Position numbers and translations under genes: made by a program | NCBI RefSeq assembly: GCF_039994875.1 | Contig: NZ_CP121196.1 | Location: 372,001-436,000, forward strand | From: Telmatobacter sp. DSM 110680 | GTDB taxonomy: Bacteria > Acidobacteriota > Terriglobia > Terriglobales > Acidobacteriaceae | Length of the DNA: 64,000 bases | Direction: 5' to 3' | In this document: piece after piece, positions 1 through 64,000 of the stretch | Layout: each line of letters opens with the position of its first letter | How positions within the stretch are numbered: the first letter of the stretch is position 1 | Notes under the pieces: generated by a model | Seen by the model: the letters and a program-made list of their open reading frames with translations, nothing else | Told to the model about the DNA's origin: nothing | Database searches by the model: none

Positions 1-1334
1 AGGGGAAGTTCGAAGCTCTCATTCACACCGGAACCGCCGCGATGACAGCCCACAACGATTGTCCAGAACAGTTCACCTTTCCGGCGCGACACCTCTATTC
101 CGCCGCAAACTTCAAAATGGTGCAGCAGGTCGCGGACATGGATATGCTGGCGAACACGTTCATGCGCGCGCCGGGCGAGTCGATCGGCACGTTTGCGCTG
201 GAATGCACCGTTGATGAGCTTGCCGAGCAAATGGGAATCGATCCGATTGAGCTGCGAATTCGCAACGAGCCAGAAAAGGACCCAACATCGGGCAAGCCAT
301 TTTCATCGCGACATATCGTGGAAGCATATCGCGCAGGCGCGGAGCGCTTCGGCTGGGATAAACGGAATTCCAAACCGAGTTCGCATCGCGAAGGCGAATG
401 GCTGGTGGGCATGGGCTGTGCGACAGCGACCTATCCTTACTACCGCATGCCCGGCGGTGCGGCTCGCATCACCCTCACCAAGGATGGTGCCGCTACGATC
501 GAAGTTGCGGCTCATGAAATGGGAATGGGAACAGCTACCGCGCAAGCCCAGGTTGCGGCGGAACGGCTCGGTCTTCCCATGGAATGCGTGCGCGTGAAAT
601 ACGGAGATTCCTCGCTGGCTGGACAGTTCCTTGCGGGTGGCTCGTCGCAGACCGCTTCGATTGGAGCATCCGTCATCACGGCACAGCGCGAATTGGTAGC
701 TCAACTGCTGAAGCTGGCCGGCAAAGACTCTCCGCTGCACGGATTGAGCGCGGACAAAGTCGGCGGCTTGAATAGAGGACTTTGCAAGCTCGATGAGCCT
801 GCGCGTTGCGAGAGCTATGCGGCCATTCTGCGCCGTGCAAATCGCGACGAAATCACTGCGGAGGCAAGTGCGTCTCCGCCGCTTGAAATGATGCACTGGT
901 CGATGCATTCATTCGGAGCCATGTTTGCGGAAGTTCTCGTGAATGCGATCACGGGTGAAACTCGCGTCAGCCGCTTTCTGGGTTCATTTGACTGCGGGCG
1001 CATCCTCAATGCGAAGACTGCCAGCAGTCAGTTTCGAGGCGGCATCATTATGGGTATCGGGATGGCGCTGATGGAAGAGACGCAGTTCGACGAGCGCAAC
1101 GGACGCATCGCTAATCCCAGCCTCGCCGAATACCATGTGCCCGTGCACATGGACGTTCCACCTATCGACATCATCTGGACCGACATACCTGATCCGCACA
1201 CTCCCATGGGAGCGCGGGGAATAGGCGAAATTGGCATCACGGGAACCGGCGCGGCAATCGCGAATGCCGTCTATAACGCGTGCGGCAAGCGGGTTCGCGA
1301 GCTGCCAATCACACTGGACAAAATACTGACTTAG
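1..1334 (+). CDS. Xanthine/aldehyde dehydrogenase family, molybdopterin-binding subunit (3' part)
   Basis: The reading frame is open from the left edge (first full codon at base 3), so the start lies outside the window. The visible 443 residues match the C-terminal molybdenum-cofactor-binding half of xanthine dehydrogenase/aldehyde oxidase large subunits, closest in style to the PaoC/YagR group. Recognisable segments are FMRAPGES near the beginning, the Gly-rich GGAARITLTKDGA region, AHEMGMGTATAQ, and MGARGIGEIGITGTGAAI near the end. In this family these residues bind molybdopterin cytosine dinucleotide, and a Glu in the last motif is the catalytic base. The enzyme would oxidise an aldehyde or heterocycle together with FAD and 2Fe-2S subunits, which would be encoded upstream. 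It ends before a strong hairpin terminator. The family is confident; the substrate cannot be told. Confidence 0.9.
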   Translation, partial: GKFEALIHTGTAAMTAHNDCPEQFTFPARHLYSAANFKMVQQVADMDMLANTFMRAPGESIGTFALECTVDELAEQMGIDPIELRIRNEPEKDPTSGKPFSSRHIVEAYRAGAERFGWDKRNSKPSSHREGEWLVGMGCATATYPYYRMPGGAARITLTKDGAATIEVAAHEMGMGTATAQAQVAAERLGLPMECVRVKYGDSSLAGQFLAGGSSQTASIGASVITAQRELVAQLLKLAGKDSPLHGLSADKVGGLNRGLCKLDEPARCESYAAILRRANRDEITAEASASPPLEMMHWSMHSFGAMFAEVLVNAITGETRVSRFLGSFDCGRILNAKTASSQFRGGIIMGIGMALMEETQFDERNGRIANPSLAEYHVPVHMDVPPIDIIWTDIPDPHTPMGARGIGEIGITGTGAAIANAVYNACGKRVRELPITLDKILT

Positions 1335-1437
1335 CGAATCGAGGAGACTACAAATCTTGCGCTATTTTGACGGCGATCTGATGCTGTCGTTTGACTGGGA
1401 GAGTTTCAAAGGAGGGGGATATAGAGGTGCAAACAGC

Positions 1438-1463
1438 AAAAACGGATCTCGCGATCCGTTTTG
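1438..1463 (+). terminator. Hairpin terminator after the dehydrogenase gene
   Basis: A perfect 10-bp stem AAAACGGATC / GATCCGTTTT with a TCGC loop ends in a short T-run, about 100 bases after the dehydrogenase stop codon. It is a plausible bidirectional Rho-independent terminator separating the chromosomal gene from the integrase region. Confidence 0.7.
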
Positions 1464-1483
1464 AGTTTCATCTTCAAATGACT

Positions 1484-1509
1484 TGGTGCCGAAGAAGGGA
1501 TTTAAACCC
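1484..1509 (-). other. tRNA-Leu 3'-end fragment, probable integrase attachment site
   Basis: Read on the minus strand this segment ends in CTTCGGCACCA, preceded by a T-loop-like GGGTTTAAATCCC. CTTCGGC plus A and CCA is the 3' acceptor strand of bacterial tRNA-Leu genes starting GCCGAAG. No remainder of a tRNA gene (anticodon arm, D arm) is visible beside it, so it is a fragment and not a working gene. A tRNA 3' end next to a tyrosine integrase gene is the usual form of an att site left by an integrated element. The second copy was not found in the window by eye. Confidence 0.55.
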
Positions 1510-1583
1510 AAGCATAACTAAACACAATATAATCATACAGTTAATTATTCACAAGAGCCCGTGCTATGGTCATGCTAATGTAA

Positions 1584-2807
1584 TTGGCAAGGAAAAGCGC
1601 CGTGGCGAACAGCAAAGTGGCTCTGGTGAGAAGAGTCAAAACGGACAAAGGCTGGAGATATTACCCGGCCGCTTACGCCGCGAACGGTAAGGTACAACCC
1701 GGACTGGTCATCGCCGATGATAAGGAAGTCAAGTACACGGTTGGGCACTACGCGCTGCGGTACTACCAGGGAACGAGGCTCATCTTTGAGGCTCTCAAGG
1801 GAGCCACTCCCGCCGGAGCCGAAGCCAAGCGCATGTTGAAGGAATCGCGCCTATCGGCATTGATCGTCGCAAGAGAAGCCGGAATCGCCATCAAGACATC
1901 CGATCCTTTGAAGCGTAAGACTCTCGCTGCCCAGCTCAGTCAATTCCTAACGGACACCGCAGACCGTGGATCACTGAAGGCTTTCGAAGCTTATCGGCTG
2001 GCTTGTGGCGAGTTCTTGAAGGTGATCGGACGTCAGTATGCTGACGAGATTGAGCCGGAAGACATCGTGAAGTTCCAGAAAGCACTCGCCGAACGCGGCA
2101 TGAGCGCACGAACGGTGAGCAACCGCCACACGAACGTGAAGACGTTCCTGAAGTTCTTGGAATACGACACCAAGAAATTGCCCAAGCCCCCCAAGTATGA
2201 CAAGACCATGCCGGAAATCTATTCCGACAAAGAGCTGAACTCATTGTTCAAAGCCGTGACCTGTCCAAGGGAAAACCTCCTTTACCGGCTACTGCTCCAG
2301 ACCGGTGTGCGAGAACAGGAAGCGATGTTTCTTGAATGGGAAGACATTGATCGTGAAACGAAGGTGCTGAGACTGCGATCGAAGGTCAAGCGGTGGGGAT
2401 TCAGGCTGAAGGACTTTGAAGAGCGCGAACTGCCGTTGTCTGATGACCTAATTGCGAGGTTGATGACTTACAAGCGAAAGCATGCTGGTGTCTCTACGTT
2501 GATCTTCTCGAGGGACGGGAAACCGGACAGCCACATGCTTCGCACTCTCAAACGGCAGGTTCGGCGCGCAGAACTAGATTGTGGCAAGTGCGATGGGTGC
2601 CAGGGAAAGTACAGGGAATGTGAGCGCTGGTTTCTTCACAAGTTCAGGGCGACGTTCTGCACCAAAATGCACCGCAATCCAGAGATAGATCTTAGAACTC
2701 TGCAAAGCCTGATGGGCCATTCGGATTTGGCCAGCACCATGCGGTATCTGCGACCGGCAGAAAAGGTGCAAACCCAGGCGCTAGTGAATCGGATGAAGTG
2801 GAGCTAA
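1584..2807 (+). CDS. Tyrosine site-specific recombinase (phage-type integrase) with Zn-ribbon-like insert
   Basis: This 407-residue protein has the layout of a tyrosine recombinase: an N-terminal arm-type region, a SAM-like core-binding domain (about 105-190, with RTVSNRHTNVKTFLKFL) and a C-terminal catalytic domain. Visible catalytic residues are Arg243 (GVREQE), the His352-x-x-Arg355 box (HKFR), His379 in the MGH motif and the nucleophile Tyr388 (TMRYL). It would integrate or excise a mobile element by strand exchange at att sites. Unusual is CGKCDGCQGKYREC just before the HxxR box, four cysteines that could bind zinc. The start is TTG; a GTG at 1602 is an alternative. A tRNA-Leu 3' end lies about 80 bases upstream and an excisionase-like gene faces it downstream, both supporting an integrated island. 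Confidence 0.9.
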   Translation: MARKSAVANSKVALVRRVKTDKGWRYYPAAYAANGKVQPGLVIADDKEVKYTVGHYALRYYQGTRLIFEALKGATPAGAEAKRMLKESRLSALIVAREAGIAIKTSDPLKRKTLAAQLSQFLTDTADRGSLKAFEAYRLACGEFLKVIGRQYADEIEPEDIVKFQKALAERGMSARTVSNRHTNVKTFLKFLEYDTKKLPKPPKYDKTMPEIYSDKELNSLFKAVTCPRENLLYRLLLQTGVREQEAMFLEWEDIDRETKVLRLRSKVKRWGFRLKDFEERELPLSDDLIARLMTYKRKHAGVSTLIFSRDGKPDSHMLRTLKRQVRRAELDCGKCDGCQGKYRECERWFLHKFRATFCTKMHRNPEIDLRTLQSLMGHSDLASTMRYLRPAEKVQTQALVNRMKWS

Positions 2808-2843
2808 ATGGGGCTGACCCGGCGCTCGAAGCGCCGAGCCAGG

Positions 2844-3044
2844 TTAAGCCGCGATCTTGTGGGATTCCAGCCATTCAGCGATCTCTTTCGGATCGAATCG
2901 GACTGACCCCTGAAAGCGGTAGTGGGGGAGTTGGCCCTTCTGGGCCATCTCGTAAACGTGCTTGCGTGACCAGCCGATCGAATCCGCGACAATCGCGGCA
3001 CCGACCAGTTTCGGCAAGCAGGACACATGGGAGTTGTTTCCCAT
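2844..3044 (-). CDS. Excisionase-like helix-turn-helix protein (AlpA/HTH_17 type)
   Basis: A 66-residue protein with the compact MerR-like winged helix of small excisionases and AlpA regulators: SIGWSRKHVYEMAQKGQLP is the recognition region, followed by HYRFQGSVRFDPKEIAEWL, the wing and last helix. Such proteins bind near att sites and direct integrase towards excision, or act as repressors. It converges on the integrase gene, with about 36 bases between the stop codons. The assignment to the HTH_17 family is good; an actual excisionase role is inferred from the neighbour. No clear Shine-Dalgarno is visible, so the exact start is less sure. Confidence 0.75.
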   Translation of the reverse strand: MGNNSHVSCLPKLVGAAIVADSIGWSRKHVYEMAQKGQLPHYRFQGSVRFDPKEIAEWLESHKIAA

Positions 3045-3255
3045 TGTTCTGACTTTCGCTCGCCATAGTGGCCACCCAGCAAGCCATTAAGGATCACCCC
3101 GTGTTGGAATTGGATGTCCAGTCAAAGGCGCTCCGGCCCGAAGCGTCGCGCCTGGTACTGGGGCGCGCTCCGCGGGCCATTCTACCCTCCGCGACGACTC
3201 TCAGTCGGTGACGGAGTTGGTTACCCTCGGGCTTGATAAGAGGTTCTCCGTGATT

Positions 3256-3492
3256 TCAACCCTCATAGCCAGCTGTGATCTCACTCACCTTGAGTCGGAC
3301 GTGGTTTGGGTTGTCCTTGCTCTGCCATTGAGGAAGAACAAACATCTCAAAGTTGATGTTCGCAGCCTCAGTTTCAAATCGACCGTTCCTGATGCCTTCA
3401 ATAAGCTGTTCCTTCAACTCTCCGGGCACGTGAAACATGAGGAGGTTTCTATCGCCACTTTTCTTGATGTAGATTTCAATCTGCTTATTCAT
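3256..3492 (-). CDS. Small protein of unknown function
   Basis: A 78-residue protein starting MNKQIEIYIKKSGD. I do not recognise the family. The sequence alternates charged and hydrophobic residues, as expected of a small alpha/beta fold (KNLLMFHVPGELKEQL-like stretch, then a beta-like NFEMFVLPQW). The ATG at 3492 has AGAGG seven bases upstream. The frame also extends to a TTG at 3528 that overlaps the stop codon of the upstream 274-residue gene, so translational coupling is possible with either start. It belongs to a minus-strand run of unknown genes behind the integrase. Confidence 0.55.
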   Translation of the reverse strand: MNKQIEIYIKKSGDRNLLMFHVPGELKEQLIEGIRNGRFETEAANINFEMFVLPQWQSKDNPNHVRLKVSEITAGYEG

Positions 3493-3524
3493 TCTCCGGC
3501 CTCTCAATCGCGCTGATTGCTGAA

Positions 3525-4349
3525 TCAAATTCCATTCATCCCAATTCGTGCGACAAAGGCAGCGACGAAGACCCGAGATTCGAGTTCACTGAGCGTCAGC
3601 TTGCTTGCCGGGATCTTGCGTCCAGTGTGGAAGGTCTTCAGAATGCCCGAAACAGCAGATTCCTCCACGCTTGTTTGACTGGATACCTGCTCCACAAGAA
3701 AGGGAACTAGGCGGTCGTCCTCCTCGATGTCGCGGTGCAAGCGATCCAGAACATCGGACCACAGAGTTGGCCGTTGTTGGAGCACTGTACCGACAGCGGT
3801 TGCTAAGAAGTCTTTCGGCCCGCGTGCCCACTGTCCCATAAGCGGGGGAAGAGCGAAATCCATCCAGTAGGCTATATAGGCATCTTTCAGAGAATCCAAA
3901 GCTGCGCTCTCATCAGTGCTTGGCGCCCATGTACCCACAATCGGGAGGCATTCCCCTGTATCATCGATGCCAAAGTTGGGATGATAGTAAAGATAACCAC
4001 GCGAACCGAGAACAAAATACTTAAAGCCCCAAACGCCACTCACCATGCTGTCTGTTACTGAGCAGCGAATTACCCATTCCGGCTCAGCCCCTAAAAAGGA
4101 GACGAGAACCGTTTCCGGATTCTCGTCCTCAAGCTTCTCCTCGGCTTCGCTCTGAAGCGCATCATTATCACGAAGCACTTGGATTAGTGCTTCTCTAATG
4201 CTGGGCAGAGACTCCGGAGCGATCTTGCGTTTTGACTTTCTCTTGCCAATGGTTCGAGCGATTTCAGAGTCTAGCGCTCTTTGAATGTCCACTGATGAAA
4301 CGGTGCTCCATGGGTGAATTACCTTGGCCTCTGCTCCTGAAGTTTTCAT
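3525..4349 (-). CDS. Protein of unknown function
   Basis: A 274-residue protein starting MKTSGAEAKVIHPW, with an excellent GGGAGG seven bases before the ATG. I do not recognise a family. The first 60 residues are basic (TIGKRKSKRK), followed by an acidic helical stretch (QSEAEEKLEDENPE) and then a likely globular domain with many aromatic residues around 100-180. No signal peptide, membrane segment or catalytic motif was seen. It is probably co-transcribed with the small gene whose start overlaps its stop. Its position beside an integrase suggests accessory cargo. Confidence 0.65.
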   Translation of the reverse strand: MKTSGAEAKVIHPWSTVSSVDIQRALDSEIARTIGKRKSKRKIAPESLPSIREALIQVLRDNDALQSEAEEKLEDENPETVLVSFLGAEPEWVIRCSVTDSMVSGVWGFKYFVLGSRGYLYYHPNFGIDDTGECLPIVGTWAPSTDESAALDSLKDAYIAYWMDFALPPLMGQWARGPKDFLATAVGTVLQQRPTLWSDVLDRLHRDIEEDDRLVPFLVEQVSSQTSVEESAVSGILKTFHTGRKIPASKLTLSELESRVFVAAFVARIGMNGI

Positions 4350-4507
4350 TTAAAGCCTCCCTATCTTGCAGAGTGTTGCGATCAAGCAGCAAACACCCCA
4401 CTTGATCGCTTCCTCTGTTGTTCCCGATGCACCAGGCCAGAGAGCCAATCCGGTGGCGTTGGGCATGCATAGCGTAGAAAGAGCCTGATGGCCCTCTTGG
4501 CTCCCGT

Positions 4508-5023
4508 TCATTGAATACCTCCTGCTGATCCAACGCTTGGCTCGAATATGTATACACCCGAACTCGCCGTGTCAGCGAGGTTCAGGATTGGCTGGACAAG
4601 TTCGCCCTCTGCAATCCCGCAGCAGGTTAGCTGCACGATGAAACTGTTAAGATCTGTTCCCTTTGCTGAGAGGATCCACTCGTTTCCCCTGTACTTGAAT
4701 CCTTCCCAGGCCTGCTTACGCTTCCAGTACGTGAGCTCGAGGTAGATGTCGTCTTGCGGCCTGGAGGTATACAGCATCGTTCGGCGTTCATCATCCTCAC
4801 GATATGTTGCGAGGTCGAACCAGTAGCACGATGCAATTAGAAATTGCGCGGCTCCGGGATTCGCAACCGATGGCAGACCGATGAAGTGAATGACTATCGG
4901 AAAGCCGGCCAAAAGAGCGGCCGGTCCACGCCAGTGCGGCTGGATAACCTCAGGGAGGAGACAGACAATCCCACCTCGGCGAAGTGCTTCGAGCATCTCT
5001 TGCCTATTCTTCGCTGTTTGCAC
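4508..5023 (-). CDS. Protein of unknown function
   Basis: A 171-residue protein from a GTG start; an internal ATG at 4996 with AGG upstream is a reasonable alternative. No family is recognised. It begins with a helical segment (RQEMLEALRRGG), then a hydrophobic stretch (PAALLAGFPIVIHFIGLP) that may be a buried beta-alpha unit, followed by mixed beta structure rich in Tyr and Trp (YWFDLATY, LELTYWKRKQAWEGFKY). The start overlaps the end of a small upstream ORF by 20 bases, which fits coupled translation. The gene lies in the integrase-proximal accessory segment. Confidence 0.5.
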   Translation of the reverse strand: MQTAKNRQEMLEALRRGGIVCLLPEVIQPHWRGPAALLAGFPIVIHFIGLPSVANPGAAQFLIASCYWFDLATYREDDERRTMLYTSRPQDDIYLELTYWKRKQAWEGFKYRGNEWILSAKGTDLNSFIVQLTCCGIAEGELVQPILNLADTASSGVYIFEPSVGSAGGIQ

Positions 5024-5222
5024 TTGCTGACTGGGATCTGATTTGATTTCTCAACGAATCGCAACCCGTTCGGGATTGTCGCGCTCGCGTCGGACGAGAC
5101 GGACTGGACGTGGTTGCCTTCGATTCTGTCTCCGAAAGACAATCGCCGTTTAGGTTTTCAGTCCGTTTCGGGTCATGGATCTTCAATTGGCTCTGGGGCT
5201 GCTGCGAATTAGACTTCGTCAT
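5004..5222 (-). CDS. Possible small Ser/Gln-rich protein
   Basis: A 72-residue ORF, rich in Ser, Thr, Gln and Arg, with no recognisable domain and low predicted structure. The argument for it is the start: the ATG at 5222 is preceded by AAAAGGAG at good distance, one of the best ribosome-binding sites in this segment, and its end overlaps the start of the 171-residue gene. It could be a real small protein or a leader peptide that brings ribosomes to the next gene. Confidence 0.35.
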   Translation of the reverse strand: MTKSNSQQPQSQLKIHDPKRTENLNGDCLSETESKATTSSPSRPTRARQSRTGCDSLRNQIRSQSASANSEE

Positions 5223-5746
5223 GAGAATTCTCCTTTTAGTCGCATTCGACAGAGTGTCCGGGGCGGCAAGCTGGAATCAAATCCCCCGAAGTCCTTTTCC
5301 ACGATGGCAGGCGGACCAGCCTGTGAACCACACGAAGCGACGAAACCACGTGTGGTCCTGCGTCTGAAAGCAATCGACTACTCCAGCGGGAGCGGTCAGC
5401 CGGGCACAACGCGTTCACGCACTCGCTGCGGTGCGAGGCCGGGACCGAAGCATGTTCGAGTTTGAAGCCAGAAAACACAAAACCCTCCAGAGCGGAGGGT
5501 CAACTCTTACCCGCTTCTTTGTTCCCCGTTGGGAACCACATCTTCTTTCGCGTCCACCTTGCCCGGGTCGGCAGGTTGGCATGGGCGTTGACCCAACTCT
5601 TGATGTTGCATAAAACGTACCACGGCTTTGGGACCGCGTTCAAGCGAGATTGAGCAGGAAAGTGCGAGCCGGCAGTAGTGGTGCAGTTTGACTGATCCAC
5701 TTATAGGCGCAGCAAAACAGCTTGAATTGCCTAACCTTTCGCGGGC
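5223..5746. other. Gap without a convincing gene; contains a minus-strand terminator
   Basis: No ORF here shows a convincing domain or composition. The one clear element is a hairpin at 5482-5500, stem ACCCTCC / GGAGGGT with a five-base loop, followed in the minus direction by TTTTGTGTTTT. It would terminate leftward transcription. A 66-codon and an overlapping 34-codon minus-strand reading frame end just before it, but neither looks like a known protein. Confidence 0.5.
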
Positions 5747-5959
5747 TCATTCAGGACCGCGCGCGGTGACCTGATTCACTTCCTCTTTTTCTTCTTCGAC
5801 TTGAACTAGCCGTCTCATCGGAAGTTGCCTGTAAACGGCCGCGGCGTCTCTCAATATCTTCGCTTTCGTCGTCTCGCCGAGAGGAAGCGAGTCGGCAAGT
5901 TCTTCAAGCGATTCTGCAACAAAGGTAGTGTCCCGAACTATTCGTGTCGTCTTTGTCAT
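5747..5959 (-). CDS. Small protein of unknown function
   Basis: A 70-residue protein, MTKTTRIVRDTTFVAESLEE at its start. The sequence is strongly helical and charged (LEELADSLPLG, TTKAKILRDAAAVYRQLP, VQVEEEKEEVNQV), with the composition of a true small soluble protein. The frame extends two codons further to a TTG but the ATG is preferred. The family is unknown. The gene sits alone between the terminator-bearing gap and the TY-Chap-like gene. Confidence 0.5.
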   Translation of the reverse strand: MTKTTRIVRDTTFVAESLEELADSLPLGETTKAKILRDAAAVYRQLPMRRLVQVEEEKEEVNQVTARGPE

Positions 5960-6051
5960 GCCCAAAGTCTACGCCGCGCGTTAACTCCTGGGATTATCTA
6001 GCTGATAACAATGAGGAAAACCTCCACTGCCCAATGAATTAGCGTTCAGTT

Positions 6052-6738
6052 TTAGGGATTCTTCTCAAGCCACAGCCGGTATTCTTCCGCTTCTTCAGAA
6101 TCGGTCAGGCTCTCTGGCACGCACCCTATGGCTTTCATGGTTTCGAAAATCTCCTCCCTGTAGGCGGGATCATCCTCATCATGAGGTTCCGGGTCGTCGA
6201 ACATCTCTCTTGGTCTCGGCTCCTCTCCCTCGAATTGGCTAAGATCCTCAAACTCAACCGTCGTGCCCCTGGCAGGGAAGGTCTGATACGACAGCGAAGT
6301 GGGTCCCGGGATTTCCAATCCATGCACTAAAGCTTCAGTCGCGAGGTGGGCGATGTCGCCGGCGGGAACGGATACTGGTAGGCCGACGAAGTAGTTGGGA
6401 GATCCGTTCGGTTCCTTTTCCGGTGTCGCTTTGTTTACTTTACCGGTCGGAGCGTTCCACCCGTTCTCGCGCAACCATGATGTCTGGCGGCGGTTCAGTC
6501 GATCCTTGCCCTTCAGGAAATGGTTGCTGGAGACCTCAACTCGCATTCCCTTCTCACCATCGCAAGCGAACTGAACATACCGATCGCAGCGCTTGGCGTT
6601 AATGATTAGGTATTGATCTTCTTTCAGCTTCGAGAGCGCAAGGGCGAGCTTCTTGGAAAAATAGGTCCAGGCGCGGGATAGGGTTTTGAGAGAATCTCGA
6701 TTGCGAGAGACGGCGCGGTTTTCGATGCTCTTACTCAT
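6052..6738 (-). CDS. Protein with a possible TY-Chap / secretion-chaperone-like domain
   Basis: A 228-residue protein beginning MSKSIENRAVSR; the ATG at 6738 has AAGGAAG six bases upstream, better than the longer frame start at 6771. Residues about 20-105 resemble the TY-Chap/YbjN/T3SS-chaperone-like fold: an amphipathic helix (SRAWTYFSKKLALALSKL), then QYLIINAKRCDRYVQFACD and later LRENGWNAPTG. The C-terminal half is acidic and probably flexible (EGEEPRPREMFDDPEPHDEDDP). In actinobacteria such proteins are predicted peptide chaperones; the role here is unknown. The resemblance was judged by eye and needs a profile search (HHpred). Confidence 0.5.
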   Translation of the reverse strand: MSKSIENRAVSRNRDSLKTLSRAWTYFSKKLALALSKLKEDQYLIINAKRCDRYVQFACDGEKGMRVEVSSNHFLKGKDRLNRRQTSWLRENGWNAPTGKVNKATPEKEPNGSPNYFVGLPVSVPAGDIAHLATEALVHGLEIPGPTSLSYQTFPARGTTVEFEDLSQFEGEEPRPREMFDDPEPHDEDDPAYREEIFETMKAIGCVPESLTDSEEAEEYRLWLEKNP

Positions 6739-6902
6739 GGCGCACTTCCTTGCCTTTCCCTCCGACAGCAACTTGAGATGAGGCTGTAATGCAGGAAGAG
6801 GAATGCTACACCCTAGCGCTTGATGGAACGTGGTTGCTGGCTAGGCAGGCGTCGGTCCAATAGAGTCTCGTCGCAAGTTTGGCCGCGGAAAGATTAATTA
6901 TA

Positions 6903-6940
6903 TTGACAATTAGGATTGTCACTGTAACAATAATACTTGT
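6903..6940 (+). promoter_or_regulatory. Promoter with palindromic operator before the MerR-like gene
   Basis: TTGACA at 6903-6908 fits a -35 box and TAACAA at 6925-6930 (spacer 16) or CAATAA at 6928-6933 (spacer 19) a -10 box. A perfect palindrome TGACAAT-TAGG-ATTGTCA occupies 6904-6921, inside the spacer, exactly where MerR proteins bind. Transcription would start only a few bases before the ATG at 6941, giving an almost leaderless message. Autoregulation by the adjacent MerR-like protein is the natural inference. Confidence 0.6.
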
Positions 6941-7648
6941 ATGGTCGTTCCAGAAGAAAACAAGCTAACCGGACCAGGTTGGACGGTCGATGAGTTGATC
7001 GCGACCGCCGAGCAGATCATGTCGTCTGATCCAAAGCTGTTCGATAGCAACAAGGAACTTAATGTCCGGCTGATCAGGGATTACGTTGTCCGGGAATTCA
7101 TTCCGCGCCCGGAGCGGGTGGGAAGGGAGGCTCGGTTTGGCCTCGATCACCTTGTGCAACTCCTCGCGGTGCGACTGCTCTTGCGTAGCCAGAAGTGGTC
7201 ACTGCCTGCGATCAAGGCTAGCTTTACGACGACTAGTTCAGAAGACCTACTAAACGGATTGCTCGCGCCAGTAAGGTCGCGAATTGAATCCGAATTTCGG
7301 AAGACCACGGTGCAGGTACAAAGTCGGTCTCGAGGCGTCACCGAAACAGCACGAACGCCCGAGTTGAATGCTGCCCAGTTGCTCATTGAGCAATTTAAAA
7401 AACCAAAGCGACCTCAAGCCAAGGCTTTGGATATGCCGCTTTTTAGCAGGGCATCGCGTGCAATTCCGTCGCCTTCAGGGATGGCGACCCAACGAACGAG
7501 CGACATCAGCAGAAAGATGCACGTCGAACTCGAGCCCTGGTGCGAAGTTGTGATTGATGCTCAGCGGATGAAGTCGCTGACGCGGGAAGAAGTTGAACGC
7601 CTTGGAGAGGCACTGAAGAGCCGTCTGCGTGACGAGACGGCGCGCTGA
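6941..7648 (+). CDS. MerR-like transcriptional regulator
   Basis: A 235-residue protein whose residues about 40-95 look like a MerR winged helix: LNVRLIRDYVVREFIPRP, then GREARFGLDHLVQLLAVRLLL, where the Arg/Tyr-Phe pattern matches MerR helix-wing-helix units. The C-terminal 130 residues have no obvious effector domain, but include a helical end (SLTREEVERLGEALKSRLRDE). It most likely controls the downstream VWA-protease gene, 15 bases away, through the palindrome in its own promoter. There is no Cys cluster of the metal-sensing MerR type. The start at 6941 leaves almost no 5' leader; a later start is possible but would cut into the N-terminal region. Confidence 0.7.
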   Translation: MVVPEENKLTGPGWTVDELIATAEQIMSSDPKLFDSNKELNVRLIRDYVVREFIPRPERVGREARFGLDHLVQLLAVRLLLRSQKWSLPAIKASFTTTSSEDLLNGLLAPVRSRIESEFRKTTVQVQSRSRGVTETARTPELNAAQLLIEQFKKPKRPQAKALDMPLFSRASRAIPSPSGMATQRTSDISRKMHVELEPWCEVVIDAQRMKSLTREEVERLGEALKSRLRDETAR

Positions 7649-7663
7649 AGGGAGCGTAAGTTT

Positions 7664-9691
7664 ATGTCGAATGGCTTTGATCTCAGCTTGACTGCCGCAC
7701 GGCCCGCGTTGCTGGCTGATCGGGACAATACCGTTGATGTGCTGATCCGCGTTCAGGCTCCAGACGCGCCGAAGAGCGGGCTTCCGGACCGCCCGCGCCT
7801 GAATCTAGCCATTGTGATCGATCGCTCCGGTTCGATGCAGGGTGAACCTCTGCATGAAGCCAAGCGGGCGGCCGGATTCATCATCGATAGCCTGAAGGCT
7901 ACTGACCGCGCATCCGTGGTGTCTTATGACGACACCGTGCGGGTCGTCGCCGAGAGCCGACACGTGGAAAACAAAGCGTACTTCAAGAACGCGGTTTCCC
8001 AAATCCAATCGGGTGGCTCAACGAACCTGCACGGCGGCTGGCTGAAAGGCGCGGAGGAGGCTGCGGGGCATCTGGATCCGGAATGCAACAGCCGTGTACT
8101 TCTGCTCTCCGATGGCCAAGCCAATCACGGCGAGACGAATGTCGATGAGATCGCCACGCAGTGCGCGAAGCTGGCTGACAACGGGGTCACCACTTCGACC
8201 TACGGGCTGGGGCACTCCTTTAACGAGGAGCTCATGGTGGCCATGGCACGGTCTGGGCGGGGAAACAACTACTACAGCGAGGCTGCGGAATCACTGCTGG
8301 AGCGTTTTCATGAGGAATTCTCGTTGCTCTCGTCGCTTTGTGCACGCAATGTCCGCTTGCTTCTGACTCCATTGCCTGGAATCCGCTGCGAAATGCTGAA
8401 CCTTTACGAGGCTGGAAAAGATGGATCCTGGCGACTGCCCGACCTTGTCTATGACGGCGAAGCCTGGGCCGCGGTGCGGTTGCATATAGACGCGAAGAGC
8501 TTGCCTGTTGTCGGCGAGATGTTGGCGCTGCTGCAGGCATCCGTGGTTTATCTCGATCTCGACGGGGCTGAGTGCCAGATCCCTGAGACTTGGCTGACGC
8601 TGCCGGTTCTCACCGAAGAGAAGTTCCACGCGACCCCCAAGAACGGCGATGTCATCCGCCGCGCAACAGAGGCGGAGGCCGCACAACTGCAGGAGTTCGC
8701 GAGCAAAGCTGCGAAGCGGCGTGATTGGGGCCAGGTGAACCGACTCTTGGCGACGGCGAGGGAAATGGCTGCGCACAGCCCATGGCTCGCCGAGATCGTA
8801 GCAAACCTTGAAACGCTGGCGGCGCAGCAGAATGACGTGCTGTTTAGTAAGGAAGCGCAATACGGGGCGCGCAGCATGGGTTCGAGACTCCGCTCTAAGA
8901 CAGAGTTCGCCGCCAACTTCGCCGACAGCGCCGTGCCAAGCTACCTGCAGAGAAAGGTCCGCCAGGGTGCCAGCGGACATTATGGCCAGCCGCTCGAGGG
9001 GGAAAAGTATCAGCTTGAACTTTTCGACAACTATCCGGTTGCCCTGATCGATGGCAAGCGAGTTTTGCTGGATACCGGTTCGCCGTTCAGCGTGGGCAAC
9101 GGTGACCGGTTTGAAATCGCCGGGCAGCCGTTCCGGTTCCAGGGTCAGTTGGGAGTCACTACCGACAAATTGTCGCAGTGGATGAACACGCAGATCGACG
9201 CCCTGCTCGGGACTGATGTGCTCTCCAAGTTTGTGGTCGCACTCGATTGGTGGAACAGCACTGTAACCTTCTCGCCGCAAGGGAGCAAGCTGCTGGGTGA
9301 AGACTTGCCGGTAGAACAATTGATGGGGACCCCCGTGCTCAAGCTCCGCACAACGGCCGGCAAGTGCAAAGCGTTGTTCGACACGGGCGCCAAGCTTTGC
9401 TACATGCCCAGGAGCGCCGTGGCGGACCTGTTTCCAGTCAATCACGTGAGGGATTTTCACGTGATGGGCGGACCTTTTGAAACGGACGTTTATGAAGTAG
9501 ACGTCAAGATTGCCCAACACTCCTTCATCGCCAATTGCGGCGTGCTTCCAGAAGCACTTGCTTCCCTTGTGGGCAAAGCGACAGGCATCGAGTGGGTTAT
9601 TGGCACGGATTTGCTCCGCCAGGGAGCGATCGGACTTGATCTTCGCCACAATCACGTCACTGCATCCTGGCAACCGGCAGGGACACCTTAG
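7664..9691 (+). CDS. von Willebrand A protein fused to two retropepsin-like aspartic protease lobes
   Basis: This 675-residue protein has a VWA domain at about 45-225 with a full MIDAS site: Asp53-x-Ser-x-Ser (DRSGSM), the Thr of GGSTN and the Asp of LLSDGQAN. A middle region (about 230-440) is mostly helical. The C-terminus holds two similar units about 103 residues apart. The first has DTGS at Asp470 followed by ALLGTDVL and a VVALDWWNSTVTF strand; the second has DTGA at Asp573 followed by WVIGTDLL and IGLDLRHNHVTA. Hydrophobic-Asp-Thr-Gly plus a downstream Gly-x-Asp motif is the pattern of clan AA (retropepsin/pepsin) folds. Two lobes in one chain could form a complete active site. No signal peptide is seen, so a cytoplasmic, metal-dependent protein-binding role with possible proteolysis is inferred. 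It follows the MerR-like gene by 15 bases. Confidence 0.8.
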   Translation: MSNGFDLSLTAARPALLADRDNTVDVLIRVQAPDAPKSGLPDRPRLNLAIVIDRSGSMQGEPLHEAKRAAGFIIDSLKATDRASVVSYDDTVRVVAESRHVENKAYFKNAVSQIQSGGSTNLHGGWLKGAEEAAGHLDPECNSRVLLLSDGQANHGETNVDEIATQCAKLADNGVTTSTYGLGHSFNEELMVAMARSGRGNNYYSEAAESLLERFHEEFSLLSSLCARNVRLLLTPLPGIRCEMLNLYEAGKDGSWRLPDLVYDGEAWAAVRLHIDAKSLPVVGEMLALLQASVVYLDLDGAECQIPETWLTLPVLTEEKFHATPKNGDVIRRATEAEAAQLQEFASKAAKRRDWGQVNRLLATAREMAAHSPWLAEIVANLETLAAQQNDVLFSKEAQYGARSMGSRLRSKTEFAANFADSAVPSYLQRKVRQGASGHYGQPLEGEKYQLELFDNYPVALIDGKRVLLDTGSPFSVGNGDRFEIAGQPFRFQGQLGVTTDKLSQWMNTQIDALLGTDVLSKFVVALDWWNSTVTFSPQGSKLLGEDLPVEQLMGTPVLKLRTTAGKCKALFDTGAKLCYMPRSAVADLFPVNHVRDFHVMGGPFETDVYEVDVKIAQHSFIANCGVLPEALASLVGKATGIEWVIGTDLLRQGAIGLDLRHNHVTASWQPAGTP

Positions 9692-9752
9692 TGGTACCAA
9701 TCCAACAAATCGAGAAGACGCTGTGCAAGGAGTCGCAAGGAGACCTGAAAAC

Positions 9753-10388
9753 ATGACTATGAATAACAAAGAGACTGAACAACTCCACCTGACCAGCAGA
9801 TTCACGAGTGCCGTCGACTATGCGCGTCACATCCACATCGAGCGACGGAAGGGAACCGACATTCCTTATATGGCGCATCTTCTGGGAGTGGCATCCCTGG
9901 TCATGGGAGAGTCAGGGCATGCCGGGTTTCCGGTCACGGAAGAAATGGTGATCGCCGCCCTCCTTCATGACGCTGTCGAAGATCAAGGAGGATTGCCGCG
10001 GCTAAAAGACATCGAGCAGAACTTCGGTTCAAATGTGGCGCGCATGGTCGAGGGACTGTCAGACAGTCTTTCCGAGGATCCCGGCTATAAACAACCGTGG
10101 CTTGAGCGCAAACAGACTTATATCCAAAGGCTTCGCGATGAACCACCCGATGTCAAGCTCATCTCGGCGGCCGACAAACTCTATAACGCGAGAGCAATAC
10201 TTGAAGACTACCGGGAGATTGGACCACGGATCTGGGAACGATTCAAACGAGGCCGACAGGACCAGCTTCGGTATTTCAATGAACTCCTCAATGTCTACAC
10301 GTTTGCCGGAGGGAGCCGGATTGTTGAAGAACTGAAACATGTGATCAACGAGCTGGAAGTGATATCGAAGGATGAGGAACAGGCTTAG
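9753..10388 (+). CDS. HD-domain phosphohydrolase (RelA/SpoT hydrolase-like, MESH1-type)
   Basis: A 211-residue protein consisting of one HD domain. The metal/phosphate motifs are YMAHLLGVA (His), LLHDAVED (His-Asp plus the ED pair) and AADKLYNARAI (the conserved D-K-x-x-N), in the order of the RelA/SpoT and MESH1 hydrolase family. Such stand-alone enzymes hydrolyse (p)ppGpp or related 3'-pyrophosphates; other substrates are possible. The frame is open further upstream, but the ATG at 9753 has AAGGAG at the right distance and avoids overlap with the VWA gene. It lies 61 bases behind that gene and may share its transcript. Confidence 0.85.
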   Translation: MTMNNKETEQLHLTSRFTSAVDYARHIHIERRKGTDIPYMAHLLGVASLVMGESGHAGFPVTEEMVIAALLHDAVEDQGGLPRLKDIEQNFGSNVARMVEGLSDSLSEDPGYKQPWLERKQTYIQRLRDEPPDVKLISAADKLYNARAILEDYREIGPRIWERFKRGRQDQLRYFNELLNVYTFAGGSRIVEELKHVINELEVISKDEEQA

Positions 10389-10434
10389 ACTTCGCGCCCG
10401 CATCGGGACGATCAGAGTTCAGGAGGAAGTGTCA

Positions 10435-10842
10435 ATGTGGATCTTTACCAAGTACGGCTTCTTTTCTATAGCTTGTGCCAACAAGGCTGAAAGTAGGGAA
10501 ATCGACCCGAGCGTAGTGATGGTTCGTGCCAGGCTGAAGAAGCACTTGCAGAATCTGCAAGAAAGGTTTAAAGACACGAAGATTGCAAAGCTGGCAATAG
10601 ACTCTTCTGCCGGGACCGACTACAAGTACAGGATCGTAATGCCTAAATCCGAGTGGGTGTCAGCACTATCGGAGATGGCAACGGAACAGACGTGGCGAAA
10701 CTTCAAGAACGAGGCCGGTCTCTTTCAGCGCGTTCACAATCTAAGCAGTCGTTATGTGGATGCTCTGCATGAAATCTGGGGTGTGATGCACGGGCTGCAA
10801 GTGTCCGAGCACAATGACGCGTCGATCAAGAGGGACAGGTAA
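10435..10842 (+). CDS. Small MWIF-family protein of unknown function (copy 1)
   Basis: A 135-residue protein starting MWIFTKYGFFSIACA, with AGGAGGAAG before the ATG. Conserved features shared with the protein at 56004-56384 are the MWIF..GF.S.ACA start, VMVRAR.K.HLQNLQ, the KSEWV.AL.EMA.EQ.W.NFKNE block and the C-terminal YVDALHEIW..M..LQ. The widespread start MW(I/L)FT..GF.S hints at an old conserved family without a known role. It is 46 bases behind the HD gene and may be the last gene of that cluster. The two copies in one window strengthen the case that it is real. Confidence 0.75.
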   Translation: MWIFTKYGFFSIACANKAESREIDPSVVMVRARLKKHLQNLQERFKDTKIAKLAIDSSAGTDYKYRIVMPKSEWVSALSEMATEQTWRNFKNEAGLFQRVHNLSSRYVDALHEIWGVMHGLQVSEHNDASIKRDR

Positions 10843-10999
10843 CAGACAAACTCCAATCGTTCTGCTATCGTTTCTGCCATCTTGATATATGCTGGCTCGA
10901 CGAAGGCAGGTGGCCGTTAGCTTGGTTTCGCCTGCCAAAGATCCGATAGAAGACCAGGGTTAGATCTAGATTGCAATAAGTTAGCGAATTGAGATAAAA

Positions 11000-13900
11000 G
11001 TGGACCCCTTCGTCGATCAATTAAAGCACCTCTGTGTCGCGTATCCCACCCGGTCGAAGTGGGTGTTTGTCCCGAACCACTCAATCGGTCTCACTTTGGG
11101 CGAACGGATCGTCCTCCAAGGTACGAACTGGCTCAATCTGCGATTCGTTACGCCGCCCGACATTGCATTGCGCATGGGAGCCCCGTTCCTCGTCGAACGC
11201 GGCATTGATCCCTCCGAAGAGGGACTTGGTCCCGCGCTCATGATGCGACTATTGCTCGAGCTTCCCCAAAAGGGTGGCTACTTTCGACCACTCGCTGACC
11301 AACCGACAATGGCACAAGCGCTCTGGACGACAATGCACGAGTTGAGTATGGCTGGCATCCGGTCAAAGGACCTGAAGACTGAAGTGTTCTCATCCCCCGC
11401 CAAGCATGGCGAACTCGTTGCGCTGCTCGATGCATACGATCGCTTTCTCAAGCAGAACGACCGCGGCGACATGGCCGCGGTGTACGAGGAAGCAGCAAAG
11501 CACCAGGATTGGTGTCCCATTCAGTCTAAAGATTGCTGGACTGAACTCCCCGATGTCGTCTGGAGTCCACTTCAGCGCTTGCTTATGGATTCGATGCCAG
11601 GAGAGCGGCTCGATCCGCAAGCGTTCAACCTTGTCGGTGTGTCTGTGCCGCGACGGCTGAAATCGCGCCATGCCCAACGCCTGGCTGCGGACCTCGGGAC
11701 CAATGAGTTGGCCTATTTGATGAGTCCGCCAAGTGTGCCGGCGAGGATCACAGCTGAGGCGAAGATCGCGTTGTTCCACGCAGGCGGCCACGAAGCGGAA
11801 ATCGAAGAGGTCTTCCGCCGGATTCTCGCTAGCGGCGCGTCTTTAGATCAGTTCGAAATCGCCTGCGCGTCGGATGCACACGTTGCGCTGATCTGGGAGA
11901 AGGCGCTTCGTCACAATTGGCCGGTGACACTGGGTCCCGGCATTCCCGCGACGCTTACACGTCCGGGCAGAGCGTTGATCGGATTCTGCGACTGGATCGA
12001 GACGGACTTTTCTGCCGGCCATCTGCGTCGCCTGCTTGAATCTGGAGATTTGACTTTTGAACTAGAGACGGAAGGCTTCACGGCAGGACAAGCTGCAGGT
12101 TTGCTCGCACGTGCCGATGCCGGCTGGGGCCGTGCAACATACAAGCTCGCGCTGGAGCGACTTCACAAGAGTTATGAATCTCGCTCCGCGGACCCGGATG
12201 GACCGGAAGAAGATCGAGCTGAGGCGCGGAAAAAGGCTGACCGTACATCAAGAGTTCTGGTTTGGGTCACGGCATTGCTGGCATCACTACCGGAGCCGAC
12301 GTCGGACGGCAAGGTCCCGCTGCAGGCCGTGGTAAATGGCGTTCTAGGTTTTCTTGAGCGCACTGCAACACGGAACAGCGCACTCGATCACCGCGCGGCG
12401 ATGGCTTTGCAGGATTATGTCAGTGACCTGCGCGCGCTCGAGGCATTCTCATGCTCTTTGTCGGAGTCACTGCGGTTTGTGCGCGAACGGGTGACCTCAC
12501 TGAACGTAGCTCCAGAGCGCCCTCGCCCCGGGCACCTATATGCATGCAGACTCGCACAATTGGGGTATGCAGGGCGATCCCACCTCTTTGTTGTTGGCTT
12601 AGAGGAGGGGCGCGTCTTTTCGTCGTCGACCGAAGATGCGATTCTGCTCGATACCGAACGCGCTGGAATTACGGCCGATCTGCGATTGTCGACCGACAGG
12701 ATCGACGAAGCCGTTTATGTCGTTCTGACGCGGCTGGCTGCATCCGGTGCCTCGGTCACATTCTCATATTCGTGCCGCGACACAAGAGAATTTCGCGAGA
12801 CTTATGCCTCATGGCTGATGCTGCAAGCTTTTCGACTGCAGCGAGGCGACCCCTCGCTCTCCTACCACGAACTGAAGGCAGCGCTTGGAGAGCCGAAATC
12901 TGCTGTTCCGGATGACCGTCAGAGTGCACTCTCCCCCGGCGCATGGTGGCTGCGCAGCGTTGTCGGCACAGGCGAGACCGGAATTAGCGTTTTGGGTCAG
13001 ACATTCACAGGCGTTGCGAATGGGCTGATTGCAGAAGGCAAGCGGCAGTCAAACGAGTTCACGGAATTCGATGGATTCGTGCCCGGTGCGGGGCAAGTGC
13101 TCGATCCTTGTGCACCCGAAGCCGCTTTCTCTGTGACAGAACTGGAAAAGGCCGCCGAGTGCCCGTTTCGGTTCTTCCTTAAACGCGGATTGGGAGTGCG
13201 ACCCATCGACGAAAGCGAGCGGGACAAGGACGTATGGCTCGATCCGCTGACTCGTGGTTCGGAGCTGCACGAGCTTTATGCCGCGCTGCTACGTCGCGCC
13301 CGTAGCGAAAACCGCCGCGCGAACAATGGTGATGGCGAATGGTTCATGGCGCTCGCGAAAGACCGACTAAAGAGGTTGAACGAGGAGATGCCCGCCGCGA
13401 CGGCGGAGATACTGGAGCGGGAGTCACGGGACTTTCTGGCGGATGTGGCGCTATTTCTGGATGCTGAATGCGCCGTCTCGCCGGCAATGCCAATCGGATT
13501 AGAAGTGTCATTTGGACGACCACTCGATGACGACAATGAGCCTCTGGCTCGGCCAGAAGCTGTTGAGATTGATTTAGGAGAAGGACTTACATTCCGGTTT
13601 GCTGGTCGCATCGATCGCATTGACAAAGTCGGTGAGGCTTCGTTCGAAATACTCGACTACAAGACCGGCGGCTTCTGGCGAGACAAATGGCGCGGAGTCT
13701 TCGATGGAGGACGCCGTCTCCAGCACGCGCTGTATGGACTTGCCGCAGCCGAACTGCTCAAGGCGTCTTATACAAATCCGAAGATCACGGCTGGCATCTA
13801 TTACTTCTCGAGTCACCGAGGACACCAGGAACGCGTGAGGATCCCTGCACCGACGAAAGCTGCCATCGCAGCCGTCATTGGCGACCTGCGAGATCTGATC

Positions 13901-14053
13901 ATCAAGGGAGAATTCGTTCGCACGCCAGACCAAGACAACTGCACGTATTGTGACTACGCCGCAGCCTGCGGCGAAAAGAATAACCTTCAGGCTAAAAACA
14001 AGCAGTTGGATTCAAAACTCGAGGTTTATAGAAAGCTGACCGCCCATGTCTGA
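11000..14053 (+). CDS. addB: AddB-like helicase/nuclease subunit (double-strand break processing)
   Basis: A 1017-residue protein of the AddB/RexB type, GTG start. The N-terminal two thirds resemble the UvrD-like but degenerate helicase fold of AddB that recognises Chi. The C-terminus carries the RecB-type nuclease: the GRIDRID strand, then ILDYKTGG with Asp886 and Lys888, and LQHALYGLAA. Cysteines Cys721 (AECPFRFF), Cys981, Cys984 and Cys990 (CTYC-x5-C) match the 4Fe-4S staple of AddB nuclease domains. With AddA it would unwind and degrade DNA ends and load RecA. The stop overlaps the addA start by eight bases, a clear sign of an operon. Confidence 0.88.
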   Translation: MDPFVDQLKHLCVAYPTRSKWVFVPNHSIGLTLGERIVLQGTNWLNLRFVTPPDIALRMGAPFLVERGIDPSEEGLGPALMMRLLLELPQKGGYFRPLADQPTMAQALWTTMHELSMAGIRSKDLKTEVFSSPAKHGELVALLDAYDRFLKQNDRGDMAAVYEEAAKHQDWCPIQSKDCWTELPDVVWSPLQRLLMDSMPGERLDPQAFNLVGVSVPRRLKSRHAQRLAADLGTNELAYLMSPPSVPARITAEAKIALFHAGGHEAEIEEVFRRILASGASLDQFEIACASDAHVALIWEKALRHNWPVTLGPGIPATLTRPGRALIGFCDWIETDFSAGHLRRLLESGDLTFELETEGFTAGQAAGLLARADAGWGRATYKLALERLHKSYESRSADPDGPEEDRAEARKKADRTSRVLVWVTALLASLPEPTSDGKVPLQAVVNGVLGFLERTATRNSALDHRAAMALQDYVSDLRALEAFSCSLSESLRFVRERVTSLNVAPERPRPGHLYACRLAQLGYAGRSHLFVVGLEEGRVFSSSTEDAILLDTERAGITADLRLSTDRIDEAVYVVLTRLAASGASVTFSYSCRDTREFRETYASWLMLQAFRLQRGDPSLSYHELKAALGEPKSAVPDDRQSALSPGAWWLRSVVGTGETGISVLGQTFTGVANGLIAEGKRQSNEFTEFDGFVPGAGQVLDPCAPEAAFSVTELEKAAECPFRFFLKRGLGVRPIDESERDKDVWLDPLTRGSELHELYAALLRRARSENRRANNGDGEWFMALAKDRLKRLNEEMPAATAEILERESRDFLADVALFLDAECAVSPAMPIGLEVSFGRPLDDDNEPLARPEAVEIDLGEGLTFRFAGRIDRIDKVGEASFEILDYKTGGFWRDKWRGVFDGGRRLQHALYGLAAAELLKASYTNPKITAGIYYFSSHRGHQERVRIPAPTKAAIAAVIGDLRDLIIKGEFVRTPDQDNCTYCDYAAACGEKNNLQAKNKQLDSKLEVYRKLTAHV

Positions 14054-17000
14054 CTCGCGCGCCATCGACCAGGAATCACGCCGTATAGTTCGCGAGGAGT
14101 TGGTGACAAACATCCTGCTCGAAGCGGGCGCAGGCTCCGGTAAGACACAGATGCTTGCAGAGCGCATGGCCGCAGGCGTGGCTGCCGGTGTCTACAAAGT
14201 CGAGCAAATGGCGGCGGTCACATTCACGCGCAAGGCAGCTTCGGAGCTGCGCGGTCGCTTTCACCTCGCCCTCGAAAGCCAGCTTTCTAAAGCGCGTGAG
14301 ACTTCTGTCGGCGATACGGATGCTGAGCGCATAAACCGCATTCAGTCGGCTCTCTCCAATATGGAACGCTTTTTCGGGGGGACCATTCACTCCTTCTGTG
14401 CTCGTCTGCTGCGCGAGCGGCCGGTTGAGTCTGGTGTTTCTCCCGGCTTCACAGAACTCGACGAGGTCCAGGACATTGAATTGCGCCGGCGAGTGTGGCG
14501 GGATTTCATTGCGAGCAGACGCGAATGCGGCGATCCAGTAATGATCGCCTTGTTAGAAGCCGATTTACGTCCGCGGGACTTGGATTCAGCCTTTGCGACA
14601 ATTTGCGCAAATGACGACGTCGAGTTTCCAGCCGGTGAAGGCGCTTGTCCCGATCCGAAACCTGCTCGTGAGGCGCTTGAACAATTCTGGGTGGAACTGC
14701 GACAAGAGCTGCCCACCGTCATCGATCCCAAAACAACCTGCAAGATTCAGGACAAGGCACGACAGTTCCAGGGACTTTTTCGCGTCTCGCAACACCGCCT
14801 GGAGCGTCCTTCGGTCGTTGCATCTTTGCTGGAGATTTGGGATTGCGAATCCAAGATCGTCCAGAAGTGTTGGGCGGATGCTCCGGCCGAGAAGAAACGC
14901 CTGCGCGACCTGATAGAAGGGCTTCATGGCGACTTCCACACCAACGTCGTGGTGCCTTACCTGGCGCAGTGGCGTCAGTATGTTTATCGATTGTCGGTGA
15001 CGCTTCTCATTCAAGCGCGAGAATCTGCTGGTGCGGAGCGCCGCCGCATCAACTCCCTGAACTACGGTGACCTGCTTAATCTGACGGCTCGTGTGCTCCG
15101 TGAAAACGAACCCGTACGGAGGACACTCCAACAGAAGTATAAATTTCTCTTGGTAGATGAATTTCAGGACACCGACCCTGTGCAGGCAGAGATTCTCTTT
15201 TGGTTGGCGGAGGACATTGCGTCTTCGTCCGCCATGGAGCACAAAAGCCCGTTGGACTGGCGGACGCTCCCGGTCCGGCCGGGGGCGCTGTTCGTCGTAG
15301 GCGACCCCAAGCAATCCATCTATCGGTTCCGAAGGGCTGACATCGACATCTACAACGTTGTTCGGCGGCGCTTCAGTGATCCAACAGTTGGTCGTGTCGT
15401 TCCACTCACCCTGAACTTTCGGTCGGTGCCGCAGTTGTGCAACTGGGCAAATGAGGTGTTCATAGGCCGTTTCCCCGCTGAACCAACGCTCTATGCTCCT
15501 CGCTTTGCTCCACTCGATGCAGATACTAGCAACTTGTTATCCGGCGGCGTTTACACCATCACTCATAGTTGCAAGGCTCAGGATGTCCAGGCACAAGACG
15601 CCGCTAAGATTGCGACACATATTCGCGCGGAAGTAGATGCCGGGCGCCGTCGGTTCAGAGACTTTCTGATTCTCACCAGGAAGAAGCGAGATCGGATTGC
15701 GCCTTATGCCGACGCGCTGACATCGCTAAACATCCCCGTCGAGGTGAGCGGAGCGGGTGCCTTTGGCGAGTCGACCGAAGTTGAAGCGTTGACGGTTCTA
15801 CTACGTGCCCTTGCCGATCCGCAGGATGCCGTATCGCTTATCGCAGTTCTTCGCGGGCCGTTGTTCGGGCTGAGTGACCCGGAACTGTTCGCGTTCAAGC
15901 AAGCGGGTGGATGGTTCAGCCTGTTCTACGATCCTGGCGACGCAGCTGAAGCAATGCCGCATTCACGGACACACACCGCGCTGCGTGCGTTGCGGCAATA
16001 CTACCGGTGGACTTCGATCCTCCCAGCTGCAGCGGCATTGGATCGCATCCTCGAGGACACCGGGTACCTCGCACTAGCGGGAACCACGCCGGGCGGCGCA
16101 AATGCAGGGGATGTCTTGCACGCAGTCGACCGCGTGCGTCGGGTAACAGAGGCAGGAGGAAGTCTCGCCGACGCGGCCGATTCCTTGGAGGCAGACAGCG
16201 AAGCGGCAAGCGAGGTTGAATCTCTTCCTCTTGAGCCGGGGCGTACCGACGTTGTAAGGCTGATGAATCTTCACAAGGCAAAAGGCCTTGAAGCGGCAGT
16301 TGTCTTCCTGGCAGATCCGGCTGGCGGTGTCGCGGCTCACGTCGATGTTCATATTGAAAGGACCGAGCTGAAAGCGCTTGGTTGGTTGAAGATTGTCCGA
16401 AGGAATGAAAGATCGTTCTCGACCAAGTTGCTTGGCGAGCACGAGGATTGGCCGGTCCACGAAGCCGCGGAAATGCCTTATCTGCAAGCCGAAGAAGATC
16501 GGCTCCTCTATGTTGCCGCTACTCGTGGCCGGGAGGCTTTGGTTGTAAGCCGTTGGACAGGAGGACGCATAAAGTCTCCGGCCTGGGGCGTTCTAAACGA
16601 TTCGCTGTCGCTGGCGTCGGAGCTGTCTCTTCCATTGACCGCCAGCGTGCCTGCCGTCGGGCCGCTCGATTGCAGCGATGACCTCGTGGCGGCCGCCGCA
16701 GCCAACCAGGCCGCAGCGCATTCGCTTTCGTCACAGCCGTCCTGGCACGCGACCTCTGTCACGAACGAGGCGCGACACATCGCCAACATTACTCCTTCGC
16801 TGGTCGTCTCCGCTGACGACCCGTCGAAGGTGTTAGCAGTCGACTCGCCGTCCCATCGAGCCGATGCCGGCCTGGCATGGGGCACACTGATTCACGGACT
16901 TCTTGAGCATGCAATGCGCCATAAGAACGCTACATCGGAAGACTTGAAACGTCTGGGAATGTGGCTGACCGTTGAAGAGCCCCAGCTGCGTCAAGTGCTT

Positions 17001-17312
17001 GCCCCGGCCGTGAACACGGTCCTTGCTGTGTCAAAGCTTGACTTCTGGGATGAAGCCAAGAAGTCAGAATGCTCCGTGGAGGCTCCGTTTGCTTTCGCCG
17101 AGAGCCCCAGGGTGATTCTCAACGGGGTTATCGATTTGTTGTTCGGCCACGATGGACACTGGCGGATCATCGACTACAAGACCGATCTCGATTCGACTAA
17201 TCTGGGGGCTTCCTACCAGGCGCAGCTCAACATGTACGAGCGCGCTTTGGGTAGTGTGGGCATTCAAGACGTAACCAGCGCCCTGCAGCCTGTAAGAAGC
17301 TCGGATGGATAA
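14046..17312 (+). CDS. addA: AddA-like UvrD-family helicase-nuclease
   Basis: A 1088-residue superfamily 1A helicase with C-terminal nuclease. Motifs run in order: Walker A AGAGSGKT (Lys33), motif Ia AVTFTRKAASEL, motif II VDEFQDTD (Asp371-Glu372), motif III VVGDPKQSIYRFR, motif V LMNLHKAKGLEAAVVFL, motif VI LLYVAATRGREAL. The nuclease has GVIDLLF and RIIDYKTD (Asp1043, Lys1045) followed by YQAQLNMYE. This is the ATP-driven motor and 3'-strand nuclease partner of AddB in recombinational repair and degradation of foreign linear DNA. It overlaps addB by eight bases and precedes the HEPN-type gene by five, so all three are probably co-translated. Confidence 0.92.
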   Translation: MSDSRAIDQESRRIVREELVTNILLEAGAGSGKTQMLAERMAAGVAAGVYKVEQMAAVTFTRKAASELRGRFHLALESQLSKARETSVGDTDAERINRIQSALSNMERFFGGTIHSFCARLLRERPVESGVSPGFTELDEVQDIELRRRVWRDFIASRRECGDPVMIALLEADLRPRDLDSAFATICANDDVEFPAGEGACPDPKPAREALEQFWVELRQELPTVIDPKTTCKIQDKARQFQGLFRVSQHRLERPSVVASLLEIWDCESKIVQKCWADAPAEKKRLRDLIEGLHGDFHTNVVVPYLAQWRQYVYRLSVTLLIQARESAGAERRRINSLNYGDLLNLTARVLRENEPVRRTLQQKYKFLLVDEFQDTDPVQAEILFWLAEDIASSSAMEHKSPLDWRTLPVRPGALFVVGDPKQSIYRFRRADIDIYNVVRRRFSDPTVGRVVPLTLNFRSVPQLCNWANEVFIGRFPAEPTLYAPRFAPLDADTSNLLSGGVYTITHSCKAQDVQAQDAAKIATHIRAEVDAGRRRFRDFLILTRKKRDRIAPYADALTSLNIPVEVSGAGAFGESTEVEALTVLLRALADPQDAVSLIAVLRGPLFGLSDPELFAFKQAGGWFSLFYDPGDAAEAMPHSRTHTALRALRQYYRWTSILPAAAALDRILEDTGYLALAGTTPGGANAGDVLHAVDRVRRVTEAGGSLADAADSLEADSEAASEVESLPLEPGRTDVVRLMNLHKAKGLEAAVVFLADPAGGVAAHVDVHIERTELKALGWLKIVRRNERSFSTKLLGEHEDWPVHEAAEMPYLQAEEDRLLYVAATRGREALVVSRWTGGRIKSPAWGVLNDSLSLASELSLPLTASVPAVGPLDCSDDLVAAAAANQAAAHSLSSQPSWHATSVTNEARHIANITPSLVVSADDPSKVLAVDSPSHRADAGLAWGTLIHGLLEHAMRHKNATSEDLKRLGMWLTVEEPQLRQVLAPAVNTVLAVSKLDFWDEAKKSECSVEAPFAFAESPRVILNGVIDLLFGHDGHWRIIDYKTDLDSTNLGASYQAQLNMYERALGSVGIQDVTSALQPVRSSDG

Positions 17313-17317
17313 GTGAT

Positions 17318-18325
17318 GTGTGGAACGAGGGACCTGTGCCATTCCATCTAGCAAGTTTCGTACCCGAATTTGACCAGGTATGCCTACAGAAATATGGGCG
17401 GACATACGATCTCATTGCCCTTGAATCGGTTTTTTGCGATCTCGCGAGCGGCAAGCGTCATCTGACGGCAAAGGACGTTGGCAAGCTTTTCAACGCAGAG
17501 ACCACGCCTTACGGGAAATATTGGTCACGGCCCCACATGAAGACGCTGGAAGAGGCGCTTCGGGAGAAGCGTATCAACCTGAAGTTAACTGGCACGGATC
17601 GACAAGCGTTGATTGAGAATCTTCTTTCAGTGTTCCACAACATCGCAACAGTGTCGTTACTATTGCGGTTTGTTCATCCTCGGCAATTCGGGATTTTCAG
17701 CTCTCCGGTGATTCATCTCCTTCTGGTGACGCGACCTTCTGCAATTAGTCTTTATCTTGCCTATTGCGATGAGTTGGAAAAATGGCGCGACCATTTCAAG
17801 ATGGCATCTGTTGCGCAAACTGAAACAGCATTGTGGGCATTCGCGGAGTATGCAAAGCTCGCAGACGGCGATTCCCATGCTGCATCTGCACTCCGTGAAT
17901 TCGACGAGGACATGTGGATCCAGCGCGAGCGGGCTGCTCAAGTGATCCGCCCGTTCTTTCGCCGATTTGGTCGCCTTCAGCTTGCAAGAGTCTTGCTGGA
18001 TGAAGACTGGATTTTATCCGGGAAGATCGCGGCTGAAGAGTACGAGCGACTGCTGAATTGTGTTTCGATCCGCCTGCACAAAAGACCCCTGACCTTTCAA
18101 AAGGGCGCCGCGCCGGCTCTTGTCCAGGAACTCGCAGACAAAAAGTACATTCGCGTAGAAGACCGGACGGATTTGGATCGAGTCTGGGAGACGCGGAACA
18201 AAGTCATTCACCCACTGGGTAAGCGCGCTGAACGAGAAGAAGTCGAGGTAATGATTGACTATATTGAGCGCATCGCTCTCCCGTGGGATGGTTCCAGTTT
18301 GAAGCGAACTCCTAATCGATCCTAG
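17318..18325 (+). CDS. AddAB-linked protein with a C-terminal HEPN-type Rx4H motif
   Basis: A 335-residue protein, GTG start five bases after addA. Residues about 1-200 are helical and unrecognised. The C-terminal part (about 210-325) is an all-helical unit with KKYIRVEDRTDLDRVW directly followed by TRNKVIHPL, where Arg293-x4-His298 is the signature of HEPN domains. HEPN proteins are often metal-independent RNases in toxin-antitoxin, CRISPR and abortive infection systems, and the polar residue (Asn) after Arg is typical of active members. It could also be a non-catalytic DUF4145-like HEPN. Tight linkage to addAB is the interesting point: RNase activation by the DNA-end complex is a possible but unproven reading. 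Confidence 0.65.
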   Translation: MWNEGPVPFHLASFVPEFDQVCLQKYGRTYDLIALESVFCDLASGKRHLTAKDVGKLFNAETTPYGKYWSRPHMKTLEEALREKRINLKLTGTDRQALIENLLSVFHNIATVSLLLRFVHPRQFGIFSSPVIHLLLVTRPSAISLYLAYCDELEKWRDHFKMASVAQTETALWAFAEYAKLADGDSHAASALREFDEDMWIQRERAAQVIRPFFRRFGRLQLARVLLDEDWILSGKIAAEEYERLLNCVSIRLHKRPLTFQKGAAPALVQELADKKYIRVEDRTDLDRVWETRNKVIHPLGKRAEREEVEVMIDYIERIALPWDGSSLKRTPNRS

Positions 18326-18359
18326 CCATATTTATTACATGTTGCGGTCTTGTTGCACT

Positions 18360-18736
18360 TTATCGAGTATGAGTCGCCATCTTCTCAAGTAGAAGATCTA
18401 ACACATGCTCGATATTACGAGGCGTGTACATCGCTTCTCGCGCATATTTGTGGTCAAGAACAGCGTCAAGGTCCGCGAACCTCACCGGAAGGATGTTGTT
18501 GAATACGCGGACGGAAGCTTCGCGTGCCGGTCTGCTGTTCATGCCAGTATTGGCCCAGCAAAACAGCCAGAGGACACCTCTGTGCGCGGACTGTTCCGTC
18601 GGGGCTCACCTTCCAGTGGTCGTCGATAGCCTTGGCACACGTACCGTGTGGAATGGAGAGTCAACTGCCTGGTGGCCTCCTCAACAGATACGCTCAGCTT
18701 CATCTCTTCATTGCTCAGGTGACAGTATTGCTTCAT
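18360..18736 (-). pseudogene. Possible decayed minus-strand gene
   Basis: Three overlapping short minus-strand reading frames each contain protein-like stretches: one starts MKQYCHLSNEEM (18736), another contains KAIDDHWKVSPDGTVRAQR, and a third ends in LPVRFADLDAVLDHKYARE to a stop at 18360. No single frame spans the region. The simplest explanation is one gene broken by frameshifts, but no family was recognised, and chance coding appearance cannot be excluded. Confidence 0.25.
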
Positions 18737-18757
18737 ATAGTGCAGTTAAGCGCAATC

Positions 18758-19933
18758 CTATGCAATTGTCTGTTGTCCGAGAATTCTGCGCTCCAATTCT
18801 CGCTTGACGGCGTTGCTTTCTTGATCGGCTCCTGGCCCGCAGACAAGCTCGCTAAAGTCGCTCCATAGAATGATTGTCAGGTTCTGTGAGATCCGCTTTA
18901 ACAAATCCGAATCTCGGTGAGGTAGGTCGTGAGCCAATAGGCCCGGATCATTTTTGTAATTGTCCACCAGTTGCACGTATGACCGAGCAGCGTCTACGTC
19001 CTTCACCAGAAGCCAAAAGATGGGAAGCCTCGTACCAGCGCTCTCGATTAGACAATCGATATTCCGAATAATTTGGTTCCGCTGTGGATCGTAGCTCGTT
19101 TTCATTGACAAATCTGAACCCAGCTTGGCCTCGATGTACGCCAGAAACTGCTCGTGCTCGATGACAATGTCGATCTCTGATGAGCCTTCTACTGGATCGG
19201 GCATTCGCGCTCGAGTTATCCACTCGGGATTCCCCGATTCCAGCATTCTTTTTCGACTGCGAGCTTCGTAGTCCGACGGCGCTCGGACCGCTGTCCACAG
19301 TTTTGGAGTTGGAAGGGATCGATCATCAAATGGAAAGTTCAGTTCTCTATTACGCCGTCGCGCTGCGCTGACCAGATGCCCCCACCATCCCGCAGGGAAT
19401 TGAGCAAGCAGAATCTGGAAGAAGTTCCATGTAACCCAGTCCTCGCTGTTGGGAGAATGCAGAATTCGGTCCATGTCTCCGGCCTTTCGGCCTTTGGGCA
19501 GGTCGAGCAATTTCTGAAGATTCAAGATGGGAAATGCCGCGCTTGACTGAGGAACAATGGATTGAACTGCCGGTGGAATTGCTCGAATCGGTGGCACAAC
19601 TATCACCTGCGGATCCGCCGTTTTGTTCCCAAGGCCTGGTTCAGATTGAATTTCCTGAATGTGATGAATCCTGTTGCATTCTTGAGTGTGGTCATGCCAG
19701 AAAGCCAAGTCTCCGGTTGGATGGGTCGGGGCATCGAGAGAGTATTGGGCTTTCTCATGGATCTCATCAGCAGTCCACCGAAAGTCGCGGGGACTGTATT
19801 CCTTGACCCTATTTCGAATCGAGTAATCTCGGATACTCCAGCTCGATCCGCTGTTCCCGCGTTCAAAGAAAAACACGAATGAGTTTGGAGTGATCTCGGG
19901 AAGGAACAGCATGCGCCGCTTTTTGAAGGACAT
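18758..19933 (-). CDS. PD-(D/E)XK nuclease-fold protein
   Basis: A 391-residue protein. Residues about 255-300 show the core of a restriction-endonuclease-like fold: SSEIDIVIEHEQFLAYIEAKL, i.e. E-x-D in one strand, then E-A-K in the next, followed by TSYDPQRNQIIRNID. The Arg/Gln-rich helix after the motif is common in this superfamily. The N-terminal 150 residues are of unknown type, with a Phe-rich start (NSFVFFFERGNSG). It probably cuts nucleic acid, perhaps in defence, given the preceding AddAB-HEPN operon on the other strand. Its start is uncertain, because no strong Shine-Dalgarno is visible at 19933. Confidence 0.7.
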   Translation of the reverse strand: MSFKKRRMLFLPEITPNSFVFFFERGNSGSSWSIRDYSIRNRVKEYSPRDFRWTADEIHEKAQYSLDAPTHPTGDLAFWHDHTQECNRIHHIQEIQSEPGLGNKTADPQVIVVPPIRAIPPAVQSIVPQSSAAFPILNLQKLLDLPKGRKAGDMDRILHSPNSEDWVTWNFFQILLAQFPAGWWGHLVSAARRRNRELNFPFDDRSLPTPKLWTAVRAPSDYEARSRKRMLESGNPEWITRARMPDPVEGSSEIDIVIEHEQFLAYIEAKLGSDLSMKTSYDPQRNQIIRNIDCLIESAGTRLPIFWLLVKDVDAARSYVQLVDNYKNDPGLLAHDLPHRDSDLLKRISQNLTIILWSDFSELVCGPGADQESNAVKRELERRILGQQTIA

Positions 19934-20335
19934 TGCGGAAGATCTCCTAGAGGAATCTGAATTTGCTGATTGAATTCGGTCGCGATTATACGCTCGTGAT
20001 TAAAAGACCATCCGCCATCCCGAGCCATTCTGTTCTAGGTCATCTATACGGTTGAGGCGCTCGGAGATTGGAGATCTGACCCCGGCCTTTTCAGGGCGTA
20101 AATAAGCTACCTATACGACGTAGGAGCATGCTGAAATACGTGGTAATACGCATAAGACGCACCAATCACGAGTGGAGATTCAGGGTGGAAGAAAGCGCGA
20201 ACAAGGGCTGAAGTCTGCCGTCTTTTTAAACCGTCATGAGATCAAGAGATGGGCTGAAGTCTGAAAACTTCAGCCCGCCTACCGAGTGCATTTGAACAAT
20301 CCTTGATTGCGATCTGTCGCATACCCAGCTAGACG
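19934..20335. other. Gap without a gene; carries a hairpin repeat
   Basis: No coding sequence is supported. At 20251-20276 there is a perfect hairpin, GGGCTGAAGT / ACTTCAGCCC with a six-base loop, and a partial copy of one arm (GGGCTGAAGTCTG) about 45 bases upstream at 20206. It may act as a terminator for the secreted-protein gene at 20336-20836 or be an interspersed REP-like element. Confidence 0.5.
20251..20276. terminator. Hairpin, possible terminator or REP-like repeat
   Basis: Ten-base-pair perfect stem with loop CTGAAA, downstream of the stop codon of the minus-strand secreted protein gene. There is no strong T-run on either side, so termination is less certain than the hairpin itself. 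Confidence 0.5.
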
Positions 20336-20836
20336 CTAGATGGGATCGCAGTTCGGGTCTCCCTTGAACACCATAACGCTGATAGGCGTAAACGTCCCCG
20401 ACCCATCAATCATGAACGCGATCTGGTACTGAACTTTCACGTTCGGATCGCCGCCCTTCGAGACTAATTGAAAACGGTCACTGTATATACCGAGTATCGG
20501 CGGCACATCCGCAGGAGTGGAGGACAGATCCTGCTCGTGGTTAACGTAGTTGAACACATACTTGCCGCCGTTATTATCCGTTGCCGTTCCGGTCGCGTTC
20601 GATTGAATCTTGGTTGTGAAGGTGCCGTCGTGGTTCTTCGAAGTGTGAACAACAAAGTGATACTGACCGTTCAGCGTGACTTGCAATCCGCTGACACTGG
20701 AGCAGGCCGGACTGAAGGTTGCATTGACGATCGGGATGTAAAACTGTTGGGCGCTGGCAGCGTGAAGAATGCGGGGCCCCATCGTGCAGCAGATAAACGC
20801 AGCGCAAGCTGCGACGGCACTTCTCTTTGGGAACAT
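20336..20836 (-). CDS. Secreted protein of unknown function
   Basis: A 166-residue protein, MFPKRSAVAACAAFICC at its start, with a typical signal peptide (basic n-region, Ala/Cys-rich core, cleavage probably after LHAASA). GGAG lies about nine bases before the ATG at 20836, which is preferred over the much longer open frame. The mature part is beta-rich with repeated polar/aromatic alternation (LQVTLNGQYHFVVHTSKN, GGKYVFNYVNHEQ) and two cysteines that could form a disulfide. It would be exported to the periplasm or outside. The family is not recognised; such small beta-sandwich proteins are common in acidobacteria. Confidence 0.65.
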   Translation of the reverse strand: MFPKRSAVAACAAFICCTMGPRILHAASAQQFYIPIVNATFSPACSSVSGLQVTLNGQYHFVVHTSKNHDGTFTTKIQSNATGTATDNNGGKYVFNYVNHEQDLSSTPADVPPILGIYSDRFQLVSKGGDPNVKVQYQIAFMIDGSGTFTPISVMVFKGDPNCDPI

Positions 20837-21206
20837 GATTCTGGTCTCCTCTTCTCGGCTGCAACAGCCGCAATTCAATTCGTTCGTGGATACTGTGAGC
20901 GCGCCCCAGCGACCCCGATGCGATGTAGCCGGAAGATGAGAAGATGGGAAGCTCTCTTCACCCGAAAGGACCCTTGAAACTCCAAGCACAAGATTGCCGG
21001 AGGCTACCGGTACATTTCGTAGCACTGAGAACTGGTAGATTCGCTCTGCCAAGTTCGCGGGCGAGTGTATGAAAAAGCAGAGTTCATGTCAAGGAAAAAT
21101 ATGCCGCTCTGGTGCGCTGGGGCTTAACTTACGGACTGTTTCGTGGGAATATACCGAAAGACAAAAGGGGACCGTGTATCAGGCGCGTGGGAAAAAGGAG
21201 AAAAGC

Positions 21207-22748
21207 ATGCGAATTGGAAAGGTCATTCACTACGGCATGCTGGCACTATTACTTCTCGGGTCGAAGTGCACAGCTTCGAATGAACAACCTTTGGACGCTC
21301 AGCTGCGAAGGGTGTTGCAGCGGGCTGGCTTCACAGGAAGAATCGAGTCCACACTGGAATCGAGGCTGGGTCGCTCCGTCAACCCCGCATTGGCGGAACT
21401 AGGCCGCTTGCTCTTCTTCGACAAGGCGGGCGCCGTCCATAAAGACAACATGTGTGCCGGCTGCCATGCACCCTCTAACGGTATGGGCGATTCACAAACT
21501 ATGGCCATTGGTATTCAGAACAACGATATCGTTGGTCCGAATCGAACGGGGCCGCGGAATCAGCGCCGTACGCCATCCATTGTGAACACGGTGTTTTACC
21601 CGAAGCTCATGTGGAACGGGCGGTTTGCATCTGCATCGGGAAATCCGTTCGACACGTCACGGGGATTCGTCTTTCCGCCTCCGGAAGGCACAACCGAGTT
21701 CCCGGCGAACGATCCGCGCATCCCGAATCTCGCCTCGGCACAGGGCCAGATGCCTCCAACGGAGTTGACCGAGGTCGCGGGCTTTACTGGCACCACGGGG
21801 AAGTTCGACACAGCCAGCGGGTTGTGGTGGGTCGACCCGAGTTTCTGGGCCTTCGACGACGGAAAGGGTGATCCTCTGCCACCTCCCGTTCTTTATTCAG
21901 ACCCCACGACCACATTCCTCACGTTCAACGACCCAATCCGGCGATTCCTGCTTGCCAATCGCCTGAATGACAATCCCACTTACATTAGACTCTTCCGGGC
22001 CGTGTTCCCAACCGAAATGGCAGCCAATGGAGGCAAGATCGATTTCAGCATGTTTGGTCGCGCCATCGCGGAGTTCGAATTCAGCATGGTCTTCGCTAAC
22101 GCCCCCATCGATCAGTTCGCCCGGGGCGATGTGAATGCTTTAGATACATCCGAAAAGCGCGGGGCACTTCTCTTCTTTGGCAAGGCGAAATGTGTCGCTT
22201 GTCACGCCGTCACCGGAGCCTCGAACGAGATGTTCAGCGACTTCAGGAACCGCGTCATCGGCGTTCCGCAAGTATCTCCGCTGTTCGGCCCGGGCCTCGG
22301 CAACGTCCACTTCGATGGCGCTGGCAACAATGAGGATTTCGGTTTGGAGCAGGTCTCCGGCAACTCCGACGATCGCTACAAGTTCCGCACGGCTCCGCTC
22401 CGCAACCTGGCGGTCGCTGCAGGCTTCTTCCACAACGGCGCGTTCGCCAGGTTGGATGATGCTATTGCATTTCATCTCGACCCGAAGGCGTACGCACCTT
22501 CATACGATCCGACAAGAGCCGGCCTCGACCCCGACCTCACATTTAGTCTCGGGCCCATCGAGCCGGTTCTCGACCGCATTGACCCGTTGATGCGGCCAGT
22601 GCATTTGACCCCAACTGAGTTCAAGGATTTGGTTCACTTCATTAGGGACGGGCTGCTCGACGTGCGCGCAACCAAGACGTGCTCCACAATTCCTGCGTCC
22701 GTACCCAGCGGTTTGGCATTACCCCAGTTCCAGGGCTGCAATAATTAA
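21207..22748 (+). CDS. Di-heme cytochrome c peroxidase family protein (MauG/CcpA type)
   Basis: A 513-residue exported protein starting MRIGKVIHYGMLALLLLGSK, a signal or lipoprotein-like leader, with AAGGAG before the ATG at 21207. Two heme c sites are visible: CAGCH near residue 90 and CVACH near residue 330. Other family features are ELGRLLFFDKAG before the first heme, RNQRRTPSIVN, FGRAIAEFE and FRTAPLRNLAVAAGFFHNGAFARLDDAI near the end. These enzymes reduce hydrogen peroxide or oxidise protein or small substrates in the periplasm. It is longer than classical CcpA (about 330 residues), with an insertion of about 100 residues between the hemes. No partner gene is adjacent. Confidence 0.9.
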   Translation: MRIGKVIHYGMLALLLLGSKCTASNEQPLDAQLRRVLQRAGFTGRIESTLESRLGRSVNPALAELGRLLFFDKAGAVHKDNMCAGCHAPSNGMGDSQTMAIGIQNNDIVGPNRTGPRNQRRTPSIVNTVFYPKLMWNGRFASASGNPFDTSRGFVFPPPEGTTEFPANDPRIPNLASAQGQMPPTELTEVAGFTGTTGKFDTASGLWWVDPSFWAFDDGKGDPLPPPVLYSDPTTTFLTFNDPIRRFLLANRLNDNPTYIRLFRAVFPTEMAANGGKIDFSMFGRAIAEFEFSMVFANAPIDQFARGDVNALDTSEKRGALLFFGKAKCVACHAVTGASNEMFSDFRNRVIGVPQVSPLFGPGLGNVHFDGAGNNEDFGLEQVSGNSDDRYKFRTAPLRNLAVAAGFFHNGAFARLDDAIAFHLDPKAYAPSYDPTRAGLDPDLTFSLGPIEPVLDRIDPLMRPVHLTPTEFKDLVHFIRDGLLDVRATKTCSTIPASVPSGLALPQFQGCNN

Positions 22749-22789
22749 GAACCCGTAGGGTGCTACCAAACGCCAGCCTCAGATTAGGC

Positions 22790-22824
22790 CACGCTCTCGG
22801 CCGAATCGACCTGCTGAGAGCGTG
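22790..22824 (+). terminator. Hairpin after the cytochrome c peroxidase gene
   Basis: Nine-base-pair perfect arms CACGCTCTC and GAGAGCGTG separated by 17 bases, 42 bases after the stop codon. It is likely the end of the peroxidase transcript, although the following T-run is weak. Confidence 0.5.
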
Positions 22825-22934
22825 TGTCTTAATCCGTCAGACGGTGGTCGATCGGTCCATTTTCGTCTCGAGAAATAGTTTCGATCTATCAATCGATCTT
22901 TCAATTTCACGCACCCAACTCGATCTTTTCACAC

Positions 22935-22962
22935 TTGCTTTGGATTGTATTCGCGCTAAAAT
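22935..22962 (+). promoter_or_regulatory. Sigma70-type promoter for a small ORF
   Basis: TTGCTT (22935-22940) and TAAAAT (22957-22962) with a 16-base spacer. The expected start of transcription lies two to four bases before the ATG at 22972, so the message would be nearly leaderless. Confidence 0.4.
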
Positions 22963-22971
22963 TTGCGAGCT

Positions 22972-23280
22972 ATGAAGGCCTATGTGACCAGTCAAAAGAC
23001 TGACCAGGTCGAAGGCTGGCTCCTCGATATCCAATTTGGTGCGCAACCATCGTCCGAGTGCCGGTATAATTCTCGACCTTCAGCGGAAGCTGATTGTTCC
23101 GTTCTGAATAGGTTCGTCGTGTGCAGTGGGCACCATCGCTGTGCATTCACGGTCGATGAGTTGCCTGATGGCAACTTCGGAATTATGTGTATCTGTCACC
23201 CGTTTTTAGCTGTAAACCCGGGACTTAGCCAGCGAAGCTTGCTTATCGAGGCTGGCCCTGAACGGTCCAGCCAGCCGTAG
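22972..23280 (+). CDS. Possible small Cys-containing protein
   Basis: A 102-residue ORF starting MKAYVTSQKTDQVEGWLL. It contains several cysteines in a VVCSGHHRCAF and MCICHPF pattern that recalls a small metal-binding protein. Support comes from the promoter immediately upstream; against it are a weak ribosome-binding site and a low-complexity, Ser/Arg-rich end. I do not recognise the family. Confidence 0.3.
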   Translation: MKAYVTSQKTDQVEGWLLDIQFGAQPSSECRYNSRPSAEADCSVLNRFVVCSGHHRCAFTVDELPDGNFGIMCICHPFLAVNPGLSQRSLLIEAGPERSSQP

Positions 23281-23504
23281 ACGCTGTTATCTCCATATGC
23301 AGATCGCGTGGGTGCGCGAATGCAATGGGAAAATTCAGTTGCCGCAATCATTCTCCAGTTGAAGCCTGCCTGAATTTGAGACCCTGGTGGGCTCGTCGCG
23401 GGCCAAGTATCCCGACCACCTTGGCTTGCTATAGCGCACGGCCCCGACTGCGAAATGGACAACCGGCTACACGGAATTTCTCTATTAACTTCAGGCCAAG
23501 GCAC

Positions 23505-23717
23505 TCATCGACTTGCGTCCCTCTGCTGCTGAACCACCAGTTGGTCAGGTCGCCCGAGAAAAACCTCCGATGGCAAGTACCGCCGCCACTCCACGCAAAG
23601 GGGGCACTTGACGGTAATGGATTGGAACGGGAACTCTTTGGCCCCGGATGGCACGTTGCGGCGGCATCCTTTGCACGTGACCACGAAGCTTTTGCGGCCC
23701 AACGGCGTCGAGAACAT
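23505..23717 (-). CDS. Small zinc-ribbon-like protein
   Basis: A 70-residue protein, with CKGC near residue 15 and CPLC near residue 38, the two knuckles of a zinc ribbon. Around them the pattern VTCKGCRRNVPSG, FPFQSITVKCPLC and YLPSEVFLGRP looks conserved and protein-like. Binding of one zinc ion is likely; the role is unknown. The ATG at 23717 lacks a good ribosome-binding site, so the start may be different. It lies alone in a gene-poor stretch; the flanking 23281-23504 and 23718-24220 hold nothing I can support. Confidence 0.5.
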   Translation of the reverse strand: MFSTPLGRKSFVVTCKGCRRNVPSGAKEFPFQSITVKCPLCVEWRRYLPSEVFLGRPDQLVVQQQRDASR

Positions 23718-24220
23718 GCCAGAATGATAGGAAATCCATCACAAGAAACCAGTGAGCAACAGCACACTGAGTTTCAGGGCTGAAGGACGCCCGAGCCGTC
23801 ATTAACCGGCGGCAATATGGACAAACTAACCCGTGATGCTAATCACATCTCCGGCATTGCAGAAATCTGACTATTCCTTAAAGCACCCGTTTTGGGCTGC
23901 TGATTCTAGCGGGTTGTGCCCCGAACGGATGTGCCTTGTGAACCAGTCTTCTCAGAGAACCAATCACTCCTATCTCCGGATTCCGCTTACCGTCACTATC
24001 CGAACTCATTTCACTAAGGGATCAGATGATTCCGATGATGACGTATCGGAGTTGAGTTGGCTTCTCTGTTATCGGCTGATGGTGCTTCGGCCTGCTTTGC
24101 AACGTGTCAATGAACTCCGAAATATTGCAGCCACCGCACCACGCCCAATAACTATAGAAAGTGCGACTCTTCTACACCGTGTATCAGAGATCCTTCTTCG
24201 GCATGGCTGGGAGTAATACG

Positions 24221-24421
24221 ATGAGAGAATTCAGCACTCCACTTCAATTGAATATGCTTCGCGCAACGCTCGAATATGTAGAACAGAATCAAGACATTGA
24301 CCAATGCTGTTTGGGAATCTGTGAATTCAAATCAATGCTCACGCATGAAATCGAACGAAGTGAGAATCTAGAGCCGGTTTATTCAGGCGAACAGAATCGT
24401 CAGACTCCTTCTAGAATTTAA
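24221..24421 (+). CDS. Small helical protein (copy 1 of a family seen twice here)
   Basis: A 66-residue protein, with GGGAG seven bases before the ATG. The pattern L..TLEYVEQNQDID...LGICEFKSMLTHEIERSE matches, in spacing of Leu/Val-Glu and the final helix, the N-terminal part of the 114-residue protein at 60211-60555 (LLEVICQLLQKVEG...IENLKAYLRCRIVELEAE). Both lie near a gene for the CxxC/HxC small protein family. It is probably a small cytosolic helical protein; the function is unknown. Confidence 0.55.
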   Translation: MREFSTPLQLNMLRATLEYVEQNQDIDQCCLGICEFKSMLTHEIERSENLEPVYSGEQNRQTPSRI

Positions 24422-24636
24422 GAATGAAGCCGGAATTTCTGGAGACGTATTATCTAGGTCTGAAGCCGCGAACAATTCGAAGTCAGAAGCAATTGACTGT
24501 TTCACGACTCGCTGCAGATACCGGGCTTCTTGAACAAATGCGACCTACTTCCAGTAATCGCTTGAGTTCGATTAAATTGACCTTTCCTGAGAACGGGCGC
24601 ACACTCTGAGTCTCCTCTAACGCGACTGGAGCGACT

Positions 24637-24924
24637 ATGAATTTCACTGACAGGGAGTTGAAATGCGCTGATTGCGGCGAGATGTTCGTGTTTACCGCTG
24701 GAGAACAGGAGTTCTACCGAGAGAAGGAATTCAAGAACGATCCCAAGCGGTGCAAGCAATGCAAAGGGCCAGGTACGAGAAGAGTTAGGGCCGAAACTGC
24801 TGTGAACTGCTCTGAATGCGGAAGGAGCACAACTGTCCCATTCAAGCCGACGCAAGGCAGACCTGTAATGTGCAGAACGTGTTTTACGAACAGACGAAAA
24901 GCACCCCATATTGTGGCTGCGTAG
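24637..24924 (+). CDS. Double zinc-ribbon protein (CxxC-x17-CxxC family)
   Basis: A 95-residue protein with two Cys4 units. The first has CADCGE and, after FYREKEFKNDPKRC, CKQC; the second has CSECGR, then PVMCRTC. The 17-residue spacing with the FYREK..F..DPKRC motif is characteristic of the bacterial CxxC-x17-CxxC zinc-binding domain. These proteins likely bind two zinc ions and may contact nucleic acid; their role is unsettled. GGAG lies five bases before the ATG. It is one of several small Cys-rich genes near the cold-shock gene. Confidence 0.75.
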   Translation: MNFTDRELKCADCGEMFVFTAGEQEFYREKEFKNDPKRCKQCKGPGTRRVRAETAVNCSECGRSTTVPFKPTQGRPVMCRTCFTNRRKAPHIVAA

Positions 24925-24984
24925 CTGCGTGGTGAATAGCTAACGACATTGGGGGGCTTCCGCTTTCACTTGGGGCAACCTCAA

Positions 24985-25257
24985 ATGGCAGATTCTTCGA
25001 AATTCACTCATCGCTCGAATTTGGATGGAACGACGGATTCCATATGTTTCCGATGCATTGCGACTGTGGCAACTGTCTATGATAAGGGCGAACTCCTCAG
25101 ATACGAACAACGCCATATTTGCGACCCAGTTTTGGTTGAACGATTTGACGGTACGAAGCCGCCGTCTTCTGAAGCCGTTGAGGACTCCCAAAACTGGCAA
25201 TTCACAAAGCTTGCAAGTCGGAATGTCGGCGTCGTGGAACGTCAGAAGAAATCCTGA
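24985..25257 (+). CDS. Small Cys/His protein, CxxC...HxC family (copy 1)
   Basis: A 90-residue protein whose core FTHRSNLDGTTDSICFRCIATV...RYEQRHICDP is shared with the protein at 59997-60191 (FPHRHNRDGSHDSVCISCYATV...QHEQDHVCD). The conserved C-x-x-C, His and C residues could form one zinc site. The ATG at 24985 is chosen because the conserved part begins just after it; the Shine-Dalgarno is weak. The family appears specific to acidobacteria-like genomes as far as I can recall; no function is known. Confidence 0.65.
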   Translation: MADSSKFTHRSNLDGTTDSICFRCIATVATVYDKGELLRYEQRHICDPVLVERFDGTKPPSSEAVEDSQNWQFTKLASRNVGVVERQKKS

Positions 25258-25404
25258 AGATGTGCGAATTCATTTGGTAGGCTGCAGACCTCCGTCTTTT
25301 TGACCTCGGACATCACTTCTTCATTCAATCGCATCCACAAAAACGGTGTGTGCACCCCATTGCCCGGTTCGCCGACAGCCCATATCCAAGGAGGGTAGGA
25401 GCCT

Positions 25405-25635
25405 ATGGCTCAGTACAAAGGAGTAGTGAAGTGGTTTAACAGCGCCAAAGGTTTTGGATTCATCGGGCGGGAAGACGGCCCAGATGTCTTCGTTCACTAT
25501 TCAGGTATTCAGTCGTCCGGGTACAGAATGCTCAAAGAAGGTGACGAAGTAGAGTTTGACATTGTCAAGGGGCAAAAGGGTCCGCAGGCGGAAGGAGTGA
25601 ACTGCCTTAAGCACGCTGACCACGGGTCGGCCTGA
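25405..25635 (+). CDS. Cold-shock protein (CspA family)
   Basis: A 76-residue OB-fold protein of the CspA family. RNP1 is KGFGFI, RNP2 is VFVHY, and the start [13 protein letters not shown] and end [13 protein letters not shown] are typical. It binds single-stranded RNA and DNA and acts as an RNA chaperone in cold or general stress. AAGGAGG lies 12 bases before the ATG. The roughly 147 bases upstream have no ORF and could hold a structured cold-shock leader, but I see no clear cold box. Confidence 0.92.
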
Positions 25636-25666
25636 CATCGAATCGGGGAAGAAGGTGGCTGGAGTC

Positions 25667-25891
25667 TTACTGGCTAAGCCGGGCAGTAGAGAATCGCTTT
25701 GCGTGCGGTTGCAGAAGCTCAATCTTCGCTCCATTGTTCGCATTCCTGAAGCAAGGGACGACGGGTGGAACCTTGCATGTCGCACAAGTGACTCTCAGAG
25801 CCGGCCACGTTTTCGGGTCATATTTTGCTAATTCGACTGATTCGATGGTTTTGTGTTTTCCAGTCGGAATTCGGGTTGTGGCGATATTCAT
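25667..25891 (-). CDS. Small protein coupled to its upstream neighbour
   Basis: A 74-residue ORF whose ATG overlaps the stop of the upstream 70-residue gene (ATGA type), which favours real, coupled translation. It has CATC and a further Cys (VTCATCKVPPVVPC), but no recognised domain. The sequence is otherwise basic. It could be a small metal-binding protein. Confidence 0.45.
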   Translation of the reverse strand: MNIATTRIPTGKHKTIESVELAKYDPKTWPALRVTCATCKVPPVVPCFRNANNGAKIELLQPHAKRFSTARLSQ

Positions 25892-26100
25892 CGCTTCAGT
25901 CCCGGAGCCGCGTTAACTGTTTCGGTGCGCGGGTTCCAAAAACCGAGTAGCTTTTGCCAAGGCACATATTCTTCCCTCTCCGCACTCCCGGTGGAAGGGA
26001 TTAAATCTACTGTTTGAGTCTCACCGTCTACCCAAGCGACGACGAAGATCCCCCTGTGTTCGTCCACGTAAACCCGTTCCCCTACTGTAGGTATGTACAT
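25888..26100 (-). CDS. Small conserved-looking protein of unknown function
   Basis: A 70-residue protein starting MYIPTVGERVYVDEHRGIF. The alternating pattern VYVDEHRGIFVVAWVDGETQTVDLIP suggests a small SH3-like beta barrel, and the end carries VPWQKLLGFW. It is the first gene of a likely two-gene minus-strand operon. The function is unknown. Confidence 0.55.
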   Translation of the reverse strand: MYIPTVGERVYVDEHRGIFVVAWVDGETQTVDLIPSTGSAEREEYVPWQKLLGFWNPRTETVNAAPGLKR

Positions 26101-27051
26101 GTTGGCCTCACGATTCCCTGTAGTAGCAAACAGATTTCTTGCCGCTAACGTTTGGAGATCATGCCCAGCACGACGTGAAGACGGATGTGACGAGGGTCAC
26201 GCCTCAGAACTGTTCCTTCCTAGGGAAACTCAACAAATTCCAAGGCAGTCGAAAAGCGTTGGGCAAGATTTCTATGCAGCAATCGCCAATCACGCACTCA
26301 AAGCAACAGTGGCCGAGGCATTGACCTCGACCACTGTGATGGGATTGATTGTAGAACTAAGCACATCGCGCCTTCGCGATTGCCCAGTCATTTTCCACTT
26401 ATGCTTCCAAGCCCCGACTGCTGAGTGGCGATACCCGTTAACGGGTTTTCTTGGGCGATGATGTCGTCGCTCCATTTGAAGAACTGCTACGCTACACATC
26501 AGGTCGATGGACGCACTACAACGTGAAAGAATGCGGTCACGTCCCAGCGGGTGAAGCTTCACGTCGGGGCGACCAATTGGGGTCAGGGCACGATCGCTTA
26601 GAATCCGATGCCTCATGTGACGTACTGCTCAAAGAGTATTGCTGCATCTTTTGGGTTGTCCCCCTTCCCCGTACGCAATCAACTTAGCCCTCGATGCTCA
26701 CGGCGTCAACTACGATTCTCAACGCTGTCGTCTGCAAGTCACCTGCGGCTGCGGTTGCCATAGCTGCCCAATTCTTCGGCCAGGAAGACGACACTAGTGT
26801 TATCTCGGTCAATCGAACTCCGGTGATTGAGCCTGTGCTGGCCTGAGTCTGCGACAGCACGGAAGTGTAACGCTCAGATCAAGGTCAATCCTTCCGTAAC
26901 TCAATTCCGGTGCATGTTTCGACGGGAAATCATCGATGACGACTTGGGCGCAAAGCATTTTCTGCTCTGCGCGTACTCTTCGAGGGCCCATCCTACCGTC
27001 TTCGAAGGAGAATTAAGAGCTGCCTGACTCGAACTTCTGCGGCGCTACGCT
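26101..27051. other. Gene-free stretch of about 950 bases
   Basis: Several short frames are open on both strands, but none has a recognisable motif, a good ribosome-binding site or protein-like composition. I see no repeat, hairpin or RNA gene that stands out. Confidence 0.4.
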
Positions 27052-27792
27052 TTAATAAGCCCCGTCGCAAACGACCCGAAAGCCATAATCGGCGTAACTG
27101 AAGTCTGGCGGGATACTAGAACGTGCAGAGCATCGTGAAATCTTGATTTGGTGTCGCCAGGCACCTCCGCGCGAAACTCTCCTCTCGCCCTCTTTCGGTC
27201 CTTGCGGATTTTGATCTGGTGATATGGCATAGTAGTTGGCTTCGTACCAATCGCTGCACCATTCATGCACGTTCTCGCAAATGTCGAATAGGCCGTAGGC
27301 GTTCGGCTGTGATTGCCCGACGGGCTCAGGGCCAGTCTTCCAATGACTGTGGTAGCCGGGACGTGATACCGGCGGATCATTGCCCCAGGGAAATAGCATC
27401 TGCTCGGCACCACCTCGCGCAGCTCGCTCCCACTCGGCTTCTGTAGGAAGCCGATAGTGCAAACCGGTCATTGAAGAAAGCCACGCGCAATACGCCACAG
27501 CGTCAAACCACGAAACAGCGACCACAGGCTGCTGAGGATGAGAAAAGTTAGGATCGCCCCAGTTCGGGGGCCGCACGTTCCCGGTCGCGTCCAAGAACCG
27601 CGCATACTCCTCGACGGTGACTTGGGTTGCCGCCATCGCATAGGAATCTAGCCAGACGCGATGAATGGGGCTTTCCACCGTCTGACCGGTCTCGGATCCC
27701 ATGGAGAACCGGCCAGCTGCGATTCGAATTCGTCGCGGCTCAGTGACCAGCGAGCGACCCCCACTAGACTCAAGATGGACCAACGGATACAT
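27052..27792 (-). CDS. Formylglycine-generating-enzyme-fold (SUMF1/C-lectin-like) protein
   Basis: A 246-residue protein of the FGE-sulfatase family: the start RIAAGRFSMGSE, then TQVTVEEYARFLD, VVAVSWFDAVAYCAWLS, YRLPTEAEWERAARGG, ENVHEWCSDWY and RVSRGGAWRH, ending SYADYGFRVVC. Compared with true formylglycine-generating enzymes only one of the two active-site cysteines is present (RCSARS, with Ile five residues before), so sulfatase activation is unlikely. Members without both cysteines include non-heme iron enzymes and kinase-associated or structural variants. It is divergent to the large Ser/Thr kinase gene, a common partner of this fold. The frame extends to a GTG at 27819; the ATG at 27792 is chosen. 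Confidence 0.8.
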   Translation of the reverse strand: MYPLVHLESSGGRSLVTEPRRIRIAAGRFSMGSETGQTVESPIHRVWLDSYAMAATQVTVEEYARFLDATGNVRPPNWGDPNFSHPQQPVVAVSWFDAVAYCAWLSSMTGLHYRLPTEAEWERAARGGAEQMLFPWGNDPPVSRPGYHSHWKTGPEPVGQSQPNAYGLFDICENVHEWCSDWYEANYYAISPDQNPQGPKEGERRVSRGGAWRHQIKISRCSARSSIPPDFSYADYGFRVVCDGAY

Positions 27793-27949
27793 CTTTCCAT
27801 TTGATGCGCGATCCTGCACTCAAAAAGCAGGATCGAGAGAAATTGCTCGCTGGGTGAAATGTTGACTCCACCTGAGGTGCAACCTCCCGCTGGGCGAGTC
27901 ATCTCGACAGACTTAGTTCTTCGTCGAGTAGACTTGGTAAGCCACTTCC

Positions 27950-30900
27950 ATGCCCTTTTCCTTAGGTGACAAACTCGGTCAGTATGAAATTCTCGCGCCC
28001 ATTGGTGCCGGCGGAATGGGAGAGGTGTTTCGCGCACGGGATCCACGCCTGGGCCGAGATGTCGCTATCAAGGTGCTGCCAGCAACGATGGCGCACGATC
28101 CGGAACGCCTGGCCCGCTTTCAGCGCGAAGCGCGTACCGTGGCGGCTCTCAGTCATCCCAACATTGTCACCATCTTTTCCGTAGGGCAAGCCGACGGGAT
28201 CCACTTTCTCACCATGGAACTCGTAGAAGGGCTGCCCCTGGATCGGTTGATCGGCATAGACGGACTGCCTGCCAATCAGATTGTGGAGATCGCCGAAGCG
28301 CTGTCCGACGCACTGGCTGCCGCGCACGACAAGGGCATCGTGCATCGCGACTTGAAGCCCGCCAACGTCATGGTCACACACGATGGTCGCGTCAAGGTGC
28401 TGGACTTCGGGCTGGCCAAGGATGTTGGTGGCGCCAGCCCCGATGACGAAACACGTACTTCGTTGGGCAATACACAGGCTGGCATGGTGATGGGAACACC
28501 CTCGTACATGTCTCCGGAACAGATTTCGGCGCGACCGCTCGATCACCGCACGGACATCTTCTCGCTGGGTGTAGTGCTACACGAGATGTCCACCGGCAAG
28601 AAGCCGTTTACGGGCAGCTCTTCTGCGGAGTTGATTTCGTCTATCTTACGGGACACGCCCGCGTCGATTAGCGCGAGCCGTCCGGACCTGCCCGGCGATC
28701 TGTCGCGAATCGTCCGGCGCTGCCTGGAGAAGGACCCGCGCCACCGTATCCAGACCGCCCGCGACGTCTCCAACGAGTTTCGCGACATGGCCCGCCAGTC
28801 GCCCCAGAAAGCTGCGCCCCAAATCTCGCCCCAAGCTGCGGCCTCAAGCCCGGCTCGAAACCCAGGCACACCCTCGCGCAACATCTCTGCAGCCGACTCG
28901 GGCGCAGCACGCGCAGACGAAGGCTTCTGGGTCGCCGTCCTGCAGTTCAAAGCGCAAGGCGCAAGCCCCGATGTCGCAGCACTCGCCGAGGGACTCACCG
29001 AAGACATCGTTACCGGGCTTTCCCGCTTCTCTTACCTGCGCGTCATTGCACGGAGCTCGACGTCGCGGTACGCACAAAGCGGAGTCGATGTTCGCTCTGT
29101 CGGCCGCGAACTCGGCGCGCGATACGTGATGGAGGGCAGCTTGCGCCAGGCAGGTCCGAAGCTGCGCCTATCCGTGCAGCTTGTGGATGCCGTCACGGGT
29201 GCTCATCTTTGGGCCGAGAATTACGAGCGCACCTTCAGCCCCGAATTACTCTTCGATCTCCAAGACGATCTCGTTCCTCGCATCGTTTCAACGGTCGCCG
29301 ACACACAGGGCGTTTTACCCCGCAGCATGTCGGACATCCTCCGGACCAGGAATCCATATGATCTGAGTCCTTACGAGGCGGTGCTGCGCAGCTTCGCGCA
29401 CTTCCAGCGAGTCAACGCTGAAGAGCACGCCGCGTCGCGCGCGGCCCTGGAGCGCGCGGTGGAAGCCCAGCCAGGCTACGGCGATGCCTGGGCCATGCTG
29501 TCGCTCATCTGCAAGGAAGAGTTCACGCATGAACTCAATCTCCGGCCCGATCCGCTCGGCCGAGCGATGGCAGCTGCATTGCGCGCGGTTGAGGCAGCCC
29601 CTTCCAATCACCTCGCATTTCACGCTCTTGCGATGGCGCAGTATTTCCTCGGGGATCGGCCTGCCTTCAGAATCGCAGCACAGCGTTCGCTGGAACTCAA
29701 TCCCATGGACGGATTCTCCCTCGCGTTTTTGGGTTCTTTTGTCGCATATGACGGCGACTGGGAGAATGGCTGCAAGCTGTCGGCCAAGGCTCGCGGTCTC
29801 AATCCGAACCACCCGGGATGGTATTGGTTTGTTCCCTGCTTCGACGCCTACCGCAATGGCGATTACCGCCTTTCTCTTGAGTTCGCGCGCAAAGTGAACA
29901 TGCCCAGCCTCTGGCGCACATGCGCAGTCATGGCGGCAGCCTACGGACAGCTTGGTGAGATCGAATCGGCGCGCATTCCGCTGCAGACTTTGTTGACTCG
30001 GCGCCCGAACTTCCCAGCCGACGCGCGTAAGGATCTCGCGATCTTCTGGGGACCGGACATTGTCGAGAGTTTGATCGACGGCCTTCGCAAAGCCGGCCTC
30101 GACATAGCCGACACGCAGTCCACTGCAACAGCCAAGACCGGCAGCGGAGCCGTCCGTAGCGCCGGTTCCAAAACTCCGTTCATCGCCGTGCTGCCATTTG
30201 CCAACATGAGCGCGGACAAAGATCAGGAATACTTTTCCGACGGCCTCGCAGAAGAGATCATCAATCTGCTCGCAAAGATTCCCGGCCTGAAAATCATTGC
30301 GCGCACGTCTGCCTTCGCATTCCGTAGCAAAGAAATCGACATTCGACGAATTGCGGAAGCGCTAGGCGTCACGCATGTACTCGAGGGAAGCGTGCGCCGT
30401 ACAGAAACCCGCCTCCGCGTTACCGGGCAGTTGATTGATGCAGCCGACGGCACCCATCTCTGGTCAGACCGCTACGACCGCGAGATGAGCGACATATTCG
30501 CCCTGCAGGATGAGATCGCTACGGCAATCGCCCGAGCATTGCGGGTGAAGCTTTCGCCAGAGGACATTCCAAGCCGCTATGAGCCGAACCTCAATGCTTA
30601 TGAGGCTTATCTGAAGGCCAAGTATCAGCAAGGCAAGGCTACGCCGGAGTCGCTGGAGCTAGCGAAGCAATACCATGAGCGGGCGATTCAGCTCGATCCT
30701 GCGTTTGCTCTCGCTCGAACTGAGGTGGGATTTTACTGGGTCGCAATGGCAATGTTCGGCAGATATCCGTCGGATAAGGCCTCGCTGGCAGCGCGTGCAG
30801 AGGCCGAGCGAGCGCTTCAGATTGATCCGTCCCTGCCTGACGCGCATGCTCTGTTGGGATACCTGGCCGCGGTCTTCGAGCTGGATTGGACCAAGGCTGA

Positions 30901-31606
30901 AAAGTGTTTCGCCTTTCCGGGAGCAAAGCAGGTCGGCAACTCGATCACCCAGCCCCTTTATGGATGGTTTCAGTATTTGCGCGGCAATGTCGCCGAGGCC
31001 ATCGCGCTCGTCGAGCGTGCCATCGAACAAGACCCATTCGATGTATGGTCACGGATGAATTTCCATGCGTATCTGCAGGCTGCAGATCGTGAGCAGGAGG
31101 CCCTTGGGCAACTGGAGAAGGTGCTGGAACTGGACCCCAACCAGGCGTTGGCCATCGTATCCAGGGCCATGATCCTCGCAGATCAGGGCAAGCTTCAAGA
31201 AGCGGTGGAGACGGCGTGGCGCGCGTATTCTATCGGACAATGGGCGCCCGAAACAACCGCCGTTCTTGCTGCGCTCCTCTACCGTAGCGAGTACTATGCC
31301 GAGTCGCAATCGGTCGCCAAAACACTTGGTTCAGGCGGGATGCCCGGAGATGCGCGGGCCCTGGCGCTCTTTCACCTGCTCCGCGATGAAGTCGATGAAG
31401 GCGCCGACTGGGTCGAGCGGGCGATTCATGAAGGCGACCTCGCCATGAGGACGGTTTACATCCGCTTCGTGGCCTGCAAGCAGTTGCGCGCTAGCCATCG
31501 CTGGCCGAAGATTGCGAAGATGATCAACCTGCCCCAAGCCACAAAAACCCCGCTCCCAAAAACTTCATCACAACAACCTGCACCTCCAACTACTTACCCA
31601 GCGTAG
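27950..31606 (+). CDS. Ser/Thr protein kinase with two TolB-N-like domains and TPR repeats
   Basis: A 1218-residue protein. Residues 10-280 are a PknB-type kinase: GAGGMGEVF, AIKVLP (Lys41), HRDLKPANV (Asp134), DFGLAK and GTPSYMSPEQ. Two copies of a TolB-N/FlgO-like beta-alpha domain follow. The first is at about 325-450 (VAVLQFKAQGASPD...LTEDIVTGLSR...ARYVMEGSLR), the second at about 745-870 (IAVLPFANMSADKDQEYFSDGLAEEI...VLEGSVRR). Each is followed by TPR-like helices (LNPMDGFS, IQLDPAFALA, LELDPNQALA). Unlike many relatives there is no clear membrane segment between kinase and the rest. It probably phosphorylates cytosolic targets, and the TolB/TPR part mediates protein contacts. It is divergent to the FGE-fold gene. 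Confidence 0.9.
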   Translation: MPFSLGDKLGQYEILAPIGAGGMGEVFRARDPRLGRDVAIKVLPATMAHDPERLARFQREARTVAALSHPNIVTIFSVGQADGIHFLTMELVEGLPLDRLIGIDGLPANQIVEIAEALSDALAAAHDKGIVHRDLKPANVMVTHDGRVKVLDFGLAKDVGGASPDDETRTSLGNTQAGMVMGTPSYMSPEQISARPLDHRTDIFSLGVVLHEMSTGKKPFTGSSSAELISSILRDTPASISASRPDLPGDLSRIVRRCLEKDPRHRIQTARDVSNEFRDMARQSPQKAAPQISPQAAASSPARNPGTPSRNISAADSGAARADEGFWVAVLQFKAQGASPDVAALAEGLTEDIVTGLSRFSYLRVIARSSTSRYAQSGVDVRSVGRELGARYVMEGSLRQAGPKLRLSVQLVDAVTGAHLWAENYERTFSPELLFDLQDDLVPRIVSTVADTQGVLPRSMSDILRTRNPYDLSPYEAVLRSFAHFQRVNAEEHAASRAALERAVEAQPGYGDAWAMLSLICKEEFTHELNLRPDPLGRAMAAALRAVEAAPSNHLAFHALAMAQYFLGDRPAFRIAAQRSLELNPMDGFSLAFLGSFVAYDGDWENGCKLSAKARGLNPNHPGWYWFVPCFDAYRNGDYRLSLEFARKVNMPSLWRTCAVMAAAYGQLGEIESARIPLQTLLTRRPNFPADARKDLAIFWGPDIVESLIDGLRKAGLDIADTQSTATAKTGSGAVRSAGSKTPFIAVLPFANMSADKDQEYFSDGLAEEIINLLAKIPGLKIIARTSAFAFRSKEIDIRRIAEALGVTHVLEGSVRRTETRLRVTGQLIDAADGTHLWSDRYDREMSDIFALQDEIATAIARALRVKLSPEDIPSRYEPNLNAYEAYLKAKYQQGKATPESLELAKQYHERAIQLDPAFALARTEVGFYWVAMAMFGRYPSDKASLAARAEAERALQIDPSLPDAHALLGYLAAVFELDWTKAEKCFAFPGAKQVGNSITQPLYGWFQYLRGNVAEAIALVERAIEQDPFDVWSRMNFHAYLQAADREQEALGQLEKVLELDPNQALAIVSRAMILADQGKLQEAVETAWRAYSIGQWAPETTAVLAALLYRSEYYAESQSVAKTLGSGGMPGDARALALFHLLRDEVDEGADWVERAIHEGDLAMRTVYIRFVACKQLRASHRWPKIAKMINLPQATKTPLPKTSSQQPAPPTTYPA

Positions 31607-31906
31607 AAGTACAAAAACGTGTAAGACGGAGCAATCACGGGTGTGAACCACGGGGGGAGAGAGGGATCGTCAACGACATACACAAACAATCATGGCTGTG
31701 ACAAGAGCCGGTTGAAAGACGCTGTTCCTAAACCAAACAAAATCAATGGACTAATCAGCCCGACCCGGCCCTGCCAAAACTTATAGGTTTATTCGAAGTC
31801 TCCCTGACCGGGTCAGGTACATCATCCTTTCTTTTGCTGCTTTCCTAACCTCTTTCAGTGATATAACTCAGTCCATCCCTCGAAATTCACACCTGGAGGC
31901 TTTTGT
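31607..31906. other. Intergenic region upstream of the ECF sigma gene, with a palindrome
   Basis: There is no gene here. At 31803-31817 lies CCTGACC-G-GGTCAGG, two perfect 7-base arms around one base, about 90 bases before the sigma gene. It could be an operator or a small hairpin. Confidence 0.4.
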
Positions 31907-32470
31907 GTGGGCGGCGACCGAGGTGAGGTCACAGATCTTCTGCTAGAGCTGAAGCGTGGGAACAGAGAGGCAGAAACCCAGCTGATTCCACTGGTGTATA
32001 GCGAGTTGCACCGCATCGCCAGCATCCAGCTCCGCAAAGAGGTTCCCCATCATTCACTGCAGCCGACTGCTCTGGTGAATGAGGCCTACATTCGGCTGAC
32101 TGCGAATCGGCAGGTTGATTGGCAAAATCGATCGCATTTCTTTGCTGTTTCAGCAACCATTATGCGGCGCATACTCGTTGACCATGCACGAAATGCCGGC
32201 GCGCAAAAGCGTGGCGATAGATGGGATGCCGTGAGCCTGAATGATGCCATTTTGCCCGCACCCGATCGTGCATCCGAGATACTTGCGCTTGACGAGGCGC
32301 TAACACGATTGGCAAAACTGGATCAACGTCAATCCAAGGTCGTAGAGCTGCGATTCTTCGCGGGGATGAACGATGAAGAGACTGCAAACGCTCTAGGCGT
32401 TTCTTCCCGGACCATTAAAAGGGACTGGCGCATCGCCAGGGCTTGGCTGTTCAAAGAGCTGAGTTGCTGA
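31907..32470 (+). CDS. ECF-type RNA polymerase sigma factor (Sig-70_X6-like)
   Basis: A 187-residue sigma factor. Region 2 holds LVYSELHRIASIQLRKE, followed by the family-typical PTALVNEAYIRL, FFAVSATIMRRILVDHARN and, in region 4, RQSKVVELRFFAGMNDEETANALGVSSRTIKRDW. This is the group often encoded beside Ser/Thr kinases in acidobacteria and planctomycetes, without a classical anti-sigma factor. GGAGG lies before the GTG start at 31907. It is 39 bases upstream of the kinase gene at 32510, so the kinase may regulate or be regulated with it. Confidence 0.92.
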   Translation: MGGDRGEVTDLLLELKRGNREAETQLIPLVYSELHRIASIQLRKEVPHHSLQPTALVNEAYIRLTANRQVDWQNRSHFFAVSATIMRRILVDHARNAGAQKRGDRWDAVSLNDAILPAPDRASEILALDEALTRLAKLDQRQSKVVELRFFAGMNDEETANALGVSSRTIKRDWRIARAWLFKELSC

Positions 32471-32509
32471 GTATCAAGCTTCGCGGTAACCATTTGTGGG
32501 CATTAGAAG

Positions 32510-35344
32510 ATGATCGACCAGGACCGCTGGAAGGAAGTAAACAGAATCTTTCACGCAGCGCTGGACGTGCCCGTCAGCGAAAGACACCAGTTTGTTCTCA
32601 CCGCTTCAAATGGTAATCCCGAGGTGCGTGCGGAGGTCGAACTCCTGCTTCAGGCAGATCAAGATGCGGGAAGCTATCTGTCAACCCCTCTAATATTGCC
32701 GAACAAGTCTTCGACTGATCCGATCACCGTTTGTCCCGGTGATGAGCTTTGTGGACGCTTTCGCATCCTGCGGGAAATCGCCGAAGGCGGAATGGGTAAA
32801 GTATTCGAAGCCTTCGATTCCGAACTGGGGATCAGCGTTGCGCTCAAGGTGATTCGGCCAGAGATTGCTCATGATCCGCGGGCCCTCGCTCGCTTTCGCC
32901 AGGAAGTTCGATTAGCTCGCCAGGTTTCCCATCCAAACGTCTGCCGCATGTTTGATATCCAGCGTGACACGCTGTCTTCGCAAACCGGCCCCGGCGAAAA
33001 ACGGGATGTGGTGTTCCTGACGATGGAATTCCTACCCGGAGAAACATTGGCCGCGCGCATCTCGCGAAAAGGCGCCATCCCCAACGATCTGGCCCTGCCA
33101 CTCGCTCGTCAGATTTCGAGCGCCATTGATGCCGCGCATGCTCTTGGAATCATTCACCGCGATCTGAAGCCGGGCAACATTATGCTTGTCCCGTCTGGAC
33201 ATTTTGATTCTGACGAGGAGTTGCGTGCTGTCATTACTGACTTTGGCTTGGCTCGATTTGCTTCTCTCCCACAGGGATCCGATCCATCCAGCAGCAATCA
33301 ATCCTTCGGGTGGCCAGTGGGGACTATCGCCTACATGTCCCCAGAGCAATTGCAGAACAGTTCGGTAAGTGGGGCAACCGACCTGTACGCGTTCGGGTTG
33401 GTTCTGTTTGAAATGGTGGCGGGCAGACGCGCGTTTCCTGCTGAGAACTTCCTGGAAGGGATCTCAGAGCGGATTGCAGGATTGTCTCCTTCTCTAATGC
33501 AAAATATGGAGAATCTGCCTGCTATATGGTACGCAGCGATCGAATCCTGCCTGCGTACAAACCCCTTCGAACGGCCGTCTTCGGCGGCAGAGGTTGTCGA
33601 GATCCTTGACGGCGACCGTTTGCCATCCGTGCCCTCGAAGCGATTCAAGAGTGGTTGGACTAGGAAGGTTGTGTGGCTCATCGTTCCGCTTCTAGCCCTC
33701 ATCCCGGTCTGGTATTTCTACCGCCCACTGCCGCACATTCGAGTATCGAGCTACAAGCAACTCACGCACGACGGACGGCTCAAATTGGTCGCGGGTACGG
33801 ATGGAAAGTGGCTCTATGTGACGAGCGGTCCGGGGCCAGAGTCTCTTTCGCGTGTTTCCGTGGAAGGAGGAGAACCTGAGGCGCTTCCGGCCAAAATCCC
33901 GATGGGGGACTGGGACGTTTCTCAGGATGGCTCCAAGATCCTCGTCGCTGTCGATGGGCCGGAGAAAGGGCCATACATGTCCTTGTGGAGCGTTCCAATC
34001 AATGGCAAGTCGCCGACAAAGTTAGCGACCGGTGTCAATCTCACCGGCGCATTTACTCCCGCGGGAGATTCGGTCACCTATTTCACTGGCGAAGGAAACA
34101 TTTACCAGGTCCGAACCGATGGAACCGGAACGCGCAAACTCGCATCGTTAGGGCCTGGTGTAAGCGACGTTCGCATGTCCCCAGATGGCAAGGTGATTCG
34201 AGTATTTAAGGACGGCCAAATTTGGGAGATGTTTGCAAACGGATCGGGGTTCCACAACTTGCTCCCGAAATGGCATGAGCCGGGCGTCCTTGTGTGCGGA
34301 CGATGGAGCCATGATGGGAGTCTCTATGCTTTCTGGCAGGTCGTGGAAGGGGGAAGCGATCAATTGTGGGCACTCGATGAACGTCGTGGGCTCTTTCGAC
34401 GTTCCTCGCTCGAGGCAGTTCAATTGACCAGCGGACCGATAGATTGGAATAGACCGGTACCGGGCAAGGATGGAACAGAAGTTTATGCCATGGGGAATAG
34501 CTGGCGCGGTGAACTTTCGCGCATCGACCTCCAAACTGGGCAGCTGCAGCCTTTTCTCGGAGGGATTCCCGCTGAACACGTGGCGTTTTCTCCGGATGGG
34601 AAATTCGTCACCTACACCGCCTATCCCATTCGTGTTCTATGGAAGGCCAATCGCGACGGAACTCACGCTGTTCAACTGACAGACGACCAGATTAACTCTG
34701 TAATGAATCCTCAGTGGTCTCCAGATGGGAAACGGATTCTCTTTATGAACGCTCCTCTTCGGACGCGAGCGGTAGCTTATACGGTGTCGGCTGAAGGTGG
34801 AACCCCTCAACGGTTGCTCCCGGGGGACGAGCAGGAACAGGCAGATCCAAACTGGTCCCCAGACGGAAAGAGAATTGTCCTAACCGGCGGCGATTCTGCG
34901 AACGTCACGAAGCAGTACCTCCGTATTCTGGACGGTGCCACAAACCGGTTAACGACGATTGCGCAATCAACAGGCTTATGGTCTCCCCGGTGGTCTCCGG
35001 ATGGCCGTTATATCGCTGCTCTTTCCCGGGAACAGCCGGCATTGAGAGTATTCGACCTCGAGTCGCAGAAATGGTCGGCGCTGGCAACTGATGGAAATAT
35101 CGGGTATCCCACGTTTTCCCGGGATGGCAAGTATCTGTATTACGTCTCCTTCATGCAACAGGAGAACGTCATTTATCGGATCAAGGTGACCGGAGGCAGA
35201 CCAGAGCGTATAGCGGAGTTGAACACTTGGCCATTAGCTAGCTTGTGGGGCCCCTCCTTCAGTCTCGATCCGTCAAATACCCCACTCTTGACTCGAGAAA
35301 TAGGGACCTCTGACATCTACTCCCTGCAAATAGAGTTCAAGTAG
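32510..35344 (+). CDS. Membrane Ser/Thr protein kinase with PD40/TolB beta-propeller
   Basis: A 944-residue protein. After an N-terminal segment (about 1-75), the kinase domain spans about 85-370: EGGMGKVF, ALKVIRPE (Lys113), HRDLKPGNI (Asp218), DFGLAR and GTIAYMSPEQ. A single membrane helix (VVWLIVPLLALIPVWYF) lies at about 386-405. The rest is a beta-propeller of PD40 repeats, seen as repeated FSPDGKFV, WSPDGKRI, WSPDGRYI and FSRDGKYLYY. The kinase would be cytoplasmic and the propeller periplasmic, probably sensing a ligand. It follows the ECF sigma gene, a conserved arrangement. Confidence 0.92.
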   Translation: MIDQDRWKEVNRIFHAALDVPVSERHQFVLTASNGNPEVRAEVELLLQADQDAGSYLSTPLILPNKSSTDPITVCPGDELCGRFRILREIAEGGMGKVFEAFDSELGISVALKVIRPEIAHDPRALARFRQEVRLARQVSHPNVCRMFDIQRDTLSSQTGPGEKRDVVFLTMEFLPGETLAARISRKGAIPNDLALPLARQISSAIDAAHALGIIHRDLKPGNIMLVPSGHFDSDEELRAVITDFGLARFASLPQGSDPSSSNQSFGWPVGTIAYMSPEQLQNSSVSGATDLYAFGLVLFEMVAGRRAFPAENFLEGISERIAGLSPSLMQNMENLPAIWYAAIESCLRTNPFERPSSAAEVVEILDGDRLPSVPSKRFKSGWTRKVVWLIVPLLALIPVWYFYRPLPHIRVSSYKQLTHDGRLKLVAGTDGKWLYVTSGPGPESLSRVSVEGGEPEALPAKIPMGDWDVSQDGSKILVAVDGPEKGPYMSLWSVPINGKSPTKLATGVNLTGAFTPAGDSVTYFTGEGNIYQVRTDGTGTRKLASLGPGVSDVRMSPDGKVIRVFKDGQIWEMFANGSGFHNLLPKWHEPGVLVCGRWSHDGSLYAFWQVVEGGSDQLWALDERRGLFRRSSLEAVQLTSGPIDWNRPVPGKDGTEVYAMGNSWRGELSRIDLQTGQLQPFLGGIPAEHVAFSPDGKFVTYTAYPIRVLWKANRDGTHAVQLTDDQINSVMNPQWSPDGKRILFMNAPLRTRAVAYTVSAEGGTPQRLLPGDEQEQADPNWSPDGKRIVLTGGDSANVTKQYLRILDGATNRLTTIAQSTGLWSPRWSPDGRYIAALSREQPALRVFDLESQKWSALATDGNIGYPTFSRDGKYLYYVSFMQQENVIYRIKVTGGRPERIAELNTWPLASLWGPSFSLDPSNTPLLTREIGTSDIYSLQIEFK

Positions 35345-35715
35345 AAAACCGAAGCCTATAGAAATGCAACGTCAGCTCCAGAAAGAATCTCTGCGAGACC
35401 TTGTCCCCTTTTGAGCGCCATTTTACCGTGGTCATCGCAGCATCAATCATTGCTGCTATCAGACTCGCTCGCGATGACATAAGTAGGCTATGGGCAAGGT
35501 TGCAGTCCGTAATTATCGATAGCGTTGGACTTGCGAGCGCTTGAGCGAAAATAGTCCACCAGCCCTCTGCACCTTCATTCTGACTATCCATTAAATATGA
35601 ATACATAAATGTCCCTTTTGGAAGTCGCTTTACGCCTATAAAGGCAGACGAACTCCCTTCGCTCGACTCTACAAAGTGATCTGCCGGCTCAGATTAGGGG
35701 GTTATGGAGGTCAAA
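35345..35715. other. Gap without a gene
   Basis: Nothing convincing was found on either strand. An 89-codon minus-strand frame covering most of the gap starts without a ribosome-binding site and shows no recognisable domain. The end of the gap holds the Shine-Dalgarno of the next gene. Confidence 0.4.
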
Positions 35716-36834
35716 ATGAGGTGCAATGACGTTCTGAAATCAGCTGTTCTCACCTGCTTTGTTTTCGCTGCGTGTTCGCAAGTGCGTTCACAGAGGTTAC
35801 CCAAAATCATTTCCATCGATGTGTCCGGTGCAGCGGCGACACAGGCGATCTTCATCAACCCGGCTGGCGTGATTACCGGCCTGTACACCGACTGGAATGG
35901 CGCGAGCCATGGGTTTGTGCGAACAGTTGATGGCACGATCACGAGCTTCGACGCTCCCGGAGCAGGCACAGGCCCAGGCGAGGGCACGGAGCCGTGGAGC
36001 ATCAATCCAACTGGAGACATCACCGGCTGGTACACCGACGCGACGGGCTTAACGCACGGATTTCTGCGCACCGCGCACGGGTCCTTAACGACCTTCGACG
36101 CGCCGGGCGCAGCGAAACCTGCCGGAATCCCCTGCACTCCCCCAGTGATTTGTTCCAATGGCACACAAGGCGGTGCCATCAACGCAGCCGGCGTAATTAC
36201 AGGACAGTACCTCGACGCCGGTGGCGTATTCCATGGATTTGTGCGCTCTCCCGATGGCACGATCACCACTTTCGATGTTCCGGGAGCTGGGACAGGTTTT
36301 GGCCAAGGTACCTATGTTGTGTTCGGTGACGGTATAAGTATGTCCGGCGCGGTCGTTGGGGGATACCAGCTCCCAGATGGTTCTTTTCACGATTTCGTGC
36401 GCTCGCCTGACGGCGCCATAACTACGTTCGATCCATTCGGCAGCGCTTTTCCCCAGACTGCCGGTATCAACTCTCGAGGTGTAACCATGGGCCTTTATGT
36501 AGGAGCGACAGGATCTTACCACGGTTTTGTGCACTCTCCCGATGGCGAACTCACGTCGTTTGACGTCAACGGTGCAGGGGCAGCAGCCGGACAAGGGACG
36601 GAGGGACTCAACATCAACGCGGCGGGTGACATCACCGGAACCTACATTGACGGTAATGGCGCCGGCCATGGTTTCCTACGCTTGAAGCATGGCTCCATAT
36701 CCACGTTCGATGCTCCAGGAGCAGGTACGAGCAGCGGTCAGGGAACAACTCCTACCTGCAACAACCCAGGCAACGCGATTGTCGGATTCTATGTAGACGG
36801 AAATGGGGTGTATCACGGGTTCCTGAGGCAATAA
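35716..36834 (+). CDS. Secreted HAF-type repeat protein
   Basis: A 372-residue exported protein with a signal peptide (MRCNDVLKSAVLTCFVFAAC) and GGAGG six bases before the ATG at 35716. The mature part is built of about seven repeats of some 45-50 residues following the pattern INPAGVITGLYTD...HGFVR..DG.ITSFDAPGAGTG. This matches the extracellular HAF family of repeats, thought to form a beta-propeller-like or solenoid surface. It is probably secreted or bound to the outer surface. The function of the family is unknown. Confidence 0.8.
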   Translation: MRCNDVLKSAVLTCFVFAACSQVRSQRLPKIISIDVSGAAATQAIFINPAGVITGLYTDWNGASHGFVRTVDGTITSFDAPGAGTGPGEGTEPWSINPTGDITGWYTDATGLTHGFLRTAHGSLTTFDAPGAAKPAGIPCTPPVICSNGTQGGAINAAGVITGQYLDAGGVFHGFVRSPDGTITTFDVPGAGTGFGQGTYVVFGDGISMSGAVVGGYQLPDGSFHDFVRSPDGAITTFDPFGSAFPQTAGINSRGVTMGLYVGATGSYHGFVHSPDGELTSFDVNGAGAAAGQGTEGLNINAAGDITGTYIDGNGAGHGFLRLKHGSISTFDAPGAGTSSGQGTTPTCNNPGNAIVGFYVDGNGVYHGFLRQ

Positions 36835-36967
36835 GCAAGTCTTTCTGGGATGGATTATGCGGGACCGTCGATGTTAGACGGTCCAGGCTGTCGTCGCTCC
36901 TCACTGAATAACCAACTGACACATGTTGTGGCATTATGCCCGGTCGTTAAGGTGCGAAAGGATTCAG

Positions 36968-37950
36968 ATGAAAACCAGCGTTTGTTCCACGATCTCCTTC
37001 GCAGGTTCCAAATTGCCGTTTGTCATTCTGCCAACCGTAGTGGGTTTGCTTACAGTCAAGCGGGGAATCCTCTCTCTCTTACTTGGCGTTACGTTTGCTG
37101 CGGTGCTTGGCAGCTTTACCCAGTGCGCGTGGGCGGGAACTACAACGCTGACCTTTGACGAGTTTGTGAATGGCACGACGTTGACAACTCAGTATCAAAA
37201 CGTTGGGGTGACGATTTCTGGCGCTCAAGTTATACAAACCAACAGCACTTACCCGCCAGTATCCTACCCGAACGTCGTCTTTCCGCCTTCCGGGTTGATG
37301 ACATTTTCGTTCAGCGTGGGGGGCGTCAAGACAGTTTCGGCATTTGTTACGGTCTATGTGAGCCTAGGCGAACCTCCCGTGAGTATTAACGCTTATGATT
37401 CCTCAAACAACCTGCTCGGGTCGTCGGCCCTTTCGACCGACGGTACCGATGCCTTCCTGTCGGTCACTACGTCAGGCAACCCTATCGCCTATGTGAATAT
37501 TCAGGGTGGAGGCGGGCAGTATACGGTTGACAACTTTTCCTTCACTACTTCGAGCCCAACCTACTCCTGCACTGGATTCCAGTCCCCGTTCAATGTCGCC
37601 CTCGCATTGACGCACAAGACCAATCGAGCGATTCCACTCAAGGCGCAGATATTCGACACCAGTAACAATCTCGTGACCCCTGCCACGCTCGGAACGTCAG
37701 CGCCACCCGTAGTCAGCGTTTCCTACCAGTCTGGCACGAGCCCGGCAGTCAACGAAACGTCATTGCTTGACCCGTTAGGTCGTCAAGTTCTGGCAATCAG
37801 TTCAGCTTCGATGAGGCCACCCAGACATGGTCGTTTAATCTGGCCTCAACCCCATTCTCTGCATCGGGAACCTACACGGTCACAATGCAAGCTGGCGATG
37901 CGACCTACCAGATAGCACCGCAGTGTTCAGGACAGTTCGTGAGGCAGTAA
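36968..37950 (+). pseudogene. Secreted protein gene interrupted by a frameshift
   Basis: The frame starts at ATG 36968 (AAAGGA upstream) with an unusually long, hydrophobic leader ending near TQCAWA. It encodes a beta-rich secreted protein (TTLTFDEFVNGTTLTTQYQ, VTISGAQVI, TVDNFSFTT) and, from about residue 200, an Ig-like or PxKAQ-type domain (NRAIPLKAQIFD). At about 37780 the sensible sequence passes to the next frame, which continues SGNQFSFDEATQTWSFNL and YTVTMQAGDATYQIAPQC to a stop at 37948-37950. The original frame instead becomes Arg/Pro-rich nonsense and stops at 37915. One lost base, or a sequencing error, explains this. Confidence 0.75.
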
Positions 37951-37971
37951 CGAGAGTGCCCGCACTCTGAA

Positions 37972-38202
37972 TCATTGAGATAGAGCGGTCCCAACCACAA
38001 CGAAGTCCGTAGACTCGTGCGCGAATTTGAGTTTTTCGCGGTCGAGTATCTTTCCCTTGTAGATGATTTCAGTAATCCTATGCGTGTCACGTATGTCCTG
38101 ATCAGGCTTGCCATCGATAAGGAGGAGATTGGCTAATTTTCCTGCTTCTTGGGAAATGACATGGGAGGTAAGAAAGGCTGCGGCAGCTACTGTCTCGGGC
38201 AT
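37972..38202 (-). pseudogene. C-terminal remnant of an amidohydrolase
   Basis: A 76-codon frame that reads like the last strand-helix segment of metal-dependent amidohydrolases of the imidazolonepropionase type: AAAFLTSHV, then EAGKLANLLLIDGKPDQDI and ITEIIYKGKILDREKL. These enzymes are 400 or more residues long with an N-terminal HxH metal site, none of which is present upstream. It is a relic of a lost gene, probably not functional. Confidence 0.6.
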
Positions 38203-38416
38203 GGCGATCCGGCTGGTTTGGTGACGAAATCGAAAGAGCTACATGTGTTGATCGTTGCGTCTCCCAACCTTGCGCCCTATGTTAGGCGGGGGTTTCAGAG
38301 CGCGGCACCTGGAAAGAATAGATCTAACATCCGAAAAGAAGTGAGCAGGAATGCAGGGGCCTAATGCGCTTTGTTTCACACTTGCGTTGCACAAAGTTAC
38401 CCTTAGGAGGTTGTCA

Positions 38417-38875
38417 ATGAGAGTGTTGGTCTATTTGATGTTGCTGTGTGGAGCATCATCTCTGCTGGCTGCGTCGGACACACAGAATGCGGACAAGAAG
38501 GAAATCACTGCACTTATTCAGGAATTGGTGCAAATGGACAAGCAGGGAAGCTATAGCCCTCAATTTGTGCAGGACCACATATCGAGCGATTTGAGATGGG
38601 CGTGGCCGGGGGGTCGCGGTGGACGAGACGAGTACATTAAAACCAATCCGTCTGATGTGGCCGCCGAAGAGAGGGTTGAGGACCTGAAATTTCGCCTATT
38701 TCCCGATGTCGCGGTAGTCGATGGCGTTTTTTACAAGAAGAACAAAGGCTCCTCTGCAGTTCCATTTAAGGGCTACCTATTGGAGGTTTGGGCGAAGCAG
38801 GACGGGCACTGGAAGCTGGTCAACAGTGCTACCGGTCCTTTTCCGGATATGAGGCAGGCGGTCAGGTCAAAGTGA
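38417..38875 (+). CDS. Secreted NTF2-like (DUF4440/SnoaL-type) protein
   Basis: A 152-residue protein with a signal peptide (MRVLVYLMLLCGASSLLAAS) and a strong AGGAGG before the ATG at 38417. The mature part has the cone-shaped NTF2-like pattern: an initial helix (DKKEITALIQELVQMDKQG), the middle strands (RVEDLKFRLFPDVAVVDGVFY) and the end strand YLLEVWAKQDGHWKLVNSATG, which is typical of DUF4440 proteins. It could be a small exported enzyme or ligand-binding protein. The frame runs further upstream to 38351 but this start is clearly better. Confidence 0.75.
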   Translation: MRVLVYLMLLCGASSLLAASDTQNADKKEITALIQELVQMDKQGSYSPQFVQDHISSDLRWAWPGGRGGRDEYIKTNPSDVAAEERVEDLKFRLFPDVAVVDGVFYKKNKGSSAVPFKGYLLEVWAKQDGHWKLVNSATGPFPDMRQAVRSK

Positions 38876-39022
38876 ACGAACAATCGCACGGCACGGTCAT
38901 CTCATGACCATGCAGGTTCATTCTGAAAGTCGAAGATGAACGATCCCCGGCTAGAGGTGCGAGTGCCATATACGTGATGGTTCTCACAGCCTTAATCGAG
39001 TTCGCTTGCAGATTCTTGTCGA

Positions 39023-39514
39023 GTGAGCAAGTCTCCGTCGAAGAAGAAAGAGCCGCCGAGTCTGGGTCGGAAGTATCTCGAGAAGCAATTGAAGAAGGAA
39101 GGTTATTCCCGTCGTGTGTCGGTGCCTATTCTGGACGCAATCTTCAAGGAGATGAGCGCGGCGTTGGCGCGTGGTGAAGAAGTGGAGTTCCCGCTGGGGA
39201 AGCTCAAAGTTGCACGGCACAAGCATCCCACGCAGACCGGCCGGTTTCTAAACCGGAAGAAGATGACCATCTACAAGAAGCCCTTTAAGGTTGTTCACAA
39301 GGTGAGTCCTAAAGCCGACCGATGCATCAATTTCGTGCCGATCGTGCTGCCGCCCAAGCCAGGATCGCCGCCGGGCGCGAAACGGATCGTTATTGATCCA
39401 TCATGGGCATTAATGATGCGACGGAAGAACCGGATCGTCCTTCCACCCAGGCCTTTCTTTGCCCCGCACCCGACTCGCTCGGTTGCCGACGTCTTGCGTC
39501 TTAAAGGTAAATAA
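39023..39514 (+). CDS. HU/IHF-like DNA-binding protein
   Basis: A 163-residue protein, GTG start. Residues about 12-95 show the HU fold: helices LEKQLKKEGYSRRVSVPILDAIFKEMSAAL, then the beta-arm start EEVEFPLGKLKVARHKHPTQTGRFLN and KKPFKVVHKVS. The C-terminal 60 residues are Pro/Arg-rich (PPKPGSPPGAKR, RRKNRIVLPPRP), likely an extra DNA-binding tail. It would bend DNA. The gene ends in GGTAAATAA, the first copy of an imperfect direct repeat, 115 bases before the left end of the composite element. Confidence 0.7.
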   Translation: MSKSPSKKKEPPSLGRKYLEKQLKKEGYSRRVSVPILDAIFKEMSAALARGEEVEFPLGKLKVARHKHPTQTGRFLNRKKMTIYKKPFKVVHKVSPKADRCINFVPIVLPPKPGSPPGAKRIVIDPSWALMMRRKNRIVLPPRPFFAPHPTRSVADVLRLKGK

Positions 39515-39628
39515 CCGCCTGTTGGTGTCCTTGCCGTGGAGCCGACCGCGTTGCGAGCTGGTAAATAACTCCTTGTGTCGCTTTTTGAGGATCCTGCAGG
39601 TGGTAAATAAGCCCTTGTGTTTTATCGA
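39506..39628 (+). repeat. Three iteron-like direct repeats truncated by the mobile element
   Basis: GGTAAATAA occurs at 39506, 39560 and 39602, spaced 54 and 42 bases. After each comes a related tail: the second has CTCCTTGTGTCG and the third GCCCTTGTGTTTT. The first copy includes the stop codon of the HU-like gene. The third unit is cut at 39629 where the element begins, and no further copy is seen beyond the right end at 51966. Confidence 0.5.
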
Positions 39629-39657
39629 AACTGGTCCTGAACTCCCAGTGCTCCCGT

Positions 39658-39675
39658 GGGGGAACATGTTCCCCC
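39658..39675. repeat. Perfect 18-bp palindrome near the outer end of the left copy
   Basis: GGGGGAACATGTTCCCCC is fully symmetrical and lies 29 bases inside the outer boundary. The mirrored copy is at 51920-51937. It may be a binding site for an element protein (XRE or recombinase). Confidence 0.6.
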
Positions 39676-39916
39676 CTGCTTTTTGTGTGATTTTGTCCGG
39701 CAGATTGTTGAAGCTGATTTTGGCCGCCCCGGCTCAACAACAGGGTCGTTCTTTCTCCTCTAGGAACCGTGATCCGGATCATTCTCCTGACCCTGACCCC
39801 GATACGGAGAACAGGTCGTTTTCGATCCGGAAGACACCGGTGATCAACCTGACCCTGATCCCAGACGAGCTGAACGGAGAGCAGGGACAACCGGGACGAT
39901 TCCGTATAGCTCAGGG

Positions 39917-40384
39917 TCACAGGGAACAGAGGCCGGACAATATATATGGTGCGGAATCGCCGGCAAGGCTGATGTCCGGATGACCTGATGGTGAGCATAG
40001 GCTTGGGTCCCTCCCGCGCGCGCGAAAAATATGTTGTGCGCGGGGAGGAAGGGACCTGGTCTCATTCGCCAGGATGTCCAGCAGGCGTCCGGACACGGTG
40101 GTGAAGTTGCCCGCCTCACCTTCGAGAGCCCGAAGCCGTGCCAGCAGCAGGCTGAGGGGATAGTTGAACGAATCATCCATCACCCTTATGCCGGCGGTTG
40201 CAGTGGGCAGGGAAGCAAAGCTCTGGGCCTGCTGTTCGAGATTAAGCAGGGCGGTCTTGTCGAATGCTGATCCGCCGGACAGGTCTCCCGTGGCGATCGC
40301 GGTGTTCAGCAGATCGAGCAGCTTCTGGTAGTACTCGTGGGTCAGGGATGAGTTGCAGCCTCTTTGGTTGGACTCTTCCCGCAC
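39917..40384 (-). CDS. Element protein of unknown function (left copy)
   Basis: A 155-residue protein read outward from the left copy, GTG start; the in-frame region upstream contains no ATG. Residues 1-105 look like a helical domain (THEYYQKLLDLLNTAIATG, NYPLSLLLARLRALEGEAGN, VSGRLLDILANETR). The last 45 residues are Pro/Ser-rich. Identical to the gene at 51211-51678. It is divergent to the XRE-type gene, so both may be controlled from the same 76-bp region. Family unknown. Confidence 0.55.
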   Translation of the reverse strand: MREESNQRGCNSSLTHEYYQKLLDLLNTAIATGDLSGGSAFDKTALLNLEQQAQSFASLPTATAGIRVMDDSFNYPLSLLLARLRALEGEAGNFTTVSGRLLDILANETRSLPPRAQHIFRARGRDPSLCSPSGHPDISLAGDSAPYILSGLCSL

Positions 40385-40460
40385 CTCATACTGAGCTCGT
40401 AGGTAAATCCAGGCGAGCCCCTCTCACTTGACGGGCCGCCTTATCAGGAGTAATGAGTAA

Positions 40461-40751
40461 ATGAGTGATATTCGTAAGTCGTCTTCCCGGTCCCGTCGTA
40501 GCACCCCCTTCTACCGCCAAGCCTGGGGCCATCTGTTCGGTGGCCTTCTTCGTGATGCCCGGGAGGAAAGAGGCTGCTCCCTCGAAAATGCGGCCCAGGC
40601 GGCCGGGATGGAAGTAACGCAGTGGGAGGCCGTAGAAGCCGGCCAGGTTCCCGAGAACTGGGAGCAGGTCCACCGCATGGCCGACGGTCTGGGGATCGAT
40701 CGCAGTTGGCTAATCCCGCTCGTTCTGTTCTGCCACGAGGCCTGGGGCTAG
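40461..40751 (+). CDS. XRE-family helix-turn-helix protein (left copy)
   Basis: A 96-residue protein with a Cro/C1-type HTH at about 27-80: LLRDAREERGCSLENAAQAAGMEVTQW, then EAGQVPENWEQVHRMADGLGI. The N-terminus is short, basic and Ser-rich. AGGAG lies about ten bases before the ATG. It likely represses the element's own promoters, i.e. recombinase expression. Identical to 50844-51134. Confidence 0.8.
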   Translation: MSDIRKSSSRSRRSTPFYRQAWGHLFGGLLRDAREERGCSLENAAQAAGMEVTQWEAVEAGQVPENWEQVHRMADGLGIDRSWLIPLVLFCHEAWG

Positions 40752-40829
40752 TAACTTTCGGGGGCCGGGGTCTTCCGAGACTCTGGCCTTCATACTCATA
40801 ACCATATAGCCTCATCTCCTGAGAAGGAG

Positions 40830-41012
40830 GTGAGTCAGATTAAGAAGCCAACAGAACTGAAGGTGAAAAGAATGAACTTGAATGTACCCGTCGAACTCCA
40901 TAACAGCTTCAAGTCGGTCACAGCTGCCAAGGGCCAGGACATGACCACCGTGCTGATGGAGTTCATCACGAACTACGTCGCCAAGCACTCTCCCAAGGGG
41001 CGGCGTCGGTGA
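40830..41012 (+). CDS. Ribbon-helix-helix protein (ParG/CopG-like, left copy)
   Basis: A 60-residue protein, with a strand VKRMNLNVPVELHNSFKSVTAAKGQDMTTVLMEFI typical of ribbon-helix-helix DNA-binding proteins. The nominal start is GTG directly after AAGGAG, so spacing is unusually short; an ATG at 40872 is an alternative that would keep the fold. Its end overlaps the recombinase start by four bases. It would bind DNA as a dimer, for example near the recombination site. Identical to 50583-50765. Confidence 0.7.
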   Translation: MSQIKKPTELKVKRMNLNVPVELHNSFKSVTAAKGQDMTTVLMEFITNYVAKHSPKGRRR

Positions 41013-41608
41013 AACGCGCCGCTCTTTATATGAGGGTGTCGACCCTCGATCAGCGTCCGGAGAGTCAGTTGCATGACCTTCGGCAGATGGCAGCACAGCG
41101 CGGCTATGCCATCGTTAACGAATACACAGACAGGATCAGCGGCACCAAGGCTAAGCGGCCCGGGCTTGATCAGATGATGGCCGATGCCCGCCGCGGCCGC
41201 TTCGATGTAGTGATGACCTGGGCGAGTGATCGCATCGCTCGTTCAGTGAAGCACTTCCTGGAAGTGCTCGATGAGTTGAACCGGATAGGGGTCGAATACG
41301 TCAGCTTCCGGGAAAATATCGATACCGGCGGCCCGCTGGGCCGCGCGATCGTCGTAATCATCGGAGCCATCGCTGAACTGGAACGCTCGCTAATCGTCGA
41401 GCGAGTGCGTGCCGGCATGCGGCGGGCACGGCTGGACGGCCAACGCATCGGCCGAACTCCTCTGGTCCTCGATACCGTTGCGATCAAGCAGGACCGCGAA
41501 CGTGGACAAAGCCTGAGGCAGATCGCCAAAGAGCACCGTGTCTCGACAGCCACGATACAGCGCGTGCTTCATCGGCACGCTCTCACCACGCAGGAGCAGG
41601 TCGCATGA
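41009..41608 (+). CDS. Serine recombinase, resolvase/invertase family (left copy)
   Basis: A 199-residue protein of the Tn3-resolvase/Hin-invertase size class, GTG start. The catalytic domain has AALYMRVSTLDQ with the nucleophile Ser11, then YTDRISGTKAKRPGLDQMM, TWASDRIARSVKHFLEVL, FRENIDTGGPLGRAIV and the long E helix IAELERSLIVERVRAGMRRA. The C-terminal HTH is SLRQIAKEHRVSTATIQRVL. It recombines two copies of a short site by double-strand breaks with a 2-bp overlap. Overlap with both neighbours indicates an operon. Identical to 49987-50586. Confidence 0.92.
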   Translation: MKRAALYMRVSTLDQRPESQLHDLRQMAAQRGYAIVNEYTDRISGTKAKRPGLDQMMADARRGRFDVVMTWASDRIARSVKHFLEVLDELNRIGVEYVSFRENIDTGGPLGRAIVVIIGAIAELERSLIVERVRAGMRRARLDGQRIGRTPLVLDTVAIKQDRERGQSLRQIAKEHRVSTATIQRVLHRHALTTQEQVA

Positions 41609-41874
41609 TCGAACAAGCAACAGACTTCTTGCCGGTATGGATGGTACTGTCGGCTGCCTTCGGCTTCCTGGCCGGCGAGGCTTGCGGCGGCCAGACTCGT
41701 CTTCGGAAATATCTCGAGCAGGCTAACGCAGATCTTCGCGATCAGCTTCGCAGGGCTCAGCCGCCTTGCGATCCAACGGTGCAACAAGCACTCGCTCAGC
41801 AGCGCCGCGTCATCAACGACATCCACAAACGCGTCGCCGCTGTGACAAAAGGCTTCGAAAAACCCGCCTCGTAA
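41605..41874 (+). CDS. Small membrane/coiled-coil protein (left copy)
   Basis: An 89-residue protein. A hydrophobic N-terminal segment (FLPVWMVLSAAFGFLAGEACGG) could be a membrane helix, followed by a helical Gln/Arg/Glu-rich part (RLRKYLEQANADLRDQLRRAQ and VQQALAQQRRVINDIHKR) that would form a coiled coil. The ATG overlaps the recombinase stop codon. A role in the element is likely but unknown. Identical to 49721-49990. Confidence 0.65.
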   Translation: MIEQATDFLPVWMVLSAAFGFLAGEACGGQTRLRKYLEQANADLRDQLRRAQPPCDPTVQQALAQQRRVINDIHKRVAAVTKGFEKPAS

Positions 41875-41890
41875 ATCCCATCAAATCAAT

Positions 41891-41912
41891 GGCCGGATCT
41901 CACGATCCGGCC
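41891..41912 (+). terminator. Inner-end hairpin of the left copy
   Basis: Perfect 9-bp stem GGCCGGATC / GATCCGGCC with a TCAC loop, just after the last element gene. It likely ends the recombinase operon. The mirror copy is at 49683-49704. Confidence 0.65.
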
Positions 41913-42039
41913 GTATCAAAAGGTGTGGGTTGGGATACGCAGAGGACGGTGAAAGATCCGCGAACAACTCTCCAGCCCTTCAGAGACCAGATGCCGACGC
42001 GTTTGGTATACGATCACACTCGATGCAATCTGATCGCGA

Positions 42040-42780
42040 TCAGTTCTCAGTTTGTAGATCCGAGCTCCACATTAGCTTCATTTTGGCACCAAGATGCTCC
42101 AATGCTTCGGGGGTGTCCAAGTTGTAGAGCGGAAACGTTTCGACTCCAGCGGGTAGTACGCAGCAAAGCTGGCGGCCATCGGTCCTTTTAGCGCCGACAT
42201 TGCTCTTCACCGTTGCCTTCGTCGTCAGCTTAGAGCCTCTGGTAAGGTTGGATCCTCCGAGTGCTCTAGGAATCCTCTTCAGAAGGGATTTGCGCACTAT
42301 AAATACCTCTTTGGCGTCCCAAGATTTGTTCGCGACTGTCCAGTGATTCATAACCGCGTATTGAACCTGCGGCTCAAAGGAATCGCGCATTTGTGGGTCG
42401 TACATAACGATTCTCACCGCGAGCAGAGGTTGGTTAGCTCCGATCTGGGCTGGGATTCCTTTCAGTGGTTTGTGATCCAGCTCTTCCTCTGGCTCATCTC
42501 CCTCATCCTCTATCTCATCCTCATCTTCATCACCCTCGTCGTCTTCACCTATTGCAGGTGAGAAGAGTGCGCCATACTCGTTCCGAATAATCCGACGTGT
42601 CTGGTCCCGACCTGCTTTGCCAAACACACCAGCCAAAAACGCCAAGGAATTTGGCTCCTCAGCCAGTCGATCGCGCAGTCCGGTGATAAGCCGGTCAACC
42701 TCGCGGTAGAGATGATGGGTACTTGCGATCGTAGAAGCAACTGCTGATGCGAATTCTTCACGTGTTATCGTGTTGCTCAT
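42040..42780 (-). CDS. Cargo protein of unknown function
   Basis: A 246-residue protein starting MSNTITREEFASAVAST. A helical N-terminal part (to about 75) is followed by a strongly acidic linker (EDDEGDEDEDEIEDEGDEPEEE) and a globular C-terminal region with LLAVRIVMYDPQM and QVQYAVMNHWTVANKSW. No catalytic motif is recognised. The acidic linker suggests protein or DNA mimicry, but this is speculation. It follows the nuclease gene closely, with a 15-bp gap, so the two form an operon divergent from mcrB. It may be a partner subunit or inhibitor. Confidence 0.6.
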   Translation of the reverse strand: MSNTITREEFASAVASTIASTHHLYREVDRLITGLRDRLAEEPNSLAFLAGVFGKAGRDQTRRIIRNEYGALFSPAIGEDDEGDEDEDEIEDEGDEPEEELDHKPLKGIPAQIGANQPLLAVRIVMYDPQMRDSFEPQVQYAVMNHWTVANKSWDAKEVFIVRKSLLKRIPRALGGSNLTRGSKLTTKATVKSNVGAKRTDGRQLCCVLPAGVETFPLYNLDTPEALEHLGAKMKLMWSSDLQTEN

Positions 42781-42795
42781 GTCCAGCACACTTTC

Positions 42796-43947
42796 TTACG
42801 CTCTTTCTGAAGAGCGCCAGGAAAGAATTGCTTGTTGGGCAGTCCCAGCTAAAATCTGGGGACTAAAGATATAGCGAAAATCTCGTCCTGCCACGCTCCT
42901 AGGCATGCCCCAGCAAAGTAGCCTTTCTGGCTGAACCGGCGCGGTCTTAAACGCACTCTGAAAGCGCAACCCAAGTTGGGCAGCTCGTACACTCCAACCA
43001 CGGAGGCGCCAAGAGAGAGGTGTTTGTCGGGCAATCCCTACCAGAACCTCCGGACTAAAGATATGACGAAATCCCTGCCCCACCACGTTTCTTGCCAAGC
43101 CCCAGCAAAGCAGCTTTGCTGGCTGAACGGGCGCCGGCTTAAACGCACTCTGGAAGCGCAAACCAACATGCGCAGCGCGTACACGCCAACTACAAATCCG
43201 GAACAAATCAGTCCCCGGCGAATGCCACTGTGAGAACCCGCTGAACGTATCTAACCCGCAGAGTCGAAGGTACTCTTTAAGATCTATCTTCCAACCTCGA
43301 CTCGCGGCGGGCTTGACTTTTAAGTCTCTAAACAACGATTGCCAGGTTCTGAGGTTTAACGTGGCATTTGCGGGAAGAAACTGTTTTGACTCTTCAATCT
43401 CGCGGAGAGCGCGACGTTGGCGTCGAGCATCGACAAGAAAGACCTGAATAACCTGGCACTCACGAATTGCGCATTCTATTGGCTCAGCATACTGGATGCG
43501 CTCCGAAACGGGCCGCACGATGGACTGATACTGGCGAACCAGCTGATCGCTGGTCCGTTCGTCAACCTCTGGTTTGAGAGCTAAGTCATGCCGATCTGAC
43601 CGAAATTTAGCTTCGACAATGACCAGAGCATCTCCTAATCGAAAGACGACGTCGGGTTCTGCGAAAGCTAAGCGCGGCCAAAACCAATACTCAAGGAGGG
43701 GAATGTTGAGCCAGGATCTTTGAGGAACGCCTAACCAATTCTCCAAAAGCTTCCAGTCCTCTGCCCAGAAGATCGCCCCAAACACAGTAGATGTCAGGGT
43801 GTCCTCGAGTCTCTGCGGTTCGGGATTGGACTCGTCAAGCTTCCCATGTAGAAGCGCATGCAGCATCGCCCGCAAGTTTACATCACGAGAAAGGCCCCTT
43901 GAGGTCACGAGATCAAATAGTCGCAGAGAGCATTCGATCCCTCCCAA
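42796..43947 (-). CDS. PD-(D/E)XK nuclease-like protein with two C-terminal repeats
   Basis: A 383-residue protein, TTG start with GGGAGG-like context unclear. Around residue 98-115, FAEPDVVFRLGDALVIVEAKF shows the PD...E-x-K pattern of restriction-endonuclease-like folds, followed by YQSIVRPVSERI and a helix. From about 254 the C-terminus is made of two 64-residue repeats: VRAAHVGLRFQSAFKPAP and VRAAQLGLRFQSAFKTAP mark their starts. The repeats are close to perfect at protein level, arguing that they are coding. The gene is divergent to mcrB and probably belongs to the same restriction unit. Confidence 0.7.
   Translation of the reverse strand: MGGIECSLRLFDLVTSRGLSRDVNLRAMLHALLHGKLDESNPEPQRLEDTLTSTVFGAIFWAEDWKLLENWLGVPQRSWLNIPLLEYWFWPRLAFAEPDVVFRLGDALVIVEAKFRSDRHDLALKPEVDERTSDQLVRQYQSIVRPVSERIQYAEPIECAIRECQVIQVFLVDARRQRRALREIEESKQFLPANATLNLRTWQSLFRDLKVKPAASRGWKIDLKEYLRLCGLDTFSGFSQWHSPGTDLFRICSWRVRAAHVGLRFQSAFKPAPVQPAKLLCWGLARNVVGQGFRHIFSPEVLVGIARQTPLSWRLRGWSVRAAQLGLRFQSAFKTAPVQPERLLCWGMPRSVAGRDFRYIFSPQILAGTAQQAILSWRSSERA
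42811..43194. repeat. Two 192-bp direct repeats inside the nuclease gene
   Basis: The block starting at about 42811 and the block starting at about 43003 align along 192 bases (exactly 64 codons), e.g. CTTAAACGCACTCT occurs at 42946 and 43138. Differences are scattered, so the duplication is not very recent. Confidence 0.75.
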
Positions 43948-44142
43948 GTTGTCAGTGATGGATCAGTCGCAGACATTCTATTTCCACATCGCTGATAACA
44001 ATCGACTACGGTCCAGCATCATTAGAGCGACGAAAGCTGTATTTGCCCGATCGTGGTCGTGCGATATACTCGCCCTTCCCCTTGATCGTGAGATTTCGCG
44101 AAGCCAAGAATGAGAGTGCGGCGCTTGGCAAGGCGGCGGTAT

Positions 44143-46671
44143 ATGAATACATCGTATGGAGACTGGCTTCGCGATAGATTCGAAGCCGGAACAGTGTCAA
44201 CTCAACTCGCCGAAGCGCGTCGACTCGAGGATGCGTATGGTGACCTTGACGAGAACTTTGATCGTGATGATTTCGACTCAATGCTCGCAGAGTTGGCATA
44301 CTCTTCCCTCGACAAGAAAGCCGAGAAACCTAACCCCTCGCGCATACCCATTCAGGGAAATAGGCTCTACGAAAACCTCGCTCACCTTCGAACGGCGCTC
44401 AATTACTATCGTCGATTTCGCGCTCACTTGGACGCCAAGAAGGGGGTTGAAGACTGGCCGCAGCTGGAGAGGATGCGTACACGGTTCCTTGCTATTTGTC
44501 CCGACTTCATCGATTTCGAGCAGAGGAAGGGCTTTTATTTTGAACAGGAGAGAGCCTATAAGGATGACTTGATTGGCCAAGCTCAATCGATTTTAAGCGG
44601 CCATCACGAGGAACAACCAGAGAAACTCGGAGGCCAATTCCTCGACCTAGTGAAGAAGTCTAATTTCGTCGGATGGCGAGCTTTCGATGCAATAGCGAAA
44701 GGTGGAGCTGACGCGAGGAAAGAAACTGCACAAGCTCTGGGCGAAATGTTGTTGTCAAAAGAGAGCTTGCCTGCCGTAATCGAGACTGCCGCTCTCAGGA
44801 TCCACCCGATACTCCGCTCGGACAACAATCCTGCCATTGGCCTTGTTCGGTCCCTTGTGACTTCGGCAATTGCATTAGCCAAGCCCAAAGATGCGATCAG
44901 CGTCAAAACTCTTTCAATGCAGGCGGCAATTAAGGAATTGACCGGGGACACGATTATAAAGTCAGCGGTAATCAGTGCCCATGAGTATGAAGCGATCCTC
45001 CAGATTGCCCTTCGTATCAGCGACAGAATGGTCGAGTGGAACTGGAAGCCGCGCGATCTTTGGGATGTACAGGGTTTCCTTTGGGTTGCGACAAATTATG
45101 GCAAAGCGCCCGTTCTGGCCGAAGGTGGCGCCTTAATCGAAGACGATGAGGATGATGATCGAATGACTGGAAAACAATTCATTCCGCTGAATCAGATACT
45201 CTTTGGGCCCCCGGGAACCGGCAAGACGTGGGCGACAGCCCGGCTCGCAGTCGAAATATGCAACGGGACTGCTCCGGATGACCGAAAGCAACTAAGGAAA
45301 GAGTACGACGAACTGAGGAGAGCTAATCGAATTACCTTCACCACGTTCCATCAATCGATTGGTTACGAGGAGTTCGTCGAGGGTCTCCGTCCAGTCACCG
45401 AAAATGAAGATGAAGAAGATCAGGCTCCTGCTGGTTTCCATCTAGAGACCCGCCACGGCATTTTTCGTAACATCTGCACCCTCGCTGAACAGGCACGAAA
45501 ACGAGGCGGAAAAGCGGCCGCATTCGATTTCACAAAACGGCAATTCTTCAAGATGTCCTTGGGGCGTGCGAGTACCGAGAGTCATATTTATCAGGCGGCA
45601 ATCGCGGGAAACTATATCGTCCTAGGTTGGGGTGGAGACCTTGATTGGTCGGACACAAAGTACGACGACTTTCAAGCCGTGTTCGATCGGTGGCAAGAGA
45701 AAGAACCAGGCACAAGCGGAAACAGCGGCAATATCGCACAGACGTGGTGTTTTCGATCGCTTATGAAGAAGGGCGATATTGTGATTGTCTCAAACGGTAA
45801 CCGCCGCTTTCGTGCGGTTGGTGAGATCTTAGGTGATTACGAATTCGTGCCACAAGGAGAGGGCGGCAATCATCGCCGCGTCGTGAAATGGCTCGCCGTA
45901 ATCAAAGACTCCTTGCCAATTGAGACCATTTATGACGGCAATCTCTCGCAGGTTACATGCTATCGGTTGGTAAAGAGCCGTATGAAGCTCGAGGCCTTAG
46001 CTGGTCTGGTCACTGCAGATGCTCAACCTATGTCATCGAGCGCTGAGCCATACGTCTTAATTATTGACGAGATTAACCGCGCAAACATATCCAAGGTCTT
46101 GGGAGAATTGATAACCCTAATCGAACCAGATAAGCGGCTCGGAGGGCAAAATGAGATCACTGTAACGATGCCGTATTCCAACGACGACTTTGGAGTTCCT
46201 AACAACCTATACATAGTCGGCACGATGAACACGGCGGATCGTTCAATTGCACTTCTTGACACAGCGCTTCGTCGCCGCTTCCACTTCACCGAAATGATGC
46301 CCGACTACAGCTGTCTCAACAGGCAGGTAGAAGAGATTCACCTTGGCAAACTCTTGGCCGCGATCAATCGGCGGGTTGAATGGCTATTCGATCGTGATCA
46401 TCAAATAGGACACAGCTATTTCACGGATGTCGAGAGCAAAGCAGACCTCGATCACGTAATGCAGGCGAAGGTAATCCCGCAGTTGGCGGAGTATTTCTAC
46501 GAGGACTGGGAGAAGGTGCGTGCAGCTCTCAATGATACGAACGAGGCGTTCATTAAAGTGACCAAACTCGGTCCACCAAAGATGCTTCAATCTGATGGGG
46601 AGGACCGGTCGCACTATTCAATCCATATGGGAGAGATTCCGTCTGAAGGATACGTCACGGCATCGGAGTAG
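44143..46671 (+). CDS. mcrB: McrB-family AAA+ NTPase with an EVE-like insert
   Basis: An 842-residue protein; the frame also extends to an ATG at 44110 with an unlikely Arg-rich start. Residues about 1-345 are helical with no known domain. The AAA+ part has Walker A FGPPGTGKTWA (Lys361), Walker B VLIIDEINRANI (Asp642-Glu643), and the McrB signature GTMNTADRSIALLDTALRRRF. Between Walker A and B, at about 466-610, lies a beta-rich insert (KMSLGR, NYIVLGWGGDLDWSD, GDIVIVSNGNRRFRAVGEILG) resembling an EVE/PUA-like domain that reads modified bases. McrB forms GTP-driven hexamers and drives McrC to cut modified DNA. mcrC starts three bases after its stop. Confidence 0.88.
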   Translation: MNTSYGDWLRDRFEAGTVSTQLAEARRLEDAYGDLDENFDRDDFDSMLAELAYSSLDKKAEKPNPSRIPIQGNRLYENLAHLRTALNYYRRFRAHLDAKKGVEDWPQLERMRTRFLAICPDFIDFEQRKGFYFEQERAYKDDLIGQAQSILSGHHEEQPEKLGGQFLDLVKKSNFVGWRAFDAIAKGGADARKETAQALGEMLLSKESLPAVIETAALRIHPILRSDNNPAIGLVRSLVTSAIALAKPKDAISVKTLSMQAAIKELTGDTIIKSAVISAHEYEAILQIALRISDRMVEWNWKPRDLWDVQGFLWVATNYGKAPVLAEGGALIEDDEDDDRMTGKQFIPLNQILFGPPGTGKTWATARLAVEICNGTAPDDRKQLRKEYDELRRANRITFTTFHQSIGYEEFVEGLRPVTENEDEEDQAPAGFHLETRHGIFRNICTLAEQARKRGGKAAAFDFTKRQFFKMSLGRASTESHIYQAAIAGNYIVLGWGGDLDWSDTKYDDFQAVFDRWQEKEPGTSGNSGNIAQTWCFRSLMKKGDIVIVSNGNRRFRAVGEILGDYEFVPQGEGGNHRRVVKWLAVIKDSLPIETIYDGNLSQVTCYRLVKSRMKLEALAGLVTADAQPMSSSAEPYVLIIDEINRANISKVLGELITLIEPDKRLGGQNEITVTMPYSNDDFGVPNNLYIVGTMNTADRSIALLDTALRRRFHFTEMMPDYSCLNRQVEEIHLGKLLAAINRRVEWLFDRDHQIGHSYFTDVESKADLDHVMQAKVIPQLAEYFYEDWEKVRAALNDTNEAFIKVTKLGPPKMLQSDGEDRSHYSIHMGEIPSEGYVTASE

Positions 46672-46673
46672 AC

Positions 46674-47921
46674 GTGAAAACCATAAGTATTCGAGAGCAT
46701 CAGACGATCGCAGTTGGAGGGGTGATGGATGGCCCGCATCTGACGGTGTGTGAGTGTGAGGCACTCGATCGCGCTCAGCGCTCTCTTGGCGTCCAAGCCT
46801 TCCGATGGATTTCACGAAACCAGATCAAGGTTGCCCAATTCGTCGGTATGATTGCGGCTACCGATGTCAGATTGGAAATCCTTCCCAAAATTCACGGGCT
46901 CGGAGAGGGTGATACCAGGCGGGTGTTGATCGGCATGCTCGGCATAGCTCTCGATGTGCCGGTCCGCGACGGCGACGTAACTGGCCATGAGTATCAGAAT
47001 TGCGATCTTCTTGAACTGCTAATAGATCTGTTCGCACGTAGACTCAGGGAGAAAATTCGAGCCGGCCTATCTAGAGCTTACTCTCAGCACGAAAGCGATC
47101 TCAGCTATTTGCGTGGCAAGCTGGCTGTCACGCGTCAATTTTCAATTCTGGCTGCAAGCCCGCATAGGCTTGCTTGCCGATACGATGAATTCACAGCGGA
47201 CACTGTTCTCAATCGGCTACTTTTATGTGCTGTTACCTTCTTGAGGCGCCGATCTATTCGCGCCGGCACGCAGCGATTACTGAATGAGATCGCAGCCCAT
47301 TTTGAGGACGTTCGTTCTGCAACGGTCTCGGATGTCTTGAACGAGTCCTTCGTCATAGATCGGGGCAATCGGGACTGGGAGATTCCTGCAAGGTTGGCCC
47401 GTCTGTTGCTTTCCGCCACATGTCAGACTACCCACGGCGGAATGCGCGACGGTGTTGCCTTACTCTTCGACATGAATCTTCTGTTTGAGTCCTATGTAGC
47501 AGCGTTCGCTCGCAAGGTATTCACTCCACTCGGTTACAAGGTCCGAGCTCAATGTCCGATGCGGTGCATGGTGAAAGACGAAAAAGGTAAAAATCTGTTT
47601 CACACCAGACCCGATTTGCATGTGGAGCGCGATGGGCAAGTGGTGGTGTTCGACACAAAATGGAAACATATAAATCCAAGGCAAAGTAACTTCGACATAC
47701 TGCAAGCGGATGTCTACCAAATGTACGGTTACGCGCACATCTATTCGAGCCAGAATACCGTTCTCCTGTATCCGCATATACAGGAAACATCTAGGCAGCC
47801 AGGCTTGCAATCGTCTTGGACGCTTCAATCACATGGTGGCCGTCTGACAATTGCCACAATCGACATTACAAAACCGGCGATGCTTGCCACTTCGCTGACG
47901 GAATTGTTGGCCGCAAGCTGA
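46674..47921 (+). CDS. mcrC: McrC-family nuclease subunit
   Basis: A 415-residue protein, GTG start two bases after the mcrB stop. The N-terminal McrB-contact region includes VGMIAATDVRLEILPKI and YLRGKLAVTRQ. The C-terminal PD-(D/E)XK nuclease has RPDLHVERDG (Asp314) and VVVFDTKWK (Asp327, Lys329), followed by DVYQMYGYAHIY, which is typical of McrC. It supplies the cutting activity of a type IV, modification-dependent restriction system; with McrB it would limit methylated or hydroxymethylated phage DNA. Confidence 0.92.
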   Translation: MKTISIREHQTIAVGGVMDGPHLTVCECEALDRAQRSLGVQAFRWISRNQIKVAQFVGMIAATDVRLEILPKIHGLGEGDTRRVLIGMLGIALDVPVRDGDVTGHEYQNCDLLELLIDLFARRLREKIRAGLSRAYSQHESDLSYLRGKLAVTRQFSILAASPHRLACRYDEFTADTVLNRLLLCAVTFLRRRSIRAGTQRLLNEIAAHFEDVRSATVSDVLNESFVIDRGNRDWEIPARLARLLLSATCQTTHGGMRDGVALLFDMNLLFESYVAAFARKVFTPLGYKVRAQCPMRCMVKDEKGKNLFHTRPDLHVERDGQVVVFDTKWKHINPRQSNFDILQADVYQMYGYAHIYSSQNTVLLYPHIQETSRQPGLQSSWTLQSHGGRLTIATIDITKPAMLATSLTELLAAS

Positions 47922-47956
47922 GGTATCAAAACATTGCCGCTCGAGGAAAATCCATA

Positions 47957-48288
47957 ATGCACTTTTCGAGATTTCACCTCATGTTTTCACAATCAGAAAT
48001 TTGCACTTGGGCTGACCTATATCCATTCGGGTGGGACACGGAAGCGCTTCAGGCCGGCTCGAACATTCGAGCAGGAGACTTCTGCCAACAGCATCTTAAG
48101 ATAATCGCCAGATGGAAGTCACCGCGCCCACTAGGGCTGATCAAAGAAAACCTTGATTCCGAGATCTCCGGTGTTCTGAGTTTGCCTCTTAAGATGAAAC
48201 AGCCTAGGAGAGCGCCTTTGCAGTACTTATGGGATTGCGCGGAGTCGGAGTGCCCAAAGGTGACGAAAGAGCAGGGAGAGGGGGATAG
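47957..48288 (+). pseudogene. Truncated, frameshifted HhH DNA-glycosylase-like gene
   Basis: From ATG 47957 the frame reads a small N-terminal region with TWADLYPFGWDTEALQ, then HLKIIARWKSPRPLGLIKEN. At about 48212 the sensible sequence moves to another frame: SAFAVLMGLRGVGVPKGD, a helix-hairpin-helix (GLRGVGVP) motif, ending at a TAG (48286-48288). Full-length relatives as I recall them are about 240 residues, so the 3' half is missing. The frame shift and truncation make it a pseudogene. Confidence 0.55.
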
Positions 48289-48467
48289 GAGAATGTAATT
48301 ATGTTGAGTTTCGTCGCTGAGTTTAATCATCCGCGGAAGTCGGCTGGTAATTCAGCGTCACGCACACTCTCCGGAAGCTCGCACGTTGGCGCCTTTTGTC
48401 GGACGGTGATGTACATACCACTGGATTACTTCTCCGATACGTGCGTTGATTCGAGAAGAGAAACGCC

Positions 48468-49490
48468 CTAGGCTTCGGTCGTCTCCTCATTGAATTTCGA
48501 CCATGGAATTTCCTTAAGTCTGTTCGCAAGCTGTTCCGCCTCCTTCACCTGAAGCCAACTGACATCAAAGTACCTTTTGCTGTTGTACATTCCGCCTGGG
48601 CTATCCTTGCGGCAATCGGTATCGTAAAGTGGGCCGAGAAGGAAAACGCGCGTCGGAAAGACCCCCGGCCGAAGGTCATGAACCTTTGTCATTGCAAGTT
48701 TCTTGAGTTCCTCCTTGGCGCGGGAAACGTTCTGCCATTTCACCTTGGCCATGTCGACACCTTCAACGTCGACAACCGCTTCTATTAGGGCAACTCGCTC
48801 TATGCGCTTTTCCCTATACATGCCGAAATATTTACAACGAATATGACTGTACGCCCCACTGGTTGCTGGGCACATGTACACCCTACCGACGAGCACATCG
48901 TCCGGCAGCCCAGCACAATTCACTACGTCGAGCCGTCTCTCCCAGGACGGAAGTAACTCCTGCTCGTCGAGGTAAAGTCTGAATTCTGCGACGGCGTCGT
49001 CGAGATTCTTCGGAAGGTGGGGGAGTTTTAGCGCAAGAACAAAGTCCTCGAAGGAAACCTCCTTGAAAAGGATCGAGCCCTTATATTTTCTGGCGCATAA
49101 ATCGTGTATATTAGCGAATTTCTTTCTCTCTTCAGACTCAAAGTTGGATAGCGCAACGAGAACTTTAAGGCCTCGGTCCTCGCTGTCAAGCGCAGCCAAG
49201 TGCTGCGCAAGCTGCTCATCGTAGAACCAATTCCAGTTCTTTGTCTCAATGTAGATTGTGAAAGCGGGCTGCAGGACAAGGCCGTCTGGGATGGCTGAGC
49301 CTTTACGAACCTGTTGACGAAACCGCACTCCGATTTGATCGCCAAGCTCTTCGCCGACCAGCGTAGTCATCACTTCCGCAAGGAACTTCGGGTTTTCCTC
49401 GTAGAGCATCTTTAGAAGGAGCAAGCAGTAGTTGGTCGTGCGGTTTTCGCCTTGAGAATAGCCTGAAAAGAGACTGATTGCCCTGCTCAT
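48468..49490 (-). CDS. Probable PD-(D/E)XK nuclease of the cargo
   Basis: A 340-residue protein starting MSRAISLFSGYSQGENRTTN. Around residue 65-95 the motif AIPDGLVLQPAFTIYIETKNWNWF gives the D...E-x-K core of a restriction-endonuclease-like fold, with a Gln-His helix (EQLAQHLAAL) after it. The C-terminal 160 residues form another domain (VGRVYMCPATSG, VALIEAVVDVEGV, VFPTRVFLLGP) of unknown type. The ATG at 49490 is chosen over the frame start at 49535 because the conserved start lies here. It is transcribed towards the mcrBC genes and is likely part of the same defence unit. Confidence 0.7.
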   Translation of the reverse strand: MSRAISLFSGYSQGENRTTNYCLLLLKMLYEENPKFLAEVMTTLVGEELGDQIGVRFRQQVRKGSAIPDGLVLQPAFTIYIETKNWNWFYDEQLAQHLAALDSEDRGLKVLVALSNFESEERKKFANIHDLCARKYKGSILFKEVSFEDFVLALKLPHLPKNLDDAVAEFRLYLDEQELLPSWERRLDVVNCAGLPDDVLVGRVYMCPATSGAYSHIRCKYFGMYREKRIERVALIEAVVDVEGVDMAKVKWQNVSRAKEELKKLAMTKVHDLRPGVFPTRVFLLGPLYDTDCRKDSPGGMYNSKRYFDVSWLQVKEAEQLANRLKEIPWSKFNEETTEA

Positions 49491-49682
49491 GTCATTGGTC
49501 CTATATTGCGTTTTAAACGGAATGGCGCCGTCCAAACTCAGTTTAGTCCTGCCAATTCAGAGCCATGAGCGGGTTTAGTAATAAAAAAGCGCCCATTCTA
49601 TCCGGGAACGCGTGTTCACCGGTGCAAAATGTCCGTCGAATAGTTCTTGATGGCTTGTCTCATAACCCACACCTTTTGATAC

Positions 49683-49704
49683 GGCCGGATCGTGAGATCC
49701 GGCC
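49683..49704 (-). terminator. Inner-end hairpin of the right copy
   Basis: Mirror of the hairpin at 41891-41912, stem GGCCGGATC / GATCCGGCC, downstream of the right copy's coiled-coil protein gene. Confidence 0.6.
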
Positions 49705-49720
49705 ATTGATTTGATGGGAT

Positions 49721-49990
49721 TTACGAGGCGGGTTTTTCGAAGCCTTTTGTCACAGCGGCGACGCGTTTGTGGATGTCGTTGATGACGCGGCGCTGCTGAG
49801 CGAGTGCTTGTTGCACCGTTGGATCGCAAGGCGGCTGAGCCCTGCGAAGCTGATCGCGAAGATCTGCGTTAGCCTGCTCGAGATATTTCCGAAGACGAGT
49901 CTGGCCGCCGCAAGCCTCGCCGGCCAGGAAGCCGAAGGCAGCCGACAGTACCATCCATACCGGCAAGAAGTCTGTTGCTTGTTCGATCAT
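49721..49990 (-). CDS. Small membrane/coiled-coil protein (right copy)
   Basis: Identical to the 89-residue protein at 41605-41874: one hydrophobic N-terminal segment and a helical, Gln/Arg-rich tail. Its ATG overlaps the recombinase stop by four bases. Being the gene nearest the inner end, it faces the nuclease gene at 48468-49490. Confidence 0.65.
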   Translation of the reverse strand: MIEQATDFLPVWMVLSAAFGFLAGEACGGQTRLRKYLEQANADLRDQLRRAQPPCDPTVQQALAQQRRVINDIHKRVAAVTKGFEKPAS

Positions 49991-50586
49991 GCGACCTGCT
50001 CCTGCGTGGTGAGAGCGTGCCGATGAAGCACGCGCTGTATCGTGGCTGTCGAGACACGGTGCTCTTTGGCGATCTGCCTCAGGCTTTGTCCACGTTCGCG
50101 GTCCTGCTTGATCGCAACGGTATCGAGGACCAGAGGAGTTCGGCCGATGCGTTGGCCGTCCAGCCGTGCCCGCCGCATGCCGGCACGCACTCGCTCGACG
50201 ATTAGCGAGCGTTCCAGTTCAGCGATGGCTCCGATGATTACGACGATCGCGCGGCCCAGCGGGCCGCCGGTATCGATATTTTCCCGGAAGCTGACGTATT
50301 CGACCCCTATCCGGTTCAACTCATCGAGCACTTCCAGGAAGTGCTTCACTGAACGAGCGATGCGATCACTCGCCCAGGTCATCACTACATCGAAGCGGCC
50401 GCGGCGGGCATCGGCCATCATCTGATCAAGCCCGGGCCGCTTAGCCTTGGTGCCGCTGATCCTGTCTGTGTATTCGTTAACGATGGCATAGCCGCGCTGT
50501 GCTGCCATCTGCCGAAGGTCATGCAACTGACTCTCCGGACGCTGATCGAGGGTCGACACCCTCATATAAAGAGCGGCGCGTTTCAC
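49987..50586 (-). CDS. Serine recombinase, resolvase/invertase family (right copy)
   Basis: Identical in all 199 residues to the protein at 41009-41608, including the nucleophile Ser11 in MRVSTLDQ and the C-terminal HTH. Both copies look intact and could be active. Two intact recombinase genes in inverted units would allow either copy to drive inversion of the cargo. Confidence 0.92.
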   Translation of the reverse strand: MKRAALYMRVSTLDQRPESQLHDLRQMAAQRGYAIVNEYTDRISGTKAKRPGLDQMMADARRGRFDVVMTWASDRIARSVKHFLEVLDELNRIGVEYVSFRENIDTGGPLGRAIVVIIGAIAELERSLIVERVRAGMRRARLDGQRIGRTPLVLDTVAIKQDRERGQSLRQIAKEHRVSTATIQRVLHRHALTTQEQVA

Positions 50587-50765
50587 CGACGCCGCCCCTT
50601 GGGAGAGTGCTTGGCGACGTAGTTCGTGATGAACTCCATCAGCACGGTGGTCATGTCCTGGCCCTTGGCAGCTGTGACCGACTTGAAGCTGTTATGGAGT
50701 TCGACGGGTACATTCAAGTTCATTCTTTTCACCTTCAGTTCTGTTGGCTTCTTAATCTGACTCAC
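50583..50765 (-). CDS. Ribbon-helix-helix protein (right copy)
   Basis: Identical to the 60-residue protein at 40830-41012; the same uncertainty about the start applies, the alternative ATG being at 50723. Overlaps the recombinase gene by four bases. Confidence 0.7.
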   Translation of the reverse strand: MSQIKKPTELKVKRMNLNVPVELHNSFKSVTAAKGQDMTTVLMEFITNYVAKHSPKGRRR

Positions 50766-50843
50766 CTCCTTCTCAGGAGATGAGGCTATATGGTTATGAG
50801 TATGAAGGCCAGAGTCTCGGAAGACCCCGGCCCCCGAAAGTTA

Positions 50844-51134
50844 CTAGCCCCAGGCCTCGTGGCAGAACAGAACGAGCGGGATTAGCCAACTGCGATCGAT
50901 CCCCAGACCGTCGGCCATGCGGTGGACCTGCTCCCAGTTCTCGGGAACCTGGCCGGCTTCTACGGCCTCCCACTGCGTTACTTCCATCCCGGCCGCCTGG
51001 GCCGCATTTTCGAGGGAGCAGCCTCTTTCCTCCCGGGCATCACGAAGAAGGCCACCGAACAGATGGCCCCAGGCTTGGCGGTAGAAGGGGGTGCTACGAC
51101 GGGACCGGGAAGACGACTTACGAATATCACTCAT
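50844..51134 (-). CDS. XRE-family helix-turn-helix protein (right copy)
   Basis: Identical to the 96-residue protein at 40461-40751, first gene of the inward-pointing operon. It would repress both copies in trans. Confidence 0.8.
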   Translation of the reverse strand: MSDIRKSSSRSRRSTPFYRQAWGHLFGGLLRDAREERGCSLENAAQAAGMEVTQWEAVEAGQVPENWEQVHRMADGLGIDRSWLIPLVLFCHEAWG

Positions 51135-51210
51135 TTACTCATTACTCCTGATAAGGCGGCCCGTCAAGTGAGAGGGGCTCGCCTGGATTTACCTACGAGC
51201 TCAGTATGAG

Positions 51211-51678
51211 GTGCGGGAAGAGTCCAACCAAAGAGGCTGCAACTCATCCCTGACCCACGAGTACTACCAGAAGCTGCTCGATCTGCTGAACACCGCGATC
51301 GCCACGGGAGACCTGTCCGGCGGATCAGCATTCGACAAGACCGCCCTGCTTAATCTCGAACAGCAGGCCCAGAGCTTTGCTTCCCTGCCCACTGCAACCG
51401 CCGGCATAAGGGTGATGGATGATTCGTTCAACTATCCCCTCAGCCTGCTGCTGGCACGGCTTCGGGCTCTCGAAGGTGAGGCGGGCAACTTCACCACCGT
51501 GTCCGGACGCCTGCTGGACATCCTGGCGAATGAGACCAGGTCCCTTCCTCCCCGCGCACAACATATTTTTCGCGCGCGCGGGAGGGACCCAAGCCTATGC
51601 TCACCATCAGGTCATCCGGACATCAGCCTTGCCGGCGATTCCGCACCATATATATTGTCCGGCCTCTGTTCCCTGTGA
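51211..51678 (+). CDS. Element protein of unknown function (right copy)
   Basis: Identical to the 155-residue protein at 39917-40384: helical N-terminal domain, Pro/Ser-rich tail, GTG start with no ATG available upstream in frame. It is read outward from the right copy. Confidence 0.55.
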   Translation: MREESNQRGCNSSLTHEYYQKLLDLLNTAIATGDLSGGSAFDKTALLNLEQQAQSFASLPTATAGIRVMDDSFNYPLSLLLARLRALEGEAGNFTTVSGRLLDILANETRSLPPRAQHIFRARGRDPSLCSPSGHPDISLAGDSAPYILSGLCSL

Positions 51679-51919
51679 CCCTGAGCTATACGGAATCGTC
51701 CCGGTTGTCCCTGCTCTCCGTTCAGCTCGTCTGGGATCAGGGTCAGGTTGATCACCGGTGTCTTCCGGATCGAAAACGACCTGTTCTCCGTATCGGGGTC
51801 AGGGTCAGGAGAATGATCCGGATCACGGTTCCTAGAGGAGAAAGAACGACCCTGTTGTTGAGCCGGGGCGGCCAAAATCAGCTTCAACAATCTGCCGGAC
51901 AAAATCACACAAAAAGCAG

Positions 51920-51937
51920 GGGGGAACATGTTCCCCC
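51920..51937. repeat. Perfect 18-bp palindrome near the outer end of the right copy
   Basis: GGGGGAACATGTTCCCCC, the mirror copy of 39658-39675. Confidence 0.6.
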
Positions 51938-52161
51938 ACGGGAGCACTGGGAGTTCAGGACCAGTTAGCAGGGAAATTAGGAATCCTAGTATATCGACTT
52001 ACTCGATTTGTCCCGGATTGACTCCATCAGACGTCGAAAACAGGAATTGCTCATCTTCAACTTTCCCACCGACCAGGTTGTCTACGCGAAAACGTTCGCC
52101 TGTTCAAACGTCAGTCCACCTTTCTTTCTTTCTTTTCACGCAGGGCTCTCTGAGACGTGAT

Positions 52162-53805
52162 CTACTCGACCGCGATCGATTCGATCTTCAATCCCGGAGC
52201 GGAGATCAACTCAAAGTTGAGCACGTTTTTGGCGGCTTCGCGATCGAAGAGCGCTTCAATCCAGATTGCCCCCGCACTGTTATCGCTTCCGGTTGAAGGG
52301 AATGCAATTTTTGTCGCGGTCTGGCCATTCACTCGCAGTTCCGCCATTTGCGGGGCGTCGCCGCTGTTGATATATGAAATGCGAAGTCTGGCCACGCGAA
52401 CACGCGAAGAAACATTCGTAAAGGTGACCTCCCGACTGCCGCGCACGCCATCGGCTCCTGTAGCGGTGTATGAGTTGAGTTTTCCTTCGCTGCCTTTGAC
52501 GATCAACATCGCGGCGTCGTTCGCCTGAACTGCGACGGAATAGGAAGAGTCGAAGGAGCCAAGGTCTTTCCGGGCCCAGAGGTCTCTCACCGAGACAGCC
52601 GACGAATCATTGAGCCCAAAGTCGCCCCAATGCACGGTGATCGCTGCAGGGTCGCCGGTTCTGTTGAGCAGCAGCACCGCGCGTTCTCCCGGTGTGGAGA
52701 GCGCCTTGGACCATACTTCAAGACCGTAACCGTAGGTTGCCACTTTGATTCCCTGCAGCCCAAGCGAATCCTGATCGACGGCGATTACCTCTGGATTGGT
52801 AAGCGTAGCCAAAGTGGCAGGGCTCAATGTGGTCAGATCCGCGCCGGCCAGCAGAGGCGCTGCAGAGATCGCCCACAGGCTCATATGAACCCGGCTCTGA
52901 GCATCTGTAAGGCCCGGCATCCCGACCACCATCATGTCGGGATCGTTGTAGAAACCGGTATGTTCTGCCTCCGGATGAATCCCCTGATCAAAATTGGAGA
53001 GCACGCCGGGGAAGCTGGCCAGACGGCCGCTGTGTTTTTCATGCGGCACTATCGGAGGCACGATGTCGCCGCTGGTCCGCCAGATGTCTGCGGGCGCGCC
53101 GCCTACGTTGGGAGCCCAGGTCCATGGGCTGTTGTTTCCCCACTCGCAGATTGAGTAATAGAGCCGATGCCCTGTAGCAGCCTCGGCTTTGGCGATGGCT
53201 CTCGCAACTTCGGCGTACTGCACAGCGGGATCGAGTTTCTCCTTGTCGCCACCGCACCAGTCGACCTTTACATAATCGAATCCCCATTTGGCGAATTGCA
53301 GGAAGTCCTGCTCATAATGACCTTCACTGCCGACGTGTTGATAGACGGGGCCGAGGTCCGGGTAAAGGCTGCAGCCATCCATTCCTGCGTCGGTATAGAT
53401 GCCGGCCCTCAGGCCTTTGGAATGGATGTAACGGACGATGTTGGCCATGTCTCCGGCCTGCTCACCCGGAGCAATTGCCGGCCATGCCTTGGCGTCGACC
53501 ACAATGTTCCCTCCGGGATCGCGCTGTCCTAGCCACCAGCCTTCGTCGATGGTGACGTATTGATAGCCCGCCTTAGCCATGCCGTTCACAACCATGGCGT
53601 TCGCCTGGTCCATGATGATTTTGGCGTCGACGGTATTGGAGAAGCTGTTCCAGGAAGACCAGCCCATCGGGGGAGGAGGCACGGCAATCAGCCTCTGCGC
53701 GCTCGCCGCCTGCATGGCTCCGGGTATGGTGAGGATCATGACTGCAAAACGTACAAGAACCACTCGGGTGACACGCGCACACTTCCAATCCGGGACCTTC
53801 CGCAT
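52162..53805 (-). CDS. Alpha-galactosidase, glycoside hydrolase family 27, with C-terminal carbohydrate-binding-like domain
   Basis: A 547-residue exported enzyme with a signal peptide (basic start, VLVRFAVMILTIPGAMQAASA). The GH27 barrel shows PPMGWSSWNSF, IDEGWW, GLRAGIYTDAG, the nucleophile in DYVKVDWCGG (Asp182) and acid/base in NDPDMM (Asp290). A beta domain follows, and the last 140 residues look like a CBM35-type module (YTATGADGVRGSREVTF, RVRVARLRISYINSG). It would cleave terminal alpha-galactosides of plant oligosaccharides in the periplasm or outside. AAAGG lies before the ATG at 53805, two bases after the RidA stop, so both form an operon. It ends about 195 bases from the composite element. 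Confidence 0.93.
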   Translation of the reverse strand: MRKVPDWKCARVTRVVLVRFAVMILTIPGAMQAASAQRLIAVPPPPMGWSSWNSFSNTVDAKIIMDQANAMVVNGMAKAGYQYVTIDEGWWLGQRDPGGNIVVDAKAWPAIAPGEQAGDMANIVRYIHSKGLRAGIYTDAGMDGCSLYPDLGPVYQHVGSEGHYEQDFLQFAKWGFDYVKVDWCGGDKEKLDPAVQYAEVARAIAKAEAATGHRLYYSICEWGNNSPWTWAPNVGGAPADIWRTSGDIVPPIVPHEKHSGRLASFPGVLSNFDQGIHPEAEHTGFYNDPDMMVVGMPGLTDAQSRVHMSLWAISAAPLLAGADLTTLSPATLATLTNPEVIAVDQDSLGLQGIKVATYGYGLEVWSKALSTPGERAVLLLNRTGDPAAITVHWGDFGLNDSSAVSVRDLWARKDLGSFDSSYSVAVQANDAAMLIVKGSEGKLNSYTATGADGVRGSREVTFTNVSSRVRVARLRISYINSGDAPQMAELRVNGQTATKIAFPSTGSDNSAGAIWIEALFDREAAKNVLNFELISAPGLKIESIAVE

Positions 53806-53807
53806 TG

Positions 53808-54215
53808 CTAACCTTTCTGCTTCTGAGATCGTTCGTTCATCATAGTTGCTTGCTCTGGCGGACTGTTGGTGCGGCATATCGCGATGGCCTCGATCTCAAC
53901 CAGCAGTTCGGGCCGGCAGAGAATAGCCTGAATGCAGGTAGAAGCTGGCAGCGGGTCGAGTTCCTCAGTGTTGAAAAACGCAGTGCGCTCTTCGTTGAAG
54001 GCTTCGTAATCGCGATCGATGTCGCGCAGGTAGCAAGTCGTGCGCACGATATCCCGCCAGGTGCATCCTTCGCTGGCAAGTAGGCCTGTGATATTTGCCA
54101 GGGTACGTCGCATCTGCGCCCGGAAATCGCCGATGTGCACGCTCCGGCCGTTTTCATCGATTGATGCTGTACCGGAGATAAGCAGAACGACAAAGCCGCC
54201 AACTTCAATCTTCAT
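53808..54215 (-). CDS. RidA (YjgF/YER057c/UK114) family protein
   Basis: A 135-residue protein with the RidA pattern: VVLLISGTASID, IGDFRAQMRRTLANITGLLASEG, then YEAFNEER and, near the end, CRPELLVEIEAIAI with the substrate-binding Arg and Glu. RidA proteins hydrolyse reactive enamine/imine intermediates from PLP enzymes; subgroups do other reactions. The Arg is present, so deaminase activity is possible. The 15 C-terminal residues are extra and Gln-rich. It directly precedes the alpha-galactosidase gene, an unusual pairing without obvious biochemical link. Confidence 0.88.
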   Translation of the reverse strand: MKIEVGGFVVLLISGTASIDENGRSVHIGDFRAQMRRTLANITGLLASEGCTWRDIVRTTCYLRDIDRDYEAFNEERTAFFNTEELDPLPASTCIQAILCRPELLVEIEAIAICRTNSPPEQATMMNERSQKQKG

Positions 54216-54688
54216 TCCGGCTCTCGCGTTCTCCAGACGGGGTAATCGACTTATCTATAGTTGGCAAGAGTTTTCATTGTCCTCATACGGCCCGGCACGT
54301 TGCTTATATGTAAACGACGCGCCGGGCCGAGGATAAGGGCTTTTCGGAAAAGCCATTTCAGCAGATTCAGCCCAGACAGTACCACGTACTGAAAGGAACT
54401 TTATGTACGCGTTGCCGGGCTTAACTGAAGTTACCGACATCCCCGTTTTTCGTGCTCCACAGAAATGAAGTACTAAGCTACCAGCGTCAGTTGTTTTTGA
54501 TCGATCTTACAAAAGTGAGCCATTTTGAACATTCCAGGCACCGAGAGTTGTCATAGAGTTCTAACCGGATTGAATTTCAACCACGAAATCCCCCAGCCGA
54601 AACGCGGGGCGACGGCTTGGCACAAACAGATCGGCGAGTCGGCGCAGTGGAGGTCCAGAGACAATTCAATTCCGAAAGGAGATTCACC
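54216..54688. other. Intergenic region with two stable hairpins
   Basis: No gene is supported. Inverted repeats CGGCCCGGC (54288-54296) and GCCGGGCCG (54322-54330) enclose 25 bases, followed by GGCTTTT-CGG-AAAAGCC at 54339-54355. Together they look like a structured element between the divergent RidA and secreted-protein genes. A promoter for the downstream gene must also lie here. Confidence 0.45.
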
Positions 54689-55165
54689 GTGCGAAGAATG
54701 TTCGGCCTGGCTTTGGCTGCCTTGGCATTCACCACGACATTGGTTGCGTTGGAAGCCGACAATTCTCTCGGCACCTGGAAGGTCAATCTCGCAGCATCCC
54801 GGTACACTCCGGCACCTTTACCTGTTAAAAGCCTCACTGTAGTGCGAGAAGTGTGTCCCGGTGGCGTGAAAGTTACAAGCACAGGCGAGCGGACAGATGG
54901 CACTGCGATCGACACCACCTATTCGGCAAATTACGATGGCACGCCAGCCGGGGTAACGGGCAAAGGATCACCATACGATACCGTGTCAATCAAAGAGGTA
55001 GACTCCAATACTTTCCTGTACGAAGCGAAGAACACGACCGGAAAGTATTCCGCCACCGGACGCATCGTGATTTCGGATGAAGGCAAGAAGATGACATTGA
55101 CGGCCAAAGGTACTGACGCCGATGGAAAGGAGATGACACTCGCACTCGTTTATGACAAGCAGTAG
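54689..55165 (+). CDS. Small secreted protein of unknown function
   Basis: A 158-residue protein with GTG start (AAAGGAG seven bases upstream) and signal peptide RRMFGLALAALAFTTTLVALEA. The mature part is beta-rich with a pattern seen in lipocalin-like or DUF-type secreted proteins: LGTWKVNLAASRYTP, SLTVVREVCPGGVKVT, ATGRIVISDEGKKMTLTAKG. The initial WKVNLAASRY followed by strands is common among acidobacterial exported proteins. The function is unknown. A hairpin terminator lies about 310 bases further on. Confidence 0.7.
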   Translation: MRRMFGLALAALAFTTTLVALEADNSLGTWKVNLAASRYTPAPLPVKSLTVVREVCPGGVKVTSTGERTDGTAIDTTYSANYDGTPAGVTGKGSPYDTVSIKEVDSNTFLYEAKNTTGKYSATGRIVISDEGKKMTLTAKGTDADGKEMTLALVYDKQ

Positions 55166-55472
55166 GCGACGTGAAAGTCCAGGAAACAGGCGATCGCAAG
55201 ACAGCAACAATTCGACCCACCAAGAGAATGTCATGAGAACGACTTCACCGTTTGCTCGGAAGATCCTATGCGTCAGGACAGATCAGAGTGTCGACCGTTC
55301 AAATCCGACCAAGAGATGCCTCCATCGTGAACAGAGTTTCCGTGAAAGCTGCCACATCTGCTTCAGGTCTCTCACAAAGAGAAGAGCACTTTACCGATTT
55401 CGCCAATTCTCATCAATCTATCCCTTGTCGCCGGCGTTGACTTGGTGTTGGTAGGCACACTTCGAAAATAGC

Positions 55473-55498
55473 GCCACGCCAGCTGCTGATGGCGTGGC
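55473..55498. terminator. Hairpin terminator between convergent genes
   Basis: Nine-base-pair perfect stem GCCACGCCA / TGGCGTGGC with an eight-base loop, located in the 360-bp gap between the plus-strand secreted protein (ends 55165) and the minus-strand gene ending at 55526. It could serve both. The remaining part of the gap, 55166-55472, holds nothing I can support. Confidence 0.6.
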
Positions 55499-55525
55499 AA
55501 TCTCTAGCGGTTCTCCGATAGTTCA

Positions 55526-55951
55526 CTATCGCGCGGAGTGACAACTGATGGATTCAGTTTTTCGCTTGCAGGTCCAATTCAGAGTGTCATCATGCTTTCC
55601 GGTTATGTTCCCGTAAAAGCCGACAGAAAAGGACCGAGTCGCTTGGCCGCTAGCCGCCAAGACTGTCTGAGATTCGCCAGACTTTGGGCAAAACAGAACA
55701 TCAGCGCGCCCATCTGTCTGGCAGGCTCGGTATTCCCCGGTGAGCCAGTCTCCGCTCATGTGCACATCAATAATGCGGGTTTGAGGAATCCATCCAATAT
55801 GCTTGAAATATCCCCACCCATACCAACCGAGCCAGATCACCACACCTATTACAAACAGGAAACTGATGCCTTGCGCAAGGCTCTTGAGCTCAGAAGACCC
55901 TTCCTTAGGGGCTTCTGACTCCGCTAGGTCTCGTTCTTCAAATTCCGCCAT
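55526..55951 (-). CDS. Small membrane-anchored protein of unknown function
   Basis: A 141-residue protein. After an acidic N-terminal part (MAEFEERDLAESEAPKEG), one membrane helix (ISFLFVIGVVIWLGWYGWGYF) is followed by a periplasmic domain with Cys residues (YRACQTDGRADVLFCPKSG, WTCKRKTESISC). The pattern suggests disulfide-bonded beta structure. The start at 55951 follows the shortest sensible frame; the ribosome-binding site is weak. It lies 52 bases behind the MWIF-family gene on the same strand. Confidence 0.65.
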   Translation of the reverse strand: MAEFEERDLAESEAPKEGSSELKSLAQGISFLFVIGVVIWLGWYGWGYFKHIGWIPQTRIIDVHMSGDWLTGEYRACQTDGRADVLFCPKSGESQTVLAASGQATRSFSVGFYGNITGKHDDTLNWTCKRKTESISCHSAR

Positions 55952-56003
55952 GACTGATCGTCCAATTGTTTTTACTTGGTCGGGAATAGCGTTGCCGTTG
56001 ACT

Positions 56004-56384
56004 CTAGGACCATCCCTGCCGTGTTTCAGATTCCTGCAAACGATACATAATCCGCCACACTTCATGGAGCGCGTCGGTGTACTCGGCTCCGTCCCGCCCC
56101 ATGCGCTGAGCAACTTCATTCTTGAAGTTGTCCCACTTTTGCTCTTCCGCCATTTCTTGAAGGGCTGCAACCCAGACGGATTTCGGCGCGATCAGCCGAT
56201 AACCATAATCGCGATTCGGCGGAGAAAGGATCTTCGAACTGGCAAGCTGCGGGCACCGTTTCTGAAGGTTTTGGAGATGATCTTTGCACCTCGCTCGCAC
56301 CATCAACGTGTCGGGATCAAGAGCTCCGTCAGGCTTGCTGGCACATGCAACTGAGTAAAAACCATAGATGGAAAAGATCCACAT
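56004..56384 (-). CDS. Small MWIF-family protein of unknown function (copy 2)
   Basis: A 126-residue protein, paralogue of the one at 10435-10842: MWIFSIYGFYSVACA start, LMVRARCKDHLQNLQK, KSVWVAALQEMAEEQKWDNFKNEV and YTDALHEVWRIMYRLQ. GAGGTG lies before the ATG at 56384. It sits between an ECF sigma gene upstream and a membrane protein gene downstream on the same strand. Confidence 0.75.
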   Translation of the reverse strand: MWIFSIYGFYSVACASKPDGALDPDTLMVRARCKDHLQNLQKRCPQLASSKILSPPNRDYGYRLIAPKSVWVAALQEMAEEQKWDNFKNEVAQRMGRDGAEYTDALHEVWRIMYRLQESETRQGWS

Positions 56385-56440
56385 TTCACACCTCACAGCT
56401 ACTTCAAGTGGTTCTTCAGCCCATCAGGATACTCCTTCTC

Positions 56441-57160
56441 TTAACTGGCGGTTTCCGGATTGCGCGTCATCCGTCCCGAATCAGATCTCCGCTTTAATGC
56501 TGCGTGTCCCCGAGCCTGCTGGTTTGTGTATGTAGAGAGGGCGCGCCGCAGTGCACGTCGCGCCTTGTGCAATTGGGACTTCGAGTTGCCCGAGGTGCAG
56601 TCAAGGATGGAGGCGATCTCGCTATGTTGAAAACCATGAACATCATGAAGGAGGAAGGTTCTCCGATAACCGGGCGGCAGGTTGGCAGCAGCGTGATCGA
56701 TGGCCAGACGGTCAACGACCCCGATTTGTGTCAGATCACGAGTGCCGACCCCGCGCCCGATGTGTTCCTCTGGGAGGTTTGTCATCAGATGATCGAGTGA
56801 AACAACTGGCAGCACACGCTTGCGCAGGTACATGAGCACGATATTCACCGTAATTCGGTGCAGCCAAGTGGTGAAAGCGGAGTCACCGCGGAAAGATGCG
56901 AGCTTACGGTGCAACTTTAAAAAGGTTTCCTGCGTGAGGTCTTCGGCCTCTGAGAAATCATGCACCATGCGCAAGCAAATGGAGAAGACTCGCTTCTTGT
57001 GCTGCAGGTAAAGCTCCGCGAATGCGTCGTTGTCGCCGGCCCGGGCCCGCGCCAGAACATCGTCCTGGATCGATTTAGCCGGAGGCGCGAGCCCCGTGCG
57101 CTCCGAGGCCCAGGTTCTAGTTGGATAGAGCGATGAAGTGGGAAGGGTAGAGGCCGCCAT
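56441..57160 (-). CDS. ECF-type RNA polymerase sigma factor (RpoE-like)
   Basis: A 239-residue sigma-70 family protein. Region 2 has FAELYLQHKKRVFSICLRM, DFSEAEDLTQETFLK and TTWLHRITVN; region 4 has LPPGYRRTFLLHDVHGFQHSEIASIL and SGNSKSQLHKARRALR. An N-terminal extension of about 30 residues and a basic tail are present. No anti-sigma gene lies directly next to it; the MWIF-family gene follows after 56 bases. It would direct transcription of a stress or envelope regulon. Confidence 0.92.
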   Translation of the reverse strand: MAASTLPTSSLYPTRTWASERTGLAPPAKSIQDDVLARARAGDNDAFAELYLQHKKRVFSICLRMVHDFSEAEDLTQETFLKLHRKLASFRGDSAFTTWLHRITVNIVLMYLRKRVLPVVSLDHLMTNLPEEHIGRGVGTRDLTQIGVVDRLAIDHAAANLPPGYRRTFLLHDVHGFQHSEIASILDCTSGNSKSQLHKARRALRRALSTYTNQQARGHAALKRRSDSGRMTRNPETAS

Positions 57161-57352
57161 ATTCCTCCAGTGCGGACTCGGCCACTATCCGGGGATCCGC
57201 AAACTTTGTGCTCGGACTTGCCTTGCTCGAAGGGGCAGTTCAAGCAGTCGAATGGATAACCGTAAATCAGTGCGACAGTAGCGTCAGTTAGTCAACGGTT
57301 TTTGCAGGCGTGCGGCTTTGCCAACTCGATAGGCATATCCGACGATCCGTGT

Positions 57353-57832
57353 TTAAAAGTTGCTCACCACCTTGCGAGGCGTTTGTGCCATATTGGTCGG
57401 TTTCCACTCATTTAAGTAGAGATTTCGGAGCTCCTCGTCGGACGGCATGAGAGGATTCTGGTTCGACAGAGGTGGCGCAGAGAAGGTGTCAGAGTCGGAC
57501 TCTATCGGCCGTTCTGGTGAGAACAGCCCTCGGATCGATCCGCCAACGGCATTCTGGTGTGATTTGCCGCGGAAAGTAATACGCTGCTCAGCGGTGCCGA
57601 GACTACGGGCACTTAAATCTGCATAGCGCTCGTAAAGATTGCTCGACCCGTCTTTGTCGTCGCAGCTGGAGCTTTGCCGGAGGGAATAGGGTTTGTGGTC
57701 AGCGCCCAAGGCACGAAGGGACACCACTGTTCTCCAGCGTTTGTCAAGGAATGCCGATAAAGCAAAAATGATAATGAGGAACAGAGCAAAGCCACCAATG
57801 ATGAGTTGGGTATTCGTGAAATGGACGTACAT
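57353..57832 (-). CDS. Membrane-anchored protein of unknown function
   Basis: A 159-residue protein starting MYVHFTNTQLIIGGFALFLIIIF at 57832 (GGAG six bases upstream; an in-frame ATG at 57844 is an alternative). A single N-terminal membrane helix is followed by a basic stop-transfer segment (DKRWRTV) and a long polar region. SSSCDDKDGSSNLYERYADLS and ITFRGKSHQNAVGG are the most structured looking pieces. The frame is open further upstream but less likely. No family is known. Confidence 0.6.
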   Translation of the reverse strand: MYVHFTNTQLIIGGFALFLIIIFALSAFLDKRWRTVVSLRALGADHKPYSLRQSSSCDDKDGSSNLYERYADLSARSLGTAEQRITFRGKSHQNAVGGSIRGLFSPERPIESDSDTFSAPPLSNQNPLMPSDEELRNLYLNEWKPTNMAQTPRKVVSNF

Positions 57833-58144
57833 TGCGTTCTCCATTGCATTGAATGTCCGCAACGGCAAGATGGACATTGCGGTGGCCGTTAGGTACCACA
57901 AGAATTGTGACGTGGGAGGCTTCACAAGACTGTTCAGAATTGATCAGGTCCGAAAATCAGAGGATAGGCCTGTGTTTGGTTTTCTCGAAGCAGATCAACA
58001 TTGAGATATAGCCATTAGCCGCAGGTCAGGGATAAGTTAGGCACTTTCATCTTGTTGCTTCGAGGTTGAGGCGGGTGAGCTATATCGAGCAGACAAGGGG
58101 GATATGGTGCTGTACGGTGAGCCGGAGTGAAAGAAAGGCAACCC

Positions 58145-58972
58145 ATGAGAGATGAAGTGGTTCAAGAAGCCCCCAGAACGCATTCCGGCGCGCTGTTGGC
58201 AGCGATTTCAGTGGCGATACTTTTGGGACTGGGTGGGATTATCTGGAGCTATACGCTGAACAGCAAACTGGCTACTCAGCAACAGGCTCTGGCTGATATG
58301 ACGGCGCAGAACAACAAACTGGCGGCCGCACAGCAGGAGACCGATGCGCGATTGAATGTCGCCACGGACGAGTTGAAGACCTCGCTCGGCCTGACGCAGA
58401 AGCAACTGGATACAAGGGCGGCGGCGTCGCAGGTCCGCGAGGTTCGTGGGGAGCAGACGACAGCACGCCTGGCAACCGCGCAGCAGCAGACAGCGGGGCA
58501 GGTGGCCGCAGTGCAAACGGATGTTGGCGGCGTCAAAACCGATGTGGCAAAGACGCAGAGTGACCTGGCCGAAACCAACAACAATTTGACGTCGATGAAA
58601 GGCGATCTGAACGGCCACAGCACCCTGATTGCGCGTAATGCCGATGAACTGGAGATTTTGAAGCACAAGGGCGACCGGAACTATAACGAGTTCACGCTGG
58701 TAAAGGGACAAAAGAAGCAGGTCGGGACAGTTAGCTTGGAATTGAAGAAAGCAGACTCAAAGAGGAGCAAGTACACTCTCACCGTCTTTTCCGACGACAG
58801 GCAGTACGAAAAAAAGGACAAGAGCCTGAACGAACCGCTTCAGTTCTACAGCGGCAAAGTGCCAATGTTATTTGAGATTGTGGTCAACAACGTGAGCGCT
58901 AAGAACACGGTGACCGGCTATCTGTCTTCTCCGAAGGGTACGCCGGAACCGACGGTGGTTGCCGAACGTTAG
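58145..58972 (+). CDS. Membrane protein with a long coiled coil and a C-terminal beta domain
   Basis: A 275-residue protein. Residues 1-20 are cytosolic and polar, about 18-40 form a membrane helix (LLAAISVAILLGLGGIIW), then about 40-170 an extended coiled coil rich in Gln, Ala and Thr (QQALADMTAQNNKLAAAQQE, TDVAKTQSDLAETNNNLTSM). The C-terminus (about 185-265) is a beta domain with GQKKQVGTVSLELKKADSKR and PMLFEIVVNNVSAKNTVTGY. It probably projects into the periplasm. The start ATG 58145 is preceded by AAAGG. Confidence 0.7.
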   Translation: MRDEVVQEAPRTHSGALLAAISVAILLGLGGIIWSYTLNSKLATQQQALADMTAQNNKLAAAQQETDARLNVATDELKTSLGLTQKQLDTRAAASQVREVRGEQTTARLATAQQQTAGQVAAVQTDVGGVKTDVAKTQSDLAETNNNLTSMKGDLNGHSTLIARNADELEILKHKGDRNYNEFTLVKGQKKQVGTVSLELKKADSKRSKYTLTVFSDDRQYEKKDKSLNEPLQFYSGKVPMLFEIVVNNVSAKNTVTGYLSSPKGTPEPTVVAER

Positions 58973-59105
58973 GTCAACATAAGCGAACCTCCTTGGTGTC
59001 TGCCACCTGGGGAGTAGTTCAACCGGAAAGGTGAGGTAACAGAAGGGTCAGGCTATCTGGCTTCTTGCGAATCACGCCTAGAGACCAGTTTTGGGCCCTT
59101 TGGCG

Positions 59106-59777
59106 TCATCCGGCGAGATTCTGATCATGCAGAATCACGTTCAGCAGGGATTTATGGACCCGGATGCGCTCCTTGTATTCAATGAATCCAAGCCGGCGAA
59201 AGCGATTCATAAAGAAGCTGACTCGGGACCGTGTTGTGCCGATCATTTCGGCGAGGGTCTCCTGCGAGATCTTGGGAATCAGTGCTTCCGGCTCGCCTCG
59301 CTGGCCGAATTCGGCCATGAGCAAAAGAACCCTGGCGAGACGCCTTTCGCAGTCGTTGAAAAGCTGATCGACCAGATCGGCCTGAATGCGCATGCTGCGC
59401 TCCAAAAGAAACTTCATGAAGAGTTCAACGAACTCATTCTCTTCGTGCATAACCCTGATCATCTCTTCTCGGGTGATTTTGAGAGCGGTACAGGCGGTGA
59501 TGGCCGTAGCGGAGGCCAGGCGGAGCCCAGGCATCGCGGCAAGCGCTTCTTCACCCACAAAGGCGGGTGGGGTTAGGAGCGCAATGGTTGCTTCTCTACC
59601 GATTCTGGAAACGACAGTGACTTTTGCGCGGCCTTCTTGAAGATAGAAAACAGAATCGGCGGGGTCACCCTGAGAAAAGAAGAACTCCTTTGGTTGCAGT
59701 CGAACTACTCTTCGACCAAGACCTGCGCTGGCCAGAAAAGCCGCTGAATCGAATACATGGGGAGCAGAAAGAGTCAT
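59106..59777 (-). CDS. Crp/Fnr-family transcriptional regulator
   Basis: A 223-residue protein. Residues about 20-130 form the cyclic-nucleotide-binding-type beta-roll (QPKEFFFSQGDPADSVFYLQEGRAKV, REATIALLTPPAFVGEEAL), followed by the dimer helix (FVELFMKFLLERSMRIQADLVDQLF) and a winged HTH with SQETLAEMIGTTRSRVSFFMNRFRRLGFI. Cys residues for an Fe-S cluster of the Fnr type are absent. GGTGG lies five bases before the ATG at 59777, which is preferred over the GTG at 59786. Ligand and targets are unknown. Confidence 0.92.
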   Translation of the reverse strand: MTLSAPHVFDSAAFLASAGLGRRVVRLQPKEFFFSQGDPADSVFYLQEGRAKVTVVSRIGREATIALLTPPAFVGEEALAAMPGLRLASATAITACTALKITREEMIRVMHEENEFVELFMKFLLERSMRIQADLVDQLFNDCERRLARVLLLMAEFGQRGEPEALIPKISQETLAEMIGTTRSRVSFFMNRFRRLGFIEYKERIRVHKSLLNVILHDQNLAG

Positions 59778-59996
59778 CTTTGCCACCTTTCGGCGCTGCT
59801 ACTTTGCACGCAGATCGCACAGGCAAGGAACCCGAGGCTCGACTCAACTGCTGCCAATGCCCCATTCCGAGAATGGCAGGAGTGAACTGCAGATGATTAT
59901 AGACCTTATGTCGGACAGCAGACAAAGAACCGCTCTGCTTTCTTTCGATGTAACCTTGTCGTGATCGCGGCTGGCGGCGGATTCTTCCGAATAGTG

Positions 59997-60191
59997 TTAG
60001 CTCGGCACGCCGCAGGATTGACTGGCGTAATCAATAAAGACCGTATCGCACACATGATCTTGCTCATGTTGCGCGAGATCGGTTTCATTCTGGACCGAGG
60101 CAACTGTTGCATAGCACGAGATGCAAACTGAATCGTGCGAACCATCCCTATTGTGCCTGTGAGGAAAACGGCAGGTCAGTTGCGAATCCAT
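59997..60191 (-). CDS. Small Cys/His protein, CxxC...HxC family (copy 2)
   Basis: A 64-residue protein, FPHRHNRDGSHDSVCISCYATV...LAQHEQDHVCD, paralogue of 24985-25257. The C-x-x-C and H-x-C residues are conserved between them, suggesting one zinc site. GGAG lies six bases before the ATG at 60191. It follows the 114-residue gene after 19 bases; both are probably one operon. Confidence 0.7.
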   Translation of the reverse strand: MDSQLTCRFPHRHNRDGSHDSVCISCYATVASVQNETDLAQHEQDHVCDTVFIDYASQSCGVPS

Positions 60192-60210
60192 CATGCGCTC
60201 CATTCAACAT

Positions 60211-60555
60211 TCAGACTTGAGAGCTGGTTGCTGCATGAGACTCAGCCGAGGCCACTGATCTGGTTCGAATAGGCCGATCTGCATTTTCATTCAGGCTTTC
60301 CGCAGAAATGGAAAACGATCGCTGGGACCAAGGTAGCCACCAGTCATTTCTGTAGAGTGAGGGATGTCTCTCGGGTGTTTCCGGCGGAGGTGGCCTTAAT
60401 CCTTCCTCCGCTTCGAGTTCAACAATGCGGCAACGAAGGTAAGCTTTGAGGTTTTCGATCGAAACGGGGTCCTGGTTAGGATAGGAAGTTCCTTCAACTT
60501 TTTGGAGAAGCTGGCAAATCACCTCTAGAAGGCTCGGCGACGATGGGGAGTTCAT
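60211..60555 (-). CDS. Small helical protein (copy 2 of a family seen twice here)
   Basis: A 114-residue protein. The N-terminal half has a conserved helical pattern (LLEVICQLLQKVEG, VSIENLKAYLRCRIVELEAE) matching the 66-residue protein at 24221-24421. The second half is Pro/Ser/Arg-rich and probably disordered. It is the first gene of a two-gene unit with the CxxC/HxC protein, as in the other copy's surroundings. Confidence 0.6.
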   Translation of the reverse strand: MNSPSSPSLLEVICQLLQKVEGTSYPNQDPVSIENLKAYLRCRIVELEAEEGLRPPPPETPERHPSLYRNDWWLPWSQRSFSISAESLNENADRPIRTRSVASAESHAATSSQV

Positions 60556-61368
60556 CTTGCTCGTCTTTCTATCCCGGGGGCGTGACGAAAACTCGAACTC
60601 GTCAGAGTTATCACTCTTTGTCTCCTTTGAGACTCAACGTTGGGGGGAAAGAAATAATGTAGCGGTTGCTCAATGAGCGACGCTGGTCGATTTTGAACAC
60701 TGTTCAACTTTTCCTGCGAGATCAGCTAGATGCCCTGCTGTGGTCGGGCCCTTCGCAAGCTTTCAAGTTCGGTCGTGTGGTGACCCAACCGGAACGTGTC
60801 CAGCAGTTCGCAGAAAGACACCGTCGACTCCCCCAGAAACTTCGAAGTCAGCGGGATCATGAAATGCTTCTGGCGAAATCGATGCGTTTCGCCGTCCCCT
60901 CATACCCCCGTACTTTCGCGACTGCCGCTTTGGCTATCCGTCTTCTGCTTTTGCATTCTGCGCAAACGAAGGACGCCACAGACGGGACGATGTCCCGGCC
61001 AACGGATAAGTGGCTGCTTTGCCGCGCAGACAGCGAAATTCAAATGACGCGGGCCATGAGCGAACTGCAAATAGGCTCCATATGCGGCTACGCTGTGGCT
61101 GAAGCAGATCGACAGCCGGGCCGAGTCCCTCCGAAGCAGCCAAGACAAAGGGATGTTCGAAACGAGCCTAAATCCTGAATCTGTATAAAAGTGAACAGAA
61201 AAGGCTGTTGATCTGCAGACATACTTAGAACCTATTCCTCCATGCAGAGCTTCAGGAAACCTGCGTTAGCAGTAGCGACAGACGATGCCGGAGAGCGGCA
61301 CTTCGAACATAACGCGAAGGACAGCCGGATATCCGGTAAATCCTTGATTCTCGCGACAGGAGTTTACC
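60556..61368. other. Gap without a convincing gene
   Basis: A 170-codon plus-strand frame (60666-61178) covers most of it, but it has no good start, ribosome-binding site or recognisable domain and is Arg/Leu-rich in a way that suggests chance. No RNA gene or strong repeat was seen. The last bases hold the AGGAG of the KaiC-like gene. Confidence 0.4.
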
Positions 61369-62955
61369 GTGGATTCGAAATCTACGCACACCGTGAGCAC
61401 CGCGGAATCCGGTAACGGAAGTAGAGTATCGCCGGTTGCCACGACGGCTAAGCCGGCAGGACTGCTTGCAACAGGCATAGTTGGCCTAGACGATATCCTT
61501 GGCGGAGGTTTGGCCCGCAATCACCTTTACCTGATTGAAGGCGACCCGGGTACGGGAAAAACCACCATCGCGATGCAATTCCTCATGGAAGGTGCCGCTC
61601 GTGGTCAAAAGGCTCTCTATGTCACTCTTTCTGAATCGAAGACCGAACTCTTGGAAATCGCCGAAGCTCACGGCTGGATGATTGATGGAATTGAAATATT
61701 CGAGTTGGGTCCGGATGAGAGACACCTGAAACCCGAAGCTCAATACACGGTTTTCAATCCAGCTGAAATCGAGTTGGCGGACACTACCAACGCGATGTTG
61801 TCCGAGGTCGAGAGAATTCAACCAGAACGCATAATAATTGATTCTCTCTCTGAGTTGCGTCTATTGGCCCGAGACTCTCTGCGTTATCGCAGGCAAATTC
61901 TCGGACTTAAGCAATACTTTTCTGGTCGCAACTGCACGGTGCTATTGCTGGACGATCGCACTGCCGAACGTCACGATCTGCAACTCCAGAGCATCGCCCA
62001 CGGCGTGATCATGATGGAAAGCGTGGAGCGCGAGTACGGCATCAAGAGACGCCGACTCGAAGTGAAGAAACTGCGTGGGTCACGTTTCCGCGAGGGCTTT
62101 CATGACTACTGCATCAGGCGGGGGGGCGTGGAAGTTTATCCGCGCCTCGTGGCATCTGAGCACCTTCTGGCTCTCGAGCCGACGAAGCTGAAGAGTGGCA
62201 TCGCGGCACTTGATACATTGCTCGGGGGAGGCATTGATAGCGGCACGAGCACCCTTTTGCTTGGGCCCGCCGGTTGCGGAAAGTCCACCATTGCGGCTCT
62301 CTACGCGGTGTCTGAGGTGGAACGCGGCGGGAGCGCGGCACTTTTCGCCTTCGATGAATCACTCGCGACTCTGTTGATTCGGGGAAAAGGTCTGGGGCTG
62401 GATATCAAGAAGCATGTCGACTCTGGCAAATTCTCTCTCCGCCAGGTGGATGCCGCGGAGCTCTCGCCTGGTCAATTCATTCATGAGGTCCGCCAACTGG
62501 TGGAAAAGAACGATCTGAAGCTGTTGATCATTGATAGTCTAAATGGCTTTCTGAATGCGATGCCCGACGAGAAGTTCCTGGCGATGCAACTCCACGAACT
62601 ACTGGCGTATTTGAGCCAGAAGGGAGTTGCAACGCTGATGACCGTTGCCCAGCATGGGTTTGTGGGGGCGAACATCGATACGCCTGTTGATGTTAGCTAT
62701 TTGGCGGACACTGTGCTGCTGTTTCGATACTTCGAGGTGGCGGGCGAGGTGCGGCAAGCGCTTTCTGTAATCAAAAAACGCAGCGGCGAGCATGAACGTA
62801 CAATTCGTGAATTGGTGATGAAGAACGGGGCAATTGGAGTAGGGAATATATTGACGGAATTCGAAGGCGTGTTGACCGGTGCTCCCACTTATCGCGGCGG
62901 AACGGACAACCTGCGGTTGACTAGATTGCATGAAAATCCGGGTGCAACAACGTGA
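61369..62955 (+). CDS. KaiC-like tandem RecA/RAD55-family ATPase
   Basis: A 528-residue protein with two KaiC/RadA-type ATPase domains. The first has GLDDILGGGLARN, Walker A GDPGTGKTT (Lys64), the catalytic Glu in TLSES and Walker B IIIDSLSEL. The second has ALDTLLGGGIDSG, Walker A GPAGCGKST (Lys305) and LLIIDSLNGF. AGGAG precedes the GTG start. Cyanobacterial KaiC forms hexamers with ATPase and autokinase activity; proteins of this kind outside cyanobacteria are usually linked to histidine kinases. Here the next gene is exactly that, with overlapping stop/start (GTGA). Confidence 0.93.
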   Translation: MDSKSTHTVSTAESGNGSRVSPVATTAKPAGLLATGIVGLDDILGGGLARNHLYLIEGDPGTGKTTIAMQFLMEGAARGQKALYVTLSESKTELLEIAEAHGWMIDGIEIFELGPDERHLKPEAQYTVFNPAEIELADTTNAMLSEVERIQPERIIIDSLSELRLLARDSLRYRRQILGLKQYFSGRNCTVLLLDDRTAERHDLQLQSIAHGVIMMESVEREYGIKRRRLEVKKLRGSRFREGFHDYCIRRGGVEVYPRLVASEHLLALEPTKLKSGIAALDTLLGGGIDSGTSTLLLGPAGCGKSTIAALYAVSEVERGGSAALFAFDESLATLLIRGKGLGLDIKKHVDSGKFSLRQVDAAELSPGQFIHEVRQLVEKNDLKLLIIDSLNGFLNAMPDEKFLAMQLHELLAYLSQKGVATLMTVAQHGFVGANIDTPVDVSYLADTVLLFRYFEVAGEVRQALSVIKKRSGEHERTIRELVMKNGAIGVGNILTEFEGVLTGAPTYRGGTDNLRLTRLHENPGATT

Positions 62956-64000
62956 CCGGTCGGGAAAATGAACTCCGCGTCCTCGTAGTTGCTCCTACGG
63001 GGAGAGATGGTGTTCTGATATGCAATCTCCTTGCAAGTAAGGGCATTCCCTGCGTCTCGCTGGCAACGGCGGAAATGGCTCTAGTCGAATTTGGCTCAGG
63101 CGCCGGTGCATTGATTCTGGCAGAAGAAACCCTCACCCTGCCCGCAATCTGCCTTTGGGCGACACGAATTACTGAACAACCTTCGTGGTCCGATTTTCCC
63201 CTGATCCTCCTTACATCGGGCGGGGAAGTCGATGAAGAGAGTCGCCGGAGAATGCGCGTTCGAGAACCTCTTGGAAACGTGGTGTTATTAGAGCGACCCG
63301 TTCGACCTGAGACATTCATCAGCACTGTCCAGGCGGCATTGCGCAGCCGTGGCCGCCAATATCAGATGAGAGAACAGATAGCCAAAAATCATGCCGCAGA
63401 AGAATCAATCCGGAGATCGGAGAAACTGGCCGTTGCCGGGCGTCTCGCTGCAAGCATTTCACATGAAATCAATAATCCACTCGCATCTGTGACAAATCTG
63501 CTCTACCTGATTGGCACCTCCTGTTCGCTGGAAGAGGCGAAGCAGCACAGAGTGAGTGCGGCAAACGAGTTGGCGCGAATATCCGAAATCGTGACACAAA
63601 CCCTTAGGTTCTACCGCGAACCGAGCAAACCGTCCTTGGTGCGACTCTCAGAAATCGTGGATTCCGCTCTCATCCTCTACAGGGCCAAATTAGCGTGGGC
63701 CGATATCTTGATTGAAAGGGACTTCCGAGAGTGTTCGCCGATTGTTGCGAGGGCAGGCGAACTTCGCCAGGTGATTTTAAACCTGATCGGAAATGCACTC
63801 GACGCTTCAGATCGAGGAGGGAGACTCAAGATCCGAGTCTCCAACACACACGAACGCAGGAATGGGGCGCGTGCCGGCGTTCGATTGACCGTGGCAGACA
63901 CCGGATCTGGAGTGTGCCCTGAGATCATGAAGACGCTCTTTGAGCCGTTTGTCAGCACAAAGGACGACACCGGGACAGGGCTCGGCCTCTGGATAAGTTC
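62952..64000 (+). CDS. Histidine kinase with degenerate receiver-like N-terminus (5' part)
   Basis: The frame starts at GTG 62952, overlapping the KaiC-like stop codon, and runs off the right edge. Residues about 6-125 look like a receiver domain (LRVLVVAPTGRDGVLICNLL, FPLILLTSGGE) that lacks the usual acidic pair and phospho-acceptor Asp, so it may be a pseudo-receiver. Then comes a coiled linker and the kinase core: H-box AASISHEINNPLAS (His171), N-box NLIGNALDAS, G1 DTGSGV, F-box FEPFVSTK and G2 GTGLGLW. It would autophosphorylate, probably controlled by the KaiC-like partner. About 350 of its residues are visible. Confidence 0.9.
   Translation, partial: MTGRENELRVLVVAPTGRDGVLICNLLASKGIPCVSLATAEMALVEFGSGAGALILAEETLTLPAICLWATRITEQPSWSDFPLILLTSGGEVDEESRRRMRVREPLGNVVLLERPVRPETFISTVQAALRSRGRQYQMREQIAKNHAAEESIRRSEKLAVAGRLAASISHEINNPLASVTNLLYLIGTSCSLEEAKQHRVSAANELARISEIVTQTLRFYREPSKPSLVRLSEIVDSALILYRAKLAWADILIERDFRECSPIVARAGELRQVILNLIGNALDASDRGGRLKIRVSNTHERRNGARAGVRLTVADTGSGVCPEIMKTLFEPFVSTKDDTGTGLGLWIS

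Follow-up and report, generated by a model that had tools for sequence, protein, structure and literature searches.

In the Hin, Gin, Cin, and Pin systems (the Salmonella H, phage Mu G, P1 C, and e14 P segments, respectively), the gene for the enzyme adjoins a site. To our knowledge, the serine-invertase segments known so far switch promoters or tail-fibre genes and span one to a few kb. The P1 C segment is bounded by long inverted repeats of ~0.6 kb; these are not known to hold an invertase gene, and the segment is a single locus for tail fibres. Mpi, the global invertase of Bacteroides fragilis, switches promoters. According to two published accounts, Hin acts at two 26-bp hix sites on a segment of ~1 kb, with HU aiding loop formation (PMC3798978), and the e14 P segment measures 1797 bp (PMC12529663).

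Here, we analyzed a 64,000-nucleotide stretch of Telmatobacter sp. DSM 110680 (the window), taken from one 5.99-Mb contig, in which two inverted arms enclose a cargo of 7.7 kb (E1; Table 1). The contig holds five such inverted pairs (E1 through E5), whose arm cores are 70-78% related and whose cargo types mostly differ (McrBC, surface/signalling, stress, and polysaccharide). Our sequence comparisons make it probable that these elements are large invertible gene cassettes worked by a serine DNA invertase of the Gin/Hin type. Like the Hin/Gin/Cin/Pin systems, they combine a Gin-type small serine recombinase with predicted inverted 26-bp dyad sites, a 2-bp core, and an HU-like gene nearby, and, as in the P1 C segment, long repeats bound the segment. 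Unlike the ~1-2-kb segments of those systems, the cassettes measure about 1.7-25 kb, the enzyme gene is present in both arms, and the cargo consists of whole accessory operons rather than promoters or tail-fibre genes. No published account of such invertase-flanked cassettes was found in the open-licence PMC literature searched, in line with the original prediction that the element falls outside the standard types. A phage-type invertase has apparently been co-opted to enclose entire operons, and a single chromosome has five such cassettes.

Base-by-base alignment confirmed that the two E1 arms are reverse complements at 2303 of 2303 bases, with the claimed mirror sum of 91595. The repeat is maximal, with both flanks diverging immediately, and is far beyond chance; the translations are identical in all five ORF pairs (155 aa, XRE, RHH, recombinase, and 89 aa). 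Since four further inverted pairs lie on the same chromosome, E1 is not an isolated assembly slip. Recent conversion or duplication had been proposed as the source of the perfect identity, and conversion tracts in two other elements bear this out. Specifically, the E2 arms are 100% identical over 2058 bp and then 91/73/58/62%, and the inverted arms of a relative (G032) are 100% identical over 2525 bp and then 78% over 388 bp. Since perfect identity is flanked in both cases by diverged yet homologous sequence, these tracts indicate that gene conversion maintains the likeness of the arms.

Table 1. Features of the E1 element and its left neighbor (positions in the window).
Feature	Position	Strand	Basis or remark
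HU-like gene, directly outside left arm	39023..39514	+	Pfam PF00216, 22.9 bits vs cut-off 22.4
Left arm, 2303 bp; inward-reading recombinase module	39629..41931	+	Exact inverted copy of 49664-51966
155-aa divergent ORF, left arm	39917..40384	-	Conserved in E2 (79%); no family (NCBIfam, PHROGs)
XRE-type helix-turn-helix protein, left	40461..40751	+	Pfam, PHROGs
Ribbon-helix-helix (ParG/Arc-like) protein, left	40830..41012	+	Pfam, PHROGs
Serine recombinase, DNA-invertase type, 199 aa, left	41009..41608	+	Pfam Resolvase + HTH_38; nearest PDB Gin
89-aa small protein, left	41605..41874	+	No family above cut-off (Pfam, NCBIfam, PHROGs)
9-bp-stem hairpin abutting left site	41891..41912	+	Sequence
Predicted 26-bp crossover site, left; final 7 bp in cargo	41913..41938	+	Site motif
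Acidic 249-aa protein	42040..42789	-	No significant family (Pfam, PADLOC, NCBIfam, PHROGs)
383-aa protein, weak PDC-M15A match	42796..43947	-	PADLOC
McrB	44110..46671	+	Pfam, NCBIfam
McrC	46674..47921	+	Pfam, NCBIfam
355-aa protein	48468..49535	-	No family (Pfam, PADLOC, NCBIfam, PDB sequences, PHROGs)
Predicted 26-bp crossover site, right; final 7 bp in cargo	49657..49682	-	Site motif
Right arm, 2303 bp; inward-reading recombinase module	49664..51966	-	Exact inverted copy of 39629-41931
9-bp-stem hairpin abutting right site	49683..49704	-	Sequence
89-aa small protein, right	49721..49990	-	Identical to left copy
Serine recombinase, right	49987..50586	-	Identical to left copy
Ribbon-helix-helix protein, right	50583..50765	-	Identical to left copy
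XRE-type helix-turn-helix protein, right	50844..51134	-	Identical to left copy
155-aa divergent ORF, right arm	51211..51678	+	Identical to left copy

Across the five pairs, the arm operon consists of XRE, RHH, and recombinase genes, in some arms with a small protein, all reading inward. The resolvase-size serine recombinase, XRE protein, and RHH protein named in the original prediction were recovered as a Resolvase catalytic domain with a C-terminal helix-turn-helix, an XRE-type HTH match, and a ParG/Arc-like ribbon-helix-helix match; for the 89-aa protein, inspection by eye suggests a membrane helix and a coiled coil. Among PDB sequences, the recombinase is closest to Gin invertase (4m6f/3uj3, E 1e-25 and 4e-25), ahead of Tn3 resolvase (E 1.4e-17), and its RVST and DRxxRS stretches, which we take to be the catalytic Ser/Arg motifs, align to Gin and are kept. 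Its phage relatives among the matches listed are 38-39% identical and mostly annotated as DNA invertase; relatives on plasmids (1409 records) and phages (136) are all below 60% identity, and IMG/VR gave no relative; a virus or plasmid origin was therefore set aside. The NCBIfam model for Mpi (PRK13413) matches at 49.5 bits, far below its cut-off of 272, and is outscored by CcrB (93.8 bits, cut-off 900) and XisF (72.4, cut-off 375) via the shared catalytic domain. The bounding sites of E1 through E5 face each other and are thus not the directly repeated res sites of Tn3-type resolvases. HU-like genes also occur just outward of the E2 right arm and, in three relatives (G216, G202, and G193), at 1.8-2.9 kb from the site on its outward side, and the HU-like gene beside E1 may therefore belong to the cassette system. 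No RNA element in Rfam matched at the gathering score.

The 2303-bp unit, previously treated as an element in its own right, does not have the look of a mobile element bounded cleanly on both sides: the inner end lies inside a recombination-site-like motif that runs into the cargo, and the outer end varies among elements, with E1 and E2 having one in common. A constant outer end, which we considered as a feature of the unit, was dropped, as outer ends agree just within subgroups. In addition, all 10 close recombinases in this genome sit in the five inward-facing inverted pairs, and no close solitary unit was found there. The reading therefore changes from an insertion element to an inward-facing arm of a cassette family.

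The border between arm and cargo coincides in each of the five pairs with a 26-bp site of imperfect two-fold symmetry, arranged 12+2+12 like the crossover sites of Hin/Gin and present at 10 of 10 borders with a GT or AT core and dyad symmetry at 7-9 of 12 positions, such that each element appears to carry two inverted 26-bp dyad sites with equal 2-bp cores. Arm identity stops 4-11 bp short of the site end in E1, E3, E4, and E5 and 3 bp beyond it in E2. The exact pattern, derived from the same border sites it was then searched with, has 11 matches in 6 Mb, namely the ten arm ends and one inside E4. With a matrix built on 21 sites, none of 151,924 reversed positions scored above 14 bits, and the first matrix (11 sites) recovered loci on which it was untrained, at both ends of G119a and G114 and at a single end of L058 and of L060. 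Leave-one-out scoring of positions 17-26, the half of the site on the cargo side, gave p values from 7.8e-6 to 6.1e-3; it covered 17 pairs with 34 sites, and six of these pairs are identical left and right. Cores are equal in 17 of 17 selected pairs (GT 12, AT 3, AA 2; 2 of 100,000 shuffles), where the pairs beyond our own five were chosen because of motif fit and the agreement is partly owed to arm homology. No site at ≤1 mismatch was found in two genomes without a close recombinase (G200 and G153).

Several observations count against the invertase reading. Reversed-pattern controls were not empty (10 hits vs 41 rows in ten genomes; 3 vs 2 in G119). In G032, no pattern match was found at ≤1 mismatch despite paired arms; its border has a different sequence wholly within the repeat, and the hairpin is the sole strong 12+2+12 dyad. 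The second site of G175 has an AT rather than a GT core, and a site-like match inside G114 has a TG core. Finally, no invertible promoter or split gene that could account for an effect of inversion was recognized at the cassette borders. A rule that cassette-edge genes always read outward was also dropped, being inconsistent by eye.

We propose that the invertase operon in each arm ends at the hairpin and the predicted 26-bp crossover site marking the arm/cargo border. With the sites facing each other, the enzyme would bring them into synapsis, cleave them with a 2-bp stagger, and rotate its subunits; the entire cargo (7.7 kb in E1) would thereby be turned over between arms that stay in place, themselves inverted duplicates held identical through gene conversion. 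From the sequence, we infer that the enzyme cuts the predicted sites and that cargo inversion occurs in cells, presumably with the HU-like, XRE, and RHH proteins assisting or regulating. An indirect sign of such inversion may be seen in E3 and E4, which have cargo in common (77-90% in pieces) in opposite orientation relative to the homologous longer arm; RecA inversion between identical arms could account for this as well.

Other Acidobacteriaceae have inward-facing pairs as well, some with one or zero recombinase; such pairs lie in G119, G114, L057/G273, G181, G215, G216, G242 (two), and G305. Eight of nine other recombinases (G030, G015:C42, G049, G051, G119b, G297, G300, and G089b), mostly more divergent, lack an inverted partner within the stretches examined; this counts against the invertase reading, and a rule that the recombinase is always paired was rejected. 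A further 17 loci are uninformative, with contigs that run out 2 to 7984 bp from the arm on its inward side. A DNA search with 20 kb around E1 against 59 genus genomes gave, among the matches listed, relatives of the gene to its right (previously labeled alpha-galactosidase) but nothing for the left flank or the McrBC cargo, so that the anticipated empty site did not emerge. For another locus of this genome (F), the left flank is present in 7 other genomes of 78, with homology ceasing at the gene end; its right part is unmatched in the stretches fetched from those genomes, two of whose contigs end early. With an E threshold of 1e-30, none of 78 other genomes matched the E3 right flank.

The best-surviving alternative, which we regard as possible, is a capture platform in which the same enzyme joins sites on different molecules, cassettes are excised from, exchanged at, or inserted into arm sites, and inversion is a side reaction. 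Among the matches listed, arms are related and cargo is almost wholly different between elements. In addition, sites without a recombinase frame two cassettes of this genome (F1 and F2) and one of G124 (G124b), tandem cassettes are parted by site-hairpin-site (the F locus; G181 44393/44454), the internal E4 site lies ~110 bp ahead of the cargo in common with E3, and G114 and G181 each have a Fic gene immediately inside a site (78.6%), with neighbors that differ. However, no circles, empty sites, or pairs with the same arm and different cargo were seen, and few of the loci compared have cargo in common. Capture and inversion are compatible readings, and the invertase perhaps also exchanges whole 1.7-25-kb cassettes.

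It is unlikely that the arms are passive inverted repeats, that is, a single recombinase module duplicated with its neighborhood, subject to RecA conversion and rearranged by homologous recombination only. In favor of this reading, conversion is clear in E2 and G032, other relatives look single-copy, the E3/E4 reversal was possibly made by RecA, and the G032 border falls outside the site pattern. Nevertheless, four of our five pairs lose identity inside the motif, and the remainder beyond the repeat also fits; similar sites frame F1, F2, and G124b without any long arm. The originally proposed composite transposon of two insertion-sequence-like units accounts for passenger genes between inverted copies but is very improbable, given the lack of a target-site duplication (the direct repeats that abut the five elements span 0-2 bp, the E2 left outer end being blurred), the absence of an outer end shared by all of them, no DDE transposase domain in the flanking units (Pfam, NCBIfam), and no close solitary copy in this genome.

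Returning to invertible cassettes, we offer a broader model tentatively and consider it somewhat doubtful as a whole: in Acidobacteriaceae chromosomes, a Gin-type invertase with copies in both gene-converted arms would capture, shuffle, and flip whole accessory operons (defence, efflux, polysaccharide, Fic/toxin-antitoxin, and regulators) at 26-bp sites, as a counterpart of integrons, with tandem and recombinase-free cassettes served in trans. As with Mpi, one enzyme for several sites is conceivable for F1 and F2. The likeness to integrons lies in short sites that frame unrelated accessory gene cassettes, some of them arranged in tandem; the bounding sites here are inverted, whereas integron sites are direct, and the recombinase is of the serine type rather than a tyrosine integrase. 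If cassettes also exchange, environmental bacteria would have another route to build defence and metabolic islands. Cassettes of the E1 type bear on the role of recombinases beside defence genes, a question posed in PMC12529663. One published method, as described in PMC5903667, drops reads mapping equally to several places and misses inversions between long repeats. Since such reads are discarded and many relatives' draft contigs end near arms, short-read surveys are likely to miss long-arm cassettes.

The original description of E1 as carrying defence cargo, an anti-phage McrBC set, holds for this element but not as a defining trait, as the cargo of the five pairs is mostly non-defence. McrC matches PF10117 above the cut-off, and McrB has an AAA_5 match with a weak PRK11331 score (114.9 bits vs cut-off 637). 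The two further PD-(D/E)XK nucleases previously named were not recovered: the 383-aa protein has just a partial PDC-M15A match (E 7.5e-8, residues 28-115), and the 355-aa protein has none in the five collections listed in Table 1. A defence-only island was rejected, since known defence genes were recognized in E1 and in G032 (Thoeris-like ThsB matches); the remaining cargos, for which a subset of proteins was scanned, have no obvious defence look. Fic genes lie in the cargo of G114, G181, and G038.

The original prediction that bases 39629-41931 and 49664-51966 of the window are one 2303-bp sequence in inverted orientation was borne out by base comparison, and the phenomenon proved larger than first claimed. 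Using the unit DNA and the recombinase protein as queries against the whole contig (5,987,865 bases), we found five inverted pairs of arms (E1 to E5, E1 being the pair in the window), i.e., inward-reading recombinase modules that enclose a cargo. The own-genome protein search returned 10 close recombinases (69-99%), every one of them an inward-reading member of a pair, and two distant ones (34%) located outside the pairs. Taken together, the sequences make it probable that a Gin-type invertase, duplicated in gene-converted arms, operates these elements as large invertible cassettes. The arrangement has no match in the literature searched, and our best reading is that this invertase-framed family is a variant, so far unseen there, of known DNA-inversion systems.

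Inverted arm pairs, related features (coordinates on contig NZ_CP121196.1), and cargo in the genomes compared
Feature	Left arm or span	Right arm	Cargo or content
E1 (window pair)	411629-413931	421664-423966	McrBC
E2	about 1292486-1294664	about 1304691-1306935	CsgG-like and PD40 proteins
E3	5543077-5545569	5570712-5573204	AsmA and other genes
E4	3925000-3927096	3948637-3950733	AsmA and other genes
E4 internal 26-bp site	3937707-3937732		
E5	3427838-3430180	3452479-3454821	capsule/polysaccharide genes, large serine recombinase, ParB/RepB-like protein
F locus (L097/L024)	1248649-1256126		tandem cassettes F1 and F2, bounded by inverted hairpin plus site
G032			Thoeris-like
G114, G181, G038			Fic
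G242b			AcrB-type efflux
G175			RND-type efflux (by eye)
G215			GH127
G119a			TonB receptor
L057			winged-helix/TPR regulator and PEP-CTERM protein

The E1 recombinase combines a Resolvase catalytic domain with a C-terminal HTH. Among PDB sequences, it matches Gin invertase best (E 1e-25 and 4e-25) and Tn3 resolvase next (1.4e-17), and the phage relatives among the matches listed are 38-39% identical and mostly annotated as DNA invertase. Work on Hin describes two 26-bp hix sites between which a segment of about 1 kb is inverted, with HU assisting loop formation (PMC3798978). An HU-like gene lies directly outside the E1 left arm and the E2 right arm; at three loci of other genomes (G216b, G202a, and G193), one is located 1.8-2.9 kb from the site on its outward side.

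At the arms' inner ends we found a 26-bp, imperfectly two-fold symmetric motif, GTNNCANAASST-RT-RSSTTNNNNNAC, whose half-sites agree at 7-9 of 12 positions and which we predict to be the crossover site. Arm identity stops 4-11 bp short of the site's end in E1, E3, E4, and E5 (3 bp beyond it in E2); therefore, the sites of these four pairs are partly cargo sequence, unlike on the left and right. Although part of the site is thus cargo, TT at positions 18-19 and the final AC are kept in all 10 own sites. With one element left out at a time, the cargo half (positions 17-26) ranked within the best 0.7% of its own sequence at 34/34 sites of 17 pairs, in a set where left equals right in 6 pairs and other-genome sites were preselected for fitting the motif. 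The exact pattern, derived from the very sites it matches, occurs 11 times in the genome, at the ten borders and once inside E4. Allowing up to two mismatches gives 27 rows (17 distinct places, including a four-site cluster, F, at 1.248-1.256 Mb) versus 14 for the backward-read control. Across ten genomes, at most one mismatch gives 41 rows versus 10 control rows: 12 in G181, four in G242 (two per element), three in G114, two in G124, and two in G119 (both arm ends, versus three controls). At this threshold, there are none in G200 and G153, which lack a recombinase at E 1e-60, one in G017, which lacks one at 1e-45, and none in G032 despite its paired arms, where the border is a different sequence located within the repeat. 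With a 21-site matrix, none of 151,924 reversed positions scored above 14 bits.

The bounding sites face each other, and their central 2 bp agree between left and right in all 17 pairs compared (GT in 12, AT in 3, AA in 2; 2 of 100,000 shuffles), these being the pairs selected as inward-facing. Not entered in this count are G175 (GT versus AT), G124b (AC/AC, equivalent to GT on the opposite strand), the sites internal to E4 and to G114, and the site at 41082 in G181. E3 and E4 have about 8 kb of cargo in common (77-90% by piece). Since the E3 left arm matches the E4 right arm outward (69-72% over 1.1-1.6 kb), this cargo is reversed relative to the homologous arm, which is consistent with inversion through either the enzyme or RecA.

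Left and right arms are 100% identical in E1, E3, and E4, 99.57% in E5, and 95.8% over 2385 bp in E2 (2058 bp of that identical). Between pairs, identity is about 70-78%, spanning nearly the whole arm for E1-E2 and mainly the inner 0.7-1.2 kb otherwise. When 44 recombinases are placed in a tree, the left copy clusters with the right one in 8/9 pairs, the exception being G114, whose right copy clusters with G217. Outward from the site in E2 and G032, 100% identity gives way abruptly to sequence that is less alike yet homologous (91/73/58/62% per 100 columns in E2, 78% over 388 bp in G032), so these pairs are older than their identity, and gene conversion is the simplest cause. In E1, E3, E4, and E5, the drop leads to unrelated sequence, and recent duplication is therefore a possible source. 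Arms in G114 (70-98%) and L057 (62-89%) have diverged. Each E1 arm has a perfect 18-bp palindrome close to its outer end (window 39658-39675 and mirror), with related palindromes at the same place in E2.

Counting the own genome, recombinase matches occur in 26/150 family genomes (E 1e-45), 15/80 genus genomes, 30/219 family genomes at least 95% complete (both E 1e-60), and 3/396 phylum-sample genomes, all of the same family; close named records are metagenome-assembled genomes of Acidobacteria, Acidobacteriaceae, and Granulicella. Among one-contig genomes, both recombinases of G032 are paired (100% over 2525 bp, cargo between), as are two of three in G119, the third being a 61% relative. Further inward-facing pairs occur in G114 (arms 87%), L057/G273 (80%), G215, G216b, G242 (twice), G305, and G181 (two cassettes, recombinase at one end), and a G038 arm end has a 31-bp inverted partner. 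The G242 contigs start 140 bp before the repeat's end point, as we would expect from an assembler collapsing identical arms. Eight of nine loci (G030, G015:C42, G049, G051, G119b, G297, G300, and G089b) have no inverted partner in the stretch examined, which counts against general pairing of arms; 17 others, ending 2-7984 bp inward of the arm, are uninformative on pairing.

Cargo is rarely common to the genomes compared, a pattern compatible with wide exchange as well as with independent assembly. Cassette capture and exchange is a bolder reading than inversion, possible though less likely. F1 and F2 meet at a common site-hairpin-site junction, and no recombinase was found in their vicinity; by eye, the F cassettes contain a GGDEF-like protein and a winged-helix/TPR regulator. 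The 118 bp directly inside the E4 internal site match, in inverted orientation and at 76%, the sequence directly inside the E4 left site, so the left half may be a cassette in its own right. In E5 (L021:14845-17336), the large serine recombinase adjoins the ParB/RepB-like protein amid polysaccharide genes, possibly as a nested integrated element. Another large serine recombinase gene lies about 2.4 kb beyond the E4 right arm (L020:10121-11614). A 383-aa cargo ORF of E1 contains a tandem 188-bp duplication (78%; window 42814-43193). Large regulator-type proteins lie near a cassette edge in E2 (beta-propeller), E3 and L057 (winged-helix/TPR), and, by eye, F2 and G181.
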